This document shows, piece by piece, positions 1 through 64,000 of a DNA stretch of 64,000 bases. The notes beneath the pieces were generated by a model. That model was not told the DNA's origin, searched no databases, and saw nothing but the letters and a program-made list of their open reading frames with translations. A program made the position numbers and the translations under genes. The stretch is taken from contig NZ_KI912266.1 in assembly GCF_000235425.2 (NCBI RefSeq), positions 3,477,671-3,541,670 of the forward strand. Reading direction: 5' to 3'. Position 1 is the first letter of the stretch, and each line of letters opens with the position of its first letter. The DNA is from Pseudofrankia saprophytica (GTDB taxonomy: Bacteria > Actinomycetota > Actinomycetes > Frankiales > Frankiaceae).

Positions 1-1994
1 AGGGTATTCCAAGACTGATCATCGGAAGAGCCGGCGATCGTGAAGGCGGTGGGGAAACCCGCGCCGTTGTGCGCGTAAGTGTCACGAGGCCAGAGCGTGA
101 CGGTGTCGACTGGTTTGGTCGCGCCGAAATCGCTCTGGATGTATTCGCCGGCGTTGGGTGTGGTGTGGGTGGCAGAGCTCCAGCCTTCGTTCGGGCCGCC
201 AGCGCCGTCACCGTCGAAGCTGTGCCGCTGGCCGTCCACGGCGAAGGTCAGGTCCCAGCCGTGCTTCGGGTCCTTCACCGAGCTGCTGGCGGTGGTGGTC
301 GCTCCTGACGCGGCGGCGGCGAGGTCGGTGACGACCGGTTGCGGGGAGGTCGCGACGGTCCCGGGGGGTTGGGTGGTGGGAGCGAGGCGCAGCAGGGTGA
401 CGCTGTGGTCCGCCAAGGCGATCACAGCTTGGTAGGACGTGGCGGCCGGCTGCACCGTCGCGGCGACAACGGGGGCGTTTTCGGATGCGGCCGGGCGCGC
501 ACCTTTGACGCTCGTGTAGTAGTTGCCCTCGGTCTTGCTGACCCGGGTCTGGGTCACGGAGAAAGCGGTTTGGGCGTAGGGCAGCTGGCCGAGTGAAAGC
601 TTCATCGTGGTCGCAGCCGCCGTGTTGTTCCACAGCAGCAGTGTCATCTCGCCTGTGGTCGAGTTCTTGCTGGCCAGGCCGTTGACGTCGTTCGTGCTGA
701 CGCCGGGTCCGGTGACGGTCGTGGTCAGTCGGGATCCGGCGAGTTGGGAGTACATCTGGAAGACGTTGGCCGCCGCCTTGCGGTGCCCGGTGTCGGTGAG
801 CAGCCCGAGATCTCCGCTGAACTCGACGGCCGGTTTTCCTCCTTCCATGGCGCTGAAATAGTAGATTTTGTCGAGGTCGGAGCCAACGGCCGAGCTGAGT
901 TGCTTGGCGACATCCGATGCGCCACCGCTGCCGCCGTTAGCGTCGCCGCCCGTGCCAGCGTCCACGTTGTCCGAATTAGCATTCCACTCGGTGAGATAGA
1001 GCTTGGCCGAGCCGCGCCCGGCGGTGTCGATCATTTGCCGTGCGGTGGCGGCTGACACGCCGGCGGTGCCGCGGAAGTCTCCGGGTGTGTTGAAGTCGTC
1101 GGTCAGGTACTGGTGGTAGGAGAAGAAGTCCATCGGTATCCGGGGGTTCGCCTGCAGCCAGCTCAGGAAAGCCGCGTTGAACGGAATGTTTTTCGGGAGA
1201 AATGCAAGGGATGCTGCGCCGTCGCCGCCGACGAGGGCCGTGGGGTCGGCGGCCTTGACCGCGGTGGCTGCCGCGGCGTACATCGACTCGTACTGTTCGA
1301 CGGTGCCGTTCCAGAACTCGCCGTCGGGTTCGTTCCAGATCTCCCAGGTCCAGCCGCTGTAGCCGAGCGTTCGGTAGTGCCGGACCATGGCGGTGACGGC
1401 GTCTGCCCAGGCCTTGTCCGAGTCCGGCGGTCCAAACACGACCGGGCCTAACGCCTTGGGGGTGTAGGACAGCGAAATGAACGGATCCAAACCGTTGTGG
1501 GCCAGCGGCAGCAGTACCTTGTCGAGGTAGCTGAAGTCGTAGGTGATCGCACCGGATGCGTCCTTGTGCACAACGTGGTAATAGCCGTCGTCGAAGACAT
1601 GGTCGAGGCGGACCTGCCGAACACCCATACTGGACAGCTGGCCTGCCTGCTGCGCGAACCAGTGCTGGTTCTGCATGGGGCCATACCCGCCCTCAGCGAC
1701 GTTCAGGAGCTGGTCCGGATCGATGGCGCCATCAGCGGTGGCGAAGTCGGTGGATAAGGTCGCTCCGTCGTCCGCCGGCGTGGGCGCAACCGCCGCGACG
1801 GAGCGCGCCGTCACGGCAGTTGACCCCTGGCTCGAACAGGCCGAGAGAGACGTTGGCGACGAGGACCCGCACGCCACGAGGAGGCCCCCGGCCATCACCG
1901 CGACGAGGCCCACGGCACACCTCGTCCCGCGGGGCTTCCGTCGAGTACTCCGGCCGGCAACCTTGTCGCTAACCCGATGATTGGAACGTTTCAT
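1..1994 (-). CDS. Secreted GH39-type glycoside hydrolase lipoprotein with C-terminal discoidin/CBM32-like domain (3' end outside window)
   Basis: The reading frame runs open from an ATG at 1994 to the window edge (664 codons visible). The N-terminus has basic residues, a hydrophobic core and the lipobox LVAC near residue 44, so it is probably an exported lipoprotein. The catalytic part fits GH39 beta-xylosidase-like enzymes: WEIWNEPD carries the acid/base Glu (about residue 222) and YLTEWN the nucleophile Glu (about residue 336). A later segment reading TLWPRD...GFPTAFTI resembles an F5/8 type C (CBM32) carbohydrate-binding domain and is cut by the window edge. Substrate (xylan-type or other plant polysaccharide) is inference from the family. 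A LacI-type regulator and a rhamnosidase remnant lie just upstream, consistent with a former plant-polysaccharide locus. Confidence 0.85.
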   Translation of the reverse strand, partial: MKRSNHRVSDKVAGRSTRRKPRGTRCAVGLVAVMAGGLLVACGSSSPTSLSACSSQGSTAVTARSVAAVAPTPADDGATLSTDFATADGAIDPDQLLNVAEGGYGPMQNQHWFAQQAGQLSSMGVRQVRLDHVFDDGYYHVVHKDASGAITYDFSYLDKVLLPLAHNGLDPFISLSYTPKALGPVVFGPPDSDKAWADAVTAMVRHYRTLGYSGWTWEIWNEPDGEFWNGTVEQYESMYAAAATAVKAADPTALVGGDGAASLAFLPKNIPFNAAFLSWLQANPRIPMDFFSYHQYLTDDFNTPGDFRGTAGVSAATARQMIDTAGRGSAKLYLTEWNANSDNVDAGTGGDANGGSGGASDVAKQLSSAVGSDLDKIYYFSAMEGGKPAVEFSGDLGLLTDTGHRKAAANVFQMYSQLAGSRLTTTVTGPGVSTNDVNGLASKNSTTGEMTLLLWNNTAAATTMKLSLGQLPYAQTAFSVTQTRVSKTEGNYYTSVKGARPAASENAPVVAATVQPAATSYQAVIALADHSVTLLRLAPTTQPPGTVATSPQPVVTDLAAAASGATTTASSSVKDPKHGWDLTFAVDGQRHSFDGDGAGGPNEGWSSATHTTPNAGEYIQSDFGATKPVDTVTLWPRDTYAHNGAGFPTAFTIAGSSDDQSWNT

Positions 1995-2026
1995 AATGTG
2001 AGCCTTCTCAGTGAGGGGGAAGCTGC

Positions 2027-2039
2027 CTGACCGCGTCAG
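2027..2039. promoter_or_regulatory. Palindrome in the GH39 upstream region, candidate LacI-family operator
   Basis: CTGAC-CGC-GTCAG is a perfect inverted repeat about 33 bases upstream of the GH39 start codon. LacI-family repressors bind such dyads, and one is encoded 500 bases away on the other strand. The link is inference. Confidence 0.35.
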
Positions 2040-2159
2040 ACAGGAAGGCGTGAAGGACGCCGCGGAAGCGTCACCCGTAATTAGGGCGGCTTTCGCCGGC
2101 TCTCGCTGCGGGCCGGACTGAGATTTCAGCACCGCGGCCAGGTCGGTTTCCCGTGCCTG

Positions 2160-2439
2160 GTACGACGTCCACCCGGGCACCAGCACCTCATCACCCACCC
2201 GGGTGCCATTCAGGTGCGCCTCGATCAGCCCCAGCGCGGTGACGTGCGGCGTCGCCTGCGGACGCCCGCGGCCGACGGTGAACTCGCGCCGCAGATGAGG
2301 CGACGGAACCGGACTCGTCCGCGCGGCCCGCGACGGCGGCGTGATGAAGGCGGCTTGCCAGGGACGTGGCAGGTACCCCTCCATCCTCAACGACTCGAAC
2401 CGTCGCGGTACCCGCGCCGACCAGCGGGTGCGGCACGGC
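2160..2439 (-). pseudogene. Degraded N-terminal fragment of a bacterial alpha-L-rhamnosidase
   Basis: On the minus strand this stretch reads as the N-terminal beta-sandwich of alpha-L-rhamnosidases. Recognisable pieces in order are WQAAFITP, PHLRREFTV, HVTALGLIEAHLNG and VGDEVLVPGWTSY, which follow the family pattern (FIT..., LRREF, LYVTALGLYEAHLNG, PGWTSY). No start codon or catalytic domain is present, a TAG stop lies just upstream at 2453-2451, and homology stops abruptly near 2160. The fragment is in the same frame as the downstream GH39 gene with no intervening stop, but the GH39 signal peptide shows that its true start is at 1994. Confidence 0.6.
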
Positions 2440-2532
2440 ACTAGCGCGCGCTAAATCGTGGGGCGGAAGTTAGCATGTCGCCACTAGAGCGGGCAAGTAC
2501 CGCCTTTTGCTACTCGATGTGATCGGGGCGTT

Positions 2533-3609
2533 GTGTCAGAGGCGGCGGGGCGGCGCGTCACGGCCTCGGACGTCGCCCGGGAGGCAGGGGTCTCCCGCGC
2601 GACGGTCGGTTTCGTCATGAGCACCACCCGCCGACAGAGCATCTCCACCAGCACCCAGGAACGCGTGTTCGAGGCCGCGCGGCGCCTCGGCTATCGTCCG
2701 AACGGCACCGCCCAGGCGCTGGCCACCGGCCGCAGCCGGATCGTCCTGCTGGTACTTCCAGGCTGGCCCGTCAACTTCGGCTTCCGTGCCTACCTCGACG
2801 AGGCCTCACAGGTGCTACACGAGGCCGGCTACTCCCTCGTCACCTACGCCCATTCCCTGGTCACCTACACCCATCAACCCACCGGGGCAGCCAGGCCGCT
2901 ATGGGAGTCGCTGAACCCGGAGATCGTCATCGGCATGGCACCCTTCAGCCCCGACGATCTCGCCTCGATGCACAGCTGCGGAATCCGGCGGATCTTTCCC
3001 GACCCCGCCGGCCGCGATCCCCTCGACCTCTCCATGCTGGTAAGCGTCGGGCCGAGGCTGCAGGTGAGCCACCTGCAGCAACAGGGGTTCCTGACCATGG
3101 TCTACGCCGCCTTCGACGAACCGAATGAGCGCTCCCTGGTCGAGGCACGCCACCGCGCCGCCCGCGACCAGGCCGAATCCTTCGGCCTACCGCCTCTGCA
3201 CCTCCGATTCATCGATGACCGCGAGGGCTCCGCCAGCCGCGCTGTCCGCGACTGGCACGCCGCCGGCGTGACCGGCGTCGTCGCCTTCAACGACGAGGTC
3301 GCCGCAGCCGTCGTCGGGGCCGCGATCCGGCAAGGCATCCAGGTGCCCGGAGAGCTCGCGGTCATCGGCCACGACGACGCCCCGATAGGTCGACTGTTCG
3401 TCCCGGCCTTGTCGACCGTCCACTTCGACGCGACGGCCCTCGGCCGCGCATTCGCCAACTTCGCCCTCGCCCAACTAGAGGACCGGCCACCGGCCCCCTG
3501 GCACACACCCACCTCCGCCACCCTCGTTCGCCGTGAATCCACCCAGCCCACGACAAACGGAACCGACCGCCGGTGCACCCAAGCCGGCCCACCCGCGTCC
3601 GCCGACTGA
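2533..3609 (+). CDS. LacI-family transcriptional regulator
   Basis: A 358-residue protein starting at GTG 2533. Residues 8-60 form a LacI-type helix-turn-helix (VTASDVAREAGVSRATV, then a hinge with RRLGYRPNGTAQAL), followed by a periplasmic-binding-protein-like sensor domain of normal length that includes VVAFNDEVAAAVVGAA and the closing VIGHDDAP motif. It is divergent from the GH39 hydrolase and the rhamnosidase remnant, so sugar-responsive repression of that locus is the natural inference. The C-terminal about 25 residues are low-complexity and Pro/Thr-rich. Confidence 0.9.
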   Translation: MSEAAGRRVTASDVAREAGVSRATVGFVMSTTRRQSISTSTQERVFEAARRLGYRPNGTAQALATGRSRIVLLVLPGWPVNFGFRAYLDEASQVLHEAGYSLVTYAHSLVTYTHQPTGAARPLWESLNPEIVIGMAPFSPDDLASMHSCGIRRIFPDPAGRDPLDLSMLVSVGPRLQVSHLQQQGFLTMVYAAFDEPNERSLVEARHRAARDQAESFGLPPLHLRFIDDREGSASRAVRDWHAAGVTGVVAFNDEVAAAVVGAAIRQGIQVPGELAVIGHDDAPIGRLFVPALSTVHFDATALGRAFANFALAQLEDRPPAPWHTPTSATLVRRESTQPTTNGTDRRCTQAGPPASAD

Positions 3610-3920
3610 GGGGATGCCTCCCGCAGCACGCCCGCGGACATGCCGGCCCCGTCCGCGACTCGCCGGCCCTGTCGCGAGCGCCATCAGGTCCCCACCACTG
3701 CCCAGAAGGGCACGTCCGCCACCGACCCCGCCGACCCCCGGATCAGGGGCTCCCAGCCGGTCATCGGCCGGACGGAACTCGGCGAGCAACCATCCAAAGA
3801 CGGCCTCGCCTAACGCGGCGGACCGGTCGAAGGAAACTCACTGCGGCCGGACGGAATACTCGTCGCCGCAGCTCTGACGGCACGCCGAGATCGACTCAGC
3901 GTTCGGCGGGAGTATCCCGT
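3610..3920. other. Gene-poor stretch between the LacI gene and the insertion sequence
   Basis: No start codon with a ribosome-binding site, recognisable protein fragment, RNA gene or clear hairpin was seen. All open frames here look like GC-rich noise. Confidence 0.5.
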
Positions 3921-3936
3921 GACCGGTGTTTCCGGC
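3921..3936 (+). repeat. Left terminal inverted repeat of the IS256-family element
   Basis: GACCGGTGTTTCCGGC. It matches the complement of 5286-5301 at 15 of 16 positions. Confidence 0.8.
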
Positions 3937-3944
3937 AGTTTTGA

Positions 3945-5243
3945 TCAGTAGGTCTCGGCGGACGGCCAGCGGTCACGGAAAGTGATCGCCATGGCGTCGA
4001 TCACGGGCTTCCAGCGGACTGCCCACCGGGCGCGGCCGGTCCCGGTCGGGTCCAGGCTGCGGGTGACAAGGTACAGGCATTTCAGCGCGGCCTGGTCTGA
4101 CGGGAAATGCCCGCGGGCGCGGACCGCGCGGCGGTAGCGGGCGTTCAGCGACTCGATGGCGTTTGTGGAGCACAGGACCCGCCGTATCTCGGCGTCGTAG
4201 TCGAGGAACGGTATGAACTCCTCCCAGGCGTTCCGCCACAGCCGGATCACCGCGCGGTACTGCTTTCCCCAGGTTTCCTCGAACTCGTCGAGCGCGACGG
4301 CCGCGGCTTGCGGGGTCGGAGCGGTGTAGATAGGCCGCAGGTCGCGTTTGATGGCGTCGTGGTCGCGCCTGGAGGTCAGGCGGAAGGTGTTGCGGATCAG
4401 ATGAATGATGCAGGTTTGGACGGTGGTGGCGGGCCAGACGTTCTCGACGACCTCGGGCAGCCCTTTCAGCCCGTCGCAGACGAGGAAGAACACGTCGCCG
4501 ACGCCCCGGTTGCGCAGGTCGGTGAGCACGGACATCCAAAACTTGGCGCCCTCGCCCCCGGTCCCGGCCCACAGGCCCAGGACGTCCTTGTGGCCGTCGA
4601 TGGTGACCCCGATCGCGGCGTAGACGGGCCGGTTGCCGACCTGCCCGTCCCGGATCTTCACGACGACAGCGTCGATGAAGATCGCCACGTAGACGCGATC
4701 GAGTGGACGAGAGGCCCATTCATTCATCTCGGCGAGCACCGTGTCGGTGATCCGTGAGATGGTCTCCCTCGACACCGACGCCCCGTAGATCTCCTCGAAA
4801 TGCGCCGAGATCTCCCCTGTCGTCAGCCCCTTCGCATACAGCGACAGCACGATCTCGTCGACACCCGAGAGACGCCGCTGCCGCTTCTTCACGATCTGCG
4901 GCTCGAACGTCCCTTCCCGGTCCCGCGGAACGGCGATCTCCACCTCGCCAGCCGCCTCGGAAACCACTGTCTTCGACCGGCTGCCGTTCCGCACGTTCGT
5001 CGATTCCCGCTCGACCGGGGCGCGGTTCTTCTCATGGCCGAGGTGCTCGGTCATCTCCTCGGCCAACGCCGTTTCCAACACACTCTTGGTAAACAGCTTC
5101 AACAGACCGTCCGGCCCGGTCAGCGCCAGCCCCCGCGCCTTCGCGTCCGCGATCATCGCCGCGGCGGCCGCCTGCTCCGGCGACAGCTGCCGCCCCACAT
5201 CCCGATCTTTCCTGCGAGGGGTCATATCACCCGATGTCATCAC
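3945..5243 (-). CDS. IS256-family (mutator-type) transposase
   Basis: A 432-residue DDE transposase of full length. The acidic triad is visible: Asp in IFIDAVVVK, Asp in LVCDGLKG, with C...H spacing after it as in the family (CIIHLIRNT), and Glu in STNAIESLN. The N-terminal part (about residues 20-150) is the usual DNA-binding region. The gene fills the element between the inverted repeats and has no internal stop, so it may be active. A second possible start lies at the MTPRRK methionine six codons in; the upstream ATG is given here. Confidence 0.93.
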   Translation of the reverse strand: MMTSGDMTPRRKDRDVGRQLSPEQAAAAAMIADAKARGLALTGPDGLLKLFTKSVLETALAEEMTEHLGHEKNRAPVERESTNVRNGSRSKTVVSEAAGEVEIAVPRDREGTFEPQIVKKRQRRLSGVDEIVLSLYAKGLTTGEISAHFEEIYGASVSRETISRITDTVLAEMNEWASRPLDRVYVAIFIDAVVVKIRDGQVGNRPVYAAIGVTIDGHKDVLGLWAGTGGEGAKFWMSVLTDLRNRGVGDVFFLVCDGLKGLPEVVENVWPATTVQTCIIHLIRNTFRLTSRRDHDAIKRDLRPIYTAPTPQAAAVALDEFEETWGKQYRAVIRLWRNAWEEFIPFLDYDAEIRRVLCSTNAIESLNARYRRAVRARGHFPSDQAALKCLYLVTRSLDPTGTGRARWAVRWKPVIDAMAITFRDRWPSAETY

Positions 5244-5285
5244 TCACAGTGCCCATCCCGCCGGACCCGAGGCCCGGCGTGTCGG

Positions 5286-5301
5286 GCCGGAAACACCGAT
5301 C
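5286..5301 (-). repeat. Right terminal inverted repeat of the IS256-family element
   Basis: The complement reads GATCGGTGTTTCCGGC and pairs with 3921-3936. The bases beyond 5301 do not repeat those before 3921. Confidence 0.8.
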
Positions 5302-5588
5302 TTGAAGCACTCCCCGTTCGGCGGGCTGTCTCTGCCGGACTCGGTGCAGGCGGCGAAGCCTTCGTGCTCGGATCGCCGGTATGCGTTGATCCGCCGGGGT
5401 GTCATCGCGGCGTTGGCATCCGGAGTCGTCCTGTGCGCTCGGGCCGATGCGTCCCGCACGGCTCAACGTGGGCGCTCGCCTTCGCGCGGTGACAGAGGCG
5501 GTGGCCGGCCCGGCCTTGTCTCTACGCTGCTCGGTTGCCGCCCGCCCCAGCGGATGACGCGGACACCCACGATGCGAGAGGCACCGCC

Positions 5589-6761
5589 GTGACCCTTGAA
5601 CCCTTCCAGATCAAGATCGGCCAGGATCGGCTGGATCTGCTCGGCGAGCGGCTGCGTTCGGCGGTGTGGGCGGACGAAGCGGCGGGAGGCGAGGGGTGGG
5701 GCTACGGGGTGCCTGGCGGGTATCTGCGGGACCTGGTCAGGTACTGGCGGGACGAGTACGACTGGCAAGATCATGAGGCGGCGATGAACCGGTGGCCTCA
5801 TGTGCGCGGTGAGATCGACGGGGTGACCGTCCACGCCCTTTACGAGCGTGGCTCGGGGCCGGCGCCGCTGCCGCTTGTGCTCTCGCACGGTTGGCCGTGG
5901 ACGTTCTGGGACTTCGCGAAGGTGATCGAGCCACTCGCGCACCCGGAGCGGTTCGGCGGTGACCCGGACGACGCGTTCGACGTCGTGGTGCCCTCGCTGC
6001 CCGGTTCGGTGTTCTCCGCACCGTCGCCGTCCGGCGTTGGCTGGCGGCGGACCGCGGGTTTATGGGTGAACCTCATGGCCGAGCTGGGCTATGAGCGGTT
6101 CGGCGCGCACGGTGGCGATTCGGGTGCGTTCGTCACGGCGCAGCTGGCGCATGAGTTCGCCGACCGGCTGATCGGGGCGCACCTGACGTACCCCGCGTTG
6201 CTCGGCGCCGACACGGCCAGTCTGCGCAGGGAGGACTTCGCGCCTGACGAGGTTGGCTACTTCGATGCCCGCCGTAGTCCGCAGGCGAACCTCACCCACT
6301 TTCTGACCCACACCCTGGAACCGCAGACTCTCGCCTGGGCGATGCAGGACTCCCCCGTGGGTCTGGCGGCGTGGATGGTGCAGCGGCGGCAGGCGTGGAG
6401 CGACTGCGACGGCGAGGTGGAACGCCGGTTCAGCCGCGACGAGCTCATCACGAGCTTCGCGCTGTACTGGCTGACCGGCACCGTCGGCGGCTCGCTGCGG
6501 TTCTACGCGGACTCTTTCCGGCTGCCGTGGACCGCCTCCCACGACCGTCAACCGGCCCTGGAGGCACCGACCGGAATCGCGGTGTTCCCGCGCGAGCTGA
6601 CGCATGTGCCCCGGGCCTTGGCTGAGCAGCACGCGAACCTGGTGCATTGGACGCGGATGCCCGGCGGCGGTCACTTCGCCCCGGCCGAAGAACCGGGCCT
6701 CCTCGTCGACGATCTGCGTGCGTTCTTCCGGCCGCTACGCGAGCTTGACCGCGCCCGGTAG
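5589..6761 (+). CDS. Epoxide hydrolase (EHN-type alpha/beta hydrolase)
   Basis: A 390-residue protein. The GTG at 5589 is preferred because the family N-terminal EHN domain begins directly (PFQIKIGQDRLDLL) and a GAGAGG-like site precedes it. Seen: the oxyanion-hole motif HGWPWTFWD, the nucleophile Asp about 177 in HGGDSGAF, and a C-terminal GGHFAPAEEP with the catalytic His. Members open epoxides to diols in the cytoplasm by a covalent ester intermediate; the natural substrate cannot be told from sequence. It converges on, and overlaps by 27 bases, the TetR gene on the other strand. Confidence 0.9.
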   Translation: MTLEPFQIKIGQDRLDLLGERLRSAVWADEAAGGEGWGYGVPGGYLRDLVRYWRDEYDWQDHEAAMNRWPHVRGEIDGVTVHALYERGSGPAPLPLVLSHGWPWTFWDFAKVIEPLAHPERFGGDPDDAFDVVVPSLPGSVFSAPSPSGVGWRRTAGLWVNLMAELGYERFGAHGGDSGAFVTAQLAHEFADRLIGAHLTYPALLGADTASLRREDFAPDEVGYFDARRSPQANLTHFLTHTLEPQTLAWAMQDSPVGLAAWMVQRRQAWSDCDGEVERRFSRDELITSFALYWLTGTVGGSLRFYADSFRLPWTASHDRQPALEAPTGIAVFPRELTHVPRALAEQHANLVHWTRMPGGGHFAPAEEPGLLVDDLRAFFRPLRELDRAR

Positions 6762-7343
6762 CTGTCCGATGCCGGCGAAGACGGCGTCGACGAGCTCGTC
6801 GGCGGCGCCCGCGGTGAGCGGCCGTCGGTTCAGAACGCGGTAGATCATGCCGCCGACGAGGGCCTGAGCTACGACCGCTGGCGAGCTACCGGCCTGGATC
6901 TGGCCGGCCCGTTCGGCCGCGCGCATCCGGGCCGCGAGGGCCTCTTCGAGGGAGCCGATGAAGCGTTCGTGGAACCGCGCGGCGACGTCCTCGCTGTCGG
7001 CCGTCGCGGCCACGGACGCGCGGAACAGCGACGCGGTGTGCGGCTCGCTGTTGTGCTCGGCGAAGGCGCGCAACCAGTCCCGGAGGTCACGGTACGCGTC
7101 ACCGGTGTCGGGGACCGCGATGCTGTCGGCCAGGAAGTAGCCCTCCAGGGCGCACTCGGCGACCAGGGCGCTCTTCGACGGGTACCAGCGGTAGACGGTC
7201 TGCTTGCCGACGCCGGCCGCGGCCGCGACGCGGTCGATCGACAGCTTGTCGTAGCCGCACTCGCTCAGCTGGTCGCGGGTGGCTTCGAGGACGGCGTGCC
7301 GCGCTGTCTCGCTGCGCACTCGACCGCGGCGAGACCCAGGCAT
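6735..7343 (-). CDS. TetR/AcrR-family transcriptional repressor
   Basis: A 202-residue protein. The N-terminal helix-turn-helix is clear (LSIDRVAAAAGVGKQTVYRWYPSKSALVAE, about residues 33-62) and is followed by a helical ligand-binding domain. Its 3' end overlaps the epoxide hydrolase 3' end. Upstream lies a perfect palindrome (7384-7400) in the divergent region toward the plus-strand run beginning at 7598, so autoregulation and control of that run are likely. Confidence 0.92.
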   Translation of the reverse strand: MPGSRRGRVRSETARHAVLEATRDQLSECGYDKLSIDRVAAAAGVGKQTVYRWYPSKSALVAECALEGYFLADSIAVPDTGDAYRDLRDWLRAFAEHNSEPHTASLFRASVAATADSEDVAARFHERFIGSLEEALAARMRAAERAGQIQAGSSPAVVAQALVGGMIYRVLNRRPLTAGAADELVDAVFAGIGQLPGAVKLA

Positions 7344-7383
7344 GGTGACGAGCGTAGCGGCTTGGGGTACTGTGGCCGTTCAA

Positions 7384-7400
7384 CGAGACAAAAAGTCTCG
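7384..7400. promoter_or_regulatory. Perfect palindromic operator, probably for the adjacent TetR repressor
   Basis: CGAGAC-AAAAA-GTCTCG is a 17-base perfect dyad with an A5 centre, 41 bases upstream of the TetR start codon and about 200 bases before the plus-strand gene run. GAGAC/GTCTC dyads of this spacing are typical TetR-family sites. Confidence 0.65.
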
Positions 7401-7597
7401 CAAATCAGGGACGCGCCCCGGCAGGTAGCGAGCACGAACTGGTCGTCATCAGAGCGGAGGTGGGGCAGCCCGCCCGCCGGATGGGTCCCAGCCGACGGCC
7501 GAACTCGCCGACGTCGGCGAGCAGGCGGCTTGGCGATCTAAGCCGCAGCCCGCACGCCCAGATCCATCGACCCACCCATCGACCCGAAGGAGCTGTC

Positions 7598-8677
7598 ATG
7601 ACGGTGGACATGTCGTCGGGACTGCCGGATGAGCGGGACTTCATCGTGGCCGAGTGCCCCGACGTGCCCATGTGGTCGGAGAACCTGCTGTTCGCGGTGT
7701 ACGACCCGACCTCCGGAGTCACGCTCTGGCTGCATCTCGGCACGGTCCCCGGAAAGTGGACGATGTGGGAGGACCGGGTGCTCGCGCTCCTGCCGGGCCA
7801 TGACGGCGCCCTGTCGCTGCGCGGCTACCACCACACGGCTCCGGAACGGCGACCGGCCGGCCCCGGGCTGGAGTTCCGGCAACGCGAGCCGTGGCGGCGC
7901 TGGCAGGTGACCTTCGACGGCGCCGGTCTGCACACCCCTGAGGCGGAGATGCTCGCCGGCGTGGCCCGCGACGGCTGGACGAAGCCCCTCGCGGTCGACC
8001 TTGAGGTCGAGTGCGTGACCCCCGCCTGGGACGCTCGCACGGCCAGCCTGCTCGCCTCGGGCGGCGGCAGCATGGACGGTCACGACTGGGCGAGCGAACA
8101 CTACGAGCAGCTCGTGCGCGCCACCGGCACCGTCACCCTCGCCGAAGGCACCATCCCGTTCTCCGGCTACGGCTGGCGCGACCATTCCCGCGGCCCGCGC
8201 AGCCACGCGACCCTCACCGGCTGGGGCGGGCATGTGATCCTCGGCTGCGTCTACCCGGACAGCGGCCGTGCCTGGGGCTTCTCCCGTTATTTCAAGCAGG
8301 ACGGGCTGATCACGCTTGAGGGCGGCTACGTGTTCGTGGACGGGAAGTTCGAACACGCACGCGTCGTCACCGCACCCCGCCTCCTCGAACTACGCCATGA
8401 AGGCGAGACTCTCCCCGTCGCCCTCGAATGGTCCGGCGGCCTGATCGAGGTCCAGCTGGAATGCGACCGCTCGCTGTGGACCTCGATGAGCCGCAGCCTC
8501 GCGGTCGGCAAGGACCTCGACGGCGACAGCATCATGTACGTCCTGAGCCACGGCCACGCCGACTGGGACGGCGAGACCGGCTACTTCTACAGCGAACGCT
8601 CTGACCGCCTCAACAACCTCGCACCCGAACCACACCACGGCACCGCCGCCGCGGCGACCACAGGGGCGAGCGCGTGA
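7598..8677 (+). CDS. Uncharacterised protein, possibly of the CrtC/AttH-like beta-barrel type (DUF7064-like)
   Basis: A 359-residue protein from ATG 7598, with AAGGAG seven bases upstream. It has no signal peptide or membrane segment. It is rich in Trp, Gly and aromatic residues (VTLWLHLGTVPGKW, GYGWRDHSRGPR, WGGHVILGCVYPDSGRAWGFSRYF), suggesting a beta-rich two-domain lipocalin-like fold as in hydroxyneurosporene-hydratase/AttH relatives. That assignment is tentative. Its stop overlaps the start of the phosphotransferase gene (GTGA), so the two are translationally coupled and probably act on the same substrate. Confidence 0.7.
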   Translation: MTVDMSSGLPDERDFIVAECPDVPMWSENLLFAVYDPTSGVTLWLHLGTVPGKWTMWEDRVLALLPGHDGALSLRGYHHTAPERRPAGPGLEFRQREPWRRWQVTFDGAGLHTPEAEMLAGVARDGWTKPLAVDLEVECVTPAWDARTASLLASGGGSMDGHDWASEHYEQLVRATGTVTLAEGTIPFSGYGWRDHSRGPRSHATLTGWGGHVILGCVYPDSGRAWGFSRYFKQDGLITLEGGYVFVDGKFEHARVVTAPRLLELRHEGETLPVALEWSGGLIEVQLECDRSLWTSMSRSLAVGKDLDGDSIMYVLSHGHADWDGETGYFYSERSDRLNNLAPEPHHGTAAAATTGASA

Positions 8678-9804
8678 CCGGCTCGGACGGCTCCGACTTA
8701 GTCGGATCGGGATGGCACCTGAAGGAACAGACCCAGACGCTCGACCGCATCCGCAGCGGCCTGCAGGGCTGGCTACGGGACCGCCTCGACGACCCGGCAG
8801 CCGAGATCGGCGCTCTGAGCACCCCGGGCGGCACCGGCATCGCGAACGAGACCGTGATGTTCCCGCTGCGCCGCACCACCGGGGCCGCCGCTGGCAGGAC
8901 CGAGAGCTATGTCGCGCGGCTCGCGCCGGCCGACCCGCTCTACCTGGACTACGACCTGCACCGGCACTACCGGATGTACGAGGCCATGATGGCCTTCCCC
9001 TCGATCCCCACGCCCGACGTGCTCGGCTACGGACCTGACGCCACCATCGTCGGCGCACCCTTCTTCGTGATGGAGAAGATCGACGGGGTCGTCCCTTCCG
9101 ACACTCCCTCCTGGGAGAACGAGGGATTCGTCGTCGACGCCGAACCCGCCCAGCGGCGCGTCCTGTGGGAACGCACCGTGCGGATGATGGCCGAGGTCCA
9201 CCGCCTCGACCGCGAGCCGTTCCTGTTCCTGCGGACCGGCCGCACCGACAGCGGCGCTGGGGACTGCCTCGACTACTGGATCCGGTCCCTGCAATGGGCC
9301 GGCCTGGACGAACCACTGCCCCTCACCCAGGAATGCGAGCAATGGCTGCTCGCCCACCAACCGAACACCACCGCATTGTCGTGGGGCGACAGCCGACTCC
9401 CGAATGTCATCTACCGCGATTTCACGCCGGTGGGACTGCTCGACTGGGACCTCGTCTCACTCGCCGGCCCCCAGACCGATCTCGCCTGGTGGATCATCAT
9501 GCAACGGTGGGAACGCCACCAGCTCGCCGGCATCGGGACCAACGACGAGCTGGTCGATCTGTGGGAAGAGGCCAGCGGTCAACGCGCCACCGACCTGCAC
9601 TGGTACCTCGTCTTCGGCGCCTACCGACTCGCCGCCATCTTCGCGAAGCTCTACACGATGAGCGTCAAGCAGGGGCATCTGAGCGCCGAGGACGCCCGCG
9701 TCCGCCTCGTGCGGGGCTACCACATCGAGCTGATATCCGGGCTGCTGGACCTGACGCCTCCGCCCGGTGTCGTCCCGCTCGTCCCCGATCTGCGACGTCG
9801 CTGA
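8674..9804 (+). CDS. Aminoglycoside-phosphotransferase-like (APH) family small-molecule kinase
   Basis: A 376-residue protein starting at a GTG that overlaps the preceding stop. Kinase motifs are visible: the catalytic loop LSWGDSRLPNVIY (HGDxxxxN-type with Trp for His), and the metal-binding Asp in GLLDWDL. The N-terminal lobe has an ATP-binding Arg/Lys region (TESYVARLAP) and FFVMEKIDG as the hinge. Members near CoA-metabolism genes are often not antibiotic kinases but phosphorylate hydroxyl groups of metabolites; the substrate here is unknown. Confidence 0.85.
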   Translation: MTGSDGSDLVGSGWHLKEQTQTLDRIRSGLQGWLRDRLDDPAAEIGALSTPGGTGIANETVMFPLRRTTGAAAGRTESYVARLAPADPLYLDYDLHRHYRMYEAMMAFPSIPTPDVLGYGPDATIVGAPFFVMEKIDGVVPSDTPSWENEGFVVDAEPAQRRVLWERTVRMMAEVHRLDREPFLFLRTGRTDSGAGDCLDYWIRSLQWAGLDEPLPLTQECEQWLLAHQPNTTALSWGDSRLPNVIYRDFTPVGLLDWDLVSLAGPQTDLAWWIIMQRWERHQLAGIGTNDELVDLWEEASGQRATDLHWYLVFGAYRLAAIFAKLYTMSVKQGHLSAEDARVRLVRGYHIELISGLLDLTPPPGVVPLVPDLRRR

Positions 9805-9941
9805 TCGACGTCCAAAAGGACAGCTGTCCGGCTTGAAGGTGCGGTCCATCGCACGACACCAGATTTCTTCGACATAAGGCCCAGCGGCGCCGCCTTTCCC
9901 GGCCGGCGCCCCTGGTCCGCTGAGGCGGGAGACAACGCACT

Positions 9942-10655
9942 GTGACCAAGACCCTCGGGCTCATCGGCAGCGGAATGATCGGCGGCACGCTCGCGCGCCT
10001 CGCTGTCGCCGCCGGCCTGGACGTCGTCCTGAGTAACTCGCGCGGCCCAGAGACCCTCGCCGCGCTCGTCACCGAGCTGGGCGGGCGGGCGCACGCCGCA
10101 ACGCCGATCGAAGCCGCGCAGGCCGGTGACCTGGTCGTGGCGACGATCCCGCTCGGCGGCTACCTGGTCCTTCCCGCGTCGGCCCTGGCAGGCAAAACCG
10201 TGGTCGACACGATGAACTACTACCCGGAGCGCGACGGCACCCTCGCCGAACTGGAAGCAGGCACGCTGACCTCCAGCACCCTCGTGCAGCGCCACCTGCC
10301 CGATGCCCGGGTGGTCAAGGCGTTCAACAACATCGACTTCCACCACCTGTTCACCCTCGCCCGGCCCGCGAGCGCTCCCGACCGCAGCGCCCTACCGATC
10401 GCCGGCGACGACCCCGCCGCCAAAGCGGACGTCACCGCACTGTTGGACTCCCTCGGCTACGACGCGGTCGATATCGGCACCCTCGCCGATAGCTGGCGCA
10501 GCCAGCCCGGCACCCCGATCTACGTCGACCCCTACCTGCCACCCCGGCCCGAAGGCATGAACCAGGAAGAAAGCGGTCGCTGGTTCTTCGAGACGCCGGG
10601 CATTCCGGTGCCCGCGGCCCGCGTGAAAGAACTGGCCGACGCCGCCGTCCGCTAG
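9942..10655 (+). CDS. NADP-binding reductase of the F420-dependent NADP oxidoreductase type
   Basis: A 237-residue protein with a Rossmann start TLGLIGSGMIGGTLARLA (residues 4-21), an Asn-Ser-Arg phosphate-binding patch (SNSRGPE) typical of NADP(H) binding, and the later motif RVVKAFNNIDF seen in the pfam03807 coenzyme-F420-dependent NADP oxidoreductase family. It lies in the same plus-strand run as the alcohol dehydrogenase that follows. Whether it uses F420 or only NADP(H) cannot be decided from the sequence. Confidence 0.8.
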   Translation: MTKTLGLIGSGMIGGTLARLAVAAGLDVVLSNSRGPETLAALVTELGGRAHAATPIEAAQAGDLVVATIPLGGYLVLPASALAGKTVVDTMNYYPERDGTLAELEAGTLTSSTLVQRHLPDARVVKAFNNIDFHHLFTLARPASAPDRSALPIAGDDPAAKADVTALLDSLGYDAVDIGTLADSWRSQPGTPIYVDPYLPPRPEGMNQEESGRWFFETPGIPVPAARVKELADAAVR

Positions 10656-10689
10656 ACGACTCACGATCCATCGAACAAAGGGAGCACTT

Positions 10690-11727
10690 GTGGGACGCGC
10701 GATTGTTTTCAACGGTGATGGGACCTGGGAGGAGCGGGAGTTGCCGGTTCCCGATCCCCAGCCGGGCGGCGCCGTGCTCCGGGTCGAGGCAACAGGGCTG
10801 TGTCACGGCGACGTCGACCAGTTCCACGGTGTCGGCCGCACGCCCCGGGGCGGAGCTTTCCCCGTGATCCCGGGACACGAGATCGTCGGGCGCATCGAGA
10901 AGATCGACCGGCGGACGGCCGAGGACTGGGGAGTCACCGAAGGCGACCGGGTCGCGGTCCGGACCATCATCATCAAACCGGATGGTGGCACCCGCGCCTA
11001 CGGGATCGACTTCTCGGTGAACGAGGGCTCCGGCCTGTACGGCGGCTACGCCGAATACCTGGAACTCCTGCCCGGCTCGGCGGTCTACCGGCTGCGCGAG
11101 GACCTCCCCGCGGCCGAACTCACGATCTTCGAGGCGTTGTCCTCGACCGTGACCTGGGTCCGCCCCGTCAAAGAAGGCCACACCGTCGTCGTTGAGGGGC
11201 CCGGCCACATGGGCCTGGCCACCGTGGTCGCGGCCCGCGCCGCCGGCGCGGGCACCATCGTCGTCACCGGGCTGACCCAGGACCAGTCCCGGCTCGACTG
11301 CGCGCTGCGGGTGGGCGCCGATCACGTCATCGACGTCCAGAAACAGAACGCGACCGAACGCCTCGCCGACCTGACCGGCGGCCGGATGGCCGACGTCGTG
11401 ATCGACGCGTCGTCGGGATCCTCGCAGACAGTCAACGTGGCGATGGATCTCGTCGGTCGAGGCGGCACGATCGTCGTCGCCGGCTTCAAAGACAACCCGG
11501 TGAACGGACTGGACAGCAACCAGTTCGTCTTCCGGCAGATCACCATGCAAGGCGGCGCCGGGCTCGACGCCGCCCACGCAGTCCAGCTCATCAACGACGG
11601 CAAGGTACCGACCGCCGAACTCGCCGGCGAGACCTTCCCCCTCGATCGCTTCGAAGACGCCTTCGCTCTCCTGGACCGCCGTGTCGCCGGCCGCGACGCG
11701 GTGCGCGTCTCGCTGCAACTCTCCTGA
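10690..11727 (+). CDS. Zinc-dependent medium-chain alcohol dehydrogenase
   Basis: A 345-residue MDR protein from GTG 10690 with AAGGGAG upstream. Catalytic-zinc ligands are visible in GLCHGD and PGHEIVG. The four-Cys structural-zinc lobe is absent and replaced by a segment reading RTIIIKPDGG. The cofactor domain contains VEGPGHMGLATVVAARAAG (Rossmann turn) followed by an Ala/Gly-rich helix. It oxidises an alcohol or reduces a carbonyl with NAD(P)(H). The position between an NADP-binding protein and a SnoaL-like protein suggests one catabolic or detoxifying pathway. Confidence 0.85.
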   Translation: MGRAIVFNGDGTWEERELPVPDPQPGGAVLRVEATGLCHGDVDQFHGVGRTPRGGAFPVIPGHEIVGRIEKIDRRTAEDWGVTEGDRVAVRTIIIKPDGGTRAYGIDFSVNEGSGLYGGYAEYLELLPGSAVYRLREDLPAAELTIFEALSSTVTWVRPVKEGHTVVVEGPGHMGLATVVAARAAGAGTIVVTGLTQDQSRLDCALRVGADHVIDVQKQNATERLADLTGGRMADVVIDASSGSSQTVNVAMDLVGRGGTIVVAGFKDNPVNGLDSNQFVFRQITMQGGAGLDAAHAVQLINDGKVPTAELAGETFPLDRFEDAFALLDRRVAGRDAVRVSLQLS

Positions 11728-11794
11728 ACGCCCACCGAGCGAATCCGAACGATCTTCCGCTACAGGCCGCCGGCAACGGCGCGAGGAGGAATAG

Positions 11795-12226
11795 ATGGAC
11801 CTGCAGGCGCTGTCCGACAAGATCGAAATCCACGAGCTGCTCGCCCGCTACGCACGGAGCTGTGACTTGAGGGACTGGGAGCTGTTCAGGACGTTGTTCA
11901 CCGAAGACGCGTTCCTCGACTACCGGTCAGTGACCTCAGCCGTCGGTTCCCGCGACGAGGTCGCGGCGTGGCTGGAGGCGAACCTCAGCAAGACGCCGAT
12001 GACGCAGCACTTCATCAGCAACGTCGAAATCGACCTCGACGGCGACAGGGCGAAGGTGCTCGCCATGTTCTACAACCCGATGCAGCTGCCAGGGATGCCC
12101 GAGATGAGCTACTGCGGCGGCTACTACCACCACGACATGGTCCGCACCCTACAGGGATGGAAAAGCGAACGGCTCGTCGAGGAGAACAAATGGTTCGTCA
12201 ATCACCCAGCCGCCCCTGACGCCTGA
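11795..12226 (+). CDS. SnoaL-like (NTF2-fold) protein
   Basis: A 143-residue protein with a GAGGAGG ribosome-binding site before ATG 11795. The start DKIEIHELLARYARSCDLRDWE and the middle TLFTEDAFLDYRS are the usual pattern of SnoaL-like polyketide-cyclase/dehydratase relatives. Such proteins form small cone-shaped alpha+beta barrels that act as isomerases, dehydratases or binding proteins. It is the last gene of the plus-strand run and is followed by a hairpin. Confidence 0.8.
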   Translation: MDLQALSDKIEIHELLARYARSCDLRDWELFRTLFTEDAFLDYRSVTSAVGSRDEVAAWLEANLSKTPMTQHFISNVEIDLDGDRAKVLAMFYNPMQLPGMPEMSYCGGYYHHDMVRTLQGWKSERLVEENKWFVNHPAAPDA

Positions 12227-12304
12227 CGTAACTGAGCGAGGTCAAAGCGATGAGCTAACCGCCTGCATGCCGGTGACTTCGAATCGGTCTGGGCGCAGCC
12301 CAGT

Positions 12305-12326
12305 GGCGGCCGGACAATCGGCCGCC
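12305..12326. terminator. Hairpin between convergent genes, likely terminator
   Basis: GGCGGCCG-gacaat-CGGCCGCC is an 8-bp perfect stem with a 6-base loop between the convergent SnoaL-like and DUF2255-like genes. No U-tract follows, as is common in high-GC actinobacteria. Confidence 0.55.
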
Positions 12327-12405
12327 GGCGAGTGGGCTGGAGGACAGTGTGCCCTTGCTCTGGCGCTGCGTCGACGGGCTCACGCGCGGGCGGTTCTGGC
12401 TGCGG

Positions 12406-12789
12406 TCAGGGCCGTGGCAGTAGCCGGATCGTCACTTCGGCGGCCTTGTCCCCGGTGACCGATCCGACGATCGCCGGGCCGTATCGGTCGTATTTGGCGT
12501 GGTAGGCCGCGTCAATGGCGGCCTGGGTGTCGGAGTCCGTTCCCGCGTCGGCGAACGAGACGTCGCGTTCTAGATCGCCGGCGCGGATGCGGCCCGCGCC
12601 ACTGGCTTTCGCCCTGCGGTACCACGGGTTGTCCGCACCGTAGGCCGAACGGACGTACACCTCGTCACCGGCCCGGACGACCCACATGGTCACGTATCGG
12701 CGCAGCGTGCTGTCGGCGCGCAGGGACGCGAGGCGCAGTTCCTCGGCCCGGCCGATGCGGTCGAGGTCCTCGGTGGTCCAGGTGCTCAT
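12406..12789 (-). CDS. DUF2255-family protein
   Basis: A 127-residue protein. The ATG at 12789 is chosen over an upstream in-frame start because AAGGAGG sits seven bases before it and the protein then begins at the family start (STWTTEDLDRIGRAEEL). The central segment RRYVTMWVVRAGDEVYVRSAYGADNPWYRRA resembles flavin-reductase/PNPOx-like split-barrel folds and is typical of DUF2255. Function is unknown; cofactor binding is plausible. It is first in a minus-strand group of redox genes. Confidence 0.75.
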   Translation of the reverse strand: MSTWTTEDLDRIGRAEELRLASLRADSTLRRYVTMWVVRAGDEVYVRSAYGADNPWYRRAKASGAGRIRAGDLERDVSFADAGTDSDTQAAIDAAYHAKYDRYGPAIVGSVTGDKAAEVTIRLLPRP

Positions 12790-12870
12790 CGTGCCTCCTT
12801 GGGCAAGGCCAGGTCGGTCTGTCACGCGTCGGTCAGCCTTCGCTGGCTGGCTCGACCGCCGGGCTCGGGT

Positions 12871-14797
<1,927 letters not shown>

Positions 14798-14991
14798 CGC
14801 GTCCTCCGCGGTGGTCTGGGAAGGTGGCCAACGCCGCGTCGCGGCGGTGACCTCGTCCACGGCCCGCAGGCCGTTGAGGGTGGGGGGATCCTGGCTGCTC
14901 CGGGATCAGCCCTGCCCCTGACGCGGAGCCCGGAACTCGGGATCACGCTGCCCCTGTAGGGCTCCTACGCTAGGTGCGCTACCGGCAAGCA

Positions 14992-15029
14992 GGCAGGTTC
15001 TGTCATTACCTGTAAGGCCAGAACCTGCC
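14992..15029. promoter_or_regulatory. Large inverted repeat containing a motif shared with the XRE gene promoter
   Basis: GGCAGGTTCTG (14992-15002) pairs exactly with CAGAACCTGCC (15019-15029) over a 16-base spacer, about 195 bases upstream of the SDR start. The 11-mer AGGTTCTGTCA at 14995-15005 recurs exactly at 17861-17871 before the XRE-type regulator, and reading on the minus strand gives a TGACAG -35-like hexamer at both sites. Confidence 0.55.
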
Positions 15030-15085
15030 ACTCCGGCGCGCTTCGCCAGCGGCAGCGCGGCCGGGCCTGGACCGCTCAGAAGCGT

Positions 15086-15781
15086 TCAGCGGGTTCGCAG
15101 CGTGTTCGTCACCCATCGCTCGACGTCGCCGCCCGCGTTGTCGACCTTTTCGCCCTGCACGGCCAGGCCGGTGCCGAGGCGTGCGTGGGGAGCGGCGGCG
15201 GTGTACTCCTGCGCCGTGAGCCCCAGGCCGCTCATGGCGCAGGTGGTGAACGGGATGAGGGCTTTGGTCTGAAGGTCGAGGTTGGCGAGGAAGGTGAGCA
15301 TGATGCGCGGTGGTCGTACGTTCCAGATCGGACTGCCCAGCAGGATCGTGTCGTAGCCGGTGACGTCGGGCAGTGGTCGGGCGATGGCGGGGCGCGCGTC
15401 GCTGCGCTGTTCCTGAACGTTGCGGGCGACGGTTTGGTCGTAGCTGTCCGAGTACGGGTCGGCCGCTTCGATCCGGTAGACGTCGCAGTCGATGTTCGCG
15501 GCGATCATGGTGGCGAGCTTCTCGGTGTTGCCGACGGTGAGGGTGCGCCTGCCGCCGTAGTAGTAGTTCTCCCCGGCTCTGGAGAAGTAGGCGAGAAGGA
15601 CGCGCCCAGTCGCCTCCGACGGCGTGAGTGCTGGTCTCGCGGCCGAGGAGGTCGACGCCGAGGTGGAGGTCGTCGATTGTGGGTCGTCCCGCGAGCAGCT
15701 CGTGGGGCCGAGGCCGACCGTGGCGATGCCGCCTAGCGCGGCGGCTCGCAGGAGGTGCCGGCGGTGGAGCGTAGAGGTCAC
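15086..15781 (-). CDS. Exported flavodoxin-like protein
   Basis: A 231-residue protein with a twin-arginine-type signal (HRRHLLRAAALGG) ending in a possible lipobox GPTSC at Cys 29. After a Ser/Thr-rich linker comes a flavodoxin domain: LLAYFSRAGENYYYGG for FMN phosphate binding, then YDTILLGSPIWNVRPP and FTTCAMSGLG. It resembles the Flavodoxin_4 family. Placement outside the membrane, with redox genes around it, suggests a surface electron carrier or quinone/nitro reductase; this is inference. Confidence 0.85.
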   Translation of the reverse strand: MTSTLHRRHLLRAAALGGIATVGLGPTSCSRDDPQSTTSTSASTSSAARPALTPSEATGRVLLAYFSRAGENYYYGGRRTLTVGNTEKLATMIAANIDCDVYRIEAADPYSDSYDQTVARNVQEQRSDARPAIARPLPDVTGYDTILLGSPIWNVRPPRIMLTFLANLDLQTKALIPFTTCAMSGLGLTAQEYTAAAPHARLGTGLAVQGEKVDNAGGDVERWVTNTLRTR

Positions 15782-15835
15782 GCAGCCTCCTGAGCCGTGA
15801 TCGGTAGTACTAGTCGTCGCGCGATCGCTTTGGGA

Positions 15836-16690
15836 TCAGCCGAGGGACAGGCTGTAGCGGCCGGTGACGATGGAGGCGATCACGCCGCCGTCGATGAGCA
15901 GGTCGGTACCAGTGACGAACGCCCCGTCGCGTCCCATGAGGAAGGCGGCGGTGGCAGCGATCTCGTCGGGGGTGCCGACACGACCGGCGGACGAAGTTTT
16001 GATCATCTCTTGGTAGGCCGGGCCGGCGGGGGAGTTGAACTCATCGAGGGCGAGCGGGGTCATGATGATGCCAGGGCTCAGGGAGTTCAGCCGTGCCCCC
16101 CGGTCGCCCCAGACCACGCTGGCCGCCTGGACCCGCAGAACGTTGGCGCGCTTGGCGATGGCATAAGCCATGCCGGAGTTGGCAAGGACATCGGCGGCCA
16201 GGAACGGCAGCGCGGCGAGCTGCGAGGCGGGGGTCGCGGCCAGCGCCTGGTTCTGCTCGGCGGGTAGTGGCGGGATCATGTGGCCGGCCTGGCTGGCGAT
16301 GACGATGCCGGAGCCGCCTTCGGCGATGACGCCGCCGAACTCCTCCAGTGCGTAGGCGACGCCGACGAGGTCCACCTGGATGATCGCCTCGGGTGTGGCC
16401 TGCGCGGGCGACAGCCCGGCGGTGTGGACGAGGTGAACGACCTCGCCCAGGTCGGTGGCGGCCGTGACCAGGGCTCGGACGGAGTCCTGCGAGGAGACGT
16501 CGACATGGGCGGTAGCCGTCGCATATCCGGCTGTGGTCAGGGCCGTCGAGGCCGCTTCGGCGGCGTCGAGACTCACGTCTGCGAACAGGACGGTCTTGCC
16601 GACGCCGATGCGGCGGGCGATGGCCTGGCCCATCGAGCCGGCGCCGATGACGACGACGACCTCGGTGGCCGTGGCCGTGGACATGCTCAT
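15836..16690 (-). CDS. Short-chain dehydrogenase/reductase
   Basis: A 284-residue SDR from ATG 16690 with GAGGAGC upstream. The cofactor motif is variant (VIGAGSMGQAIA, a GxGxxG form), followed by the acidic residue in FADVSLD. Catalytic Ser in VIASQAGH and Tyr/Lys in YAIAKRANVLR. The end is typical, GAFVTGTDLLIDGGV. It sits between the flavodoxin and the second AKR in the same orientation. Confidence 0.88.
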   Translation of the reverse strand: MSMSTATATEVVVVIGAGSMGQAIARRIGVGKTVLFADVSLDAAEAASTALTTAGYATATAHVDVSSQDSVRALVTAATDLGEVVHLVHTAGLSPAQATPEAIIQVDLVGVAYALEEFGGVIAEGGSGIVIASQAGHMIPPLPAEQNQALAATPASQLAALPFLAADVLANSGMAYAIAKRANVLRVQAASVVWGDRGARLNSLSPGIIMTPLALDEFNSPAGPAYQEMIKTSSAGRVGTPDEIAATAAFLMGRDGAFVTGTDLLIDGGVIASIVTGRYSLSLG

Positions 16691-16742
16691 GCAGTGCTCC
16701 TCGTCACGAGGGTGCGTCGGCGGTCGCCCGGGATGTCAGCGA

Positions 16743-17720
16743 CTAGAAGTAGGTCGGCAGTCGCGGTGTGTAGGGGTCTTCGAGGGCGGCGATCTCGTCG
16801 TCGGTGAGCGTTACGTCCAGGGCGGCGACGGCGTCGCTGAGGTGATGGCTCTTGGTGGCGCCGACGATGGGCGCGGAGACCACCGGGTTCTTCAGGACCC
16901 AGGCCAGCGCGATCTGCGCCATCGAGATGCCGCGGGCCTCGGCGATCTGGGCTACGGCGTCGACGATGGCCTGGTCGCTGTCGAAGACCAGCGGGCGACC
17001 GAACATGTCCACGTCAGGGTTCGCCTTGGCACGCACGGTGTCCTTCTGCCCCCACGGGCGAGCGACCCGGCCACCCGCCAGCGGGCTCCACGGGATGGAC
17101 CCCACACCCTGGTCGGCGAGGAGGCCGAACATCTCCCGCTCCTCTTCCCGTGCGAGGAGGCTGTACTGGTCCTGCATGCTGATGAACGGCGTCCACCCGT
17201 GGGTCCGCGCCGCGTGCTGCATCGTCGCGAACTGCCACGCCCACATCGACGACGCACCCAGGTAGCGGACCTTGCCGGCCCTGACGAGGTCGTGCAGGGC
17301 TTCCATCGTCTCCTCGACCGGAGTCTCAGGGTCGAAGCGGTGGATCTGGTAGAGGTCGACGTAGTCGGTGCCGAGACGCTTCAGGGAGGCGTCGATCTGC
17401 TCCATGACCGCCTTACGTGACAGTCCCGCCCCGCCGGGACCCTCATGCATCTTCGAGAACAGCTTGGTGGCCAGGACGACGTCGTCGCGGCGGGTGTACT
17501 TCGTGATCGCGCGGCCGACGATCTCCTCCGACGTTCCGTGCCCGTAGATATTGGCGGTGTCCCAGAAGGTGATCCCGGCGTCCACGGCCTGGCGGAAGAT
17601 CGGCTCGGCGCCGGCGTCGTCGAGCGCCCAGGACATCCGCGAGGTGTCCCCGAAGCTCATACATCCCAGCGCGACCCGGCTGACCTTCAGCCCGGAGCTG
17701 CCCAGACGGGTGTACTGCAT
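16743..17720 (-). CDS. Aldo/keto reductase
   Basis: A 325-residue protein starting MQYTRLGSSGLKVSRVALGCMSFG at ATG 17720, with AAGGAGAGGAAG upstream. Tetrad positions Asp/Tyr in FWDTANIYGHG, Lys in VLATKLF, His in LYQIHRFDPETPVEETMEAL. This is the AKR subgroup related to tyrosine-auxotrophy/auxin-induced type reductases, NADPH-dependent. It is divergent from the XRE regulator with the shared motif between them, so it is a likely regulatory target. Confidence 0.92.
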   Translation of the reverse strand: MQYTRLGSSGLKVSRVALGCMSFGDTSRMSWALDDAGAEPIFRQAVDAGITFWDTANIYGHGTSEEIVGRAITKYTRRDDVVLATKLFSKMHEGPGGAGLSRKAVMEQIDASLKRLGTDYVDLYQIHRFDPETPVEETMEALHDLVRAGKVRYLGASSMWAWQFATMQHAARTHGWTPFISMQDQYSLLAREEEREMFGLLADQGVGSIPWSPLAGGRVARPWGQKDTVRAKANPDVDMFGRPLVFDSDQAIVDAVAQIAEARGISMAQIALAWVLKNPVVSAPIVGATKSHHLSDAVAALDVTLTDDEIAALEDPYTPRLPTYF

Positions 17721-17860
17721 GGCGGCTTCCTCTCCTTGATGGTCTGCCCCAGCCTGTGATCGCGTCTGCGAGGCGATGGCTCGTCGTGGCGGCCGGCCCC
17801 GGCGAGCAGCCGTGGCGAGCGGGACAGTTACGAGGCTAGGTAGACCCGGGCAGGGGTGGG

Positions 17861-17871
17861 AGGTTCTGTCA
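17861..17871. promoter_or_regulatory. Shared 11-base motif upstream of the XRE regulator and AKR gene
   Basis: AGGTTCTGTCA lies between the divergent aldo/keto reductase (starts 17720) and XRE regulator (starts 17912). It is identical to the motif in the inverted repeat at 14992-15029, and flanking bases are also similar (CTAGGT upstream, GGCCAG downstream at both places). Confidence 0.5.
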
Positions 17872-17911
17872 GGGCCAGCCACCCTGCACGCCGGACGCCT
17901 ACCGTCGAGGT

Positions 17912-18823
17912 ATGGACAACCGCGAACAGGTGCGCAGTTTCCTGGCCAGCCGGCGGGCGCGGATCACCCCCGAGCAGGTCGGCCTGCCCACCTACGGTGG
18001 CCTGCGCCGGGTGCCGGGACTGCGCCGCGACGAGGTCGCCCAGCTGGCCGGTGTCTCGGTGGACTACTACACACGCCTCGAACGCGGCGACCTCACCGGT
18101 GCCTCCGACAGCGTCCTGTCCGCCCTCGCCCGCGCCCTACGCCTGGCCGACGACGAGCGCCAGCACCTGTTCGCCCTGGCCCGCGTCGCGAGAGCCGGCC
18201 GCGGAACCCCGAAGCGCCGGCCACGGCAGGTCAAGATACGCGAGAGCATCCGCGCCATCGTCGAGGGTCTCAGCGACCTGCCCGCGTGCGTGGTCAACGG
18301 CCGCATGGACCTGGTCATGACCAACCGGATGGGCCGCACCCTGTACGACCCCCTGTTCGACGACCCCACCCACCCGCCCAACCACGCCCGATTCGTCTTC
18401 CTCGACACCCGCGCCCACGACTTCTGGGTGGACTGGGAAGTACAGGCCACCGAAGTGGTCGGCGCTCTACGAGCCGCGGCAGGACGCGACCCCTACGACA
18501 AAGACCTCACCGACCTCATCGGCGAGCTCGTCACCCGCAACGACCGCTTCCGCACCTGGTGGGGCTCCCACGACGTGTTCAACCACCGCGGCGGAACGAA
18601 GAAGATCAACCACCCCGTCGTCGGGCGTCTCGACCTCACCTACGAGATCCTGACACTGCCCTCAGACCCCGACCTGTCCATCCTGACCTACTCCGCCCCG
18701 CCCCAGTCCCCGTCCCACGACGGACTGCAACTGCTCGCCGCGTGGACGGCGACCGGCGACGAGACCACACCGGGCGATCGCGCCATCGCTGCCGAGATGA
18801 AGGACTCTCCTCAGGGGTCGTAA
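17912..18823 (+). CDS. XRE-family regulator with MmyB-like ligand-binding domain
   Basis: A 303-residue protein. N-terminal helix-turn-helix at about residues 27-80 (VPGLRRDEVAQLAGVSVDYYTRLERG), then the MmyB-type sensor with VVNGRMDLVMTNRMGRTLYDPLF, the RDPYDKDLTDLIGEL helix and a core PVVGRLDLTYEIL. This family binds fatty-acid-like ligands in structural studies and commonly controls a divergent SDR or AKR gene, which is the arrangement here. The shared promoter motif supports autoregulation plus control of the 13-17 kb redox run. Confidence 0.92.
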   Translation: MDNREQVRSFLASRRARITPEQVGLPTYGGLRRVPGLRRDEVAQLAGVSVDYYTRLERGDLTGASDSVLSALARALRLADDERQHLFALARVARAGRGTPKRRPRQVKIRESIRAIVEGLSDLPACVVNGRMDLVMTNRMGRTLYDPLFDDPTHPPNHARFVFLDTRAHDFWVDWEVQATEVVGALRAAAGRDPYDKDLTDLIGELVTRNDRFRTWWGSHDVFNHRGGTKKINHPVVGRLDLTYEILTLPSDPDLSILTYSAPPQSPSHDGLQLLAAWTATGDETTPGDRAIAAEMKDSPQGS

Positions 18824-19591
18824 TGACAGCTGGCCACCTTCTGGTCAGCGCGCCATACCGAAAAGGTCACGGCCGCCGCGGCCCGCGCACCGCTGTCCGC
18901 TGCCGACGCCGAGCAGCTCGCCGGCATCCTCCGGCCGGCCGGTGGTCGCGTAGATCGAGACCGTGCCGATGACTGCGGCGCAACGAGAAGAGGCAATCTC
19001 CGCGCTGCGGGCAGGCAGGGAGCACCAGCAGAAAACCGGGCCAAGCGGGCTGATTCTGGACTTACGCTCGCCGATGTCGAACAGGTGCCGAAAGGGTCAT
19101 GGTCGCTGCGGCCGAAAGTGGGTCCGACGGGTAGCTCTCCTTGACATCGCCAATCTTTTCGAGGGCTTTCGCCAGGAGACCGCCTGCCACCGGTGGAGGA
19201 AGGTTCCGATTCAGACTAGTGAGAGCCTGCGAGGCAGGCGCTCCGTCGTGCAGCCGGAGTTATCCAGCGAGAGCCCTATTAACATTCCCCGGCAGCATGA
19301 GTGATCCCGGTTCGCCACTGGGCTGCTTGTCGTGATGCTCACCGCTCCAGTAGGAGCGTCGCGCCCGACGTTCCTCCTACCAGTTCGACCTGCTGAAGGC
19401 TCCAGGCCTGTGGTGATCCAGACGAGCCTGCCGCCAGCGCTGGCGAGGGGCGGCGGATGCCAGAGGAAGCAGATCCCGCACCGACAGTCACCGACAGGCC
19501 GGCAGTCCCAGGAAGTCTGGCATTGTACGAACCGGTTGATCATGTGTTCTGACCTGCAACGATGACATCTCGCGCACCATTCCGACTCATA

Positions 19592-19609
19592 GGTCAAACC
19601 TATTTGACC
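19592..19609. repeat. Short dyad
   Basis: GGTCAAA-CCTA-TTTGACC is a perfect 7-bp inverted repeat in a stretch poorer in GC than its surroundings. It could be an operator or recombination accessory site; function is unknown. Confidence 0.35.
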
Positions 19610-19635
19610 AGGTCGGGGGCTTGTTGCGCTCCGTA

Positions 19636-19656
19636 GTGGGGCGGGCGGGGCTCGAA
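19636..19656 (-). other. tRNA 3'-end-like segment, possible attachment-site scar
   Basis: On the minus strand this reads as a T-loop TTCGAGC followed by CCCGC and an acceptor-like CCGCCCCA, as at the 3' end of an actinobacterial tRNA gene. The 5' half of the T-stem mismatches and no D- or anticodon arm precedes it, so it is not a working tRNA. Integrative elements leave such 3'-end copies at att sites. Confidence 0.35.
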
Positions 19657-19709
19657 TCCACGTCCGGACGAACGCAAGGCGGTAGCTCGCACCCGACGGA
19701 GCGAAGCGA

Positions 19710-19724
19710 GGCACTCGGAGTGCC
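19710..19724. terminator. Hairpin downstream of the acyl-CoA synthetase gene
   Basis: GGCACTC-G-GAGTGCC is a perfect dyad about 55 bases beyond the stop of the minus-strand synthetase gene. A second copy of GGAGTGCCTG follows at about 19738, giving an alternative stem. Likely terminator. Confidence 0.4.
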
Positions 19725-19778
19725 TGTGCCTGGCCCCGGAGTGCCTGGGCCGGGCACACGACGTTGTGGGGCGCGCGG

Positions 19779-21341
19779 TCAGTGGCCCGCGCCGAGGTGG
19801 CTGCCGCCCGGGTAGCCGCCGCCGCCGAAGCGTTCGTCGAGGGCGTCGTAGTCGACCGCGCCGCCGGCCCGGGGGAGCGCGTCGACGAACTCGACCGTCT
19901 TGGGCTTCTTGTAGGTCGCGATCAGCGCGCGGCAGTGTTCGATCAGCTCGGCGGCGTCCGCGGCGGCGCCGTCGGCGAGCGCGATGACGGCCTTGACGTC
20001 CTGCAGCCAACGCTCGTTCGGGACGCCGATGACGGCCGCCTCCCGGACCGCCGGGTGGGCCTCGAGCGCGCGCTCCACCTCGGCGGGGAAGATGTTCTCC
20101 GCGCCTGACTTGATCATGCGGGTGAGCGTGCCGACGAACGTGATGCTGCCGTCCGCCTCGCGCCGCCCGGCGTCGCTGGTGTGCCACCAGCCGTGCGCCC
20201 AGCGGCGGGCGTTCACCTCGGGACGGTTCCAGTAGCCGAGGTTCACCAGGTCGCCGCGGGCGCAGATCTCGCCGACCTCCCCGACGGGCACCTCACGCCC
20301 GTCCGGGTCGAGGAGGCGCACCTGCAGCAGCGGGGAGGGCCGACCGGCGTTCGCCCCGCCGTTGCCATAGGAGCGCAGCAGGTTCATGCCGGCCAGCTCC
20401 GTCTGCCCGTAGCCCTGCCCCATGCCGCCGCCCATCCGGGCGAACCGGCTCTGGTCGGTCTCGACCACCCCGTTCCACAGCGGGGCCGCGAACGTCGCTC
20501 GCAGCGAGGACAGGTCCCGTGGCTCGGCCGCCTGCAGGGCGACGACCTCGGCGATCGTGGCGGGCATGAGGTAGGCATGGGTGCAGCGCTCCTCAGCGAG
20601 CAGGCGCAGCACCTCGGCGGCGGCGACGCGGGGCAGCACGACGTTCGTGCCGCCGAACAGGAACGTGGAGACGCCGAAGTACTGGAAGTTGCCGATGTGG
20701 AACATCGGGCCCGAGTTGAGGAAGACGGTCTCGGCGCCGATGTCGCCGGCCCAGGCCGTCGTCATCCCCATGCCGATCAGGTTGGTGTGCGACAGCATGG
20801 AGCCGCACTGGCGGCCGGAGATGGCGGCCGTGTAGATGACCAGCAGGGCGGCGTCGGGGGAGACCTTGGTCTCCGGGTCGGTGTCGGCTCCGCCGGTGAG
20901 GAACGCCTCGTAGGCGTCCGGCCCGTCGGCGTCGTGCTGGAGCCACAGCGCCTTGTGCCGGTCGCCGACCTGCGCGCGCGCCTCCCGGACCGTCGCGCCG
21001 ATCTCCTCGTCCTGCCAGACCACGACCGTGGGGGAGAAGTCCTCGATCGCGAAGGCCATCTCGTCGACCGACCAGCGCCAGTAACCGGGGCACACCATCG
21101 CGCCGATCTTCGCCGCCGCCGCCAGCAGCTCGTACACGCGCGCGGAGTTCTGGCCGAGCCACAGGATCCGGTCGCCCTCCCCGGTGCCGGTCGCGCGCAG
21201 CGCGTCGGCCAGCCGGTTGACCCGGCTGTCGAGCTCCGGCCAGGTCAGCCGCGTCTCGCCGTCGACCAGGGCGACCTGGTCCGGGAAGGCGCGGGCGTGG
21301 TCGCGCAGGACGTCGCCGAAGGTCTGGCGGTACACAGGCAT
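19779..21341 (-). CDS. Acyl-CoA synthetase (AMP-forming), variant active-site motifs
   Basis: A 520-residue member of the adenylate-forming ligase family, starting at ATG 21341 with GGAGAAG upstream. Family core motifs are present (GPMFHIGNF, MGQGYGQTELAG, WWHTSDAGRR, RMIKSGAENIFPAEVE). The phosphate loop, however, reads YTAAISGRQCGSMLSH instead of YTSGTTGxPKG, and the C-terminal catalytic Lys motif is replaced by LPRAGGAVDYDAL, followed by a GGGGYPGG tail. This pattern marks a distinct actinobacterial FadD-like subgroup; whether it still ligates CoA is uncertain. It is followed upstream in the run by the thiolase-like/DUF35 pair. Confidence 0.88.
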   Translation of the reverse strand: MPVYRQTFGDVLRDHARAFPDQVALVDGETRLTWPELDSRVNRLADALRATGTGEGDRILWLGQNSARVYELLAAAAKIGAMVCPGYWRWSVDEMAFAIEDFSPTVVVWQDEEIGATVREARAQVGDRHKALWLQHDADGPDAYEAFLTGGADTDPETKVSPDAALLVIYTAAISGRQCGSMLSHTNLIGMGMTTAWAGDIGAETVFLNSGPMFHIGNFQYFGVSTFLFGGTNVVLPRVAAAEVLRLLAEERCTHAYLMPATIAEVVALQAAEPRDLSSLRATFAAPLWNGVVETDQSRFARMGGGMGQGYGQTELAGMNLLRSYGNGGANAGRPSPLLQVRLLDPDGREVPVGEVGEICARGDLVNLGYWNRPEVNARRWAHGWWHTSDAGRREADGSITFVGTLTRMIKSGAENIFPAEVERALEAHPAVREAAVIGVPNERWLQDVKAVIALADGAAADAAELIEHCRALIATYKKPKTVEFVDALPRAGGAVDYDALDERFGGGGYPGGSHLGAGH

Positions 21342-21451
21342 GTCGATCTTCTCCTGGAGAAGGAAGCCGGCGCTCGGGCGGACGGTGGCTCGGGAGGACG
21401 GTCGATGATCGTGGGTCGGCCGGGCCGGCTGGGTGGGCCGTGCACGAGTGT

Positions 21452-22666
21452 TCAGTCGTCGGTGCGCAGGACGAGCCCCTGAGCGTTGAAGAACAGGCCG
21501 CCGGGCGTCAGGAACGCCACCCGCGCGTCCGGCACCTGGCGCTCCCCGGCGATGCCGCGTAGCTGGGTGACGGCCTCGCGGACGTGGCCGGCGGCCTGCG
21601 ATCCGCCCTCGGAGAGGCTGCCGCCGTGCGGGTTGATGGGCACCCTGCCGTCGATGAGGACCCGTCCGGTGTCGTCGGCGCGGTGGGCGCGCAGGAAGTC
21701 GCCGGCCTCGCCCGGCTTGCACCAGCCGTAGGTCTCCAGGCAGCGCAGCGTCAGGAACGAGAAGCCGTCGTAGGGGAGGAACAGGTCGGCGTCCTCGATC
21801 CACAGGTCGCTCTTGGCTCGCAGGTCACGGGCGACGACCGCCTGCCCGGTGACGGACAGGTCCTCGGCAAGGTGCTCCTCGGGATGGCGGGTCATGCCCA
21901 TGCTCGCCGCGTGCACGAGCACGGGTGGCGTCACCAGGTCGCGGGCGCGCTCGGTGGTGGTGACGACGAAGGCGTCCGCGCCGTCGACCGGCACGTCCAT
22001 GTCGAACAGGCACAGCGGTTCGCGGATCATCCGGCCGACGAGGTACTCGTCCATGGTCAGCGGTGCCCGCATGACCGCGTTCGGGTTGCGGGCGCCGTTC
22101 GCCCGCGCGTTGAGCGCGACCAGGCCGAGGTCCTCGCGGGTGCGGCCGAACTCGGCGAGGTAGCGGCCCGCCCAGGCCGCGTAGCCGATCGAGCCGAACA
22201 TCCCGTAGGGCTCGCCGTCGGTGTGGCCCTCGCCGGTGGCGGCCCGGCCGTCCGGCAGGCCGAACGCGGCGCGGCGGCGGAACGGGTCGGCGCCCGCGCC
22301 GCGGGAGTTCCCGCTCACCCGGTACATCGAGTGGTAGACGAGGACGGTCTCGGCGGCGCCGGAGCAGACCGCGCCGATCGCCGCGAGCAGGTGGTTCATG
22401 ATGGGCGGGCGCACCTGCGCCCAGTAGGTGACCTCGTCGAGGCCCAGGGCCGACACGACCGTCGACGGGTCGATCCCCCCGGTCAGCAGGCCGCCGCCGA
22501 CGACTCCGTCGATGTCGGCGCCGGTCAGGCCCGCGTCGCGGACTGCCGCCGTGGCGGCCTCGAGCACCATCGAAAGCTCCGTCGTGGCGCCGCGGTCGCG
22601 GGCGTACGGCGACAGGCCGACCCCGGCGATGGCGACCTTGTCCTTGGCTCGGTTGCGCGCGCTCAC
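21452..22666 (-). CDS. Thiolase-like protein (lipid-transfer/aldolase type)
   Basis: A 404-residue thiolase-fold protein. The GTG start at 22666 overlaps the DUF35 stop (GTGA). It begins KVAIAGVGLSPYARDRG and ends GGLFFNAQGLVL, as in SCP-x/Ltp2-like proteins. The reactive Cys motif of true thiolases (CASG-type) is not found; that region reads AAIGAVCSGAAETVLVY. Together with the adjacent DUF35 protein this resembles steroid side-chain retro-aldolase pairs (Ltp2 with a DUF35 partner) more than a beta-ketothiolase. The specific substrate is unknown. Confidence 0.85.
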   Translation of the reverse strand: MSARNRAKDKVAIAGVGLSPYARDRGATTELSMVLEAATAAVRDAGLTGADIDGVVGGGLLTGGIDPSTVVSALGLDEVTYWAQVRPPIMNHLLAAIGAVCSGAAETVLVYHSMYRVSGNSRGAGADPFRRRAAFGLPDGRAATGEGHTDGEPYGMFGSIGYAAWAGRYLAEFGRTREDLGLVALNARANGARNPNAVMRAPLTMDEYLVGRMIREPLCLFDMDVPVDGADAFVVTTTERARDLVTPPVLVHAASMGMTRHPEEHLAEDLSVTGQAVVARDLRAKSDLWIEDADLFLPYDGFSFLTLRCLETYGWCKPGEAGDFLRAHRADDTGRVLIDGRVPINPHGGSLSEGGSQAAGHVREAVTQLRGIAGERQVPDARVAFLTPGGLFFNAQGLVLRTDD

Positions 22667-23139
22667 TGGTGTACCTCCGTGCTCGGCGCCGCCGGCCGGA
22701 ACGCGTACCAGGGCGCGCCAGTGCGGGTGATCCAGGTCAGCTCGACGGGCAGGCCGACGGCGAGCCGCTCGGGCGGGCAGTCGACGATCGTGGCGGCGAA
22801 CCGCAGGCCCGGCTGCTCGGCAAGCTCGACGGCGGCCAGCGGCCACGGCCTCGTGTAGTCGACGTCCGGCGCCGGCGGCCCCTGGTGCAGCAGCGTGAGC
22901 GTGTGGACGGTCCCGCGCCCGGACACCGGCGCCGGGGTGACGTTCGTCGACCAGCAGGCCGGGCAGAGCGGGCGCTGCTGGGCCGCCCAGTTCCCGCAGT
23001 CCCCGCAGCGGGTCGCCAGCAGTTCATGACGCAGCAGACCGGCGTAGAACCGGGCATTGAGGCGGTCCAGCCGTACGTCCGGGTAGGCCAGCAGCACCTC
23101 CTCGTCGTCGACCGGCCCGGTGGCCGTGCCAGCGGTCAT
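22663..23139 (-). CDS. DUF35 OB-fold protein with zinc ribbon
   Basis: A 158-residue protein. ATG 23139 has GGGAGG before it and is preferred to an upstream in-frame start. The rubredoxin-like zinc ribbon is visible as CGDCG...CPAC (about residues 46-63), followed by an OB-fold (SGRGTVHTLTLLHQG, LAAVELAEQPGLRFAATIVD). DUF35 proteins form complexes with thiolase-like partners, position the CoA substrate and are needed for activity. Coupled translation with the thiolase-like gene supports a complex. Confidence 0.9.
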   Translation of the reverse strand: MTAGTATGPVDDEEVLLAYPDVRLDRLNARFYAGLLRHELLATRCGDCGNWAAQQRPLCPACWSTNVTPAPVSGRGTVHTLTLLHQGPPAPDVDYTRPWPLAAVELAEQPGLRFAATIVDCPPERLAVGLPVELTWITRTGAPWYAFRPAAPSTEVHQ

Positions 23140-23178
23140 GCGGCGCCTCCCTGCTCTGTTGCGCTCCACGTCACATCC

Positions 23179-23207
23179 TATAATTATAGTGAGAAGTTAG
23201 CTATTTG
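23179..23207. promoter_or_regulatory. AT-rich divergent promoter with dyad and GTTA/TAAC element
   Basis: TATAATTATA (23179-23188) is a perfect palindrome, followed by GTTAGCTATTTG (23196-23207), between the divergent DUF35 and SDR genes. The reverse of the second element, CAAATAGCTAAC, nearly repeats at 43444-43454 and resembles elements at 35924 and 42407. Confidence 0.5.
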
Positions 23208-23226
23208 AAGAGGTGGGGTGGCGAGC

Positions 23227-23985
23227 ATGGGACGACTGGATGGCCAGGTCGCGCTGGTGACGGGCGCCGGCCAGGGCGTCGGACGGGGCATCGCGCATGC
23301 GCTCGCCCGGGAGGGCGCCCGCGTGGCCGTGTCCGGCCGGCGGGCCGAACCCCTCGACACCGTGGTGAAGGAACTGGTCGACCTGGGCGCCCGCGCCCGC
23401 GCGCTCGCGGTCACGGGTGACGTCGGCGTGCGGGCCGACGCCGACCGGATGGCCGCGGCGACGGTCGCCGAGTTCGGCGCGCTGGACATCCTGGTCAACA
23501 ACGCGCAGTCCTCGGTCCAGGTCCGGCTCGAGCAGACCACGGACGCCGACGTCGAGCTCGCCTGGCGCAGCGGCGCTCTGGGCACGCTCTACTGCATGCA
23601 GGCCTGCCTGCCGCACCTGAAGGAACGCGGCGGCAGCATCGTGAACTTCGGCTCGTCCACGGGCGTCCGCGGCGACACCACCTTCGGCTCCTACGCGATG
23701 GCCAAGGAGGCCATCCGCGGCCTGTCCCGGGTCGCGGCCCGCGAGTGGGGCCGCTACGGCATCCGCGTGAACGTCATCTGCCCGACCGCGACGTCGCCCG
23801 CCGCCGAGGAGTATCGCGAGGCCAACCCCGAGCGCTTCGCGATGGTGATGCGGGAGATCCCGCTGGGCCGGTTCGGCGACCCCGAGACCGACATCGGCCG
23901 GGCGGTGGCCGCGCTCGTCAGCGACGACATGTCCTACCTGACGGGGGCGACCCTCATGCTCGGCGGCGGTCGCGAGGTCCAGTGA
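23227..23985 (+). CDS. Short-chain dehydrogenase/reductase
   Basis: A 252-residue classical SDR. ATG 23227 has better spacing to the AGAGGTGGGG site than the in-frame GTG three codons upstream. Motifs: TGAGQGVG for NAD(P), NNAQ (NNAG-like), catalytic Ser in VNFGSSTGV, Tyr/Lys in YAMAKEAIRGL, and a GGG ending. It is divergently transcribed from the DUF35/thiolase-like/synthetase run through the AT-rich promoter and probably serves the same pathway by oxidising a 3-hydroxyacyl or similar group. Confidence 0.9.
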   Translation: MGRLDGQVALVTGAGQGVGRGIAHALAREGARVAVSGRRAEPLDTVVKELVDLGARARALAVTGDVGVRADADRMAAATVAEFGALDILVNNAQSSVQVRLEQTTDADVELAWRSGALGTLYCMQACLPHLKERGGSIVNFGSSTGVRGDTTFGSYAMAKEAIRGLSRVAAREWGRYGIRVNVICPTATSPAAEEYREANPERFAMVMREIPLGRFGDPETDIGRAVAALVSDDMSYLTGATLMLGGGREVQ

Positions 23986-24045
23986 CCCACCCGTCGGCGG
24001 CCGCGCGCGGTTCGGCCGCCGCCGCGCGGCCGGGCTCGGCGGCCG

Positions 24046-26562
24046 TCAGCTCGCCGTGTCGCCGGATGCCGCGTCGCCAGATGCCGCGCCGTCCGGCGAC
24101 GCGAGAGTGAGGCGAGCCTCCAGTACGGCCACGCCGCCGCCCTCGGGGAACACCCGCAGCGGCCGGATCGCCAGGTCGGTGACCCGCGGCAGGTCCTCGA
24201 CCAGCGCCGACACCCGCAGCAGCACGTCCTCCAGCGCGGCGACATCGCACCGCGGCGCTCCCCGCCAGCCGTCCAGCAGCGGGAAGGCACGTAGCGACCG
24301 TGTCATCTCCGGTGCGTCCCGGCTGGACAGCGGGGTGACGCGCAGCGCCACGTCGCCGACCAGATCCGCGTAGTCGCCGGCGAGCGCGAGGGTCACCACC
24401 GGGCCGAAGACCGGGTCGGTCGTCACGCCGACCGCGACGTCCACGGCGCCCGGCTCCTCGCCCGCGGCCGGTTGCCCGGCGGCCAATTGCCCGGCGGCGG
24501 GTTGTCCGGCGGCGGCGCGTCCGGAGACCGGGACTGGAATGCCGTAGCCGCGCAGCAGCGCCCGGACGGCGTCGGGACCGACAGGACCCGCCGGCTGGTC
24601 GTCGAGCAGCGCCCGGGCCGCCGCGCGGTCCGGATCGCGCGGAGTGATCACGACGCCGGCCGGGCTGCGCCGCCACGCGCCGTAGGCCGCGGCCGCGCCG
24701 AGCGCGGTGGCCGCCGCCTCGGGAAACACGTAGCTGGGGATCGCCCGTCCCTCGCGGCGCAGCAGCGAGGGCAGCCCCGACGCGGACAGGAAGCTCGTCA
24801 CGACCGGCTTGTCGGGCGCCGCCGCGGCCGCCGAGGCGATGGCCGCGGCGACCTCGGTGACGTGCCGGACCAGCGGTGGGACGTACAGGACGATCGCCGC
24901 GTCCACCGCCGGGTCGGCGAGCGCCGCTGTGAGGCTCGTCTGGTAGTCGGCGGCCGTCGCGGTCGGGCCGAGGTCCGCCCCAGCGTGCTCGGCGACGACC
25001 AACCCGCTCGCCCGGCACGCGTCGGCGGTCAGGGCGCCAGGGCCACCCGCGTTCGTGACGATCGCGACCCGGTTGCCGCCGGGCACCGGCTGGTTCGCGA
25101 GCAGCAGCGCGACGTCGAACATCGCGCCCAGCGAACGGGTCCTGATGATTCCCGACTGCTGGAACAACGCGTCCAGCGCGGTGTCGGCGCCGGTGACCGG
25201 CCGGGCGTCCCGCGTCGCGCCGCTGGCCCGGCCCGACAGCGTCGGCACGCCAGCGTGCACCGCGACGATGGGCTTGCGGGCGGCGATCCGCCGGGCGACG
25301 CGGGCGAACTTGCGAGGGTTCCCGAACCGGTCGAGGTGCAGCAGGATCACCCCGGTCGCCGGGTCCTCCTCCCACCACTGCAACAGGTCGTTGGTGGAGA
25401 CGTCCGCGGCGTTGCCGATCGACACGAAGCTGGCGAAGCCGAGGCCGAGCTGCTCGGCGTGCGTCAGCACCGCGAGCCCGAGCGGCCCGGACCGGCTCGA
25501 CATCGACACCGCGCCGGGCGGCGGGAGACGCGGCGCGAACGTGGCGAACACGGTCCGGTCCTCGATCCGGCTCACCAGGCCCATGCAGTTCGGCCCGACC
25601 AGGCGCATCCCGGCTGCCCGGGCGGCCTGGACGAGGCGTCGCTCCCGGGCCAGGCCGGCGGGCCCCGTCTCGCCGAACCCCGTCGACACCACGACCACCG
25701 CGCCCGCGCCGACGGTCGAGGCCTCCCGCACGACCTCCTCCACGCCCTCGGCGGGCACGGCGACGATGACGAGGTCCACAGGCTCCGGCAGGTCGCGCAG
25801 GCTCGGGAACGCCGGGACGCCCGCGATCTGGTCGGCATGGGGATTGACGGGGTGGACGGGCCCGCCGAAGCCGTGGGCGACCAGGTTGCGCAGGATCTCG
25901 TGGCCGATCGTCTCCGGCCGTCGTCCGGCGCCGACGACGGCGATCGAGCGGGGTCGCAGGAGTGGCCGCAGCGACGAGCGGACCGCGACGTGCTCCCGCC
26001 GGTCGGAACGGGCCACGGTCTGGGCGCCCGGATCCGTCGCCATCGTCACGTGCACGACCGACCCGTCCCAGACCGTCTCGGTCCGGTACCCGGAGCCCGC
26101 GAAAGCACGCAGCATGCGAGTGTTGTCGGCGAGCACGTCCGCGGTCATGGTCGTGACGCCGCGGGCGCGGGCCGCCTGGGCGAGCCGTTCGAGCAGCAGC
26201 GCGCCGAGGCCGAGCCCCTGGAAGTCGTCCTCGATGGTGAACGTGGCCTCGCCCTGGTCGGGCTCCTCCGGCGCGCGCAGGCAACGGGCTCCGCCGATGA
26301 GCCGGGCGCCCAGGAAGGCGACGAGCGCGATGTGGTCGACCTGGTCGACGTCGGCCCAGGCGCGCAGGGTCCCGTCGCTGATCCGCACCACCGGGCCGAG
26401 CAGCCGGTAGGAGATCGTCCGGCGGGAGAGCCGGTTGCCGAACGCGGTCAGGGCTTCGGCGTCGTCCACGTGGATCGGCCGGACGAGCACCGACCGGCCG
26501 TCACGTAGCAGCCCCGGCCGCTCCCACGAGGAGGTCACCCTGTCCTGCCTCATCGCCGCCAC
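24046..26562 (-). CDS. Pat-like lysine acetyltransferase: N-terminal GNAT plus inactive-looking ADP-forming acyl-CoA synthetase domain
   Basis: An 838-residue protein. Residues about 15-180 are a GNAT acetyltransferase (acetyl-CoA loop region FQGLGLGALLLERL). From about 200 follow the CoA-binding and ligase domains of NDP-forming acyl-CoA synthetases (SIAVVGAGRRPETIG, LVGPNCMGLVS, VTNAGGPGAL). The usual phospho-His segment (SHTGALAG-type) reads RDARPVTGAD, so the catalytic His is missing. The first lobe of the C-terminal ATP-grasp domain is replaced by a short AAGQPAAGQL-type repeat. Pat/PatZ enzymes likewise have dead synthetase domains that act as sensors, so a role in acetylating acyl-CoA synthetases is likely. 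Confidence 0.88.
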   Translation of the reverse strand: MAAMRQDRVTSSWERPGLLRDGRSVLVRPIHVDDAEALTAFGNRLSRRTISYRLLGPVVRISDGTLRAWADVDQVDHIALVAFLGARLIGGARCLRAPEEPDQGEATFTIEDDFQGLGLGALLLERLAQAARARGVTTMTADVLADNTRMLRAFAGSGYRTETVWDGSVVHVTMATDPGAQTVARSDRREHVAVRSSLRPLLRPRSIAVVGAGRRPETIGHEILRNLVAHGFGGPVHPVNPHADQIAGVPAFPSLRDLPEPVDLVIVAVPAEGVEEVVREASTVGAGAVVVVSTGFGETGPAGLARERRLVQAARAAGMRLVGPNCMGLVSRIEDRTVFATFAPRLPPPGAVSMSSRSGPLGLAVLTHAEQLGLGFASFVSIGNAADVSTNDLLQWWEEDPATGVILLHLDRFGNPRKFARVARRIAARKPIVAVHAGVPTLSGRASGATRDARPVTGADTALDALFQQSGIIRTRSLGAMFDVALLLANQPVPGGNRVAIVTNAGGPGALTADACRASGLVVAEHAGADLGPTATAADYQTSLTAALADPAVDAAIVLYVPPLVRHVTEVAAAIASAAAAAPDKPVVTSFLSASGLPSLLRREGRAIPSYVFPEAAATALGAAAAYGAWRRSPAGVVITPRDPDRAAARALLDDQPAGPVGPDAVRALLRGYGIPVPVSGRAAAGQPAAGQLAAGQPAAGEEPGAVDVAVGVTTDPVFGPVVTLALAGDYADLVGDVALRVTPLSSRDAPEMTRSLRAFPLLDGWRGAPRCDVAALEDVLLRVSALVEDLPRVTDLAIRPLRVFPEGGGVAVLEARLTLASPDGAASGDAASGDTAS

Positions 26563-26655
26563 CGATCCAGCCTAGCGGCGATGATCAGCAATCGCCGTCG
26601 ACCGCGCCCAGCCCGCCAGTATCCCGCTCATACCGTCGTCCCGCGTCGTCGCCGG

Positions 26656-27441
26656 TCAGTCGATGAACGGCGACGGCGGACGCAGGTCGCCGAGGCGGCC
26701 CGTGGTGTAGGTGAGCCAGCGGTCGTAGTCGGTCGCCTTGTTCCGGAACGACGAGCCCACCTGTGGGTTCGGCAGGATCAGGAAGTTCTCGGCCGCGAGC
26801 CCCGCGACGGTGATCTCGGCGACCTCGGCCGGTGTCTGCACCAGGCCGATCCCCGGGAGGTCGGCGCCGCTGACGGTGCGCGTCTCGACCGCGGTCGGGC
26901 ACAGGCACGACACCCGGATGCCCTTGTCCGAGTAGTTGATTGTCAGCCACTCAGCGAAGCCCAGCGCGGCGTGCTTGGTGACGGTGTAGGCCAGCTCCGA
27001 GGGTCCGGTGATCAGTGCCGCCGCAGAGAGCGTCTGCAGGAAGTAGCCGCCGCCGCGGCGCAGCATCCGGGGCACCAGGCACTGCGCGGCCCAGACGTGG
27101 GCGAGCACGTTGACCCGCCACGACCGGTCCCAGGTCGCCGCGCTGGTCTGCAGGTTGCCGCCCTCCGGCCCGCCGAACACCGCCGGGTTGCCGCAGAACA
27201 GGTCCGTCGGCCCGGCAGTCTGTTCGGCCCAGTCGATGAACGCCGTCAGTGCCGCCTGATCGCCGACGTCGCACGGACGCCCGGGGACGCCGAGCGTCTC
27301 GGACATCGCCGAGACGGCCTCGGTGTCCAGGTCGCTGACGACCACCGACCGGGCGCCGTGCGCCAGGAACGCCTCGACGAGGCCGCGGCCTATGCCGTGC
27401 GCCGCGCCCGTCACCACGATCCGGCTGCCTTCGATCTTCAT
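26656..27441 (-). CDS. Short-chain dehydrogenase/reductase
   Basis: A 261-residue SDR. TGAAHGIGRGLVEAF for NAD(P), Asp pair in VVSDLDTEA suggesting NAD preference, catalytic Ser in LQTLSAAALI and Tyr/Lys in YTVTKHAALGFAEW. The NNAG motif reads GNPAV, a deviation from the classical form. It is divergent from the next SDR and shares an upstream region of about 120 bases with it. Confidence 0.88.
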   Translation of the reverse strand: MKIEGSRIVVTGAAHGIGRGLVEAFLAHGARSVVVSDLDTEAVSAMSETLGVPGRPCDVGDQAALTAFIDWAEQTAGPTDLFCGNPAVFGGPEGGNLQTSAATWDRSWRVNVLAHVWAAQCLVPRMLRRGGGYFLQTLSAAALITGPSELAYTVTKHAALGFAEWLTINYSDKGIRVSCLCPTAVETRTVSGADLPGIGLVQTPAEVAEITVAGLAAENFLILPNPQVGSSFRNKATDYDRWLTYTTGRLGDLRPPSPFID

Positions 27442-27562
27442 GGCCGTCTCCGCATCGCCGTAGGGCCTGTCCGGACAATCCTCTCAGGTGGTGGCAGCGA
27501 ATGCCATCGTGGCAGACTCTGCCATGAGCGACGCGACTGGTGCGCCGCGAGGGGAGGCGACG

Positions 27563-28333
27563 GTGGGTCTGGCGGAACTGTTCGACCTGGAAGGCCGGGT
27601 CGCGGTGGTGACCGGCGGCAGCCGCGGGATCGGTTACGCCGTCGCCCGCGGCTTCGCCGCCGCCGGCGCCGACATCGTCGTCGCGAGCCGCAAACTGGAC
27701 GCCTGCCAGGCCGCCGCCGAGCGGATCGCGAAGGAGACCGGCCGCCGGGCGGTTCCTCTTGGCTGCCACGTCGGGCGCTGGGCGGACTGCGACCGCCTGG
27801 TCGACGAGGTCTACGCCGCGTTCGGCCGCTGCGACGTCCTGGTCAACAACGCCGGGATGTCCCCGCTCTACCCGGACCTTCCCAGCGTCACGGAGGACTA
27901 CTTCGACAAAGTCGTCGGGGTCAACCTCAAGGGGCCGTTCCGGCTCGGCGCGCTCGCCGGTGCCCGGATGGCGGCCGCCGGCGGCGGCAGCATCATCAAC
28001 GTCTCGACGATCGGCTCGCTGCGCCCCGGCGCCGACGAGCTCGTCTACGCCTGCGCCAAGGCGGGCCTCAACGCGCTGACCATCGGGCTGGCGGAGGCCT
28101 ACGGGCCGGCGGTGCGCTCGAACGGCATCCTGCCCGGCGCCGTGCTCACCGACATCGCCGACGCCTGGACCCCCGAGCGCCGCGAGCAGGCGGCGCGCGC
28201 CACCACCCTCGGCCGCGCCGGTACCGCCGACGACTTCGTCGGCACCGCCCTGTGGCTCGCGAGCCCCGCCTCCGCATGGGTCAGCGGCACCCTCATCCGC
28301 GTCGACGGCGGCGCATACCGGCAGACCAGCTAG
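27563..28333 (+). CDS. Short-chain dehydrogenase/reductase
   Basis: A 256-residue classical SDR. The GTG at 27563 is chosen because GGGGAGG lies six bases upstream and the protein then starts at a family-typical position (LAELFDLEGRVAVVTGGSRGIG); two earlier in-frame starts exist. Motifs NNAG in VNNAGMSP, Ser in INVSTIGS, Tyr/Lys in YACAKAGLNALT, and VDGG at the end. It leads a run with the acyl-CoA dehydrogenase and phosphotransferase. Confidence 0.9.
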   Translation: MGLAELFDLEGRVAVVTGGSRGIGYAVARGFAAAGADIVVASRKLDACQAAAERIAKETGRRAVPLGCHVGRWADCDRLVDEVYAAFGRCDVLVNNAGMSPLYPDLPSVTEDYFDKVVGVNLKGPFRLGALAGARMAAAGGGSIINVSTIGSLRPGADELVYACAKAGLNALTIGLAEAYGPAVRSNGILPGAVLTDIADAWTPERREQAARATTLGRAGTADDFVGTALWLASPASAWVSGTLIRVDGGAYRQTS

Positions 28334-28406
28334 CCAGACCAGCCGCCAGGCCGGACCGCCACCGCCGTCGACCGGCGCGGGTCGGGCCGGCGAAAGGAGA
28401 GCAACC

Positions 28407-29645
28407 GTGGTCGACTTCGCCATTCCCGAGGAGGCCCAGGCCGTGCGCGCCAGGGCCGCCGACTTCCTCGACACCCACGTTCTGCCGGCCGAGGCGCGCG
28501 TCGGCCGGGAGCCCTACTTCGACATTGTCGCCGAGCTGCAGGCGAAGGCCCGGGCCGACGGCCTGTGGTGTCCCTTCGTTCCGGTGGAGTGGGGCGGCAT
28601 GGGCCTCGGCCCGCTGGCGAACGCGCTCGTCCAGATCGAGGTGGGCCGCTCCTTCACGTACCTGGGCGCGTGGGCGCTGAACTGCATGGGCCCGCAGGAC
28701 GCCACGATGCTCACCCTCATCGAGCACGGCACCCAGGAGCAGAAGGAGCGCTACCTGCGCCCGCTCGTCGCCGGCGACCTGCGGATCTGCTTCTCGATGA
28801 CGGAGCGGGCCGCCGGCGCGGATGCGACCGGCCTGCGCACCTCCGCTGTCCGCGACGGCGACCACTGGGTGCTGGGCGGCGAGAAGTGGTTCAGCAGCAA
28901 CGCGTCGATCTCGCAGCTCGCGCTCGTCATGGCCCGCACCAGCGAGCAGGGCCCGCGCCGTGAGCAGTTCACGACGTTCCTCGTCGAGCTGCCGAACCCC
29001 GGCTACCGGATCCTGCGCAACATCCCGACGATGGACGAGCCGCTGCGCCCCCGGTTCGAGGACGAGGTGACCAGCGGCCACGCGGAGGTCCGGATCGACA
29101 ACCTCGTGGTGCCGCACGCGAACGTGCTCGGCGGCGTCGGGCGCGGCTTCGCCATGGGCCAGCACCGGCTGGGCTACGGCCGGCTGCGGCACGGGATGTG
29201 GAGCATCGCCAAGGCGCAGGCCGCCCTCGACCTGGCCGCGGGCCGGGCGCTGTCGCGGGAGACGTTCGGCGCGCCCCTCGCCGACCGGCAGGGCGTCCAG
29301 TGGATGCTCGCGGACTGCGCCGAGCGGCTCTACCTGAGCCGGCTGATGGTCCTGCACATCGCCGCGAAGATGGAACGCGGCCAGGACCTGCGGCAGGAGA
29401 ACGCGATCGCGAAGAACTACATCGCGCACATGCTGCACCACGTCGTCGACACCGCCCTGCAGCTCCACGGCTCCCTCGGATACACCCTCGACACCCCGCT
29501 CGCCGAGTGGTACGCCGAGGCCCGCCAGCAGCGGCTGGTGGATGGCCCCGACGAGGTCCACCGCTGGATGATCGGCCGGGGCGTGCTGCGGGCGTTCGAA
29601 CGCGACGGCACCACGGCCGCCGCCGCCGGCGGGGACCTGCTCTGA
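28407..29645 (+). CDS. Acyl-CoA dehydrogenase (ACAD10/11-like)
   Basis: A 412-residue FAD-dependent acyl-CoA dehydrogenase, GTG start with AAAGGAGAG upstream. FAD/substrate motifs: FSMTERAAGADATGL, GEKWFSSNASIS, and the C-terminal QLHGSLGYTLDTPLAEWYAEARQQRLVDGPDEVHRW characteristic of the ACAD10/11 type. It overlaps the downstream phosphotransferase (TGATG). In animals ACAD10 and ACAD11 carry an APH kinase domain fused to the dehydrogenase and act on 4-hydroxyacyl-CoA via a phosphorylated intermediate; this coupled pair is the split form. The substrate here is inferred, not shown. Confidence 0.92.
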   Translation: MVDFAIPEEAQAVRARAADFLDTHVLPAEARVGREPYFDIVAELQAKARADGLWCPFVPVEWGGMGLGPLANALVQIEVGRSFTYLGAWALNCMGPQDATMLTLIEHGTQEQKERYLRPLVAGDLRICFSMTERAAGADATGLRTSAVRDGDHWVLGGEKWFSSNASISQLALVMARTSEQGPRREQFTTFLVELPNPGYRILRNIPTMDEPLRPRFEDEVTSGHAEVRIDNLVVPHANVLGGVGRGFAMGQHRLGYGRLRHGMWSIAKAQAALDLAAGRALSRETFGAPLADRQGVQWMLADCAERLYLSRLMVLHIAAKMERGQDLRQENAIAKNYIAHMLHHVVDTALQLHGSLGYTLDTPLAEWYAEARQQRLVDGPDEVHRWMIGRGVLRAFERDGTTAAAAGGDLL

Positions 29646-30727
29646 TGGGCGCGGACGCCACGCCGGCCGCGGCCGCGGCGGCCCCGGAACGGCCGGCCGC
29701 CCCGCTCGTCGACCTGCCGCGGCTGGAAGCCTGGCTGGAGACCCTGCTGCCGGGCGGCGGCCCGGCGCGCCTCGCCCGGCTGGGTGAGGCCACCGGCATC
29801 GCCAATGCCCTGTTCGCGCTGGACTGGGGCGGGCGGACGCTCGTGCTGCGCCGGGCGCCCGCGGCCCGGATCACCAGCAGCGCCGGCAACACCCTGCGGG
29901 AGGCGACCCTGCTCGGCGCCCTCGCCGACACCCCCGTCCGGCACCCGCCGCTGGTGGCGACGTGCCCCGACCCGGACGTCATCGGCGCGCGGTTCATCCT
30001 CATGGAGCGTGTCGACGGCTTCACCCCGACGGGCGACCTGCCCGCCCCCTTCGACCGCGCCCCCGAGGTCCGTCGCGCCCTGGGCGTGGAAGCGGTCGAC
30101 GCGCTCGCCGAGCTCGCGTCCGTCGACTGGCGGGCGGCAGGGCTCGACGGCTTCGGCAGGCCCGACGGCTTCCTCGACCGGCAGGTCGACCGCTGGCTGT
30201 GGCAGCTGGGTACCTACCAGACCCGGCCGTTGCCCGACGCCACCGACGTCCTCGCCCCGTGGCTGCGCGCCCACCAGCCCGCCACCGGGCCGATCGCGAT
30301 CATGCATGGCGACTACAGCCTGTTCAACGTGATGTTCGCGCACGACGCGCCGGCGCGGCTGGCCGCGATCGTCGACTGGGACACCGCGACGATCGGCGAC
30401 CCGCTCCTGGACCTGGGCCACCTGCTGGCCCGCTGGGACGAGCCGGGCGAACCGCCCACCTTCCTCGGATCCTCCGACATCGCCGACCGGACGGGCCTTG
30501 CCACCCGCGCCCAGCTGGCCGCCCGCTACGCCGACCGGACCAGCCTCGACCTCGCGGACCTCCGGTTCTACGAGGTGCTGTCGCTGTTCAAGCTCGGCTG
30601 CATCCTGGAAGGCCACCACGCCCAGGCGCCCCGGGCCGGCGACCCGGCCGGCGGCCAGTTCGCCCCGATGGCGCCGGCTGTCTTCGCGGACGCGGCCGCG
30701 ATCGCCCGCGGGGAGCGGACGCTCTGA
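29645..30727 (+). CDS. APH-family phosphotransferase coupled to the acyl-CoA dehydrogenase
   Basis: A 360-residue kinase-fold protein whose ATG overlaps the dehydrogenase stop. Catalytic loop MHGDYSLFNVMF (HGDxxxxN) and metal-binding Asp in IVDWDTATIGDPLLDL are intact. The N-terminal lobe has TLVLRRAP and the hinge RFILMERVDG. The N-terminus is an Ala/Pro-rich extension. Probable role: phosphorylation of a hydroxyacyl-CoA for the partner dehydrogenase, by analogy with ACAD10/11 and LvaA. Confidence 0.9.
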   Translation: MGADATPAAAAAAPERPAAPLVDLPRLEAWLETLLPGGGPARLARLGEATGIANALFALDWGGRTLVLRRAPAARITSSAGNTLREATLLGALADTPVRHPPLVATCPDPDVIGARFILMERVDGFTPTGDLPAPFDRAPEVRRALGVEAVDALAELASVDWRAAGLDGFGRPDGFLDRQVDRWLWQLGTYQTRPLPDATDVLAPWLRAHQPATGPIAIMHGDYSLFNVMFAHDAPARLAAIVDWDTATIGDPLLDLGHLLARWDEPGEPPTFLGSSDIADRTGLATRAQLAARYADRTSLDLADLRFYEVLSLFKLGCILEGHHAQAPRAGDPAGGQFAPMAPAVFADAAAIARGERTL

Positions 30728-30848
30728 GGGCCACATCCGCGCAGGTGTGTCTGGTCCGTCCCATTGCCAGGGGCGTGGTCTGGGCAGAACCTGGGCAGAG
30801 TCCGGGCACGCGAGATGAGCTCGGCGTGGCGTGGTGTGGGGCTGGTAG

Positions 30849-33800
30849 ATGGACGAGCGGGCAACGGTGCCGGGCCGGGATCCGTTGCTGGCTGCGCGGG
30901 TGACGGTGCTCCATGAGACGGAGCGGACCCGGGTCGTTCGGCTGACGTTCCCGGGCGGAAGCGTGATCCGCAAGGAGCTGCTGGGGCCCGGCGCGCGGCG
31001 GCGGCAGCGGCATGAGGTGGAGATCCTCGGTCAGCTGTCCGGTGTCGAGGGAGTCACGCAGTTGGCGACCGGGCTGCCGTCGTCCCCGGACTCGATCCTG
31101 CTGGCCGATGTCGGCGGTGTGGCGCTGTCCGAGCGGACTACTCCGCTGGATCCGGTCGAGCTGGTCGGACTGGCCGGGTCGCTGGGGCGGGCGATGGCGG
31201 AGATGCACCGGCGGGGGGTGGCGCATCGGGACGTCAATCCGGCGAACATCGTGATGACTGATGGCGGGGGAGCGCCATGCCTGGTCGATTTCTCGCTGGC
31301 CACCACGTTCGCGGTGGTTCAGCCGGAATTCGTACATCACAGCGAGATCGTGGGAACGGTGCCGTATTTGGCGCCGGAGCAGACTGGCCGGACTGGTTGT
31401 CACGTCGACCAGCGGGCCGATCTGTACGCGCTCGGGGCGACGCTGTACGAGCTGGCCACCGGGGCGCCGCCGTTCGGTGCCGGTGATCCTGTTCAGGTCA
31501 TTCACGACCATCTGACGCGGGTGCCGGCGCCGCCGTCGGCCGTGAACCCGGCGGTGCCGGCCGGCCTGTCGGCGATCATCATGCATCTGCTGGAGAAGGA
31601 GCCGGACGATCGCTACCAGAGCGCCGACGGACTGGTGCACGATCTCACCTTGGTACGTCGTGGCGCCTTCTTGGTGCATCCAGGCGAGCACGATTTCCCC
31701 GCACGGCCACTGACGCCATCCCGGTTGGCCGGGCGTGACCAGGAGATCCGCGAGCTGGGCGTGGCGTTCGCCGAGGCGATGGAGGGTCGCTGCCGCGGGC
31801 TGCTCGTCGGCGGTGCGCCGGGGGTGGGCAAGACGGCGCTGGTCAACGAACTGCGGCCGATCGTGGCCGGTGCCGACGGCTGGTTCGTGGCGGGCAAGTT
31901 CGACCAGTATCGCCGTGACCAGGAGTACGACGGGGGCTGGCAGGCGTTCCGGGCGCTGGGCCGGCTGTTGCTGGCCGAGCCCGAGCAATACCTGGCCGAG
32001 GTGCGGGAGCGGATACTGCTGGCGTTGGGACCCAGCGCCGGGCTGGCGACCGCCACCGTGCCGGAGCTGGCGGCGCTGCTGAAGGTCCCCCCGGATCCGG
32101 GCGATCCGATGACCGCGCAGGTGCGAGCGCTGCGCAACGGAGTCGAGGTCCTGCGCGCCGTCGCCTCCAGGAAACGGCCGGTGGTGTTCTTCGTCGACGA
32201 CCTGCAGTGGGCCGGGCGGACTCCGCTGGGCTTCGTCGATCTGATCCTCAGCGGCGCCGAACAGGTCGAGGGACTGCTGCTGGTCGGCGCCTACCGGGAC
32301 AAGGAGGTCGACCCGGCTCATCCGATGACGCCGATGCTCGCCCGCTGGCAGCGCCAGCCGGCCGGTCCGCGCATCGTGCGGCTGGGCAACCTGACCCCGG
32401 ACGGCCAGATGGCCATGGTTGCAGACCTGGTGCGCGTCGCGCCTGAGGCCGCCGCGGAGCTGGCGCGGATGATCGCGCCGTCGGCCGGTGGCAATCCGTA
32501 TGACACGCAGGAGCTGCTGAACTCCTTACGCCACGACGGTCTGCTCGTCGCTGGCGTCGGCGGGTGGCGATGGGATCGGGCGGTGCTGGATCGCCGGCTC
32601 GGGCGGGTGGATGTGGCCGGGATGCTGGCCGCTCGGGTGGCCGGGCTGCCGTCGGCGACCAGGCAGGTGTTGGCGGTGATGGCGTGTCTGGCGGGCCGGG
32701 TGGAGCTCGACCTGTTGGAGGTCGCGGCGGGGCTGGCCACGGAGGATGTCGAGCACCGGCTGGGCCCGGCGTTCGCCGCCGGCCTGCTGGTGCTCGAGCC
32801 TGGCGGCGGGCAGGGGGTGCGGTTCCACCACGACCGGACATGGGAGTCCGTGCTGGGCGCCCTCAGCCCGCGGCGGCGGCGTGGCCTGCGACTGCGGCTG
32901 GCCCGGCGGCTGGCCGAGCGGGGCGAGTACTTCGCGGTCGCGGCCGAGCAGTACCTGCACGTGGTCGACGTGGTGCGGGACGACGCCGAGCAGCGGCTGG
33001 TGGCCGGGCTGTTCCAGCAGGCCGCCGAGCAGGCGCGGCTGCTGAGCAACCATCCGCTGGTGGAGCGGTTCCTGACCGCGGCGGTGCCGCTGGTCGACCC
33101 GACCGACACCGACCAGCTGATCGAGGTCCGCACCGGCCGGCACGCCGCCCTGTACAGCCTGGGCCGGTTGGAGGAGGCGGACGAGGAATACCGGAACGTC
33201 AGTCGGCTGTGCACCCGCCCGGCGCAGCGCACGGCGGCCACCGTGCTGCAGGTGATCAGCCTGACCAACCGGGGCCGCGCCGAGGAGGCGGTCCGGCTCG
33301 GCGTGGACCAGCTGCGCGAGGTCGGTTTCGCCGTGCCGGACCGGGAGCGCCTCGACGCGGAGATCGACCGAAGACTCGACGCGGTCTACCGGTGGATCGA
33401 CCAGTCCAACGCATCCGACGACCTGTGCCGCCCGGAGGGCACCGACCGTTCGCGACTGGGCATCATCAAGCTCATCAACCGGCTCATCCCCGCGGCGTTC
33501 CTCTGCGACCGGCCGATGATGGCCTGGCTGACCGCGACGGCGCTGGAGATGTGGGCACGGGACGGACCGGATCCCGCCCTGATCGGCCCGACCAGCCACG
33601 CCTCCGTCCTGACCACGGCCCTCAGGCACGACTACCGCACCGGGCACCGCATCATGCGGCGCCTTCTCCAAGTCGGTCACGCACGCGGCTACGAACCGGA
33701 CATCTGGCAGATGCAGTTGATGTATGCGGTCTTTACCGGCCACTGGTTCGACCCGCTCGAGGACAACCTGTCCGCCGCGCGTCGCGCACTGGAGGGCCTG

Positions 33801-35765
33801 CTCCAGGGCGGCGACCTGCAGTACGCCTGCTGGACCCATGTCGTGCTGCTGCCGGACCTGCTGGACTGCGGCCCGTCGCTGGACGCCTATGTCGCCGGTG
33901 CCGACGAGGCGATGGCTATCGCCACACGCACCGGCAACGGATACGCCGAAGAGGTGTTCCGGCCCTGGCGCCAGCTGGCGAGGGTGCTGCGTGGCGAGGC
34001 CGTCGGCCAGGCGGCCGACGAGGCGGCCGAGCAGGGCCTGCTGGCCGCCAACCCGCTCGCCGCCGCCAACATGCACCTCACCCGGGCGCTCGCCGCCGCC
34101 ATCTTCGATCATTCGGCCGAGCTGGCCCGGCACACAGCGGCGGTGATGCGGTTGCTGCCGGTCCTCGAAGCGACCTACCTGATCGCGGTCGCGCGCGTGT
34201 TGCGGGCTCTGGCCCTGACCGGGCAGGCCCGGACGACGGAAGCGGGCCGGCGCGGGGCCGTGCTGGCCGAGCTGGACGAGGTGGTCGACTGGCTGGCCGC
34301 CCGCGCGGCCGACGCGCCGGTCAACTTCCTGCACCTGTTACGCCTGGTCGAGGCCGAACGGGCCTGGGCGGCAGGTGACTTCCGGGAGGCCGCGTACACC
34401 TATGACCTGGCACAACGTGAGGCCGCCACCCGCACACGCCCCTGGCACCGGGCACTGACCTTGGAACGCGCCGCACGGTTCCACCTCGCCCAGGGCATGG
34501 AGGAAACCGGCCGCATGCTGCTCGCCGCCGCCCGCCGCCAGTACGCCGACTGGGGCGCCACCGCCAAGGTCAGCCAGCTCGACTGGGCTTACCCGGCGCT
34601 GGCGGCCGAACCCGCCGGCGCCGAACCCGCTGCGCGAGCACCAGCCCAACCCACCACGGGCAGCCCCGCCGTCACCACCGGCACCATCGACCTGCTCGGC
34701 GTCGTCGCCGCCTCCCAGGCGCTGAGCTCCGAGACCAGCATCGAGGGCCTGCGCGCAAAGGTCGTGGGAATCCTGTCCGAGATGACCGGCGCCACCGGCG
34801 TCCACCTCCTCCTTCGCGACCAGGACGACAACGATGGCGGCTGGCTGGTACCCACCGACGACGGCGCCATCCCCCTGCGCGAGGCAGGCCTGCGCCGCCT
34901 GCTGCCGCCCTCGGTCGTCTGGTACACCGAACGCACCCACGAACCCACCGTCATCGCCGACGCCACCCGCGACGACCGATTCGCCCGCGACCCCTACCTC
35001 ACCAGCCTCGACCGCTGCTCCCTACTCGCCATCCCCCTCACGATCCGCGGCGAACTCAAAGCCATGCTCCTGCTGGAGAACCGAATGATCCGCGGCGCGT
35101 TCGCCACCAACCGCCTCGAACCGATCATGCTCATCGCCGGGCAGCTCGCCGTCTCCCTCGACCACGCCCAGGTCTACGCCTCCCTGGGGCGCAAAGTCGC
35201 CGAACGCACCCACCAACTCGCGGCCGCCAACCAACGCCTGGAACAACTGTCCATCACCGACCCCCTCACCGGACTGGCCAACCGACGACGCCTCGAAGAA
35301 GTCCTCCACGCCGAATGGCACCAGGCCTGCCATCAGCGCACCCCCCTCGCCGTCGCCATGACCGACATCGACTACTTCAAGCGCTACAACGACCACTACG
35401 GCCACACCGCCGGCGACCGCTGTCTCCGACTCGTTGCCGCATGCCTGGCCGACAACACCCGCGACACCGACCTCGCCGCCCGCTTCGGCGGCGAGGAGTT
35501 CGCCATCGTCATGCCCCACACCGACACCGACACCGCCGCCCGCGTCGCCCGAGACCTACGCGACGCCGTCGCCGCGCTCGCCGAACCACACCCCCTCGGC
35601 ATCGACCACATGATCACCCTCAGCATCGGCGTCGCCGCCACCATCCCCACCACCGACAATCAGCCACAAAGCCTGATCGATCTCGCCGACGTCGAGCTTT
35701 ATCGAGCCAAGCGTGCCGGACGCAACCGCGTCGAGGTAGCACACCCACACCCCGCGTCGCTATAG
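30849..35765 (+). CDS. Multidomain signalling protein: Ser/Thr kinase, AAA ATPase, helical repeats, GAF and GGDEF diguanylate cyclase
   Basis: A 1638-residue protein with no obvious membrane segment. Residues 20-275: protein kinase with Lys 42 (IRKEL), catalytic HRDVNPANI (Asp 128), DFS for DFG (Asp 147) and APEQTGR. Residues 290-560: AAA-type ATPase, Walker A GGAPGVGKT (321-329) and Walker B VVFFVDD (445-451). About 590-1260: helical TPR-like region. About 1296-1440: GAF sensor. The last 170 residues: GGDEF domain with active RFGGEEF (about 1546) and an I-site RDTD just before it. The kinase-AAA-GAF layout is known from cyanobacterial and actinobacterial sensors; ending in a c-di-GMP synthase is less common. 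Confidence 0.93.
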   Translation: MDERATVPGRDPLLAARVTVLHETERTRVVRLTFPGGSVIRKELLGPGARRRQRHEVEILGQLSGVEGVTQLATGLPSSPDSILLADVGGVALSERTTPLDPVELVGLAGSLGRAMAEMHRRGVAHRDVNPANIVMTDGGGAPCLVDFSLATTFAVVQPEFVHHSEIVGTVPYLAPEQTGRTGCHVDQRADLYALGATLYELATGAPPFGAGDPVQVIHDHLTRVPAPPSAVNPAVPAGLSAIIMHLLEKEPDDRYQSADGLVHDLTLVRRGAFLVHPGEHDFPARPLTPSRLAGRDQEIRELGVAFAEAMEGRCRGLLVGGAPGVGKTALVNELRPIVAGADGWFVAGKFDQYRRDQEYDGGWQAFRALGRLLLAEPEQYLAEVRERILLALGPSAGLATATVPELAALLKVPPDPGDPMTAQVRALRNGVEVLRAVASRKRPVVFFVDDLQWAGRTPLGFVDLILSGAEQVEGLLLVGAYRDKEVDPAHPMTPMLARWQRQPAGPRIVRLGNLTPDGQMAMVADLVRVAPEAAAELARMIAPSAGGNPYDTQELLNSLRHDGLLVAGVGGWRWDRAVLDRRLGRVDVAGMLAARVAGLPSATRQVLAVMACLAGRVELDLLEVAAGLATEDVEHRLGPAFAAGLLVLEPGGGQGVRFHHDRTWESVLGALSPRRRRGLRLRLARRLAERGEYFAVAAEQYLHVVDVVRDDAEQRLVAGLFQQAAEQARLLSNHPLVERFLTAAVPLVDPTDTDQLIEVRTGRHAALYSLGRLEEADEEYRNVSRLCTRPAQRTAATVLQVISLTNRGRAEEAVRLGVDQLREVGFAVPDRERLDAEIDRRLDAVYRWIDQSNASDDLCRPEGTDRSRLGIIKLINRLIPAAFLCDRPMMAWLTATALEMWARDGPDPALIGPTSHASVLTTALRHDYRTGHRIMRRLLQVGHARGYEPDIWQMQLMYAVFTGHWFDPLEDNLSAARRALEGLLQGGDLQYACWTHVVLLPDLLDCGPSLDAYVAGADEAMAIATRTGNGYAEEVFRPWRQLARVLRGEAVGQAADEAAEQGLLAANPLAAANMHLTRALAAAIFDHSAELARHTAAVMRLLPVLEATYLIAVARVLRALALTGQARTTEAGRRGAVLAELDEVVDWLAARAADAPVNFLHLLRLVEAERAWAAGDFREAAYTYDLAQREAATRTRPWHRALTLERAARFHLAQGMEETGRMLLAAARRQYADWGATAKVSQLDWAYPALAAEPAGAEPAARAPAQPTTGSPAVTTGTIDLLGVVAASQALSSETSIEGLRAKVVGILSEMTGATGVHLLLRDQDDNDGGWLVPTDDGAIPLREAGLRRLLPPSVVWYTERTHEPTVIADATRDDRFARDPYLTSLDRCSLLAIPLTIRGELKAMLLLENRMIRGAFATNRLEPIMLIAGQLAVSLDHAQVYASLGRKVAERTHQLAAANQRLEQLSITDPLTGLANRRRLEEVLHAEWHQACHQRTPLAVAMTDIDYFKRYNDHYGHTAGDRCLRLVAACLADNTRDTDLAARFGGEEFAIVMPHTDTDTAARVARDLRDAVAALAEPHPLGIDHMITLSIGVAATIPTTDNQPQSLIDLADVELYRAKRAGRNRVEVAHPHPASL

Positions 35766-35778
35766 CCGGCGGGGACCC

Positions 35779-35798
35779 GCGGCCGCTCTGACGGCCGC
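35779..35798 (+). terminator. Hairpin terminator after the kinase-GGDEF gene
   Basis: GCGGCCG-ctctga-CGGCCGC is a 7-bp perfect stem beginning 13 bases past the stop codon. No U-tract follows. Confidence 0.55.
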
Positions 35799-35923
35799 AT
35801 TCGCGTGGACCCGGGGTACGCCGCGGGTGCTGATGCGGTGCACCAGACGGCGCTCGCCGTCGCGGTCGCTAGGGCGATGCGCCCGCCAGCAGAGGGCGTG
35901 GGCCGGCTCACCCGAGCGAAAAC

Positions 35924-35936
35924 GCTAAATTAGTTC
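35924..35936 (+). promoter_or_regulatory. AT-rich element upstream of the thiolase gene
   Basis: GCTAAATTAGTTC sits in an otherwise very GC-rich 470-base leader between the kinase-GGDEF gene and the thiolase. It resembles GCTAAAAAATTGTTC at 43450-43464 and GCTAACTAATTA at 42409-42420. The rest of 35799-36238 shows no gene that can be supported. Confidence 0.4.
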
Positions 35937-36238
35937 TATGATTGTACGCAAGGTCCGGAATGGTCTGGCGCTGAGCAACCATCGAGCCGCGTGCGGTTAC
36001 CACTCGGCGCAAGAAGCGGGACCGCGGCCAGCCCGGTACGGACGGGACGCCCCGCCGTGGAGGTCGTGGACCGCGCGGCGGGGAAGTGTCCTCCGGGCAG
36101 TCGCTCTGATGCCGACGGTCAGCGATCTCACCGCCAGGCATCGGATCTCAGGCATGGACGATGCCGTGCGGCGGCGCGGGCGGACACGAGGTGAGTCCGA
36201 CTGTCGCTGTCGCCCGGCCTGACCGAACGGAGCGCCGA

Positions 36239-37381
36239 ATGCGGGATGCAGTGATCGTGGCGGCGGTGCGCACGCCACTCGGCAAGCGCAACGGTGCCCT
36301 GTCGACCGTGCATCCGGTCACGCTGTCGGCTCATGTGCTGACCGAGCTCGCCGCCAGGAGCGGCGTCGATCCCGCCGAGATCGACGACGTCGCCTGGGGC
36401 GTCGTCGGGCAGGCCGGCGAGCAGGCCGCGGACCTCGCTCGCACCGCCGTGCTGGCCGCGGGCTGGCCGGAGTCGGTGACCGGCTACACGATCGACCGCC
36501 AGTGCGGGTCCTCGCAGCAGGCGGTGCACTCCGCGGCGGCCGGGCTGATCGCGGGACAGTACGACCTGGTCGTCGCGGGCGGCGTCGAGTCGATGTCACG
36601 GGTGCCGATGGGCTTCTCCACCCAGGGCAAGGACCCCTATGGCGAGCTGTATCTGGCCCGCTACGGGGCCTACCCGAACCAGGGGATCGGCGCGGAGATG
36701 ATCGCCGAGAGGTGGGGGTTCTCCCGGACCCAGCTCGACGAGTTCTCGATCGCCAGCCACGAGAAGGCCGCCTCGGCCCGGGCCGAGGGCCGGTTCGACG
36801 CCCAGATCGCTCCGGTCACGCTGGCGGACGGGACGGTCGTGGCGAGCGACGAGGGAATCCGGCCTGGCGGGACGGTCGAGGGTCTGGCGAAGCTGAAGCC
36901 CGCCTTCAAAGAGGACGGCGTGATCCACGCCGGGAACGCCTCACAGATCTCGGACGGTGCCGCGGCGCTGCTGTTGACGACCTCCGAGAAGGCCGGGGAG
37001 CTCGGCCTGACGCCGATCGCCAGGGTGCACACGGCGGTCCTCGCGGGCGCCGACCCGGTGATCATGCTTACCGCGCCGATTCCGGCGACGCAGAAGGCGC
37101 TGCGGCGGTCCGGGCTGACGATCGACGAGATCGGCGTCTACGAGGTCAACGAGGCGTTCGCGCCGGTGCCGCTGGCCTGGGTCGCGGAGATCGGCGCCGA
37201 TCCCAAGGCACTCAACCCGAACGGCGGCGCCATCGCCCTGGGGCATCCTCTAGGCGGCTCCGGGGCCCGCATCATGACGACGATGCTTCACCACATGCGG
37301 GACAATGGTGTCCGCTATGGCCTGCAGACAATGTGCGAAGGCGGCGGGCAGGCCAACGCCACCATCCTCGAACTGCTCTGA
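36239..37381 (+). CDS. Acetyl-CoA acetyltransferase / 3-ketoacyl-CoA thiolase
   Basis: A 380-residue complete thiolase. ATG 36239 follows an ACGGAG site; an earlier in-frame start lacks homology. The nucleophilic Cys is in DRQCGSSQQAV (about residue 86), the His in ALGHPLGGSGAR, and the second Cys in MCEGGGQ, so the enzyme should be active. It cleaves 3-ketoacyl-CoA to acetyl-CoA and a shortened acyl-CoA. Convergent with the alcohol dehydrogenase across a strong hairpin terminator. Confidence 0.93.
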   Translation: MRDAVIVAAVRTPLGKRNGALSTVHPVTLSAHVLTELAARSGVDPAEIDDVAWGVVGQAGEQAADLARTAVLAAGWPESVTGYTIDRQCGSSQQAVHSAAAGLIAGQYDLVVAGGVESMSRVPMGFSTQGKDPYGELYLARYGAYPNQGIGAEMIAERWGFSRTQLDEFSIASHEKAASARAEGRFDAQIAPVTLADGTVVASDEGIRPGGTVEGLAKLKPAFKEDGVIHAGNASQISDGAAALLLTTSEKAGELGLTPIARVHTAVLAGADPVIMLTAPIPATQKALRRSGLTIDEIGVYEVNEAFAPVPLAWVAEIGADPKALNPNGGAIALGHPLGGSGARIMTTMLHHMRDNGVRYGLQTMCEGGGQANATILELL

Positions 37382-37390
37382 ACGAAGGAG

Positions 37391-37427
37391 GCCACGGCCG
37401 GAGGTCTCACAATCCTCCGGCCGTGGC
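37391..37427. terminator. Strong bidirectional terminator
   Basis: A perfect 14-bp stem, GCCACGGCCGGAGG pairing with CCTCCGGCCGTGGC, with a 9-base loop, between the convergent thiolase (stop 37381) and alcohol dehydrogenase (stop 37451). Confidence 0.85.
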
Positions 37428-37450
37428 TCCGAGCCCCTCACCCCTCGCGG

Positions 37451-38566
37451 TCAGGTCGCGACCTCGACTATGCCCCGGATGTTGAGGCCGTCGGTCATGT
37501 CCTGGTAAGCCTTCTCGATCTCGTCGAGCGCGTAGCGGCGGGTCACCATCTCGTCGAGCCGTAGTTGGCCGTCACGGTAGAGGCCGAGCAGCATCGGCAC
37601 GTCCTGGTGTGGGTTGCAGAAGCCGTACAGGCAGCCGACGACGGTCTTCGAGAACGAGGTGAGCATTCCTCCCGGCAGCTTCACGGTAATTTCGTCATAG
37701 TGGTCCGCGATACCGGTGAGAACGATCGTGCCGCCCTTGCGGGTCATCTCGTAGCACTCCGTGGTGACCTGCTCGGTTGCCACGCCGACACACTGGATGA
37801 CGCTGTCAGCCAGCACTCCGGCGGTCTGGCGGCGGACGTGGTCGAGCGCTTCGGCGTGGGTGGTGAAGCCGGCGTGGGCGCCGAGGCGCCGGGCGAACTC
37901 GTTCTTGAACGGCACCGGGTCGACGGTGACGACTCTCGCGGCGCCGGCCATGAGCGCGCCCTGTACAGCGGCGGCGCCGACGCCGCCGACCCCGTAGACC
38001 ACGACGACGTCGCCGGTGCGGACGCCCGCCGCCCGCACCGCGGAGCCCCAGCCCGTCGGCACGCTGCAGCCCAGCAGGCACGCCGCGTCCAGCGCGGTGT
38101 CGTCGGGCACCTTGACCAGCGAGCGTTCCTGGGCGACGAAGAAGTCGGTGAACGTTCCCAGCGCGCAGAACCCGCCGGCGTCCCGCCCGTCGCGTAGATG
38201 CATGCGGTAGGTGCCGTCGGCGAGCGCCCCCGTCAGGGTGCTCGCGCCCGCGTCGCAGAGCCAGGACTGGCCGACCGTGCACCAGCGGCACCGGCCGCAC
38301 GCCGGAATGAAGCAGGTCACCACCTTGTCGCCCGGTCGCAGCCGGGTGACCCCCGCGCCGACCTCCCGGACGATCCCGCTGCCCTCGTGCCCGCCGACCA
38401 GCGGGAAGCGCAGGCCCGCGCCCTTGTTGAGGTGGTCGTCGGAGTGGCAGAGGCCGGCGAAGGCGGTCTCGACCAGGACCTCGCCGGCGCGGGGCCCGTC
38501 CAGCGAGATCTCCTCGACCGTCCAGGGCTGTCCCGGACCGCGTAGGAGCGCGGCACGCGTCTTCAT
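37451..38566 (-). CDS. Zinc-dependent alcohol dehydrogenase (NDMA-dependent type)
   Basis: A 371-residue MDR protein from ATG 38566. Catalytic-zinc ligands in GLCHSDDH and GGHEGSG, and a full structural-zinc lobe CGRCRWCTVGQSWLC. Cofactor turn VVYGVGGVGAAAVQGA with VTVDPV giving NAD preference. The sequence pattern is that of actinobacterial NDMA-dependent alcohol dehydrogenases (tight NAD, methanol/aliphatic or terpenoid alcohols). It is the last gene of the minus-strand run that begins with the D-aminoacylase-like gene at 42361. Confidence 0.92.
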   Translation of the reverse strand: MKTRAALLRGPGQPWTVEEISLDGPRAGEVLVETAFAGLCHSDDHLNKGAGLRFPLVGGHEGSGIVREVGAGVTRLRPGDKVVTCFIPACGRCRWCTVGQSWLCDAGASTLTGALADGTYRMHLRDGRDAGGFCALGTFTDFFVAQERSLVKVPDDTALDAACLLGCSVPTGWGSAVRAAGVRTGDVVVVYGVGGVGAAAVQGALMAGAARVVTVDPVPFKNEFARRLGAHAGFTTHAEALDHVRRQTAGVLADSVIQCVGVATEQVTTECYEMTRKGGTIVLTGIADHYDEITVKLPGGMLTSFSKTVVGCLYGFCNPHQDVPMLLGLYRDGQLRLDEMVTRRYALDEIEKAYQDMTDGLNIRGIVEVAT

Positions 38567-38613
38567 ATCAACCCTCTCGAGTATCCGGCGTGTGGCGGCT
38601 GGGCGCTGGGATC

Positions 38614-39783
38614 TCAGTGGGCGACGAGCTGGGCCGCGGTGTTGTACATGACGTCCTCGGTGACCTGCTCGTCGAGGCCGTCGAGCAGGTTGCGGAAGTC
38701 CGCAGGGGAGGCGAGCCCTTCCGCATGCGGCCAGTCGGAGCCCATGACGATGCTGTCGTGGAAACCGAGCCGCCGGATGATCTCCACCGGGTCGTCCTCC
38801 GGGTAGGGGACGACGCGGATGTGGTCGCGGAAGACCTCGCTGGGCCGGCGGTCGAGCTGGCCGCCGATCCAGGGGCCGTTGCGGCCCATGCCGCGGCTCT
38901 TGTCCATGTGCCTGACGAAGTGCGGCACCCAGGACGCGCCGAACTCGCTGGCCAGCACCCGGATCTCGGGGAACCGGCCGAACAGGTTGTCGAACACCAG
39001 GGCCGACAAGGTCTCCGTGATGGGCCGCTCGCCATAGGTGTTCTGCCACTGCCACGCCGACATGCGGAAGTGGATCGGATCGGGTTCGTGCCCCCAGGCC
39101 GGCGCCAGGTTGGCGTTGTAGTACGCCTCGGTGATGTGGTAGCAGACGGTCGCCTTGGCCTCGTTGATCCGTGCCCAGATCGGGTCGAAGTACGGGTCGC
39201 CGGGGCTGCGGCCGTAGGCGGGGCCGGTCGTCATGAGAATGAACCGGGCGCCGTCGGCGAGGACCTGGTCGAGCTCCTTGACGGCGAGGTCCCGGTCCTT
39301 CAGGGCGATGGTCGCCGGCGCGTAGATGCGGCCCTTGTGGTCGAAGCCCCACTGCTCGTTCATGTAGGTGTTGAACGAGCGCAGGTTCGCGTACAGGGCG
39401 TCCGGCCGGGTGATGTAGGCCTCCGCCATCAGCCCCCAGCTGCCCGGGTACATGATGGTCGCGTCGAGCCCCTGGGCGTCCATCTCGCGCAGCCGCGCGT
39501 CGCGGTCCTGGTAGACGTCGCGCATCGGCTCGAACATGTAGGTCTCGGTCGGGGCGCCGGTGCTCATCTGCTTGAGCATTTCCTTGAGTGACCCGGGCTT
39601 GTAGGCCTTCCTGAACTCGGGCTCGACGGCGACGAGGATTCGCTCACCCATGAGGATCGCCTCGTCGCCGTTCTCCAGCGTGACCGGCTTGACGGTCCGG
39701 TGAGCCCATTCCGGCGCGATGTGCCGGGTGAACGCGTCGAGTGTCTCGTACATGTGCTGGTCACAGTCGAAGATCCTGCCCAC
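38614..39783 (-). CDS. Amidohydrolase-2 family metal-dependent hydrolase
   Basis: A 389-residue TIM-barrel protein, starting at GTG 39783 with GGGAGGC upstream. DCDQHMYE provides the first metal motif (D-x-H form instead of HxH), CYHITE and EFGASW lie at the usual positions, and the late Asp is in IVMGSDWPHAEG. Family members hydrolyse or decarboxylate ring- or amide-containing carboxylates (ACMSD-like). The run with an SDR and an alcohol dehydrogenase suggests degradation of a cyclic or side-chain-bearing compound. Confidence 0.88.
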   Translation of the reverse strand: MGRIFDCDQHMYETLDAFTRHIAPEWAHRTVKPVTLENGDEAILMGERILVAVEPEFRKAYKPGSLKEMLKQMSTGAPTETYMFEPMRDVYQDRDARLREMDAQGLDATIMYPGSWGLMAEAYITRPDALYANLRSFNTYMNEQWGFDHKGRIYAPATIALKDRDLAVKELDQVLADGARFILMTTGPAYGRSPGDPYFDPIWARINEAKATVCYHITEAYYNANLAPAWGHEPDPIHFRMSAWQWQNTYGERPITETLSALVFDNLFGRFPEIRVLASEFGASWVPHFVRHMDKSRGMGRNGPWIGGQLDRRPSEVFRDHIRVVPYPEDDPVEIIRRLGFHDSIVMGSDWPHAEGLASPADFRNLLDGLDEQVTEDVMYNTAAQLVAH

Positions 39784-39853
39784 GGCTGCCTCCCTGCGCG
39801 TCCGTGCGCCTGTGGGCGCGAATGGTGTGGTGGAGAGAAGGACCTGACCGAGG

Positions 39854-40639
39854 TCAGGTGATCGTCCGGCCACCGTCGACGGCGAGCTGCTGGCCGGTGA
39901 CGTAGGCGGCGGCGTCGGAGAGCAGGAACCGGACCGCGCCGACGATGTCGCCCGGGGTTCCGGTGCGTCTGAGGGCGAGCCGGTCGGCGAAGAAGTCGGG
40001 CGGTTCGGCCAGCCCGCCGACCATTTCCGTCGGGAACATCCCGGGAGCGACCGCGTTGACCCGCACGCCGTAGCGGCCCCACTGGACGGCCAGCTCGCGG
40101 GTGGCGTGCGCGAGCCCGGCCTTGGCGGCGCAGTAGCCCGCGCTCGGCACGGTCAGCCCAGTGGTGACGATGCCCGACATCGAGGTGATGTTGACGATCG
40201 ACCCGCCGCCGGCGTCCCGCATCGCCAGGGCGGACCGGCGGGCCAGGTCGAGCGGTGCCACCAGGTTGATCTCCAGCAGGGCGCGGACGTCGTCGGCCGT
40301 CTCCTTGAGCGCCGGGACGGCCCGCAGGACGCCCGCGTTGTTGACGAGCCCGTCGATCCGGCCGTGCGTGTCCAGCACGGAGGCGACGAGCTCGGCGCGG
40401 GCGTCGTCGTCGGTGAGGTCGGCGGGCAGGACGGCGCAGCGCCGAAGCCGGGCGGCGAGTTCCTTCAGCCGGTCGTCCCGGCGGCCGGTGGCGACCACCA
40501 ACGCCCCGGCGGCGTCGAGCCCTTCGGTGATCCAGGCTCCCAGGCCCGAGGTCGCGCCGGTCACCAGCACGACGCGGTCGGTCACGTCGAACGGTTCGCC
40601 CACCGGCCGGGCGGGGGAGGAGTCGATGGGGTCGGTCAC
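39854..40639 (-). CDS. Short-chain dehydrogenase/reductase
   Basis: A 261-residue SDR with GTG start three bases after the stop of the preceding D-aminoacylase-like gene, so coupled to it. TGATSGLGAWI for NAD(P), NNAG in VNNAGVLRA, Ser in NITSMSG, Tyr/Lys in YCAAKAGLAH, ending VTGQQLAVDGG. It has a 17-residue Pro-containing N-terminal extension. Confidence 0.92.
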   Translation of the reverse strand: MTDPIDSSPARPVGEPFDVTDRVVLVTGATSGLGAWITEGLDAAGALVVATGRRDDRLKELAARLRRCAVLPADLTDDDARAELVASVLDTHGRIDGLVNNAGVLRAVPALKETADDVRALLEINLVAPLDLARRSALAMRDAGGGSIVNITSMSGIVTTGLTVPSAGYCAAKAGLAHATRELAVQWGRYGVRVNAVAPGMFPTEMVGGLAEPPDFFADRLALRRTGTPGDIVGAVRFLLSDAAAYVTGQQLAVDGGRTIT

Positions 40640-40642
40640 GGG

Positions 40643-42361
40643 CTAGACCATCGCCGGGGTGGCTGTGTCCCGGCCCGACCGCAGCACCCGGCCCGGGGTG
40701 TCGCCGGTGAACGTCCGCCCCGCCACGATCGGCACCCCGCCGACGACGACGTGCGCGATGCCCTCCGGCTCGCTGTAGAGCCGGCCGGCGCCGGCCGGCA
40801 GGTCGAACCGGGTGGTGAGTGGTTGCAGCGAGATCGCCGCCGGGTCGAGGACGACGAGGTCGGCGGCGGCGCCGGGAACGATCCGGCCTCGGTCCCGCAG
40901 CCCGTAGAGGTCCGCCGGCACCGATGTCAGTAGCCGGACCGCCTCCTCGATACTGATCACCTTGTGCTCGCGGACGCCGTGGTGCAGGACCATCGTCGTG
41001 TAGGCGAAGAAGCCGATCATGTCGAGGTGCGCGCCGGCGTCGGAGGCGCCGAGGACCGCGCGGGGGTCGCGCCAGATCTCGGCACGCGCCGCCCAGTCCT
41101 CGGCGGTCGGGGCGTGCCAGGGGTTGGAGAACGTCGTGCGCAGCTCGTCGGCGACGACGATGTCGACGAACGTGTCGAACGGGTCCCGGCCCTGCTCCGC
41201 CGCGATGTCGCCGACCCGGCGCCCGGCATAGGCGGCGGTGGATGGCGAGAACGTCTCGATGATGTGGCGGCTCGCCCAGTCGACAAGGTGGCTGTAGGGG
41301 GACGGGGCCGCGCACGCGTCCCGCAGGGCCGCGCGCCGCGCCGGGTCGCGCAGGATCGCGAGCCGCTCGGCCGGCGGCAGGAACAGGAAGTCGTGCAGGC
41401 CGGGCACCATGTCCAGGACGAACCCGGACAGGAAGGAGAACCGTGACGGCGGCGTGTCGGGCATGGTCAGCCCGACGACCTTCGCCCCGCGGGCCCGCGC
41501 CTGGTCGCCGAGCGCCAGCTTGGCGCGGGCGTCGTCGAGGGTGCGGGCGGTGACGCTGAGGATGTTCCAGTTCAGCGGACGACCTGCGGCGAGCGACATC
41601 TGGATCATCAGCTCGCCGATGTCTTCGGGGAAGTAGCCCTTGCCGGGCACGGTCGGCAGGTACTCCAGCGACGTGCCGGGGTGCTCGCCGGCCACCGCGG
41701 CCAGCTCGAGCAGCTCGCCGTCCGTCGCCCACCGCGACGGCACCGGCTGCCCGTCCGCGTCGTGATGGCTCTGCGCTCGGGTCGTCGAGAAGCCGAGGCC
41801 GCCGGCCGCGAGCCCCTCGTGCAGCAGTCGCTTCATCGTCGCCAGCTCGTCGTCCGTGGCCGGCCGCTCGGTGGCGGCGGGTCCCATCGCCACCCGGCGC
41901 AGCGCCGAGTGGCCGACCATGTAGCCGGTGTTGATCGCGAGGGTGCCGTCGAGGCGGTCGAGGAACTCCGCGGTCGTGCGCCAGTCCCAGGGCACGCCCG
42001 CCTCCAGGGCGGTCAGCGGCATGCCCTCGACCCGGGCGAGCATCCGCATCAGGTAGTCGCCGGCCGTCTCGTCCAGCGGGGCGACCGTGAAGCCGCAGTT
42101 GCCGGCCAGCGCCGTGGTCACACCATGCAGCGGGGACGGCGACAGGGTCGGGTCCCAGAATCCCTGCACGTCGAGATGGGTGTGGACGTCGACGAAGCCG
42201 GGCGTCACGACATGTCCCTCGGCGTCGATCGTGCGGGTGGCGCCGTCGGTGAGCTCACCGATCGCGACGACCCGCCCGCCGTCCACCGCGACGTCCACGC
42301 GCCGTGCCGGCGCGCCGGTCCCGTCGACCACCTCGCCGCCTCGGATCACCAGGTCATACAT
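40643..42361 (-). CDS. N-acyl-D-amino-acid deacylase (D-aminoacylase)-like amidohydrolase
   Basis: A 572-residue urease-superfamily amidohydrolase from ATG 42361 with AGGAGAG directly upstream. HxH metal motif in VDVHTHLDVQG, the D-aminoacylase-type Cys in GNCGFTVAP, GHSALRR, and the catalytic Asp in LGASDAGAHLD. The C-terminal composite beta-sandwich ends in GGVPIVAG. In actinobacterial catabolic clusters these enzymes often lack D-aminoacylase activity and may open lactams or cyclic amides; the substrate here is unknown. Confidence 0.9.
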   Translation of the reverse strand: MYDLVIRGGEVVDGTGAPARRVDVAVDGGRVVAIGELTDGATRTIDAEGHVVTPGFVDVHTHLDVQGFWDPTLSPSPLHGVTTALAGNCGFTVAPLDETAGDYLMRMLARVEGMPLTALEAGVPWDWRTTAEFLDRLDGTLAINTGYMVGHSALRRVAMGPAATERPATDDELATMKRLLHEGLAAGGLGFSTTRAQSHHDADGQPVPSRWATDGELLELAAVAGEHPGTSLEYLPTVPGKGYFPEDIGELMIQMSLAAGRPLNWNILSVTARTLDDARAKLALGDQARARGAKVVGLTMPDTPPSRFSFLSGFVLDMVPGLHDFLFLPPAERLAILRDPARRAALRDACAAPSPYSHLVDWASRHIIETFSPSTAAYAGRRVGDIAAEQGRDPFDTFVDIVVADELRTTFSNPWHAPTAEDWAARAEIWRDPRAVLGASDAGAHLDMIGFFAYTTMVLHHGVREHKVISIEEAVRLLTSVPADLYGLRDRGRIVPGAAADLVVLDPAAISLQPLTTRFDLPAGAGRLYSEPEGIAHVVVGGVPIVAGRTFTGDTPGRVLRSGRDTATPAMV

Positions 42362-42400
42362 GACTCTCCTTCGTCGGCCTCGACGACAAGACTCCGTCGT

Positions 42401-42424
42401 CATAATAAGCTAACTAATTAATTT
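42401..42424 (-). promoter_or_regulatory. AT-rich promoter island before the D-aminoacylase-like gene
   Basis: Twenty-four nearly GC-free bases containing AAGCTAACTAATTAA, 40 bases upstream of the start at 42361. It shares GCTAAC with the element at 23196-23207 (reverse strand) and GCTAA with 35924 and 43450. A candidate common operator. Confidence 0.45.
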
Positions 42425-42431
42425 CAGACAA

Positions 42432-43400
42432 CTATCGATCTGCCCTGGTGGGGTGCCGGGTACCGGCCGGTCGCGGGTGTCCTCCCGGGCGGATCTGCGT
42501 GCCGGCGGAGAACCGGACGGCGCAGCGCCCGTCGCCGAGTGCGATCTGGCCCTCGGCGACGACGAAGGTCCGGCCGCGGTGGGTGACCGTGGCCGTGCTG
42601 GTCACCGGGCCGCCGGCGGCCGGCACGCCGCGCACGAAGTTCACCAGGAGGTCGAGCGGTACGGCCTCGTCGTCCGGGCCGAGCAGCGGCCTGACGGCCT
42701 CCGTCGCCGTGAGGTGGGCGAGCATGGCGACGACCCCGCCGTGCACCGCCCCGAAGCTGTTGGCGACCGCTCTGGTGGGCTCGAGCTCGAGATGGGCATG
42801 GCCACCGCCCGCGGCTTCCCCGGTGACGCCGAGGAGGTGTCGCGGGTCGGCGAACTGGTCGGGGTCCGCTCCCTGTGCGGGGACGGGGACGGGCGAGGCG
42901 GCCGCGGGCAGGCCGCGCCAGGCCGCGGACACCGACCGCAGCGTGCAGATGGCCAGCAGGTCGCCGTCGGCGTCCACCAGGTCGGCGCGGGCCAGCGCCG
43001 CGCCGCCGCCCTCGCCGACGGCGGCGAGCGTCGCTCTGCCCTCGACCCAGCCCGGCGCCACCGGTGCAGGGCGGACGAACTCCAGGCGCAGCTGGGCGCT
43101 GAGCACCGCGCTGGTGGCCGGGAGTCCGGTCGCCGCCGCGGAGCCGCAGCACGCGTCGGCCACGATCCCCAGGGCGCCGGCGAGGATCCGCCGGTCGGGG
43201 CCGAGCACCGCGGAGCTGGCCGGCATCCGGGTGACGCAGTGGCCGGCTTCGGCTTCGCGTACCTGAAGACCCAGCGTCCTGTGGACGGGCAGCGCGGCCC
43301 CGCCTCGGCCCCTTCCCCTGCGCAGCCACTCCAGCTCCGCGGCGGCGCCGGGATCGCCCACCGTGGCGGGCGTGGTCTTCGGATCACCGACGCGCGGCAC
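42432..43400 (-). CDS. Double-hotdog acyl-CoA thioesterase
   Basis: A 322-residue protein with two hotdog domains. The second is clearer: VANSFGAVHGGVVAMLAHLTATEAVRPL is the PaaI-like HGG motif, followed by VPLDLLVNFVRGVP and TFVVAEGQI. The first (residues about 30-170) shows ILAGALGIVADACCGSAAA and LRLEFVRPAPVAPG. It probably hydrolyses acyl-CoA thioesters of this pathway. Its promoter carries the shared AT-rich element. Confidence 0.85.
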   Translation of the reverse strand: MPRVGDPKTTPATVGDPGAAAELEWLRRGRGRGGAALPVHRTLGLQVREAEAGHCVTRMPASSAVLGPDRRILAGALGIVADACCGSAAATGLPATSAVLSAQLRLEFVRPAPVAPGWVEGRATLAAVGEGGGAALARADLVDADGDLLAICTLRSVSAAWRGLPAAASPVPVPAQGADPDQFADPRHLLGVTGEAAGGGHAHLELEPTRAVANSFGAVHGGVVAMLAHLTATEAVRPLLGPDDEAVPLDLLVNFVRGVPAAGGPVTSTATVTHRGRTFVVAEGQIALGDGRCAVRFSAGTQIRPGGHPRPAGTRHPTRADR

Positions 43401-43443
43401 CCTGTCCTCCTCGTCTCGTGCGGCCTTGAACAGGAGGATACGT

Positions 43444-43466
43444 CAAATAGCTAAAAAATTGTTCTG
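43444..43466 (-). promoter_or_regulatory. AT-rich promoter island before the thioesterase gene
   Basis: CAAATAGCTAAAAAATTGTT (43444-43463) lies 44 bases upstream of the thioesterase start. Eleven bases (CAAATAGCTAA) are identical to the reverse complement of 23197-23207. Confidence 0.5.
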
Positions 43467-43569
43467 AATCTGGGGTGTCGGCGCAGGCCTGGCCGCCCAG
43501 CTGGGAGGCGAGGCCACCTCTCGGCCGCCGCGTCGGCCTGCCAGCGCGGCGGCAGGCCGACGGAGGCCG

Positions 43570-45618
43570 TCAGAGAGTGACGGCCAGACGGGTGGCCTGG
43601 TCGATCGCGCGGACGGCGTCGAGTCCCTCGGCGTCGTCGGCGCCCCCGACCAGGTGGGCCTTGACGCCTCGCGTGGCGAGTGCCTGGTGGAGGCCTCGAT
43701 CGCTCTCCTGGCCGGCGCAGAGGATGACGGTGTCGCAGGCGTGGACGCGGGCCTGCCCGTCGACCGAGTAGTGCAGGCCGCCGTCGTCGATGGCGAGATA
43801 GCGGGCGCCGGTGACCTCGGCTACCCCGGCCCTGCGCAGGCGGCCGCGCAGGATCCAGCCCGTCGACCTGCCCAGGCCGCGGCCGGTGCGACCTGCCTGC
43901 CGCTGGAACAGGGTGATCTCGCGAGTGGCCCCGGCGGGCGCGGGCGGGTCGGTCACGTCGCCGCGGCGGCGGGCGTCCGGGTCCGCCACGCCCCAGTCAC
44001 GCAGGAACGGCTCCGGGTCCAGGGCGGCCCGGGCGTCGCCGACCAGGTAGTCGGCGGTGTCGAACCCGATGCCGCCGGCGCCGATGACGGCCACCCGCCG
44101 TCCGGGTGTCACCCGCCCGGTCAGCACGTCGGCGTAGGACACGACCATGGGATGGTCGATGCCGGGGATGTCCGGCCGTCGGGGGGTGGCGCCGGTCGCC
44201 AGGACGATCTCGTCGTATCTCTCGCCGTCGAGCTCGTCGGCGTCGACCGGTCGGCCGAGGCGCACCGTGACACCCAGGCGACCCAGGCGGACCCGGTAGT
44301 ACCGGATGGCCTCGGCGAACTCGGCCTTGCCGGGAACGACCTTGGCGAGGTTCCACTGGCCACCGATCTCCTCCGCCGCGTCGTAGAGCGTGACCGCGTG
44401 ACCACGTTCGGCCGCGGTGACGGCGCACGCGAGGCCGGCGGGCCCGGCGCCGACGACTCCGATCCGCCGGTGTACGACGGGCGCGTCGGCCAGGAACTCG
44501 ATCTCCCTGCCCGCGCGCGGGTTGACCATGCACGAGGCGGTGGCGTCCGTGAAGATCTGGTCGAGGCATGCCTGGTTGCAGGCCACGCAGGTGTTGATCT
44601 CATCGGCACGCCCGGTGCGGACCTTGCGCGCGAAGTCGGGATCGGCCAGCAGGGGGCGGGCCATCGAGACCAGGTCGGCCGTGCCGTCCGCGAGCAGCTT
44701 CTCGGCGACACCCGGGTCGTTGATCCGGTTGGACGCGATGACCGGCACCGTGACCGCGGATCTGACGCGGCGCGTCGCGAAGGCCCACACCGCGCGCGGG
44801 ACGCTGGCGGCGATGGTGGGTACCGCCGACTCGTGCCAGCCGACGCCGGTGTTGAGGACGTCGGCGCCGGCCGCCTCGACCCGGCGGGCGAGTTCGGTGA
44901 TCTCGTCACCGGTCAGGCCGTCCTCGACGAGGTCGATCGCGGAGATGCGGTAGATCAGGAGGAAGTCCTCGCCGACCCGCTCGCGGACCCGGCGCACGAT
45001 CGCGACGGGCAGTCGCAGCCGGCCGTCGAGGTCGCCACCGAACTCGTCGGCTCGGTCGTTGGTCCGCGGTGAGGTGAACTCGTTGATCAGGTAGCCCTCG
45101 GAGCCCATGATCTCGACACCGTCGTAGCCGGCGGCACGCGCCAGCTGGGCGGTGCGGGCGAACTGGTCGACGATCTCCCAGACCTGCGCGGTGTCCAACG
45201 CCCGCGGGGCGTAACGGTTGATGCGCGCCTTGGCGGCGGACGGGCCGACGCAGCCGGGCACCTTGGCATAGCGACCCGCGTGCAGTATCTGCAGGGCGAT
45301 CAGCCCGCCGGCGTCGTGGACCGCGCGGCACACCGCCCGGTGGGGCTCGAGGTCGTGGTCATCGTCGAGGACGCCGGACTCGGGATCCATGCGGCCGTCC
45401 GGGTGGGGAGCGTAGCCACCCGTGAGGATGAGCCCGATCTCGCCGTGGGCCCTGGCCGCGTAGAACGCGGCCATCCGTTCCACCGGCCGGTCGAGGGTCT
45501 CCAGGCGGGTGTGCATCGCGCCCATGACCATGCGGTTGGGCAGGATGACCGGTCCCACGCGCAGCGGCGCCAGCAGGCGTGGGTAGGAGGAGGCCGCGGG
45601 CGCATCGCCGATCTTCAT
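43570..45618 (-). CDS. 2,4-dienoyl-CoA reductase-like flavoenzyme (old yellow enzyme fused to FAD/NAD(P) domain)
   Basis: A 682-residue protein. Residues 10-350: FMN-binding TIM barrel with ILHAGRYAKV and GYDGVEIMGSEGYLINEFTSPRTNDR. Next the 4Fe-4S cluster CVACNQACLDQIF...C. From about 390: FAD-binding GVVGAGPAGLACA and NAD(P)-binding VAVIGAGGIGFD. This is the architecture of FadH/trimethylamine dehydrogenase. It reduces conjugated C=C bonds. The ATG at 45618 has no ribosome-binding site and the promoter abuts it, suggesting a leaderless message. Confidence 0.93.
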   Translation of the reverse strand: MKIGDAPAASSYPRLLAPLRVGPVILPNRMVMGAMHTRLETLDRPVERMAAFYAARAHGEIGLILTGGYAPHPDGRMDPESGVLDDDHDLEPHRAVCRAVHDAGGLIALQILHAGRYAKVPGCVGPSAAKARINRYAPRALDTAQVWEIVDQFARTAQLARAAGYDGVEIMGSEGYLINEFTSPRTNDRADEFGGDLDGRLRLPVAIVRRVRERVGEDFLLIYRISAIDLVEDGLTGDEITELARRVEAAGADVLNTGVGWHESAVPTIAASVPRAVWAFATRRVRSAVTVPVIASNRINDPGVAEKLLADGTADLVSMARPLLADPDFARKVRTGRADEINTCVACNQACLDQIFTDATASCMVNPRAGREIEFLADAPVVHRRIGVVGAGPAGLACAVTAAERGHAVTLYDAAEEIGGQWNLAKVVPGKAEFAEAIRYYRVRLGRLGVTVRLGRPVDADELDGERYDEIVLATGATPRRPDIPGIDHPMVVSYADVLTGRVTPGRRVAVIGAGGIGFDTADYLVGDARAALDPEPFLRDWGVADPDARRRGDVTDPPAPAGATREITLFQRQAGRTGRGLGRSTGWILRGRLRRAGVAEVTGARYLAIDDGGLHYSVDGQARVHACDTVILCAGQESDRGLHQALATRGVKAHLVGGADDAEGLDAVRAIDQATRLAVTL

Positions 45619-45646
45619 ATAGATAACTTAATGTTATTATTGTGGA
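45619..45646. promoter_or_regulatory. 28-base divergent promoter, probably giving leaderless transcripts
   Basis: Only 28 bases separate the start codons of the flavoenzyme (45618, minus) and the ligase (45647, plus). TATTAT at 45635-45640 is a -10 hexamer ending six bases before the plus GTG; TAAGTT on the minus strand (45631-45626) ends seven bases before the minus ATG. ATAAC-ttaat-GTTAT (45623-45637) is a dyad overlapping both. Confidence 0.55.
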
Positions 45647-47143
45647 GTGTCGAGTGTAGATCGTCACGGTGGCCGGCCGGAGACCCGGGTGGACGTGCGC
45701 GCCGGAACCTGGTCGGCGCTGGTTGCCGAAGCCAGGCCGCGGACGCAGGAAGCGGTCGTCGGTACCGCCGACCGGTGGAGCCGCGCAGACCTCGCGGACC
45801 GGGTGAACGGCGTCGGCGCCTGGCTGACCGGCCTGGCGCTTCCGAGCGGCCGGCCGGTTCCCGCCCTGGTCGCGGACACCGGTCCCGCGCTGGCGCTCGT
45901 CATCGCCGGCGCGGCGACTGGCCGGCCGATCGCGCCGCTCGGCGCCCGGCTCACCGTGACGGAGCTCGCCGAGATCGCGCGCGGCCTGGCCAGCGGCGTC
46001 CTGCTCGCCGAGGCCGGCCTCGTGCCGCTGGCCGCCGAGGTCGCGTGGGCCGCCGGCAGCCAGCTCGTGGTGCTGCCAGACCCGTTGCCGCCCGGCGGCC
46101 CGCGACTGCCCGCCCCGGAGGCCGACGACGTGGCCATGGTGCTGCACACCTCCGGCACGACCGGGGCGCCCAAGGCCATCGCCCTGCGGCAGCGGGCACT
46201 CGCCGCCCGCGTCCGGGCCTACCGGTCCGTCGTACCGCTCGGGCCCGGGGACAGGTTCGTGACGGCGGCCGGGTTCCACCACATCGCCGGGCTGGGCAAT
46301 CTGGCGGTGGCGGTGGCGGCGGGTGCGACCGTGGTCTCGTTCCCGGCCTTCTCCGTCGACGCCTGGCGGGCGCTCGCGCCCTTGGGTGTGACCCACGCCC
46401 TGCTCGTCCCCACGATGATCGAGATGCTCCTCGCCGCCGATGCGCTGGCGCTGCCCGCGCTGCGATGGATGCAGTACGGAGCGGCACCCATCCATCCCGA
46501 CACGCTGCGCGCGGCGCTGGCCGCCCTGCCAGGCGTCCGGCTGGCCAACCTGTTCGGCCAGACCGAAGGATCGCCCCTGTGTGTGCTGACGGGCGAGGAC
46601 CACCACGCCGCTGTCGCCGGTCAGCCGGAGCTGCTCTCGTCCGTGGGCCGGGCCGCTCCGGGCGTCGCGCTGCGCATCGAGAGCGCCGACACGGACGGCG
46701 TCGGTGAGCTGTGTGCATGTGGCGACCACGTGTTCGCCGCTGACGCGGACGGTTGGCTACGCACCGGCGACCTCGCGCGTATCGACGCGGATGGCTACGT
46801 CCACCTCGCCGGCCGGACCGGGGACACGATCAACCGAGGCGGCGAGAACGTCCGCCCGGTGGAGGTCGAGACGCTGCTGCGCAGCCATCCCGCGGTCTCG
46901 GACGCGGCCGTCGCGGGCGTACCCGACCGGCGCCTCGGGGAGGAGGTCGCAGCCTGGGTCGTGCCCGTCGACACGAACAGTCCGCCGAGCGAGGAAGAGC
47001 TGACCGGCTACCTGCGGGCCCGGCTCGCCGGGTTCAAGGTTCCTCGACGTTGGGCTTTCGTCGAGTCCCTGCCCCGCGGCGCCGCGGGCAAGTTGTTGCG
47101 TCGAGCCCTGGCTGACATGGCTGCGCCCACTTCGCAGGGCTGA
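45647..47143 (+). CDS. AMP-forming acyl-CoA synthetase/ligase
   Basis: A 498-residue adenylate-forming enzyme with canonical motifs, unlike the one at 19779: MVLHTSGTTGAPKAIAL, NLFGQTEGSP, WLRTGDLARIDADGY, and the C-terminal Lys in GAAGKLLRRAL. It activates a carboxylic acid to the CoA ester as the likely entry step of this catabolic block. It is divergent from the dienoyl-CoA-reductase-like enzyme and followed 55 bases later by a SnoaL-like gene. Confidence 0.92.
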   Translation: MSSVDRHGGRPETRVDVRAGTWSALVAEARPRTQEAVVGTADRWSRADLADRVNGVGAWLTGLALPSGRPVPALVADTGPALALVIAGAATGRPIAPLGARLTVTELAEIARGLASGVLLAEAGLVPLAAEVAWAAGSQLVVLPDPLPPGGPRLPAPEADDVAMVLHTSGTTGAPKAIALRQRALAARVRAYRSVVPLGPGDRFVTAAGFHHIAGLGNLAVAVAAGATVVSFPAFSVDAWRALAPLGVTHALLVPTMIEMLLAADALALPALRWMQYGAAPIHPDTLRAALAALPGVRLANLFGQTEGSPLCVLTGEDHHAAVAGQPELLSSVGRAAPGVALRIESADTDGVGELCACGDHVFAADADGWLRTGDLARIDADGYVHLAGRTGDTINRGGENVRPVEVETLLRSHPAVSDAAVAGVPDRRLGEEVAAWVVPVDTNSPPSEEELTGYLRARLAGFKVPRRWAFVESLPRGAAGKLLRRALADMAAPTSQG

Positions 47144-47198
47144 GAGCGATCGACGCGCGTCGCCCGGCGGAAGCCCGCCGGGAGGGAGAGGAGATCGC

Positions 47199-47621
47199 AT
47201 GTCCCGGCTCGGAGCCTGGCGGCCAGACAGCGTCGAGGCCCGCCTCGACCGAATGGAGTCCCTTGCCGAAATCCGGCAACTGCCCTACCGCTACGCGCTG
47301 GCGCTGGACTCGCGGGACATGGACGCGCTCGTCGCGTTGTTCGTGCCCGACGTCCGCGTCGGTCGCGACGCCCAGGGACGCGATGCGCTCAAAGCATGGT
47401 TCAGCGCGCAGATGAGCCATCCGAAGACCAGCGTGCACTTCGTCGGCAACCATGTTGTCGACTTCGACGGGCCAGAGGAGGCGCACGGGATCGTCTACTG
47501 CCGCGACGAGCTTGAATGGCCTGAGCGCGGTGAATGGGAGATCGGCGTCCTGCAGTACTGGGACAGCTATCGGCGGGTTGATGATCATTGGTGCTTTCAG
47601 CGTCGCCGGTTCCACCGCTGA
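47199..47621 (+). CDS. SnoaL-like (NTF2-fold) protein
   Basis: A 140-residue protein with GGGAGGGAGAGGAG upstream of ATG 47199. The pattern SLAEIRQLPYRYALALDSRDMDALVALFVPDVRV is typical of SnoaL-like isomerase/dehydratase relatives. Last gene of the ligase run; probably handles an intermediate of the same pathway. After it, 47622-47888 shows nothing supportable. Confidence 0.82.
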   Translation: MSRLGAWRPDSVEARLDRMESLAEIRQLPYRYALALDSRDMDALVALFVPDVRVGRDAQGRDALKAWFSAQMSHPKTSVHFVGNHVVDFDGPEEAHGIVYCRDELEWPERGEWEIGVLQYWDSYRRVDDHWCFQRRRFHR

Positions 47622-47888
47622 TACATCGTCGATGCGTTGACGCGTCCCGCGCACGGCCACGGCGTGGGGACCGACGGTCTCGCCACCACCCAACTGCCCG
47701 AGGCGGGCGCCAGTTTGTCTCCTGGTGCCCCAGCCTGGCCGACGCTGTTGTCGGCTGCGACCACGCCGGCAGTCTGATCGCGGCGGGTTCGCGATCTCGC
47801 TGTTCGTGCAGCTCCTGGGCTGGGCCGGGCAGGCTGGCAGACCCGGCGCGGCGCTCACGACTCGCGGCAAGCCTGGCCGGATGCGGCA

Positions 47889-50800
47889 CTAGGGCTTGCG
47901 GCAGGGCCCGCGGTAGCGCACCCCGGGTGCATACCGTGCCCAGTCGGCCGGGCTCACGTCGCCGACGTCCCGGGCGCAGGCCGCGGCCAGCGGGTCGTGC
48001 CGGAGCCGCTCGAGCGGTGCCAGGTCCCACTCGGTGATGTCGCGGTTCTCGTCGCCGGTCAGCAGTGACGCACCGTCGGGTGAGAAGAGGACCGTAGCGA
48101 CCGTGCGACCAAGAGTGATGGCTGTTTGACCGAGCGGGCGGACGCGGGCCGGGTCTGTCAGGTCCCACATCGTCACGGAGACGTCTCGGCCGCCCGCGAG
48201 CGTGCGCCCGTCCGGCGAGAACGCGAGGGTCCTGACGGTGCTCTCGCCGTCGTCGGCGCCGCCGACGGCCAGCGGGGGCCCGAGCCGCCGGGGACGAATG
48301 ACGTCGGTGAGATCCCACACCGTGACGGTTCGGTCCTGACTCCCGAGTGCCACCAGATGCCCGACCGGAGAGAAAGTGATCGCATAGATCGAATCGGTGT
48401 GACCCGTGAGCGCACCGACCTGCCGGGGCCGGGGCGGCTGCGCCAGATCCCAGAGCAACGCGGTGTGATCAATGAGCCCGGCGGCCAGGATCCGCCCGTC
48501 CGGGGAGAAGGCCACGGAGCGGGCGGACCTCTCGGTGAGCGGAGCGCCCAGCTGTTCCGTGTCGTCAGGATCGTGGACGTCCCACAGGGACACGTCGCCT
48601 CCCGCGGCCGCGAGCAGCCGGCCGTCGGGCGAGAAGGCGAGCGCCCTCGGCTTGCTCTCGTCGCTCGAGTAGACCTCCACCACGTCGGCGACCCGCGGTT
48701 CCCCGGGTTTCGTGAGGTCCCACAGGGTCAGTTCGTCGTCCGGTCCGGCGATGGCCAGAGTGCGCCCGTCGCGGGTGAGCGCGATGGCGTCGATGCCCTT
48801 CTTGCCGGCGTGGAACCGGCTCAGCAGACGGCCGTGGTCGCTCCGGTCGAAGACGCGGATGTAGAACAGGCCGGCGGCGACGAGTAGGCGTCCGTCGGCG
48901 GAGGACGCCAGGGCGGAGATCCTGTCAGCGTTGGCCGACGACCTCCCGCTCAGCGGGGCGCCGTCCGGCGGGAGCGGGACCGGGCCGGCCAGGTCCCACA
49001 GCGCGAGCGTGCCGTCCCCGCTGCCCGTCACGAGGGTCCGGCGGTCCGGCGAGAACGCCAGCCCGTACACGGCATCGCTGTGGCCCGTCAGCGGTTCGCC
49101 GTAGCGTCGCGGCTCGGTAGGGTCGTGCACGTCGTAGAGAGTCACCGTGGCGTCCAGCGAGGCCGCGGCGAGCAGGCGCCCGTCGGGCGAGAAGGCAACC
49201 GCGGCCACGTCGTCCTTGTGGTCGGCGAACCTGAGGCCGACTCGATCCGGACTGTCGGGGTCGCTGATGTCCCAGAAGCGGATCGTGCCGTCGTCGTCGC
49301 CCGTCGCGATGATCTTTCCGTCTGGGGAGAAGGCCATGGACAGCGGGGATGACGTGCCCAGGTCGGTCGTCTCCAGGTCGAAGGGCACGCCGGTGCTGCG
49401 TGGCCGGGACCCAGGGCTGATCTCCCACATCGTCACGGTGCCGTCCTCGTCGCCGGTCGCGAGGACACCCCCGTCGGGGGAGAAGGCCACCGAGGTCACC
49501 GGGACGTCCTCGTCGGCCGGCGGCGCGGCGATCCGACGCGGCCTGCTCCGGTCGCGCAGGTCCCACAGAACGGGGGCGGCGGACTGGTAGGCGAGGGCCG
49601 CCAGCTTGTGGCCGTCACGTGACAGGGATAGTTGCTCGATCTCGCCGACGTCCGGTGTCAGCGGTATGCCGATGCGGCGCGGACGGTCCCGGTCAGACAG
49701 ATCCCAGAGGATGACGGTGTCGTCATCGCCGCCGCTGGCCAGCATGCGGCCGTCCGCGGTGAACGCGAGCGCAAGCACGCTGTCGGTGTGTCCCGCGAGG
49801 GGCGTGCCGGTCCGCCTGGGATGGGCGCGGTCGGTCACGTCCCACAGCGAGATGGTGTTCGCCTCGGTCGCGACGGCCACGGTGCGGCCATCGGCGGAGG
49901 ACGCCACCGCGTGGACGGCGCTGCCGGCGCGCGTCGAGGAGATGTGCCTGCTGGCGGTGAGCGCGCTGACCAGGCTGGACCGGGTCTCGGGCGGCCCGGG
50001 GAAGTTCGCGAATGCGGCGGCGCTTAGCCGAAGCGCGGTCCCAGTGTCCGGGGGTGTGGCCGTGCGCGCCGTGTCCGCTGTGCTGACCAGTGTGTGCGCG
50101 GCGGCAGCCTGCTGCTCGCTTCGGGTCGCTTCCCGCTGCCGCCAGACGGCCGACAAGGCGAGTGTCACTGCGAGCAGCAGCGTCACGACGACGATCGAGG
50201 TGACGACGAACAGCGGGTTGAGCCGTCGTCGGGACTGCCGGAACGCCTGGTCGACGGTGGTCGCGCCGCGCACCTTCAGATCGGCGGGCGGGTCGGGAAA
50301 CTCCGGGGAACGGCGCGCGCCCGCTGCTACGACGACCGATCGCAGCCGCGCCTCGTGGGCGGCCTCAAGCTTGGGGCGGTACCCGTCGACAGCCTGGAGC
50401 CGGGTGGCTGGTTCGTCGACGGCCGCCGTGACCGCGCAGCGAGGGTCCAGCCGCCGCGGGCTTAGTCGGCCGCGGGCCCGGCGCAGGCGGTGCAGCTCCC
50501 GCAGGCCGACCGCGAACGCCGCGCCGAGCGAGCCTTCCAGGACCTGGTCACGGGGCGTGTCACCGTCGAGCACGGACCAGACGACGCACCGTCCGGCGCG
50601 GCGGGGAGCGCTGGCACGCCAGGCGCGGCGCGCCGACTCATGGAAGGCGGCGTCACCGACGAAGAACGTCATCGTGCCCGGGTCCGGGTGCAGTCCTGGC
50701 GGGCCGTCGGCCAGCTCCTCCAGCCGCAGCACGCCGACCGCTCCGGTGTCGCCTTCCAGCTCGAAGAGCACCGGCAGGGTGACGCGCCGCCGGACCGTGG

Positions 50801-51359
50801 GCAGCCGACCCGCCAGGCGCAACGCGAGGAGCGCCAGGAAGCCGCGGAGCGGGCTGTCCGTATCGGTCTGAATCTTGGTCAGCAGGCTCCTGCCGGTTTC
50901 GGACACCTGGTCGAACATCGCCATGGGGAACGGCTTGCCTTCATCGAACGCGGGAAGACAGGCTCGCTCCCAATGGGCCGCCGCCGCCTGTATAAGCCTG
51001 CGCTGGCTGGGCTTCCCGGTGAGCCCCTCCGCGACGGCCGCCACGGCGCGCGCGGCTGCCACGTCGGGCGATCCGTCATCGTCCGCAGCCGCCGGCCCAC
51101 GCGGAGGCCGGTCGGCGGAGCGTGGCCAGCGTCGGACCTCCGCGAGCGCACGCCGGTGCGGCTGACCGGGCCGAAGCAGACCGTCGATCAAGGCGGGCGA
51201 CTGCTGCTCGACGGCCACCGAGCAGATCGCGAGCCATCTCTGCTGGGCCCCGGTGAGCGCGTCGTGCAGTGCGAGGGGATCTGTGTGGTCTTCGGATGGA
51301 CGCTGCCCGGGGTGCCTGTTCGGGTGGCGAGCCAATGGCCGCCAGGCAGGCGGCGTCAC
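47889..51359 (-). CDS. Membrane-anchored 14-repeat WD40 protein of the CATRA operon
   Basis: A 1156-residue protein. The GTG start overlaps the stop of the CATRA-associated gene. Residues 1-370 form a cytoplasmic region with a helical N-terminus and a segment FFVGDAAFHESARRAW...GSLGAAFAVGLREL that recalls the Ser motif of Lon-like folds, though this is weak. One membrane segment at about 379-405 (LFVVTSIVVVTLLLAVTLAL). Residues 480-1130 hold 14 WD40 repeats (each SPDG...WD), enough for two seven-bladed propellers. The tail WARYAPGVRYRGPC is common in actinobacterial conflict-system WD40 proteins. No NACHT or protease motif is present, so it is likely the sensor or scaffold. Confidence 0.9.
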   Translation of the reverse strand: MTPPAWRPLARHPNRHPGQRPSEDHTDPLALHDALTGAQQRWLAICSVAVEQQSPALIDGLLRPGQPHRRALAEVRRWPRSADRPPRGPAAADDDGSPDVAAARAVAAVAEGLTGKPSQRRLIQAAAAHWERACLPAFDEGKPFPMAMFDQVSETGRSLLTKIQTDTDSPLRGFLALLALRLAGRLPTVRRRVTLPVLFELEGDTGAVGVLRLEELADGPPGLHPDPGTMTFFVGDAAFHESARRAWRASAPRRAGRCVVWSVLDGDTPRDQVLEGSLGAAFAVGLRELHRLRRARGRLSPRRLDPRCAVTAAVDEPATRLQAVDGYRPKLEAAHEARLRSVVVAAGARRSPEFPDPPADLKVRGATTVDQAFRQSRRRLNPLFVVTSIVVVTLLLAVTLALSAVWRQREATRSEQQAAAAHTLVSTADTARTATPPDTGTALRLSAAAFANFPGPPETRSSLVSALTASRHISSTRAGSAVHAVASSADGRTVAVATEANTISLWDVTDRAHPRRTGTPLAGHTDSVLALAFTADGRMLASGGDDDTVILWDLSDRDRPRRIGIPLTPDVGEIEQLSLSRDGHKLAALAYQSAAPVLWDLRDRSRPRRIAAPPADEDVPVTSVAFSPDGGVLATGDEDGTVTMWEISPGSRPRSTGVPFDLETTDLGTSSPLSMAFSPDGKIIATGDDDGTIRFWDISDPDSPDRVGLRFADHKDDVAAVAFSPDGRLLAAASLDATVTLYDVHDPTEPRRYGEPLTGHSDAVYGLAFSPDRRTLVTGSGDGTLALWDLAGPVPLPPDGAPLSGRSSANADRISALASSADGRLLVAAGLFYIRVFDRSDHGRLLSRFHAGKKGIDAIALTRDGRTLAIAGPDDELTLWDLTKPGEPRVADVVEVYSSDESKPRALAFSPDGRLLAAAGGDVSLWDVHDPDDTEQLGAPLTERSARSVAFSPDGRILAAGLIDHTALLWDLAQPPRPRQVGALTGHTDSIYAITFSPVGHLVALGSQDRTVTVWDLTDVIRPRRLGPPLAVGGADDGESTVRTLAFSPDGRTLAGGRDVSVTMWDLTDPARVRPLGQTAITLGRTVATVLFSPDGASLLTGDENRDITEWDLAPLERLRHDPLAAACARDVGDVSPADWARYAPGVRYRGPCRKP

Positions 51360-52246
51360 GTCCGTGTCGCCTCGAGGACCGCCGTCCGCACCGGGTCGTC
51401 CGGCAGCCGGGCCGCGGCGATGCGGCGCCACGCGTCGCGGCCGGAGTTCGTGGTGACCGCGATCGATCTGGCGATCGCCGCCGCGTCGTCGCCGGTCAGC
51501 CGACGAGCGGGGAACGGCGGGATGACAGCCATGGAGATCCTGGCCGAGCGGAGGCGGATCCTCGCGGTCGCGACAAACGGTTCCTCGGTGGAGTACCGCC
51601 ACAACGGGAGGAGAAACAGCGTGCCGGGGTCAGTGCCGGCGCGTACCGACAGCGCGACCAGGTCATTCCCGTTTGTCTCCCGCCCGGCGGTGACGACGAC
51701 CTCGACGGTAGTGCGGTCGGCCATGCGCCGGACGATCCGCAGCCCGGCCACTTCGGCGGTCTGCTGGCTCGCGCGGCGGTCGGCGTCGGTACCGGCAAAG
51801 GCCACCCCCGCGCGGTCGAATACGGGCATTTCCGCGAGCCGTCTCGTGACGCGGGCCGCGAAGGCGAGTGGCGCCGGATCCGGCGTCGTCTCCGCGTCGG
51901 GCGGCGGGGCCTCGAGCGTTCCCCCGAGCTCGTGTACGAGGACGTTGAGTCGCTGGCGGATCGGCGGCGGGAGCGGCCCCGTCCCGGGCGGTGGCGCCTC
52001 GCCGAGCCGAACGGCCAACAGACCCAGAGCGGCCAGCTCGCGACGGGCCCGCTCGCCGGCAGGTCTGTCGCCCACCGCGTTCGCCGCCTGCCAACGGGCC
52101 AACGCGGCGGCCACCGCGTCCCACGACTCCGCGGAGAGCCGCCATTGTGGAATCCTCGAAAGGAGTTCTCGTCCGTTGCCGTTGAATGCCCGCCGGCCGT
52201 CGAAATCCAGGTGACGGCGACGACGGCCCCCCGTGCTGTCCCCCAT
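51356..52246 (-). CDS. CATRA-associated small protein (CASP) domain with C-terminal extension
   Basis: A 296-residue protein (ATG 52246; a TTG four codons upstream is possible). Residues about 30-115 fit the CATRA-associated small protein pattern: WRLSAESWDAVAAALARWQAANAVGD, a central RRELAALGLLAVR, then PPPIRQRLNVLVHELG. The usual protein ends there, near 110-120 residues. Here about 180 more residues follow with beta-rich stretches (TVEVVVTAGRETNGNDLVALSVRAG, FVATARIRLRSARISMAVIPP) and no family I can name. It sits about 70 bases after the CATRA gene and overlaps the WD40 gene, giving a three-gene operon. Confidence 0.75.
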   Translation of the reverse strand: MGDSTGGRRRRHLDFDGRRAFNGNGRELLSRIPQWRLSAESWDAVAAALARWQAANAVGDRPAGERARRELAALGLLAVRLGEAPPPGTGPLPPPIRQRLNVLVHELGGTLEAPPPDAETTPDPAPLAFAARVTRRLAEMPVFDRAGVAFAGTDADRRASQQTAEVAGLRIVRRMADRTTVEVVVTAGRETNGNDLVALSVRAGTDPGTLFLLPLWRYSTEEPFVATARIRLRSARISMAVIPPFPARRLTGDDAAAIARSIAVTTNSGRDAWRRIAAARLPDDPVRTAVLEATRT

Positions 52247-52317
52247 ACCCCCGGACAATAGACGGCTATCGGAGGTGTAGGGACGGAAGGCCCTGAGACG
52301 ACTTGCTCGATGGCCGA

Positions 52318-53742
52318 TCAGGCGTCAGTCGTCCCGCCCAGTCGGCGCGCCGTCCTCAGCGTGCTCTTCACCCGATCGACGGCCGTGGTGAGAAAGAACC
52401 GGTCCCGGCCAAGCTGCTCCGTCAGGTACGTGGCCAGCCGCAGGTCCTCGGCGAACAGACCGGGCCCGTCTTCGGGAGACCGGTCCTCCCGCAGCATTTC
52501 CCGAATGTTGCTCACCGCGATTTCCACGCTCTCTCGCATGTCGTCACGGTCCGCGCGCGCCGCCACGAGGAGATCGAGATGTACGAGAAGCCGGTCCGTG
52601 AGCACAGCCTCCGCAGGGTCCGCGCCGGACGCGACGTCGGCCCGCGGCGACATCAGTCGCCGCCTCAGCTCGGTCACGTCGGTGGCGGCGCGCTCGCGCA
52701 GCGCCGCCACCGACGGCGCGTCAGACCACACGCGGTACTGGTATCTGACCTTCGCCGCGTTGGCGAGATAGCCGACCAGGTACGGCAGGGACTGATCCGT
52801 GCGCGTCCACGTGTAGGCGCTGAGCGCGTGGTCGCGCTCAGCGGCCGCCAGCACGACGATCTGGCGTTCGATCCGGAGGTCGTCGCCCTCACCCAGCTCC
52901 CATACGCCGAAGCCGGAGCCGGTCGTCACGCCGCGTTCCTCCCATCCGGGCCGGCCGCCTTCGCTCGGAGGAAGAGCGTGCCTGCAGCCGCGCGCCAGGG
53001 CTTCGCTGACCGTCACCTGGCCGTCGTCGGCGCGGCGTCGGACGTGACCCTGGTAGATCCGCACCGCTCCGACCAGGTCCGTCGACAACGGGCCGACCGC
53101 CCGGGACCACAGGGCGTCCAGAGGGGTCCAGTCGAATGCGCCGGCGCCGGCCGCGGGCGCGAGTACCGCGGACAGCCGGACAAGATCGTGGTCGCGCCGC
53201 AGCAAGGCCTGGTATACGCCCTCGCCCCCGCCGTCGACGGCGGCGAGATCGCCCGTCGCTCGGCCAAGCGCCGCCGGCGGTCGGGTCGCAAGCCGCAGGC
53301 CCGGTGCGGGATGACGCATGCCCAGATGGTCGCGGCAGCGTTCCCAGACGGACAGCAGATGCGCGTATGCGGCCTCGGCGCGCGGGCCGTCCGCCGGAGC
53401 GAAGAGGTGCACGACGAGTTCCGCGTCCCGCAGGTCAGGCGGAGCGTCGTCCTGGTCCGTGTCCCGGGCACGGTCCGTCACCCGGGTGCGGCTGGCAGCG
53501 AAGGCCGGGTTCGCCGGATGGAGGTCACGCGCGGCCGTCAGTAGCCGGATCCGGCCGTCGACGACGGCGCCGCTGCGCAGCGCCTCGAAAACTGAGAACC
53601 AGAAGGCCCCCACGGTCCCCGAGTCGGCTGGAACCAGCGCGTTCGGGAAACCGGCCACCCGCAGCAGGCGCCGGGCATCCTTCACATCCGGGAACACGGC
53701 CATCAGTGCGTCCAGCTCGGCGGCTGTCAGCTCCTGACTCAC
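52318..53742 (-). CDS. EAD-CATRA conflict-system protein
   Basis: A 474-residue protein from GTG 53742 with GGGAGG upstream. Residues 4-82 fit an effector-associated domain (EAD1-like: ELDALMAVFPDVKDARRLLRVAGFP, FWFSVFEALRSG, LLTAARDLHPAN). From 107 follows the CATRA core: DAELVVHLFAPADGPRAEAAYAHLLSVWERCRDHLG, VYQALLRRDHDLVRLSAVL, SLPYLVGYLANAAKVRYQYRVWSD, with a helical C-terminal part. CATRA (caspase and TPR-repeat associated) systems were defined computationally as conflict systems in multicellular bacteria. EADs are thought to recruit a protease or other effector carrying the same EAD by self-association. First gene of the operon. Confidence 0.8.
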   Translation of the reverse strand: MSQELTAAELDALMAVFPDVKDARRLLRVAGFPNALVPADSGTVGAFWFSVFEALRSGAVVDGRIRLLTAARDLHPANPAFAASRTRVTDRARDTDQDDAPPDLRDAELVVHLFAPADGPRAEAAYAHLLSVWERCRDHLGMRHPAPGLRLATRPPAALGRATGDLAAVDGGGEGVYQALLRRDHDLVRLSAVLAPAAGAGAFDWTPLDALWSRAVGPLSTDLVGAVRIYQGHVRRRADDGQVTVSEALARGCRHALPPSEGGRPGWEERGVTTGSGFGVWELGEGDDLRIERQIVVLAAAERDHALSAYTWTRTDQSLPYLVGYLANAAKVRYQYRVWSDAPSVAALRERAATDVTELRRRLMSPRADVASGADPAEAVLTDRLLVHLDLLVAARADRDDMRESVEIAVSNIREMLREDRSPEDGPGLFAEDLRLATYLTEQLGRDRFFLTTAVDRVKSTLRTARRLGGTTDA

Positions 53743-54045
53743 CCGGAACCTCCCATCCGAGCCACCCGGATCCGTCTGTCCCGACGGTAGTCATCGCGGG
53801 CAGGTAACCGGGCCGGGTCCGCCGGGGCCGGCGGGCGCCGTTCCACGCCGCCGTGTACACGATGCCGGCCGGCCGGATGACCGCCGGCGACGGGGTGGTC
53901 GGGCCGTCGAGGCCGGAGATTACGGCTGCGGTGGGGTCGTCGTGGGCGACCGCGACGGCGAGGCCGCCTGTCACTTTGGTCGGGTGAGGCATCGAGAGGC
54001 CGCCGCGATCACTTCTGGTCGAGGCGGCCACGTCGACGAAGCGAC
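53743..54045. other. Upstream region of the CATRA operon
   Basis: About 300 bases between the CATRA gene start and the VOC gene end. No convincing coding sequence, RNA or hairpin was seen. It presumably holds the CATRA promoter, but no clear -10 element can be picked. Confidence 0.4.
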
Positions 54046-54468
54046 TCAGGCGGGGACGTACTTGACCGCGATGTCCAGGACCCAGGTCACGCCGAACCGG
54101 TCAGTGAGCTGCCCGTAGAGCGGCGCCCACTGGGAAGGGCCGATTGGCTGCTTGACGCTGGCGCCGTCGACGAGCTTGTCCCAGTAGCCCTGGAGTTCGG
54201 TGGGATCGGTGCCGCGGACGGAGACGAAGAACGGGTCCTGCCCCTGGTCCCAGGGAAGGTGGGGGTAGACATCGTAGGCCATGATGCGGAAGCCGTTGTC
54301 GCCTGTGACCTGGCCCCACACGACGTTGTCGGCGGTGGCGGGGTCGGCGTTGCCCATCTCGGCATAGCTCACGGCGACGAGCTCGCCTCCGAAGACGGAC
54401 CGGTAGAACTCCAGCGCCTCGCGGGCGTTGCCGCGGAAGTTCAGGTGGGGCGTGACGCCGATGGTCAT
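54046..54468 (-). CDS. VOC-superfamily protein (PhnB/glyoxalase-like)
   Basis: A 140-residue protein. ATG 54468 has AAGGAG ten bases upstream and is preferred over an upstream in-frame start. Begins TIGVTPHLNFRGNAREALEFYRSVFGGE and ends DRFGVTWVLDI, the pattern of PhnB-like VOC proteins. Usual metal ligands are only partly present. Divergent from the WYL regulator, which probably controls it. Confidence 0.88.
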   Translation of the reverse strand: MTIGVTPHLNFRGNAREALEFYRSVFGGELVAVSYAEMGNADPATADNVVWGQVTGDNGFRIMAYDVYPHLPWDQGQDPFFVSVRGTDPTELQGYWDKLVDGASVKQPIGPSQWAPLYGQLTDRFGVTWVLDIAVKYVPA

Positions 54469-54583
54469 CGTGGGACTCCTTGCCCTTGTTGTCATGACGA
54501 GCCGGCTCAACGTTCCAGCCGCAGCACAAGACTCACGGCAGTACCGGTCAGGCCATGTCCTCTTCTACGGAAGACTGGATGGC

Positions 54584-55567
54584 ATGGCCGGATCACCGTC
54601 ACGGATGCTGAGACTGCTGTCGCTGTTGCAGACACGGCGCGACTGGCCAGGCCGTGTGCTCGCGGAGCGCCTGGAGATCAGCGACCGCACGCTGCGCCGC
54701 GATGTGGACCACCTGCGAGAACTGGGCTACCGGATCAATGCGATCAAGGGCCCGGACGGCGGGTATCGACTCGACGCGGGTTCCGAGCTGCCTCCGCTGC
54801 TGTTCGATGACGACCAGGCCGTCGCGCTCGCCATCGCCCTGCAAGTCGCGTCGGTCTCGGGCGCGGCAGGTGGCGAGGCAGCCCTGCGAGCGCTGACGAC
54901 CGTGCGGCAGGTGATGCCCCCACGGCTACGTCAGCGGATCGACGGCATGACGTTCACGACGCTCCCTGCCGCTGACACGGCCGCGGTCGCGGTGGAGCCA
55001 GAAATGCTCATCACGGTGAGCGCGGCTGTCAGGGCACAGGAGGTCCTGCGATTCGACTACGTCTCCATGGGTCGAGCCCCGGGTGACAGCCCTTCCAGGC
55101 GGCGCACGGAACCCCGTCACATCGTCTTCGGCGGCGGGCGCTGGTACCTCGTCGCCTGGGATCTTGACGCGAGCGACTGGCGAGTGTTCCGTCTCGACAG
55201 GGTGACCCCATGTGTCCCGACCGGCCCCCGGTTCACGCCTCGCACCGTGCCCGGAGGAGACGTCCATGACTTCCTCGCCGGGCGCCTCAAGGGCTCGGAT
55301 CGTGGGAACACCTGGCCGTGCACGGGAGAGGCCGTCCTGGAGCTTCCCCTGCGCGACGTGGCCCCCTTCGTCCACGACGGCATCGTGGAAGAGCTCGCGC
55401 CCAACCGGTGCCGGCTGGTCGTCGGCTCCTGGTCGTGGGTGGCGCTGGCCGCCTCGCTCGGCCGCTTCGACGCGGCCATCATCCAGGTGGCACCCCGTGA
55501 GCTCGGGGATGCCTTCGGGGTGCTTTCTCAACGTTTCGCCGAAGCCGCTGCCCACACCGCCGGCTGA
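54584..55567 (+). CDS. YafY-type WYL-domain transcriptional regulator
   Basis: A 327-residue protein. The N-terminal winged helix-turn-helix (RMLRLLSLLQTRRDWPGRVLAERLEISDRTLRRDVDHLRELGY) is followed by a WYL sensor with FGGGRWYLVAWDLDASDWRVFRLDRV and a WCX-type C-terminus. ATG 54584 gives a family-typical start; the frame is open further upstream without homology. Such paired YafY/VOC genes are common, with the regulator controlling the divergent VOC gene. Confidence 0.9.
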   Translation: MAGSPSRMLRLLSLLQTRRDWPGRVLAERLEISDRTLRRDVDHLRELGYRINAIKGPDGGYRLDAGSELPPLLFDDDQAVALAIALQVASVSGAAGGEAALRALTTVRQVMPPRLRQRIDGMTFTTLPAADTAAVAVEPEMLITVSAAVRAQEVLRFDYVSMGRAPGDSPSRRRTEPRHIVFGGGRWYLVAWDLDASDWRVFRLDRVTPCVPTGPRFTPRTVPGGDVHDFLAGRLKGSDRGNTWPCTGEAVLELPLRDVAPFVHDGIVEELAPNRCRLVVGSWSWVALAASLGRFDAAIIQVAPRELGDAFGVLSQRFAEAAAHTAG

Positions 55568-55723
55568 CGATCGAGACGATGAGTCGCCACACCACCCATG
55601 ATCGACGAATAGTGGGCACTTTGAATAACAGCACTCCACCAGTCAGGTGAGATCTATTGGCGCCACATGCGGCCTTGAGTTTCACGGTCTGGTCGGCCAT
55701 GTGTTCGTGCATAGGTGGTTGGG

Positions 55724-56170
55724 TCAGTCCAGCGGGGTGAGCAGGACGAGCGGGATTACGCGGTCGGTCTTCTGTGCGTACTCGTCGTATAGCGGGAAGA
55801 TGCGCGCCATCTGGGCCCAGAGGGGTTTGCGCTCTGCCGAGGAGGCGACACGGGCGCGCGCGGTGAACCGGCGGGTGCCGACCTGTACCCCGACGCTCGG
55901 GTCCGCCTGGAGGTTCTTGAACCACGCCGGATCCTCGTCGGCGCCGCCCTTGGACGCGACGACGACGAAGTCGTCCCCCGAGGTGCCGTAGATCAGGCAG
56001 GTACGACGTGGCTCGCCGGTCCTGCGTCCGGTCGTGGCGAGCACGAGTGTGTACACGCCGTTCGACTCGTGTCCCACGGTTCCGCCCGAGGCCAGATACG
56101 TACGGGTCTGCTCAGCGACCCAGTCCCACGCCGAGTCGGTGGCGCGGTCGAGGTCCTCGGCGACGGCCAT
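55724..56170 (-). CDS. F420-dependent deazaflavin nitroreductase-like protein
   Basis: A 148-residue split-barrel protein of the DDN family. LVLATTGRRTGEPRRTCLIYGTSGDDFVVVASKGGADEDPAWFKNLQADPSV is the characteristic core with the RTG and KGG F420-binding motifs. Family members reduce quinones or nitro compounds with F420H2 and are largely restricted to actinobacteria. Stands alone between the WYL gene and a VOC gene. Confidence 0.92.
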   Translation of the reverse strand: MAVAEDLDRATDSAWDWVAEQTRTYLASGGTVGHESNGVYTLVLATTGRRTGEPRRTCLIYGTSGDDFVVVASKGGADEDPAWFKNLQADPSVGVQVGTRRFTARARVASSAERKPLWAQMARIFPLYDEYAQKTDRVIPLVLLTPLD

Positions 56171-56242
56171 GGCGGCGGTCCTTTCCGGTATCGCTGGTAC
56201 TGGTTGGTGATCACCTACGTGACGTAGGAGAATCGTGTTGCC

Positions 56243-56680
56243 TCAGCCGAGCTCCTCGACCAGCCCGATGATGATGCCCTCGGGGCCGCGGACGTAGCAG
56301 TACCGGCAGTAATCCTCGTACTGCGCCACCCCACCCACGAGTTCGGCGCCGTGGGCGCGCAGGCGGGCGAGGACGTCGTCAACGGCGTCGACGACGAACG
56401 TCAGGCGAGGGATGCCCGGGGTGTTCAGCGGCGCCCTCGGCGCAGTGCTGGTGGCCACCGGCGAATGGAACGTCGACAGCTCGACCCGGCCGTGGCCGTC
56501 CGGGGTCCGCATGACGGCGAGGTCCGCTCGGACGCCGTCCAGCCCGACGAGCTGATCCACCCATGCACCCTCGACCGCTGTCTCGCCCTCCAGTTCCAGG
56601 CCCAGTTCGACGAAGAACGCAATGGCGGCCGCGAGATCCTCGACCACAACGCCGGCGTGATCCATGCGGTGGATCGTCAT
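56243..56680 (-). CDS. VOC-superfamily protein (glyoxalase/dioxygenase-like)
   Basis: A 145-residue protein with two beta-alpha-beta-beta-beta units: MDHAGVVVEDLAAAIAFFVELGLELEGE (metal-ligand His in MDHAG) and GVAQYEDYCRYCYVRGPEGIIIGLVEELG (final Glu). Metal ligands look intact, so it may be an active lyase, epimerase or resistance protein. The specific role is unknown. Confidence 0.9.
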   Translation of the reverse strand: MTIHRMDHAGVVVEDLAAAIAFFVELGLELEGETAVEGAWVDQLVGLDGVRADLAVMRTPDGHGRVELSTFHSPVATSTAPRAPLNTPGIPRLTFVVDAVDDVLARLRAHGAELVGGVAQYEDYCRYCYVRGPEGIIIGLVEELG

Positions 56681-56790
56681 GAGTTCCTCCCGTGTCGCGC
56701 GGCGCTCGCGGCCGCTCGTGTCCCTGGGACGGAGCCGGCGCTACGTTCTCGACGGACAGGAGTCCGAGCGATCCTGGTCATCGCGCCGGG

Positions 56791-56976
56791 CACCAGGACC
56801 CGTACCGCTGCCAGTTCTTCGCCCGGCCGGACGAGATCTTCCGGGCAGGCAGCTGGATCCAGTGCACCGTCCAGGTCTCCGACACCGGGCAGACCACCTT
56901 CGGCTGGCGCGCCCTTGCCGCCGACAACTGGATGATGTTGTTCGAGCAGTCGCCGCGTGTGACCGCTCACGCCGCG
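56791..56976 (+). pseudogene. Orphan coding fragment of unknown family
   Basis: This plus-strand frame has strong third-position G/C and a protein-like mixed composition (QFFARPDEIFRAGSWIQC, then TTFGWRALAADNWMMLFEQ), unlike the shadow frames around it. It has no ribosome-binding site or family start and runs into the 3' end of the RidA gene. It is likely the remains of a gene truncated at both ends. I do not recognise the family. Confidence 0.35.
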
Positions 56977-57374
56977 GCGACGACCGCGATCTCGAGCAGC
57001 CAGGATGGCTGGGCCAGAGCCGGGACGGTCACCAGCGTGCTGGCCACCCGGCGGCCGCCGAGGAATTCGTCGCGTGCCGCCATGGCCTGCGCCAGCCCGG
57101 GTGTCACCTCGGTCGCGACCAGGTAGGTGGTGACGCTGACGATGTCCCCGGCCGTCATGTCGGCCTCGGTCAGTATCGCGGCGATGTTGCTCCACACCTG
57201 GCTCGCCTGGGCCGACACCCCGTCCGGTACCGAACCGTCCGGGGCCACCGGCACGACTCCGGAGGTGTGCAGCCACCGGCTGGCGTTCTCGACCAGGACC
57301 GCGTGGGCATAGCGGGCCGCCGGGGGAGCCATGCGGTCGGGGCTGATCGTTCGGCGGGTGACGGCGTCGGACAT
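56967..57374 (-). CDS. RidA/YjgF-family protein
   Basis: A 135-residue protein from ATG 57374. Core pattern YAHAVLVENASRWLHTSGVVPVAPDGSV...QASQVWSNIAAILTEADMTAGDIVSVTTYLV is that of RidA-like proteins. The archetypal Arg that binds the imine carboxylate (in the C-terminal R-x-x-x-x-V region) appears in GGRRVASTLVTVPALA. RidA hydrolyses reactive enamines/imines; some divergent members act on other substrates. Confidence 0.88.
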   Translation of the reverse strand: MSDAVTRRTISPDRMAPPAARYAHAVLVENASRWLHTSGVVPVAPDGSVPDGVSAQASQVWSNIAAILTEADMTAGDIVSVTTYLVATEVTPGLAQAMAARDEFLGGRRVASTLVTVPALAQPSWLLEIAVVAAA

Positions 57375-57523
57375 GCGCAGACCGTACAGCCCGCTGCGAC
57401 GCCGCTCGTCGGCAAGCGGTTCGAGTCGGATCGGACATCCGGCGTGGTCGCTGTACACGTATGCGACAGTGCCCGCCGCCGCGCGCCCCAGCTCCAGTCG
57501 GGCCGTCGGTCAGGCGTCGCGGC

Positions 57524-59203
57524 TCACGGGGCCTTGGCGATGGTGGTGATGGTCCCGTCAGGCCCGATTCGCCGAATCCGGTTGTTCGCTATTTCGGCTA
57601 CGTAGAGTGCGCCGCTCGTGTCGACGACCACCGAGTGGGCTCCCCAGAAGGTCGCCGCGACCGCCGGCCCCCCGTCGCCCCCGAAGCCCGTCTGGCCGGT
57701 CCCCGCGACGGTGGTGATGGTTCCGTCGGGCCCGATCTTGCGGACGTTCTCCTTGACGGGGCTGACGACGTACAGCGTCCCGTCGGGCCCGATCTCGAGA
57801 ATGGGCTGGAACAGGCCCGCCTTCAGCGCCGGGCCGCCCTCACCCATCCGGCCGTCGGCGGTTTCGTCCGGCTGGCCGCCGGCGACGGTGGTGAACCCGC
57901 CGTCCGGGTCGAGGCGGTCGACCGCGGAGCTGATGAGATCGGTGAAGTAGAGGGCGCCGTCAGGGCCGACCTCGGCGGTGCTCAGGCCGCCGCCGGGCAC
58001 GTGGATGACCGTGGAGATGACGCCGTCGGGCGTCACCTTGCGGATGCGCTCGTTGCCGAAGTCCGCGAAGTAGATCGTGCCGTCGGCAAGCACCGCGAGG
58101 TCGTCGACAGAGCCGATCTGCGCCTCGGTGGCGGGGCCGCCGTCACCGGAAAATCCCTTGACACCGGTTCCGGCCACCGTGGTGATCGCGCCCACAGGGT
58201 TGATCTGATTGATGCGGTGCTCGCCGAGATCGGGGTAGTAAAGGTTACCGGCGTCGTCGAAATCGACCTGCCCGATGCTCGGCCTACCGCTGTAGCCCGG
58301 ATAACTGACGTCGATGTTAACGACGTCGCCGTCCCGGCCGATCCGGTAGATCATGGCGCCGCTGGAGCCATTGCAGGACACGTACAGCGTGCCGTCCTTG
58401 CTCACCGCCACGTGTTCCGGTTCGAAGTCCGCGATCGTGAGTGCCTCGCCGGCGTAGGCAGGCCCGGGGCCAGGAGGCGGGGTGCGGGTGGGTGTCGGGA
58501 GGGCAGACTGCCCGGCGGGGGCGGTTCCGACCGCGGTGGGCGTGCCGGCCGGCGATTCGTCCGAGTCGCTGACGATGAACGCGGTCGTCCCCGCGGCCAC
58601 GAGAACGACAACGGTCGAGAGGACGGCTGGGATCAGCCAGGTCCGGCGGCGGCCCCGCGGGGCACCGCCGCCGACGGGCCCGTACCCATGCGGAGGCGCG
58701 CCACCCCAAGGCGCGCCGCCGGCCGTGGGCCAGCCGGTGGCACCGGCTGGGCCCCCCGGGACTTCCCCGGGGGTGGCGCCGGTCGGAGTGACCCAGGGGG
58801 TGGCGCCGGTCGGGCCGCCCGGGACGGCCCAAGGCGTAGTGGCGGGCTGGGAGCCGTCGGGGGCGCCGCTGGGCGGGGACCAGAACGCGGCTTCTGCGGG
58901 GAGGGCGGGACCGCCGACGGATGCCGTGGAGACTCGACCGGAGGGGACGGCGCCGGAGAGGGCGCCCCCTCCGGCCGCGCCCGGCGGCGCGGTGATGGCG
59001 ACCGCCGAGGGCTCGGAGCCGGTCGGATGGCCGCCCCCGCCCGCATGTTCGGGCTCGGGGGCCGGCGGCACGGCGCCCAGGTGACCGGCTGGGAGACTCG
59101 TTCCCGAGCCGCGAGGCGTGGTGTCATCTGGCGCCGATCCAACGGTCACAGCCGGCTGCACTCTCCCTGCTAGAACCCGGCCAACTTGGCCCACATAGGG
59201 CAT
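57524..59203 (-). CDS. Single-pass membrane protein with extracellular NHL beta-propeller
   Basis: A 559-residue protein. Residues 1-185 are low-complexity, Pro/Gly/Ala-rich with repeats of PGGPxGATPW type. A membrane segment follows at about 190-211 (LIPAVLSTVVVLVAAGTTAFIV), then a Pro/Thr linker and about 300 residues of NHL repeats, each with a GxGxxGFSGDGGPA insert or DGTIYFAD-like strand (TVAGTGVKGFSGDGGPA, TVAGTGQTGFGGDGGPA). Probably a surface propeller for protein or ligand binding. The N-terminal basic patch before the segment suggests an inside-to-outside topology. Confidence 0.88.
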   Translation of the reverse strand: MPYVGQVGRVLAGRVQPAVTVGSAPDDTTPRGSGTSLPAGHLGAVPPAPEPEHAGGGGHPTGSEPSAVAITAPPGAAGGGALSGAVPSGRVSTASVGGPALPAEAAFWSPPSGAPDGSQPATTPWAVPGGPTGATPWVTPTGATPGEVPGGPAGATGWPTAGGAPWGGAPPHGYGPVGGGAPRGRRRTWLIPAVLSTVVVLVAAGTTAFIVSDSDESPAGTPTAVGTAPAGQSALPTPTRTPPPGPGPAYAGEALTIADFEPEHVAVSKDGTLYVSCNGSSGAMIYRIGRDGDVVNIDVSYPGYSGRPSIGQVDFDDAGNLYYPDLGEHRINQINPVGAITTVAGTGVKGFSGDGGPATEAQIGSVDDLAVLADGTIYFADFGNERIRKVTPDGVISTVIHVPGGGLSTAEVGPDGALYFTDLISSAVDRLDPDGGFTTVAGGQPDETADGRMGEGGPALKAGLFQPILEIGPDGTLYVVSPVKENVRKIGPDGTITTVAGTGQTGFGGDGGPAVAATFWGAHSVVVDTSGALYVAEIANNRIRRIGPDGTITTIAKAP

Positions 59204-59259
59204 GCCGAATTGAGTACGGCGATGCTAGCGTAAGGGTGCGGCAGGATCCATCCGTGCTG

Positions 59260-59530
59260 CCCTTATCGAGGACAGGCCTGCGGTAGGCCGTTGTCGTGCC
59301 GCGTAGTGCGCGGTAGACGGCGTCGCGAGCGGGCCTGCCAGGGAAGCCGCCAGGTACTGGTTCGTGAATACCGTGAACCGGCGCACGAGATCGATCCGGC
59401 CCGGATCGTGGCCGGCCGAAAAATCCGGCTCTGCTGCTGACGCGACCAGCCTTCCAACATTGCCGCGAACACCGCCGCCGCCGGATTGAAATGCGCGATC
59501 GTCATGTCCAGAGCAAGATGCGCAGCCCCG
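59260..59530 (-). pseudogene. Frameshifted remnant of a tyrosine recombinase (phage-type integrase)
   Basis: Two overlapping minus-strand frames together read as the SAM-like N-terminal domain of actinobacterial integrases: FNPAAAVFAAMLEGWSRQQQ and SRIFRPATI in one frame, then RIDLVRRFTVFTNQY in the next. The frame switch lies around 59395-59405. The rest of the core-binding domain degrades (PLATPSTAHYAARQ) and the catalytic domain is absent. Confidence 0.6.
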
Positions 59531-59598
59531 GGCAGCGCGAGGCCCACCTGCCACCGTAGCGATCATCCGTGCTGGACGGTCACTACATCGGCAAGTGC

Positions 59599-60006
59599 TC
59601 AGGCCGGCGCCCGCATGAGGACGGTGTCCCGGCGGCTGATACGCCAGGTGCCGCCCGATCGGACAAGCGTGTCGGCGTACCGGCCGGCCATGATCGGCGT
59701 CGGCCGGCCGTCCACGACCTGCAGGACGACGAAGTCGGACAGCGCGGTGGCGGTGTCGGGCCCGGCCGGTTCGGCGACGACGTTGACGGTGAGGTGCTTG
59801 CCCCGCCGTTGCGGCGCGTCCCGCAGCGGCGCGAAGAACTCGGTGAGCCCCGCCGCCCCCTTGGCCACCGCCTGGCCGTACGTGTAGACCGCGTCCGCGG
59901 TGAACAGCTCCAACAGCCCGGAGACGTCACCGTCGTCGCAGCGATGGCAGTACCGCGCGAGCACGGTCCGGATCGCGAACTCGTCGGCGACCTCGAGCTC
60001 GGCCAC
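59599..60006 (-). CDS. SnoaL-like (NTF2-fold) protein
   Basis: A 135-residue protein from GTG 60006, preceded by GGGGGGC. The pattern DEFAIRTVLARYCHRCDDGDVSGLLELFTADAVYTYGQAV is the SnoaL_4/ring-hydroxylating-like start, ending with WRISRRDTVLMR. Divergent from the LLM-type oxidoreductase with 72 bases between start codons, suggesting a shared promoter. Confidence 0.85.
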   Translation of the reverse strand: MAELEVADEFAIRTVLARYCHRCDDGDVSGLLELFTADAVYTYGQAVAKGAAGLTEFFAPLRDAPQRRGKHLTVNVVAEPAGPDTATALSDFVVLQVVDGRPTPIMAGRYADTLVRSGGTWRISRRDTVLMRAPA

Positions 60007-60078
60007 GGCTGCCCCCCTAGTATTGATGTCGATCTCGAATTCGACGCTAGCAGGCTCCGGCTGCAGGGGAGACACACG

Positions 60079-60918
60079 ATGCCCAGCCCGACCGGCGCCG
60101 GCGGGATCGGCCTGTGGGCCGGCTTTCTCGACCGGCTGCCCGCCGCCGAGGCGATCGCCACCGCCCGCCGCATCGAGGACGCCGGCGTCCGGACGATCTG
60201 GCTTCAGGAGTACAGCGGGGTCGACCCGTTCGTCCGGGCGGCGCTGTATCTGTCCGCGACCAGGGACCTTGTCGTCGCGCTCGGCGTCGCGGTGATCCAC
60301 GGCCGGGACCCGGAGGCGATGGTCGCGGTCGCGTCGACGCTGGAGGAGGCGTTCCCGGGGCGGTTCGTGCTCGGGCTCGGCGGCAGCCACAAGGCGCTGG
60401 TCGAGGCGCGCGGGCACACGTTCACCCCGCCGCTGGCGACGATGCGGACCTACCTGGCGGCGATGGACGCGGCCCGCGGCCACCGCCGCCTGCCGACCCG
60501 GGTGCTCGGCGCCCTCGGCCCGAAGATGATGGAGCTGGCGGGGACCGCGGCGGACGGCGCGCACACGTACTTCACGCCGGTGGCGCACACGGCGGCGGTG
60601 CGGGCGGCGCTCGGGCCGGACCGCTGGCTCGCGCCGACCCAGATGGTGGGCCTCGACCCGGGGCAGACCCGCGACTACCTGCAGCTGTGCCTCGGCATGC
60701 CGAACTACACCCAGACCCTGCTGCGGTTCGGCCTCGAGCAGGCGGACCTGGACACGACGAGCGACCGGCTGGTGGACGCGCTGGTCGTCCCCGCGGACGC
60801 CGTCACCGACCGGGTGGCCGAACAGCGGGCGGCCGGCGCCGACCAGGTGGTACTCCAGTTCGTGCCGCCGCCGCCGGCCGAGGTGGTGCTCGAACGCGTC
60901 GAGAAGGGGCTGACATGA
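60079..60918 (+). CDS. LLM-class F420-dependent oxidoreductase
   Basis: A 279-residue TIM-barrel protein from ATG 60079 with GGGGAGA upstream. GLWAGFLDRLPAAEAIATARRIEDAGVRTIWLQEYSGVDPF and GRFVLGLGGSHKALVEARGHTF match the luciferase-like F420 subgroup (probable TIGR03620 type). C-terminal QRAAGADQVVLQFVP closes the barrel. Likely an F420-dependent dehydrogenase or reductase in lipid or terpenoid metabolism; the substrate is unknown. Confidence 0.88.
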   Translation: MPSPTGAGGIGLWAGFLDRLPAAEAIATARRIEDAGVRTIWLQEYSGVDPFVRAALYLSATRDLVVALGVAVIHGRDPEAMVAVASTLEEAFPGRFVLGLGGSHKALVEARGHTFTPPLATMRTYLAAMDAARGHRRLPTRVLGALGPKMMELAGTAADGAHTYFTPVAHTAAVRAALGPDRWLAPTQMVGLDPGQTRDYLQLCLGMPNYTQTLLRFGLEQADLDTTSDRLVDALVVPADAVTDRVAEQRAAGADQVVLQFVPPPPAEVVLERVEKGLT

Positions 60919-60938
60919 CCGTCACGGGCGTCCTCGTG

Positions 60939-61060
60939 TCAGCCTGTGGGGTGCCAGGACTCGGCCACCTGCGTTGAGCTGGGCTTCTGTACGGCTCGTT
61001 CGTACTCGTTGATCAGCCCTCCGAGGGCGGGCCGACGCTTGATCCGTTCGGCCCGTCCGC
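60939..61060 (-). pseudogene. C-terminal remnant of an integrase-core transposase
   Basis: On the minus strand the segment RIKRRPALGGLINEYERA, followed by a stop 20 codons later, resembles the extreme C-terminus of actinobacterial DDE transposases of the IS3/IS481 kind. Nothing upstream in that frame continues the protein; it runs antisense into the acyl-CoA dehydrogenase gene. It is a small scar at most. Confidence 0.35.
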
Positions 61061-61089
61061 CTCGACCGATAGTGACCGGTGAGCACCCG

Positions 61090-62121
61090 ATGAACCTTGC
61101 ACCGACCGAGGAGCAGGAAGCGCTGGTCGCGTCGTTCGCCGACCTGCTGGCGACGCACGCGACCCCGGACCGTGTCCGTGCCGCCGAGCGGACGGGCGGC
61201 TTCGATCCCGAGCTGTGGAAGGCGCTGTTGGACGTCGGGGTGGTCGAGATGGCCGTCCCGGAGAGCCGAGGCGGTTGGGGCGCCGAGCTGCTCGACCTGG
61301 CGCTCGTCGCCGAGCGGATCGGCGCGGCCGCCGCCGCGGCGCCCGTCATCGAGGCGCAGGTCGCCGCTCGGCTGCTCGCCTCCCTCGACACGGCGGCGGC
61401 GCGGACCGCGTTGGCGGCGGCGCTGCGTGGTGAGCGGCTGGTGACCATCGCCGTCCGGCGGGCCGCGGCCGGCGTCGCGTCGCTCGTCCCAGGGGCCGCC
61501 GTCGCCGACGAGGCGGTCGTGCTCGATGGTGACCGTCTGTTGCTGGTGCCGCTGCGCGACGGGACGCGTACCGCGGTCGCGAACCTCGCCGCGGCCCCGC
61601 TCGCCGACGTCACGTTCGGCGCGGACGTCACCGAGCTGGCCGTCGGCGAGACGGCGGCCGTCGGGTTCGAGGTGGCTCTCGACGACTGGCTGGCGCTGAC
61701 GGCCGCCGCGCTCGTCGGCGTGGGGACGGCGGCGCACCGGCTCACCGTCGGGTACGTCAAGGAGCGCCGGGCCTGGGACCTGCCCATCGGGGCCTACCAG
61801 GCGGTGGCCCACCCGCTGGCGAACACCGCGACGGCGCTGGACGGTGCGCGGTTGCTGGTCGCCAGGGCGGCCGAGGAGCTCGGGCGAGGCCGCCCACGGG
61901 GCCGTGAACTGGCGGCGATGGCCTTCGCGTTCGCGGCGGAGACCGCGCGGCAGGCGACGTACGACGGTGTCCACTTCCACGGCGGCAACGGCTTCACGCT
62001 CGAGTTCGACGCCCAGCTCCACTACCGGCGGGCGCGCGGCTGGGCACGGGTGTGGGGCGAACCGCGCGACGCCTACCGGCGGGCTGGCCGTGCCCGGTAC
62101 GGCCGCGCCCAGGAGGTCTGA
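61090..62121 (+). CDS. Acyl-CoA dehydrogenase, smaller subunit type
   Basis: A 343-residue protein from ATG 61090. MNLAPTEEQEALVASFADLLATHATPDRVRAAE and the middle ALVGVGTAAHRLTVGYVKERRAW are typical of short FadE-type subunits; the C-terminus has the FHGGNGFTLEFDAQLHYRRA segment. The central beta domain is reduced and no clear catalytic Glu motif is seen. With the next gene seven bases downstream, a heteromeric enzyme as in mycobacterial steroid-catabolic FadE pairs is likely. Confidence 0.88.
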   Translation: MNLAPTEEQEALVASFADLLATHATPDRVRAAERTGGFDPELWKALLDVGVVEMAVPESRGGWGAELLDLALVAERIGAAAAAAPVIEAQVAARLLASLDTAAARTALAAALRGERLVTIAVRRAAAGVASLVPGAAVADEAVVLDGDRLLLVPLRDGTRTAVANLAAAPLADVTFGADVTELAVGETAAVGFEVALDDWLALTAAALVGVGTAAHRLTVGYVKERRAWDLPIGAYQAVAHPLANTATALDGARLLVARAAEELGRGRPRGRELAAMAFAFAAETARQATYDGVHFHGGNGFTLEFDAQLHYRRARGWARVWGEPRDAYRRAGRARYGRAQEV

Positions 62122-62128
62122 GCACATC

Positions 62129-63274
62129 ATGGATTTCGACGTCGACGCATCGGTGACGGCGCTGCGCGCCCAGGTACGCGCGTTCCTCGCCGAGGAGCTC
62201 CCGCCCGAGCTGGAGGAGCGGGTCTATCGCAGCGGCGTGTCGCACGACGCCACGTTCATGCGGCGGTTGGCCGAGCGCGGCTGGATCGCTCCCGGCTGGG
62301 AGCGCGCCGACGGCCGTCCTGGGCTCGGCCCGTATGAGGCGCATGCCCTCGTCGACGAGCTGACGAAGGCCGAGGCGCCGATCTACGCCATCGGTACCAC
62401 GGAGATGGTGGCGAACGTGATCCGCCGGGTCGGTTCCGAGGGGCTCAAGGCCGAGATCCTGCCGCGGTTTCTGCGCGGCGAGGTGACGATCGCCCTGGGT
62501 ATGACGGAGCCGGACGCCGGGTCGGACGTGGCCGCGGTGCGCACCAGGGCGCGTCGGGACGGCGATCGCTGGTTCGTGAACGGGCAGAAGATGTTCACGA
62601 CCAACGGGCACATCACCGACTACATCTTCCTGCTCACCCGGAGCCGTCCGGACGGTCCGAAGCATGCCGGTCTCACGATGTTCCTGGTCCGGCTCGATCA
62701 GCCGGGCATCGAGGTACAGGCTGTCTACACGCTGTCCGGCGAGCGGACGAACATCATCTATCTCAGCGACGTGGTGGTCGAGGACCGGTGGCGGATCGGT
62801 GAGGTCGACGGTGGTTGGCGGGCGCTGATGATCGCCCTTCAGGACGAACACTCGGTGCCGTTCAGCCCGCATCTGGCCCGCCTGCTCGAGGCGGTGGAGG
62901 AGTGGGCGCACGAGCGGGGCCGGATCGACGAGCCTGACGTGGGGGAGCGGCTCACCCGCTGGGCGACGGCGCTCGAGGTCGCTCAGCTCCTGGAGCTGCG
63001 GACCACGTGGATGGTCGCGAATGGCCAGGTGCCGGTGGCGGAGGGCCCGATGTCGAAGCTGTTCAGCACCGAGTCCATGGTGGGCGCGGCCGAGGACCTG
63101 ACCGAGCTGGTCGGCCCGGACGCCCTGCGCGGCCGGCTCGACCCGACCGCGGCGGTCGGCGGCCGGATCGAACACGCGTTGCGGTTCTCCCTCGGTACCA
63201 CGATCTACGCCGGGACCAGCGAGATCCAACGCAACATCATCGCCCAGCAGGGCTGCGGCCTGCCCCGCAGCTAG
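62129..63274 (+). CDS. Acyl-CoA dehydrogenase, FAD-binding subunit
   Basis: A 381-residue protein from ATG 62129, with AGGAGG overlapping the previous stop. FAD/substrate motifs LGMTEPDAGSDVAAVRTRA, GQKMFTTNGHITDYIFLLTR, and C-terminal IYAGTSEIQRNIIAQQGCGLPR are well conserved. It probably binds FAD jointly with the preceding subunit and oxidises an acyl-CoA side chain. Tight spacing supports coupled translation. Confidence 0.92.
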   Translation: MDFDVDASVTALRAQVRAFLAEELPPELEERVYRSGVSHDATFMRRLAERGWIAPGWERADGRPGLGPYEAHALVDELTKAEAPIYAIGTTEMVANVIRRVGSEGLKAEILPRFLRGEVTIALGMTEPDAGSDVAAVRTRARRDGDRWFVNGQKMFTTNGHITDYIFLLTRSRPDGPKHAGLTMFLVRLDQPGIEVQAVYTLSGERTNIIYLSDVVVEDRWRIGEVDGGWRALMIALQDEHSVPFSPHLARLLEAVEEWAHERGRIDEPDVGERLTRWATALEVAQLLELRTTWMVANGQVPVAEGPMSKLFSTESMVGAAEDLTELVGPDALRGRLDPTAAVGGRIEHALRFSLGTTIYAGTSEIQRNIIAQQGCGLPRS

Positions 63275-63347
63275 CGCGCATCGGCATCGCGAAGGGTGGG
63301 GCCAGGGCGCGCCGAGTCTTCACGGCCACCCTGTACAAGTCCGCCAG

Positions 63348-63461
63348 GTGATCGGATCCGGGCACGTTTTCGTTCAGAAGGTTCGCCGCGGGCACTACGA
63401 ACTGCCGCCCGATTTCACCGGCGAGGTGATCGTCGCGACGGTACGATTCCGCGCGGGGTGA
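63348..63461 (+). CDS. Possible 37-residue protein or gene fragment
   Basis: GTG 63348 to TGA 63461 reads GSGHVFVQKVRRGHYEL and then DFTGEVIVATVRF, a plausible folded strand-helix-strand composition and good third-position G/C. It has no strong ribosome-binding site. It ends 15 bases before the TPR gene start, so it could be a small partner of that protein or the tail of a lost gene. I do not recognise it. Confidence 0.3.
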   Translation: MIGSGHVFVQKVRRGHYELPPDFTGEVIVATVRFRAG

Positions 63462-63476
63462 GCGGCGGGGGTGGGC

Positions 63477-64000
63477 ATGCGGGAGCGGCTGGAGGCGTGG
63501 CTGCGGGCCCGGACGGAGCTCTCGGCGGTGCGGCGTCGGCCGCCGACCGAACGGGGGTCTGGCGACGTATCGCGGGAATCAGGGCCGTCGAACCCGCGGG
63601 ACGATCGCGGGACGAACTCTCCGCCGGAAGTCGTCGCGCTGCGGGACGCGCTGCGGACGGGTGATCCCGCGCTGCTCGACGCGGCGATCGAACTCCACGC
63701 CTCCGCCCTGACGGCGCTTCCCGCCGGCCACCCGAATCGTTCGCTCGTTCTGACCAACTTCGGGGTCGCGCTGCGGGCTCGGTTCGAGTCGCGGGGGGAA
63801 CTCGGCGATCTGGACGAGGCGATCGTGATGCTGACCCGGGCGGCGGCCGCGCTGCCCGACGACGCCGCCCAACGAGCGGTGGTCTTCGCCGGTCTCGCCG
63901 GCGCGCTCTACGTCCGCTTCGGGCAGCTCGGCGAGATTCCCGACATAGACGGCGCCATCGACGCCGACCGGGCCGCGGCGGCCGCGGTTCCCGTTGCGGA
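63477..64000 (+). CDS. TPR protein of the CHAT-caspase type (3' end outside window)
   Basis: ATG 63477 with GGGGGTGG upstream; 174 codons to the window edge. After a charged N-terminal linker, residues about 65-174 are tandem TPR-like units of the pattern DxAIELHASALTALPAGHPNRSLVLTNFGVALRARFESRGELGDLDEAIVMLTRAAAALP. This repeat style (NLGxALxxRFxxxGxLxDLDxAI) is the one that precedes C-terminal CHAT caspase domains in Frankia-like actinobacteria. The CHAT domain would be beyond 64000 and is not seen, so that part is inference. Confidence 0.75.
   Translation, partial: MRERLEAWLRARTELSAVRRRPPTERGSGDVSRESGPSNPRDDRGTNSPPEVVALRDALRTGDPALLDAAIELHASALTALPAGHPNRSLVLTNFGVALRARFESRGELGDLDEAIVMLTRAAAALPDDAAQRAVVFAGLAGALYVRFGQLGEIPDIDGAIDADRAAAAAVPVA

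Follow-up and report, generated by a model that had tools for sequence, protein, structure and literature searches.

Which functions can a Pat-like acetyltransferase of Pseudofrankia saprophytica retain when its acyl-CoA synthetase module lacks half of the ATP-grasp domain, and is this half missing through damage or as part of a recurrent design? The gene lies within a stretch of 64,000 nucleotides, referred to here as the window. Its parts are as follows.

24046..26562 (-): whole gene, type II GNAT acetyltransferase, 838 aa (ORF, Pfam, GC3, dN/dS)
26035..26520 (-): GNAT acetyltransferase domain, residues about 15-176 (Pfam and 4u5y fold match)
25573..25950 (-): CoA-binding domain (CoA_binding_2), residues 205-330 (Pfam, E 1.9e-30)
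25102..25518 (-): succinyl-CoA-ligase-like domain (Succ_CoA_lig), residues 349-487 (Pfam, E 2.9e-41)
25195..25245 (-): former phospho-His loop, residues 440-456, without His, disorder predicted
24454..24543 (-): linker, residues 674-703, at the place of the relatives' ATP-grasp N-lobe (alignment; pLDDT <50 at 681-701)
24460..24513 (.): 15-bp tandem repeat, 3.7 copies, encoding AAGQP-like repeats in the linker, absent in the G006 orthologue
24103..24453 (-): retained ATP-grasp lobe 2, residues 704-820 (Pfam, 4xz3_D fold match)

The reading frame starts with GTG, with an ATG three codons in, and its GC3 of 0.93 gives it the codon composition of a real gene; a promoter and terminator scan found none. 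The Pfam domains, an N-terminal GNAT domain followed by an NDP-forming acyl-CoA synthetase-like module without the catalytic His, are those of the type II GNAT architecture described in the excerpt of PMC8556138, which agrees with the Pat-like identity proposed in the initial annotation. The GNAT domain is intact, as was also proposed: Glu105 aligns with Glu809 of PatZ, and the acetyl-CoA loop QGLGLG (115-120) fits the pattern Arg/Gln-x-x-Gly-x-Gly/Ala given in the same excerpt. The invariant residues of the CoA_binding_2 domain are retained. An NCBIfam search returned ten families, all below their own cut-offs, with the ADP-forming acetate-CoA ligase alpha domain at the top.

An AlphaFold2 model built with 50 sequences indicated a confident fold (mean pLDDT 87.8, pTM 0.89), in which the only segments with pLDDT <50, termini aside, were the old phospho-His loop (440-456) and the linker (681-701). 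The top Foldseek matches were the ADP-forming synthetase 8wzu and PatZ (9it0 and 9isq), and the beta subunit 4xz3_D matched over 114 columns with an rmsd of 1.0 A, as expected for lobe 2 alone. Using VIA-align, the model was superposed on the single-chain ADP-forming synthetase 8wzu (Z 43.8, 588 residues, 2.5 A), on apo PatZ (Z 35.9, 586 residues, 4.0 A) and on the S. lividans Pat GNAT domain 4u5y (Z 24.9, 164 residues, 1.4 A). These matches, being those of a predicted model, speak for folds and not for functions. The ADP-forming acyl-CoA synthetases 8wzu and Korarchaeum ACD1 (4xz3) are active enzymes that carry the His and a full ATP-grasp; the 838-aa protein resembles them in the fold of its CoA-binding, ligase and lobe 2 parts, while the two are opposite in that the synthetases have the His and the complete ATP-grasp and lack a GNAT domain. 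E. coli PatZ (type I; 9isq, 9it0) has the same domains and likewise no loop His, but its GNAT domain is C-terminal and its ATP-grasp is full. From S. lividans PatA, a type II GNAT according to the excerpt of PMC8556138 (GNAT structures 4nxy and 4u5y), the 838-aa protein differs by its missing ATP-grasp N-lobe.

Three elements of catalysis are absent from the module. The segment of the phospho-His loop reads GATRDARPVTGADTALDALF, no His occurs at residues 440 to 462, and the nearest one, His437, corresponds in relatives to the Lys of the VKSG strand and not to the phospho-His; the reported loss of this residue is thus confirmed, with no alternative His taking its place. The ATP-grasp_5 match (residues 704-820) covers only profile positions 107-221 of 221, so that 106 profile positions are absent. 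Measured as the number of residues between two fixed anchors, Y673 and D716 in the 838-aa protein, the N-lobe region spans 43 residues here and 99 in E. coli PatZ; the loss noted earlier therefore stands, whereas its size, put at about 110 residues, is nearer 90 by these anchors. In active NDP-forming acyl-CoA synthetases, the Asp and Asn of the D-x-N-P motif in lobe 2 are Mg ligands, and the corresponding columns read Ala and Arg in the 838-aa protein. An active enzyme of this kind has the SHTGA phospho-His, a complete ATP-grasp and the Mg-ligand Asp/Asn pair. Since all three are missing, established knowledge of such enzymes suggests that the module should not make acyl-CoA. A split ATP-grasp supplied in trans is not supported, since one search of the genome with PF13549 yielded no stand-alone N-half over the family cut-off. 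Its six matches were three full or nearly full domains, the half domain of the 838-aa protein, a weak nearly full one (40.4 bits, 438-aa frame) and one at positions 17-51 that stayed under the cut-off, within a 1113-aa frame.

The missing His had been read as a step beyond PatZ, which does not hold. Loss of the catalytic His is stated for type I and type II enzymes in the excerpt of PMC8556138, and is therefore expected in the 838-aa protein; the PatZ loop has no His either, and 51 of 146 sampled proteins fell in the no-His class, by crude classes in which, for example, L068 (SKHTAA) was put in "GH/other H". The unusual feature of the 838-aa protein is its missing N-lobe, not its missing His. 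Our literature search, restricted to open-licence papers, found no report of a lobe-less Pat and no paper on the PatZ structures 9isq and 9it0. In 37 of 146 type II GNAT proteins the lobe is kept together with SHT (or SHS) and the Asp-Asn pair, so that some of the type II modules may remain active as synthetases. L076, L078, L084, L085, L088, L099, L109, L112 and others are possible bifunctional acetyltransferase-synthetases, contrary to the statement that type II modules are inactive.

To place the gap among close relatives, 35 genomes of the family were searched, and close orthologues were found in G006 and G027, both without the lobe. The G006 orthologue, from a sister species of the same genus, is 80% identical and shows this gap too, likewise in frame and bridged by a linker of 26 residues; the match to it runs past the ORF end (L002 3933), and the TGA in that match is the gene's own stop. 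The G027 orthologue, from another genus, is 64% identical over residues 10-675, and its gene is split by contig ends within the linker, with no N-lobe sequence beside the flank of either piece. One piece, L064, is a contig-end fragment whose linker length is a lower bound, and the C-terminal piece, L065, was omitted from alignments and trees as too short. With the closest relatives lacking the lobe as well, simple damage of a single copy can be ruled out. The refuting condition named in the initial annotation, full-lobed close relatives that would expose a damaged copy, was thereby checked and decided in favour of that annotation. The AAGQPAAGQL repeat array, absent from the 26-residue linker of the sister orthologue, looks like a recent expansion inside this older gap.

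The gene order acyl-CoA dehydrogenase, SDR, SDR, 838-aa protein gene, SDR, an ORF and AMP-ligase is common to G006. The two genes next to the acetyltransferase are:

26656..27441 (-): SDR gene, upstream, same direction, 93-base gap, neighbour in G006 too
23218..23985 (+): SDR gene, convergent, neighbour in G006 too

Neither of these two SDR genes had a match on the two G027 contigs; the acyl-CoA dehydrogenase, one SDR (27488-28333), the AMP-ligase and part of the ORF do occur there, at a distance of kilobases from the GNAT gene. Among seven other genomes of the genus only G006 has the orthologue, and the gene is therefore dispensable in most of the genus. Also in the window, 30849-35765 (+) encodes a 1638-aa protein with protein kinase, AAA_16, GAF and GGDEF domains.

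Selection was estimated by the Nei-Gojobori method. Against G006, dN/dS was 0.295 overall, with 0.383 in the GNAT domain, 0.305 in the CoA-binding domain, 0.263 in the ligase domain and 0.250 in lobe 2, compared with 0.102-0.219 in five neighbouring genes; against G027, it was 0.442 overall and 0.618 in the GNAT domain. These values indicate that the gene is under purifying selection, yet less constrained than its neighbours, with the GNAT domain the least constrained part.

We then asked how widely the N-lobe is missing. The anchor distance was bimodal: among 66 type II proteins, the 838-aa protein included, it was 24-43 residues in 10 and 89-104 in 56, and in a second set of 80 it was 24 in one (L123) and 87-97 in 79, so that lengths fall at either 24-43 or 87-104 residues. 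The 11 lobe-less proteins of 146 are not an unbiased frequency, since L058, L059 and L060 were chosen for match coordinates that already suggested a missing lobe. So was L165, added later, whose sequence bore out the absence; it brings the lobe-less proteins found to 12, the 838-aa protein included. These proteins all retain lobe 2 (that of G027 on the second contig piece); most of them were found through matches spanning lobe 2, which favours proteins that keep it, and the statement that lobe 2 is always kept therefore holds for these 12 only. Six duplicate loci were removed before the comparison of 66 proteins; L148 was counted with a neighbouring ORF (10725-13451) instead of the matched one and was omitted from A2, which comprises P0001 and 49 of the 80 loci of the second set.

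In trees from which the lobe columns had been excluded, the lobe-less proteins were scattered over more than one clade: the starred branches force at least 6 changes among the 66 rows and at least 8 in a larger tree of 116 rows. Constraining all 10 together cost 567 log-likelihood units (AU p 0.00107), and constraining L001, L002, L064, L058, L068, L069 and L059 together cost 59 (AU p 0.00314), in both cases for groups named after the data were seen and with several rows on long branches, L060 and L165 most of all. Judged by SH-aLRT alone, with supports printed after re-rooting, the 116-row tree places L123 as sister to the lobed L103 (support 100), L067 beside a lobed group (93), L059 with the lobed L019 (96) and L165 with the lobed L152 and L079 (98). 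A single ancestral loss (AU p 0.001) is rejected on these grounds, with the caution that post-hoc groups and long branches impose. Repeated loss is the simplest reading, as a lobe once deleted is unlikely to be regained, and the N-lobe appears to have been lost on several occasions among related bacteria. Nor need it follow loss of the His, since lobe-less L123 retains SHTGAL and DFNP, and lobe-less L059 and L165 retain SHT. L123 (8001-10418), a type II GNAT from an Actinomycetes MAG known from one contig of low coverage, is a case of the lobe lost with the His in place.

The usual Pat target is the C-terminal GK lysine in a P-x4-G-K motif, and the neighbouring acyl-CoA synthetase and SDR genes had been called natural targets of acetylation. 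The adjacent ligase is:

19779 to about 21371 (-): AMP-ligase, PtmA2-like, start inferred from the onset of conservation

It is closest to PtmA2 (5upq, E 1.3e-211), for which background was taken from the excerpt of PMC6594144. The C-terminal GK lysine is absent from this ligase in all three genomes compared (here and in both orthologues), which rules it out as a canonical target and makes it a poor one, so the proposed role of the neighbours is not upheld. Besides the lysine of the C-terminal GK motif, the one usual in the SGTTG-type motif is missing too, as expected for a non-adenylating ligase. PtmA2 is presumably the non-adenylating one, in line with the cited title. A second ligase of the window, 45647-47143 (+), has HTSGTTGAPK and PRGAAGK, is a normal-looking AMP-ligase, and is possibly the adenylating, PtmA1-like partner; its G027 orthologue (L064 3-923) lies about 1 kb from the PtmA2-like gene. 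Elsewhere in the genome, two acetyl-CoA-synthetase-like proteins carry PKTRSGK; that at G000 C1:2722754 exceeds the Acs cut-off, and that at C1:978063 falls below it. By these motifs, the 45647-47143 ligase or either PKTRSGK protein is a better candidate target than the PtmA2-like ligase. On contig 2, about 2 kb separate the full-lobed paralogue L062 (3831-6551, -) from an acetyl-CoA-synthetase-like gene (G000:C2:8385-10046, +; below the Acs cut-off), in which the GK pattern found no lysine motif.

We infer that the 838-aa protein is probably a working type II GNAT lysine acetyltransferase whose synthetase module, dead as a catalyst, serves as a CoA-thioester sensor blind to nucleotides. The GNAT domain would acetylate a lysine of a metabolic enzyme, and the module would bind CoA or acyl-CoA in its CoA-binding domain and relay that state, with binding at residues about 200-490 shifting the position or assembly of the GNAT domain. 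Since the N-lobe is absent, ATP or ADP could not be clamped, and the sensor would read the CoA-thioester state alone. Lobe 2 may be retained as a structural or assembly element, which is the weakest step because the mode of search favours its presence. We counted against this explanation the looser dN/dS, the patchy presence in the genus, the flanking SDR genes unmatched in G027 and the apparently recent linker repeat.

Some of the same observations suit a decaying gene, in which the function of the module is lost, erosion is ongoing and the GNAT domain is to follow: the protein evolves faster than its neighbours, up to 0.618 in the GNAT domain against G027, its presence in the genus is patchy and the repeat in its linker has expanded. 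We consider this improbable. Against the initial description of decay stand an ORF that is open in G000, G006 and both G027 pieces, the kept G006 gene order, dN/dS below 0.4 in every domain against G006 and, in other branches, a lobe missing cleanly and in frame. Equally improbable is a reading in which the substrate of the GNAT domain is not a protein lysine but a small molecule, or an intermediate of biosynthesis, from the local cluster; the PtmA2-like ligase, SDRs and acyl-CoA dehydrogenase do suggest a dedicated acyl pathway, and the usual lysine is missing from the adjacent ligase, but the closest solved GNAT fold is the S. lividans Pat domain, complexed with the C-terminal domain of acetyl-CoA synthetase according to the entry title, and enzymes with PKTRSGK are encoded elsewhere in the genome. 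A somewhat better case, though still an unlikely one, can be made for the module as a structural scaffold that serves oligomerisation or substrate docking and no longer senses a ligand. PatZ, SePat and SlPat are reported to oligomerise in the excerpt of PMC8556138, and the 12 lobe-less proteins retain lobe 2, though most were found through matches spanning it; the conserved residues of the CoA-binding domain and its dN/dS of 0.305, however, are expected if CoA still binds and needless for a scaffold.

The exact role of the synthetase module in Pat-type enzymes "is not completely understood", according to the excerpt of PMC8556138. Under the preferred reading of a nucleotide-blind sensor, we suggest tentatively, at somewhat less than even confidence, that the nucleotide-clamping N-lobe has been cut out repeatedly in type II GNATs, most of them actinobacterial, with the rest kept, which turned these modules into pure CoA-thioester sensors that ATP and ADP do not reach. 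Such deletions would map the Pat sensor to the CoA-binding and ligase domains and lobe 2, and full-lobed Pats may read nucleotides as a second input. Independent natural loss of one half of the ATP clamp would allow nucleotide binding to be told apart from CoA sensing and assembly with no engineering, with the full-lobed paralogues L061 and L062 of the same genome as ready controls, and could show which part of the sensor of Pat-type enzymes really matters.

Follow-up and report, generated by a model that had tools for sequence, protein, structure and literature searches.

A predicted diguanylate cyclase of the Frankiaceae on an HstK-type kinase, AAA_16 and GAF frame

A single reading frame in the Frankia-like soil actinobacterium Pseudofrankia saprophytica joins a serine/threonine-kinase-like domain, an ATPase, a GAF domain and a GGDEF domain, which raises the question of what such a protein does, which of its parts are likely to be catalytic and whether the combination is its own. 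The window analysed here, i.e., the whole stretch of 64,000 nucleotides (contig NZ_KI912266.1, positions 3,477,671 to 3,541,670), comes from a genome of 9.98 Mb in two contigs. The four-domain protein of 1638 residues proposed in the first-pass annotation was borne out, as one frame with an ATG start and 1638 codons carries Pfam matches to Pkinase (residues 54-264, E 8e-20), AAA_16 (residues 292-479, E 1e-24), GAF (residues 1304-1437, E 4e-7) and GGDEF (residues 1469-1627, E 4e-49). Its parts are as follows.

30849..35765, + strand: whole gene (kinase, AAA_16, middle region, GAF, signalling helix, GGDEF), 1638 aa, orthologue L009 91% identical
30888..31664, + strand: protein-kinase-like domain, residues 14-272, from Pfam and an AF2 model resembling PknB
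31722..32285, + strand: AAA_16 NTPase, residues 292-479, with Walker A GGAPGVGKT (321-329) and Walker B VVFFVDDLQW (445-454)
32286..34703, + strand: middle region, residues 480-1285, no Pfam match
34758..35159, + strand: GAF domain, residues 1304-1437, the part most constrained against the orthologue
35106..35249, + strand: long signalling helix from GAF to GGDEF, residues about 1420-1467 (helix 136-183 of the model)
35253..35729, + strand: GGDEF domain, predicted diguanylate cyclase, residues 1469-1627

The frame is not a chance one, because a 91% identical orthologue is present in Pseudofrankia sp. BMG5.36, third-position GC is 0.88 and dN/dS against that orthologue is 0.43 over the whole gene (by part, the GAF domain has the lowest value, 0.13, against 0.37 for the kinase and 0.40 for the GGDEF domain). 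A search of genome contigs for close relatives returned only this strain, besides one GGDEF-only match. When the core, spanning AAA_16 and the whole middle region, was used as query, members were found in 17 of 35 Frankiaceae genomes: all eight of the window's genus, all six of a second genus (g6), 3/13 of a third (g2) and 0/8 across four further genera. The window genome itself holds three such genes, the two further copies being 69% and about 62% identical; all four parts do lie in one chain, but their joining is not unique. In all, 51 copies were aligned. The family has undergone a lineage-specific expansion, with many copies per genome in G017, G021 and G032, where 7-9 matched stretches were found per genome, some genes being split over stretches. 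Among Actinobacteria outside the Frankiaceae, the core query matched, in 197 genomes of the class, no more than short stretches in four genomes of one genus, weakly and at about 25-35% identity. No member was found in 396 genomes of the phylum, a weak test as only two candidates were scored per genome. The GGDEF-ended Frankiaceae copies form one clade (SH-aLRT 100) in a quick tree with some long branches.

The gene is flanked by an APH-family gene and a thiolase gene, without a response-regulator neighbour, the upstream gap being 121 nt and the gap to the thiolase ORF 473 nt if the latter starts at 36239. These gaps and neighbours make the monocistronic arrangement that had been claimed plausible; the terminator claimed with it was not supported, since a search for T-run terminators found 0 and the fold of the 3' stretch gave z = -1.16. 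When window positions 30742-35769 are set against 5895-10893 of L009, only the gene and about 106 bp upstream are common as one block. In this nearest relative the gene is separated from the end of the APH gene by about 5.3 kb of other genes, and the downstream side differs also. The locus was rearranged near both gene borders between the window and its nearest relative.

Upstream of 39 of the 51 family members lies a two-box element, GTTG-N16/17-GGGCAGACTGG (leave-one-out, at most 2 of 200 mononucleotide shuffles), a count which includes close orthologues, so that the 39 copies are not all independent. Its spacing is near-constant, usually about 55-70 nt 5' of the start (e.g., L032, L025, L072), and it resembles a -35/-10 pair, which would suggest a promoter. 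The window holds one copy.

30760..30792, + strand: degenerate copy of the promoter-like element GTTG-N16/17-GGGCAGACTGG, about 55-90 nt before the ATG

This copy has a leave-one-out p of only 37/200, but with an in-sample matrix it outscores every other site in the window (19.1 vs 12.2). A wider regulon was considered and rejected: the genome holds 13 sites at two mismatches or fewer vs 4 in the control, and the GTTG box is correctly placed at only one of them, at paralogue L002. As far as the window genome was searched, the element occurs only at this gene family. That the protein has degenerated or arose as a chance fusion without function is very improbable; the altered gene content around the nearest relative and a copy number that differs among genomes would fit such a reading, but its presence in about half of the Frankiaceae genomes, the conservation of its active sites, a dN/dS below 1 and the element upstream of most copies argue against it.

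The C-terminal part is the most readily interpreted. A model of residues 1285-1638 (mean pLDDT 91) has a long GAF-to-GGDEF helix, which fits the S-helix theme (PMC1592074), and a WspR-like GGDEF domain (target-normalised TM 0.90-0.92 to that of WspR, at about 43% identity). Two short motifs of this domain need to be located.

35460..35471, + strand: I-site RDTD, residues 1538-1541, five residues before GGEEF (DDTH in orthologue L013)
35487..35501, + strand: GGEEF active-site motif, residues 1547-1551

In every one of the 49 copies that extend this far, the Mg-binding Asp and the guanine-binding Asn/Asp (D1506, N1514, D1523) are intact, as are GGEEF and the C-terminal Lys; the other two of the 51 are truncated or broken at GGDEF. 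The cyclase of the window protein looks fully competent. Product feedback had also been proposed, and its signature, RxxD at the I-site distance, is indeed present in the window copy; as a general trait it did not hold, for RxxD occurs in 25/49 copies, is lacking from the nearest orthologue and changed state a minimum of 8 times on the core tree, an approximate count.

The frame on which this cyclase is carried also occurs with other outputs. A tblastn search of plasmids with the core gave 246 records, the best of which cover it almost end to end at 24-30% identity and are annotated as AAA family ATPase, ATP-binding sensor histidine kinase or trifunctional serine/threonine-protein kinase/ATP-binding protein/sensor histidine kinase. 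The frame was also present in 27/299 genomes of the phylum around a Hyphomicrobium genome. No GGDEF end was seen in those checked of these 27 genomes, nor among the plasmid matches listed; the C-termini of the relatives are HisKA/HATPase, HisKA_3/HATPase (e.g., L114, L138, L151, L153) or a class III nucleotide cyclase. In L115, L116, L142 and L155, a class III adenylate/guanylate cyclase domain follows the GAF domain on the same frame. Among the relatives found, in a sampling of plasmids, actinobacterial genomes and the phylum around the Hyphomicrobium genome, the GGDEF end was seen in the Frankiaceae clade only. The kinase-AAA_16-middle-GAF core of HstK-type proteins is recognisable in the window protein (about 1000 aa aligned, 24-31% identity, E down to 3e-83), but where these have a histidine kinase it has GGDEF.

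It is probable, then, that the gene encodes a cytosolic, lineage-expanded Frankiaceae diguanylate cyclase on the frame of HstK and the "trifunctional" kinases, in which the histidine-kinase output was exchanged for GGDEF. A response-regulator gene adjoins 13 of 18 annotated relatives of the histidine-kinase (HK) type (L047, L048, L078, L081, L082, L083, L086, L087, L088, L090, L091, L092, L095) and there is none beside the window gene; we infer that with the swap a phosphorelay gave way to direct output through a second messenger.

What the N-terminal half contributes is harder to judge. The first-pass annotation held that all active-site motifs were visible, and those it named are present (HRDVNPAN at 126-133, DFS at 147-149, GGAPGVGKT at 321-329, FVDD at 448-451, RDTD at 1538-1541, and RFGGEEF), but the Lys of HRDxK is Asn130 and there is no glycine-rich loop. 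In the AAA_16 domain, the Lys and Thr of Walker A and the first Asp of Walker B are kept in 51/51 copies. The roughly 800 residues separating it from the GAF domain, which went unmentioned in that annotation, matched no Pfam model and may be TPR-like only by analogy with a Clostridium thermocellum protein considered below. Two motifs of the kinase-like domain are central to what follows.

31224..31247, + strand: catalytic loop HRDVNPAN, residues 126-133, from the sequence motif and family alignment
31287..31295, + strand: DFS at the DFG position, residues 147-149 (residue 149 over 51 copies: A 44, S 3, T 2, M 1, G 1)

The Hanks-type fold is evident from the Pkinase match and from an AF2 model of residues 8-500 (mean pLDDT 85), the kinase part of which resembles Mycobacterium tuberculosis PknB, the best structural matches having a target-normalised TM of about 0.7-0.8. 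A VAIK-type Lys (K42), E56, the catalytic Asp and Asn (D128, N133), and the DFG Asp (D147) are all present, as are the APE and DLYALG motifs, whilst the glycine loop, the HRDxK Lys and the DFG Gly are not (LHETERTRVVRL, HRDVN and DFS in their places); nor is a glycine loop visible in the Frankiaceae clade or most relatives (e.g., KIYESSNSLVYR in Nostoc). With these residues in place and a PknB-like model, a fully active Ser/Thr kinase, which would phosphorylate its own GAF-GGDEF half or partners and directly set the c-di-GMP output, is possible but on balance doubtful, given the three departures just named and what is seen in the family alignment. There, across 51 Frankiaceae copies, no variation is seen at K42, N133, D147 or the APE Glu, and E56 is Glu in 50. 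At the HRD Asp, however, 42 copies have D and 9 have N, paralogue L002 being one with HRN, although the cyclase is kept; the HRDxK position is N in 30, S in 12, C in 8 and H in 1, and never Lys. The core tree requires at least seven changes at the D/N position and six at the DFG position, approximate counts as the tree has open forks. DFS, which had been called an oddity, is not one against this background, with DFA in 44/51 Frankiaceae copies and DFG or GFG elsewhere in the frame. Replacing the Asp that serves as catalytic base by Asn is a standard means of inactivating kinases (compare CaMKII D136N, PDB 5hu3). Because HRD has become HRN by at least seven changes, active phosphorylation is doubtful as a property of the family; our reading is that nucleotide binding would be under selection and phosphotransfer dispensable in part of it.

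More distant relatives point the same way, GFG replacing DFG in 14 of 21 HK-type relatives, many of them proteobacterial, whose alignment is unreliable at the Lys column. L046, L078, L079, L081 and other proteobacterial relatives combine GFG with no clear VAIK Lys. The kinase part of such "trifunctional serine/threonine-protein kinase" proteins looks like a pseudokinase, and the name is probably misleading. That the domain is an ATP-binding pseudokinase in the window copy too, serving only for nucleotide sensing or as a scaffold, has a slightly less than even chance: ATP-site residues are invariant while the catalytic Asp varies, and a DFG Gly occurs in 1/51 copies, but D128 is kept by the window copy and 41 others, and kinase dN/dS indicates a constraint no weaker than the protein average. 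A more specific proposal, that the kinase fold is an adenine-nucleotide gauge, in which an ATP-binding pseudokinase and an AAA_16 switch gate lineage-specific c-di-GMP synthases and catalysis has been lost repeatedly among same-genome paralogues, is put forward as a speculative and rather unlikely one.

Most likely, the protein is a diguanylate cyclase gated by its GAF domain and signalling helix together with an ATP-dependent N-terminal half, the kinase being either active or merely ATP-binding. Because ATP-site and Walker residues are invariant, the kinase-like domain and AAA_16 NTPase may bind nucleotide and, with the middle region, act as an input or assembly switch. Architecture and model suggest that the GAF domain and helix would relay an intracellular signal to the GGDEF domain, which, since its active site is complete, would dimerise and synthesise c-di-GMP; I-site feedback may act in the window copy and would be optional across the family. 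Against this predicted cyclase weigh a moderate overall dN/dS and the chance that kinase, AAA and cyclase parts are coupled in a manner that the sequence does not show. In the genome as a whole, GGDEF is matched 27 times, EAL 19 times and BldD_C four times; the best BldD_C match has RGD-X8-RYED and fits the c-di-GMP signature RXD-X8-RXXD of BldD (PMC4151990). A c-di-GMP output would be meaningful in such a cell and may be read by effectors such as this BldD homologue, whose link to the window protein is one of co-occurrence; with about 24 other GGDEF matches in the genome, the window protein may matter little.

The joining of two usually separate signalling systems is not new. A literature search for bacterial pseudokinases on the kinase-AAA_16-GAF frame found nothing. 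A C. thermocellum protein of 1826 aa with a kinase, 6 TPR and GGDEF was reported in 2005 (PMC1262709). By its description it is alike in its N-terminal Ser/Thr-kinase-like domain, long middle, C-terminal GGDEF and similar size; it differs in belonging to another phylum, and AAA and GAF parts are unmentioned in that report. The frame itself is known with a histidine-kinase output in cyanobacteria (PMC2176072) and, by domain order, in fungi. The cyanobacterial HstK/cbSTKIII dual kinases share the order of kinase, AAA_16, middle region and GAF, and their core is homologous to the window protein (about 24-25% identity over 1000 aa), but they end in a histidine kinase and usually have a response-regulator neighbour. 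The proteobacterial proteins named "trifunctional" by NCBI are homologous along the frame at about 26-31% identity, again with a histidine-kinase output, and their kinase domain is often without the VAIK Lys and DFG Asp. WspR and GAF-GGDEF cyclases such as DcsBis (PDB 4zmu) share the GGDEF fold, the active site and the GAF-helix-GGDEF layout, but lack the kinase and ATPase parts. What would be added here, though it may possibly be in print elsewhere, is an expanded GGDEF-ended clade in the Frankiaceae, a single signalling frame on which four outputs (HisKA, HisKA_3, class III cyclase and GGDEF) are interchangeable, the repeated loss of the catalytic Asp and a common upstream element. Candida albicans Chk1p and Schizosaccharomyces pombe Mak2/Mak3 have the order S_TKc, AAA_16, GAF in one long protein (PMC9069115), a likeness of domain order alone in eukaryotic proteins with a HisK-REC output, and the same paper notes that the S_TKc domain of Chk1 occurs in diguanylate cyclases. 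As natural paralogues in the same genome permit comparison of HRD with HRN kinases, and c-di-GMP is an easily measured output, the Frankiaceae proteins offer a route to the role of the kinase-AAA half in HstK and in the fungal Chk1-type proteins.
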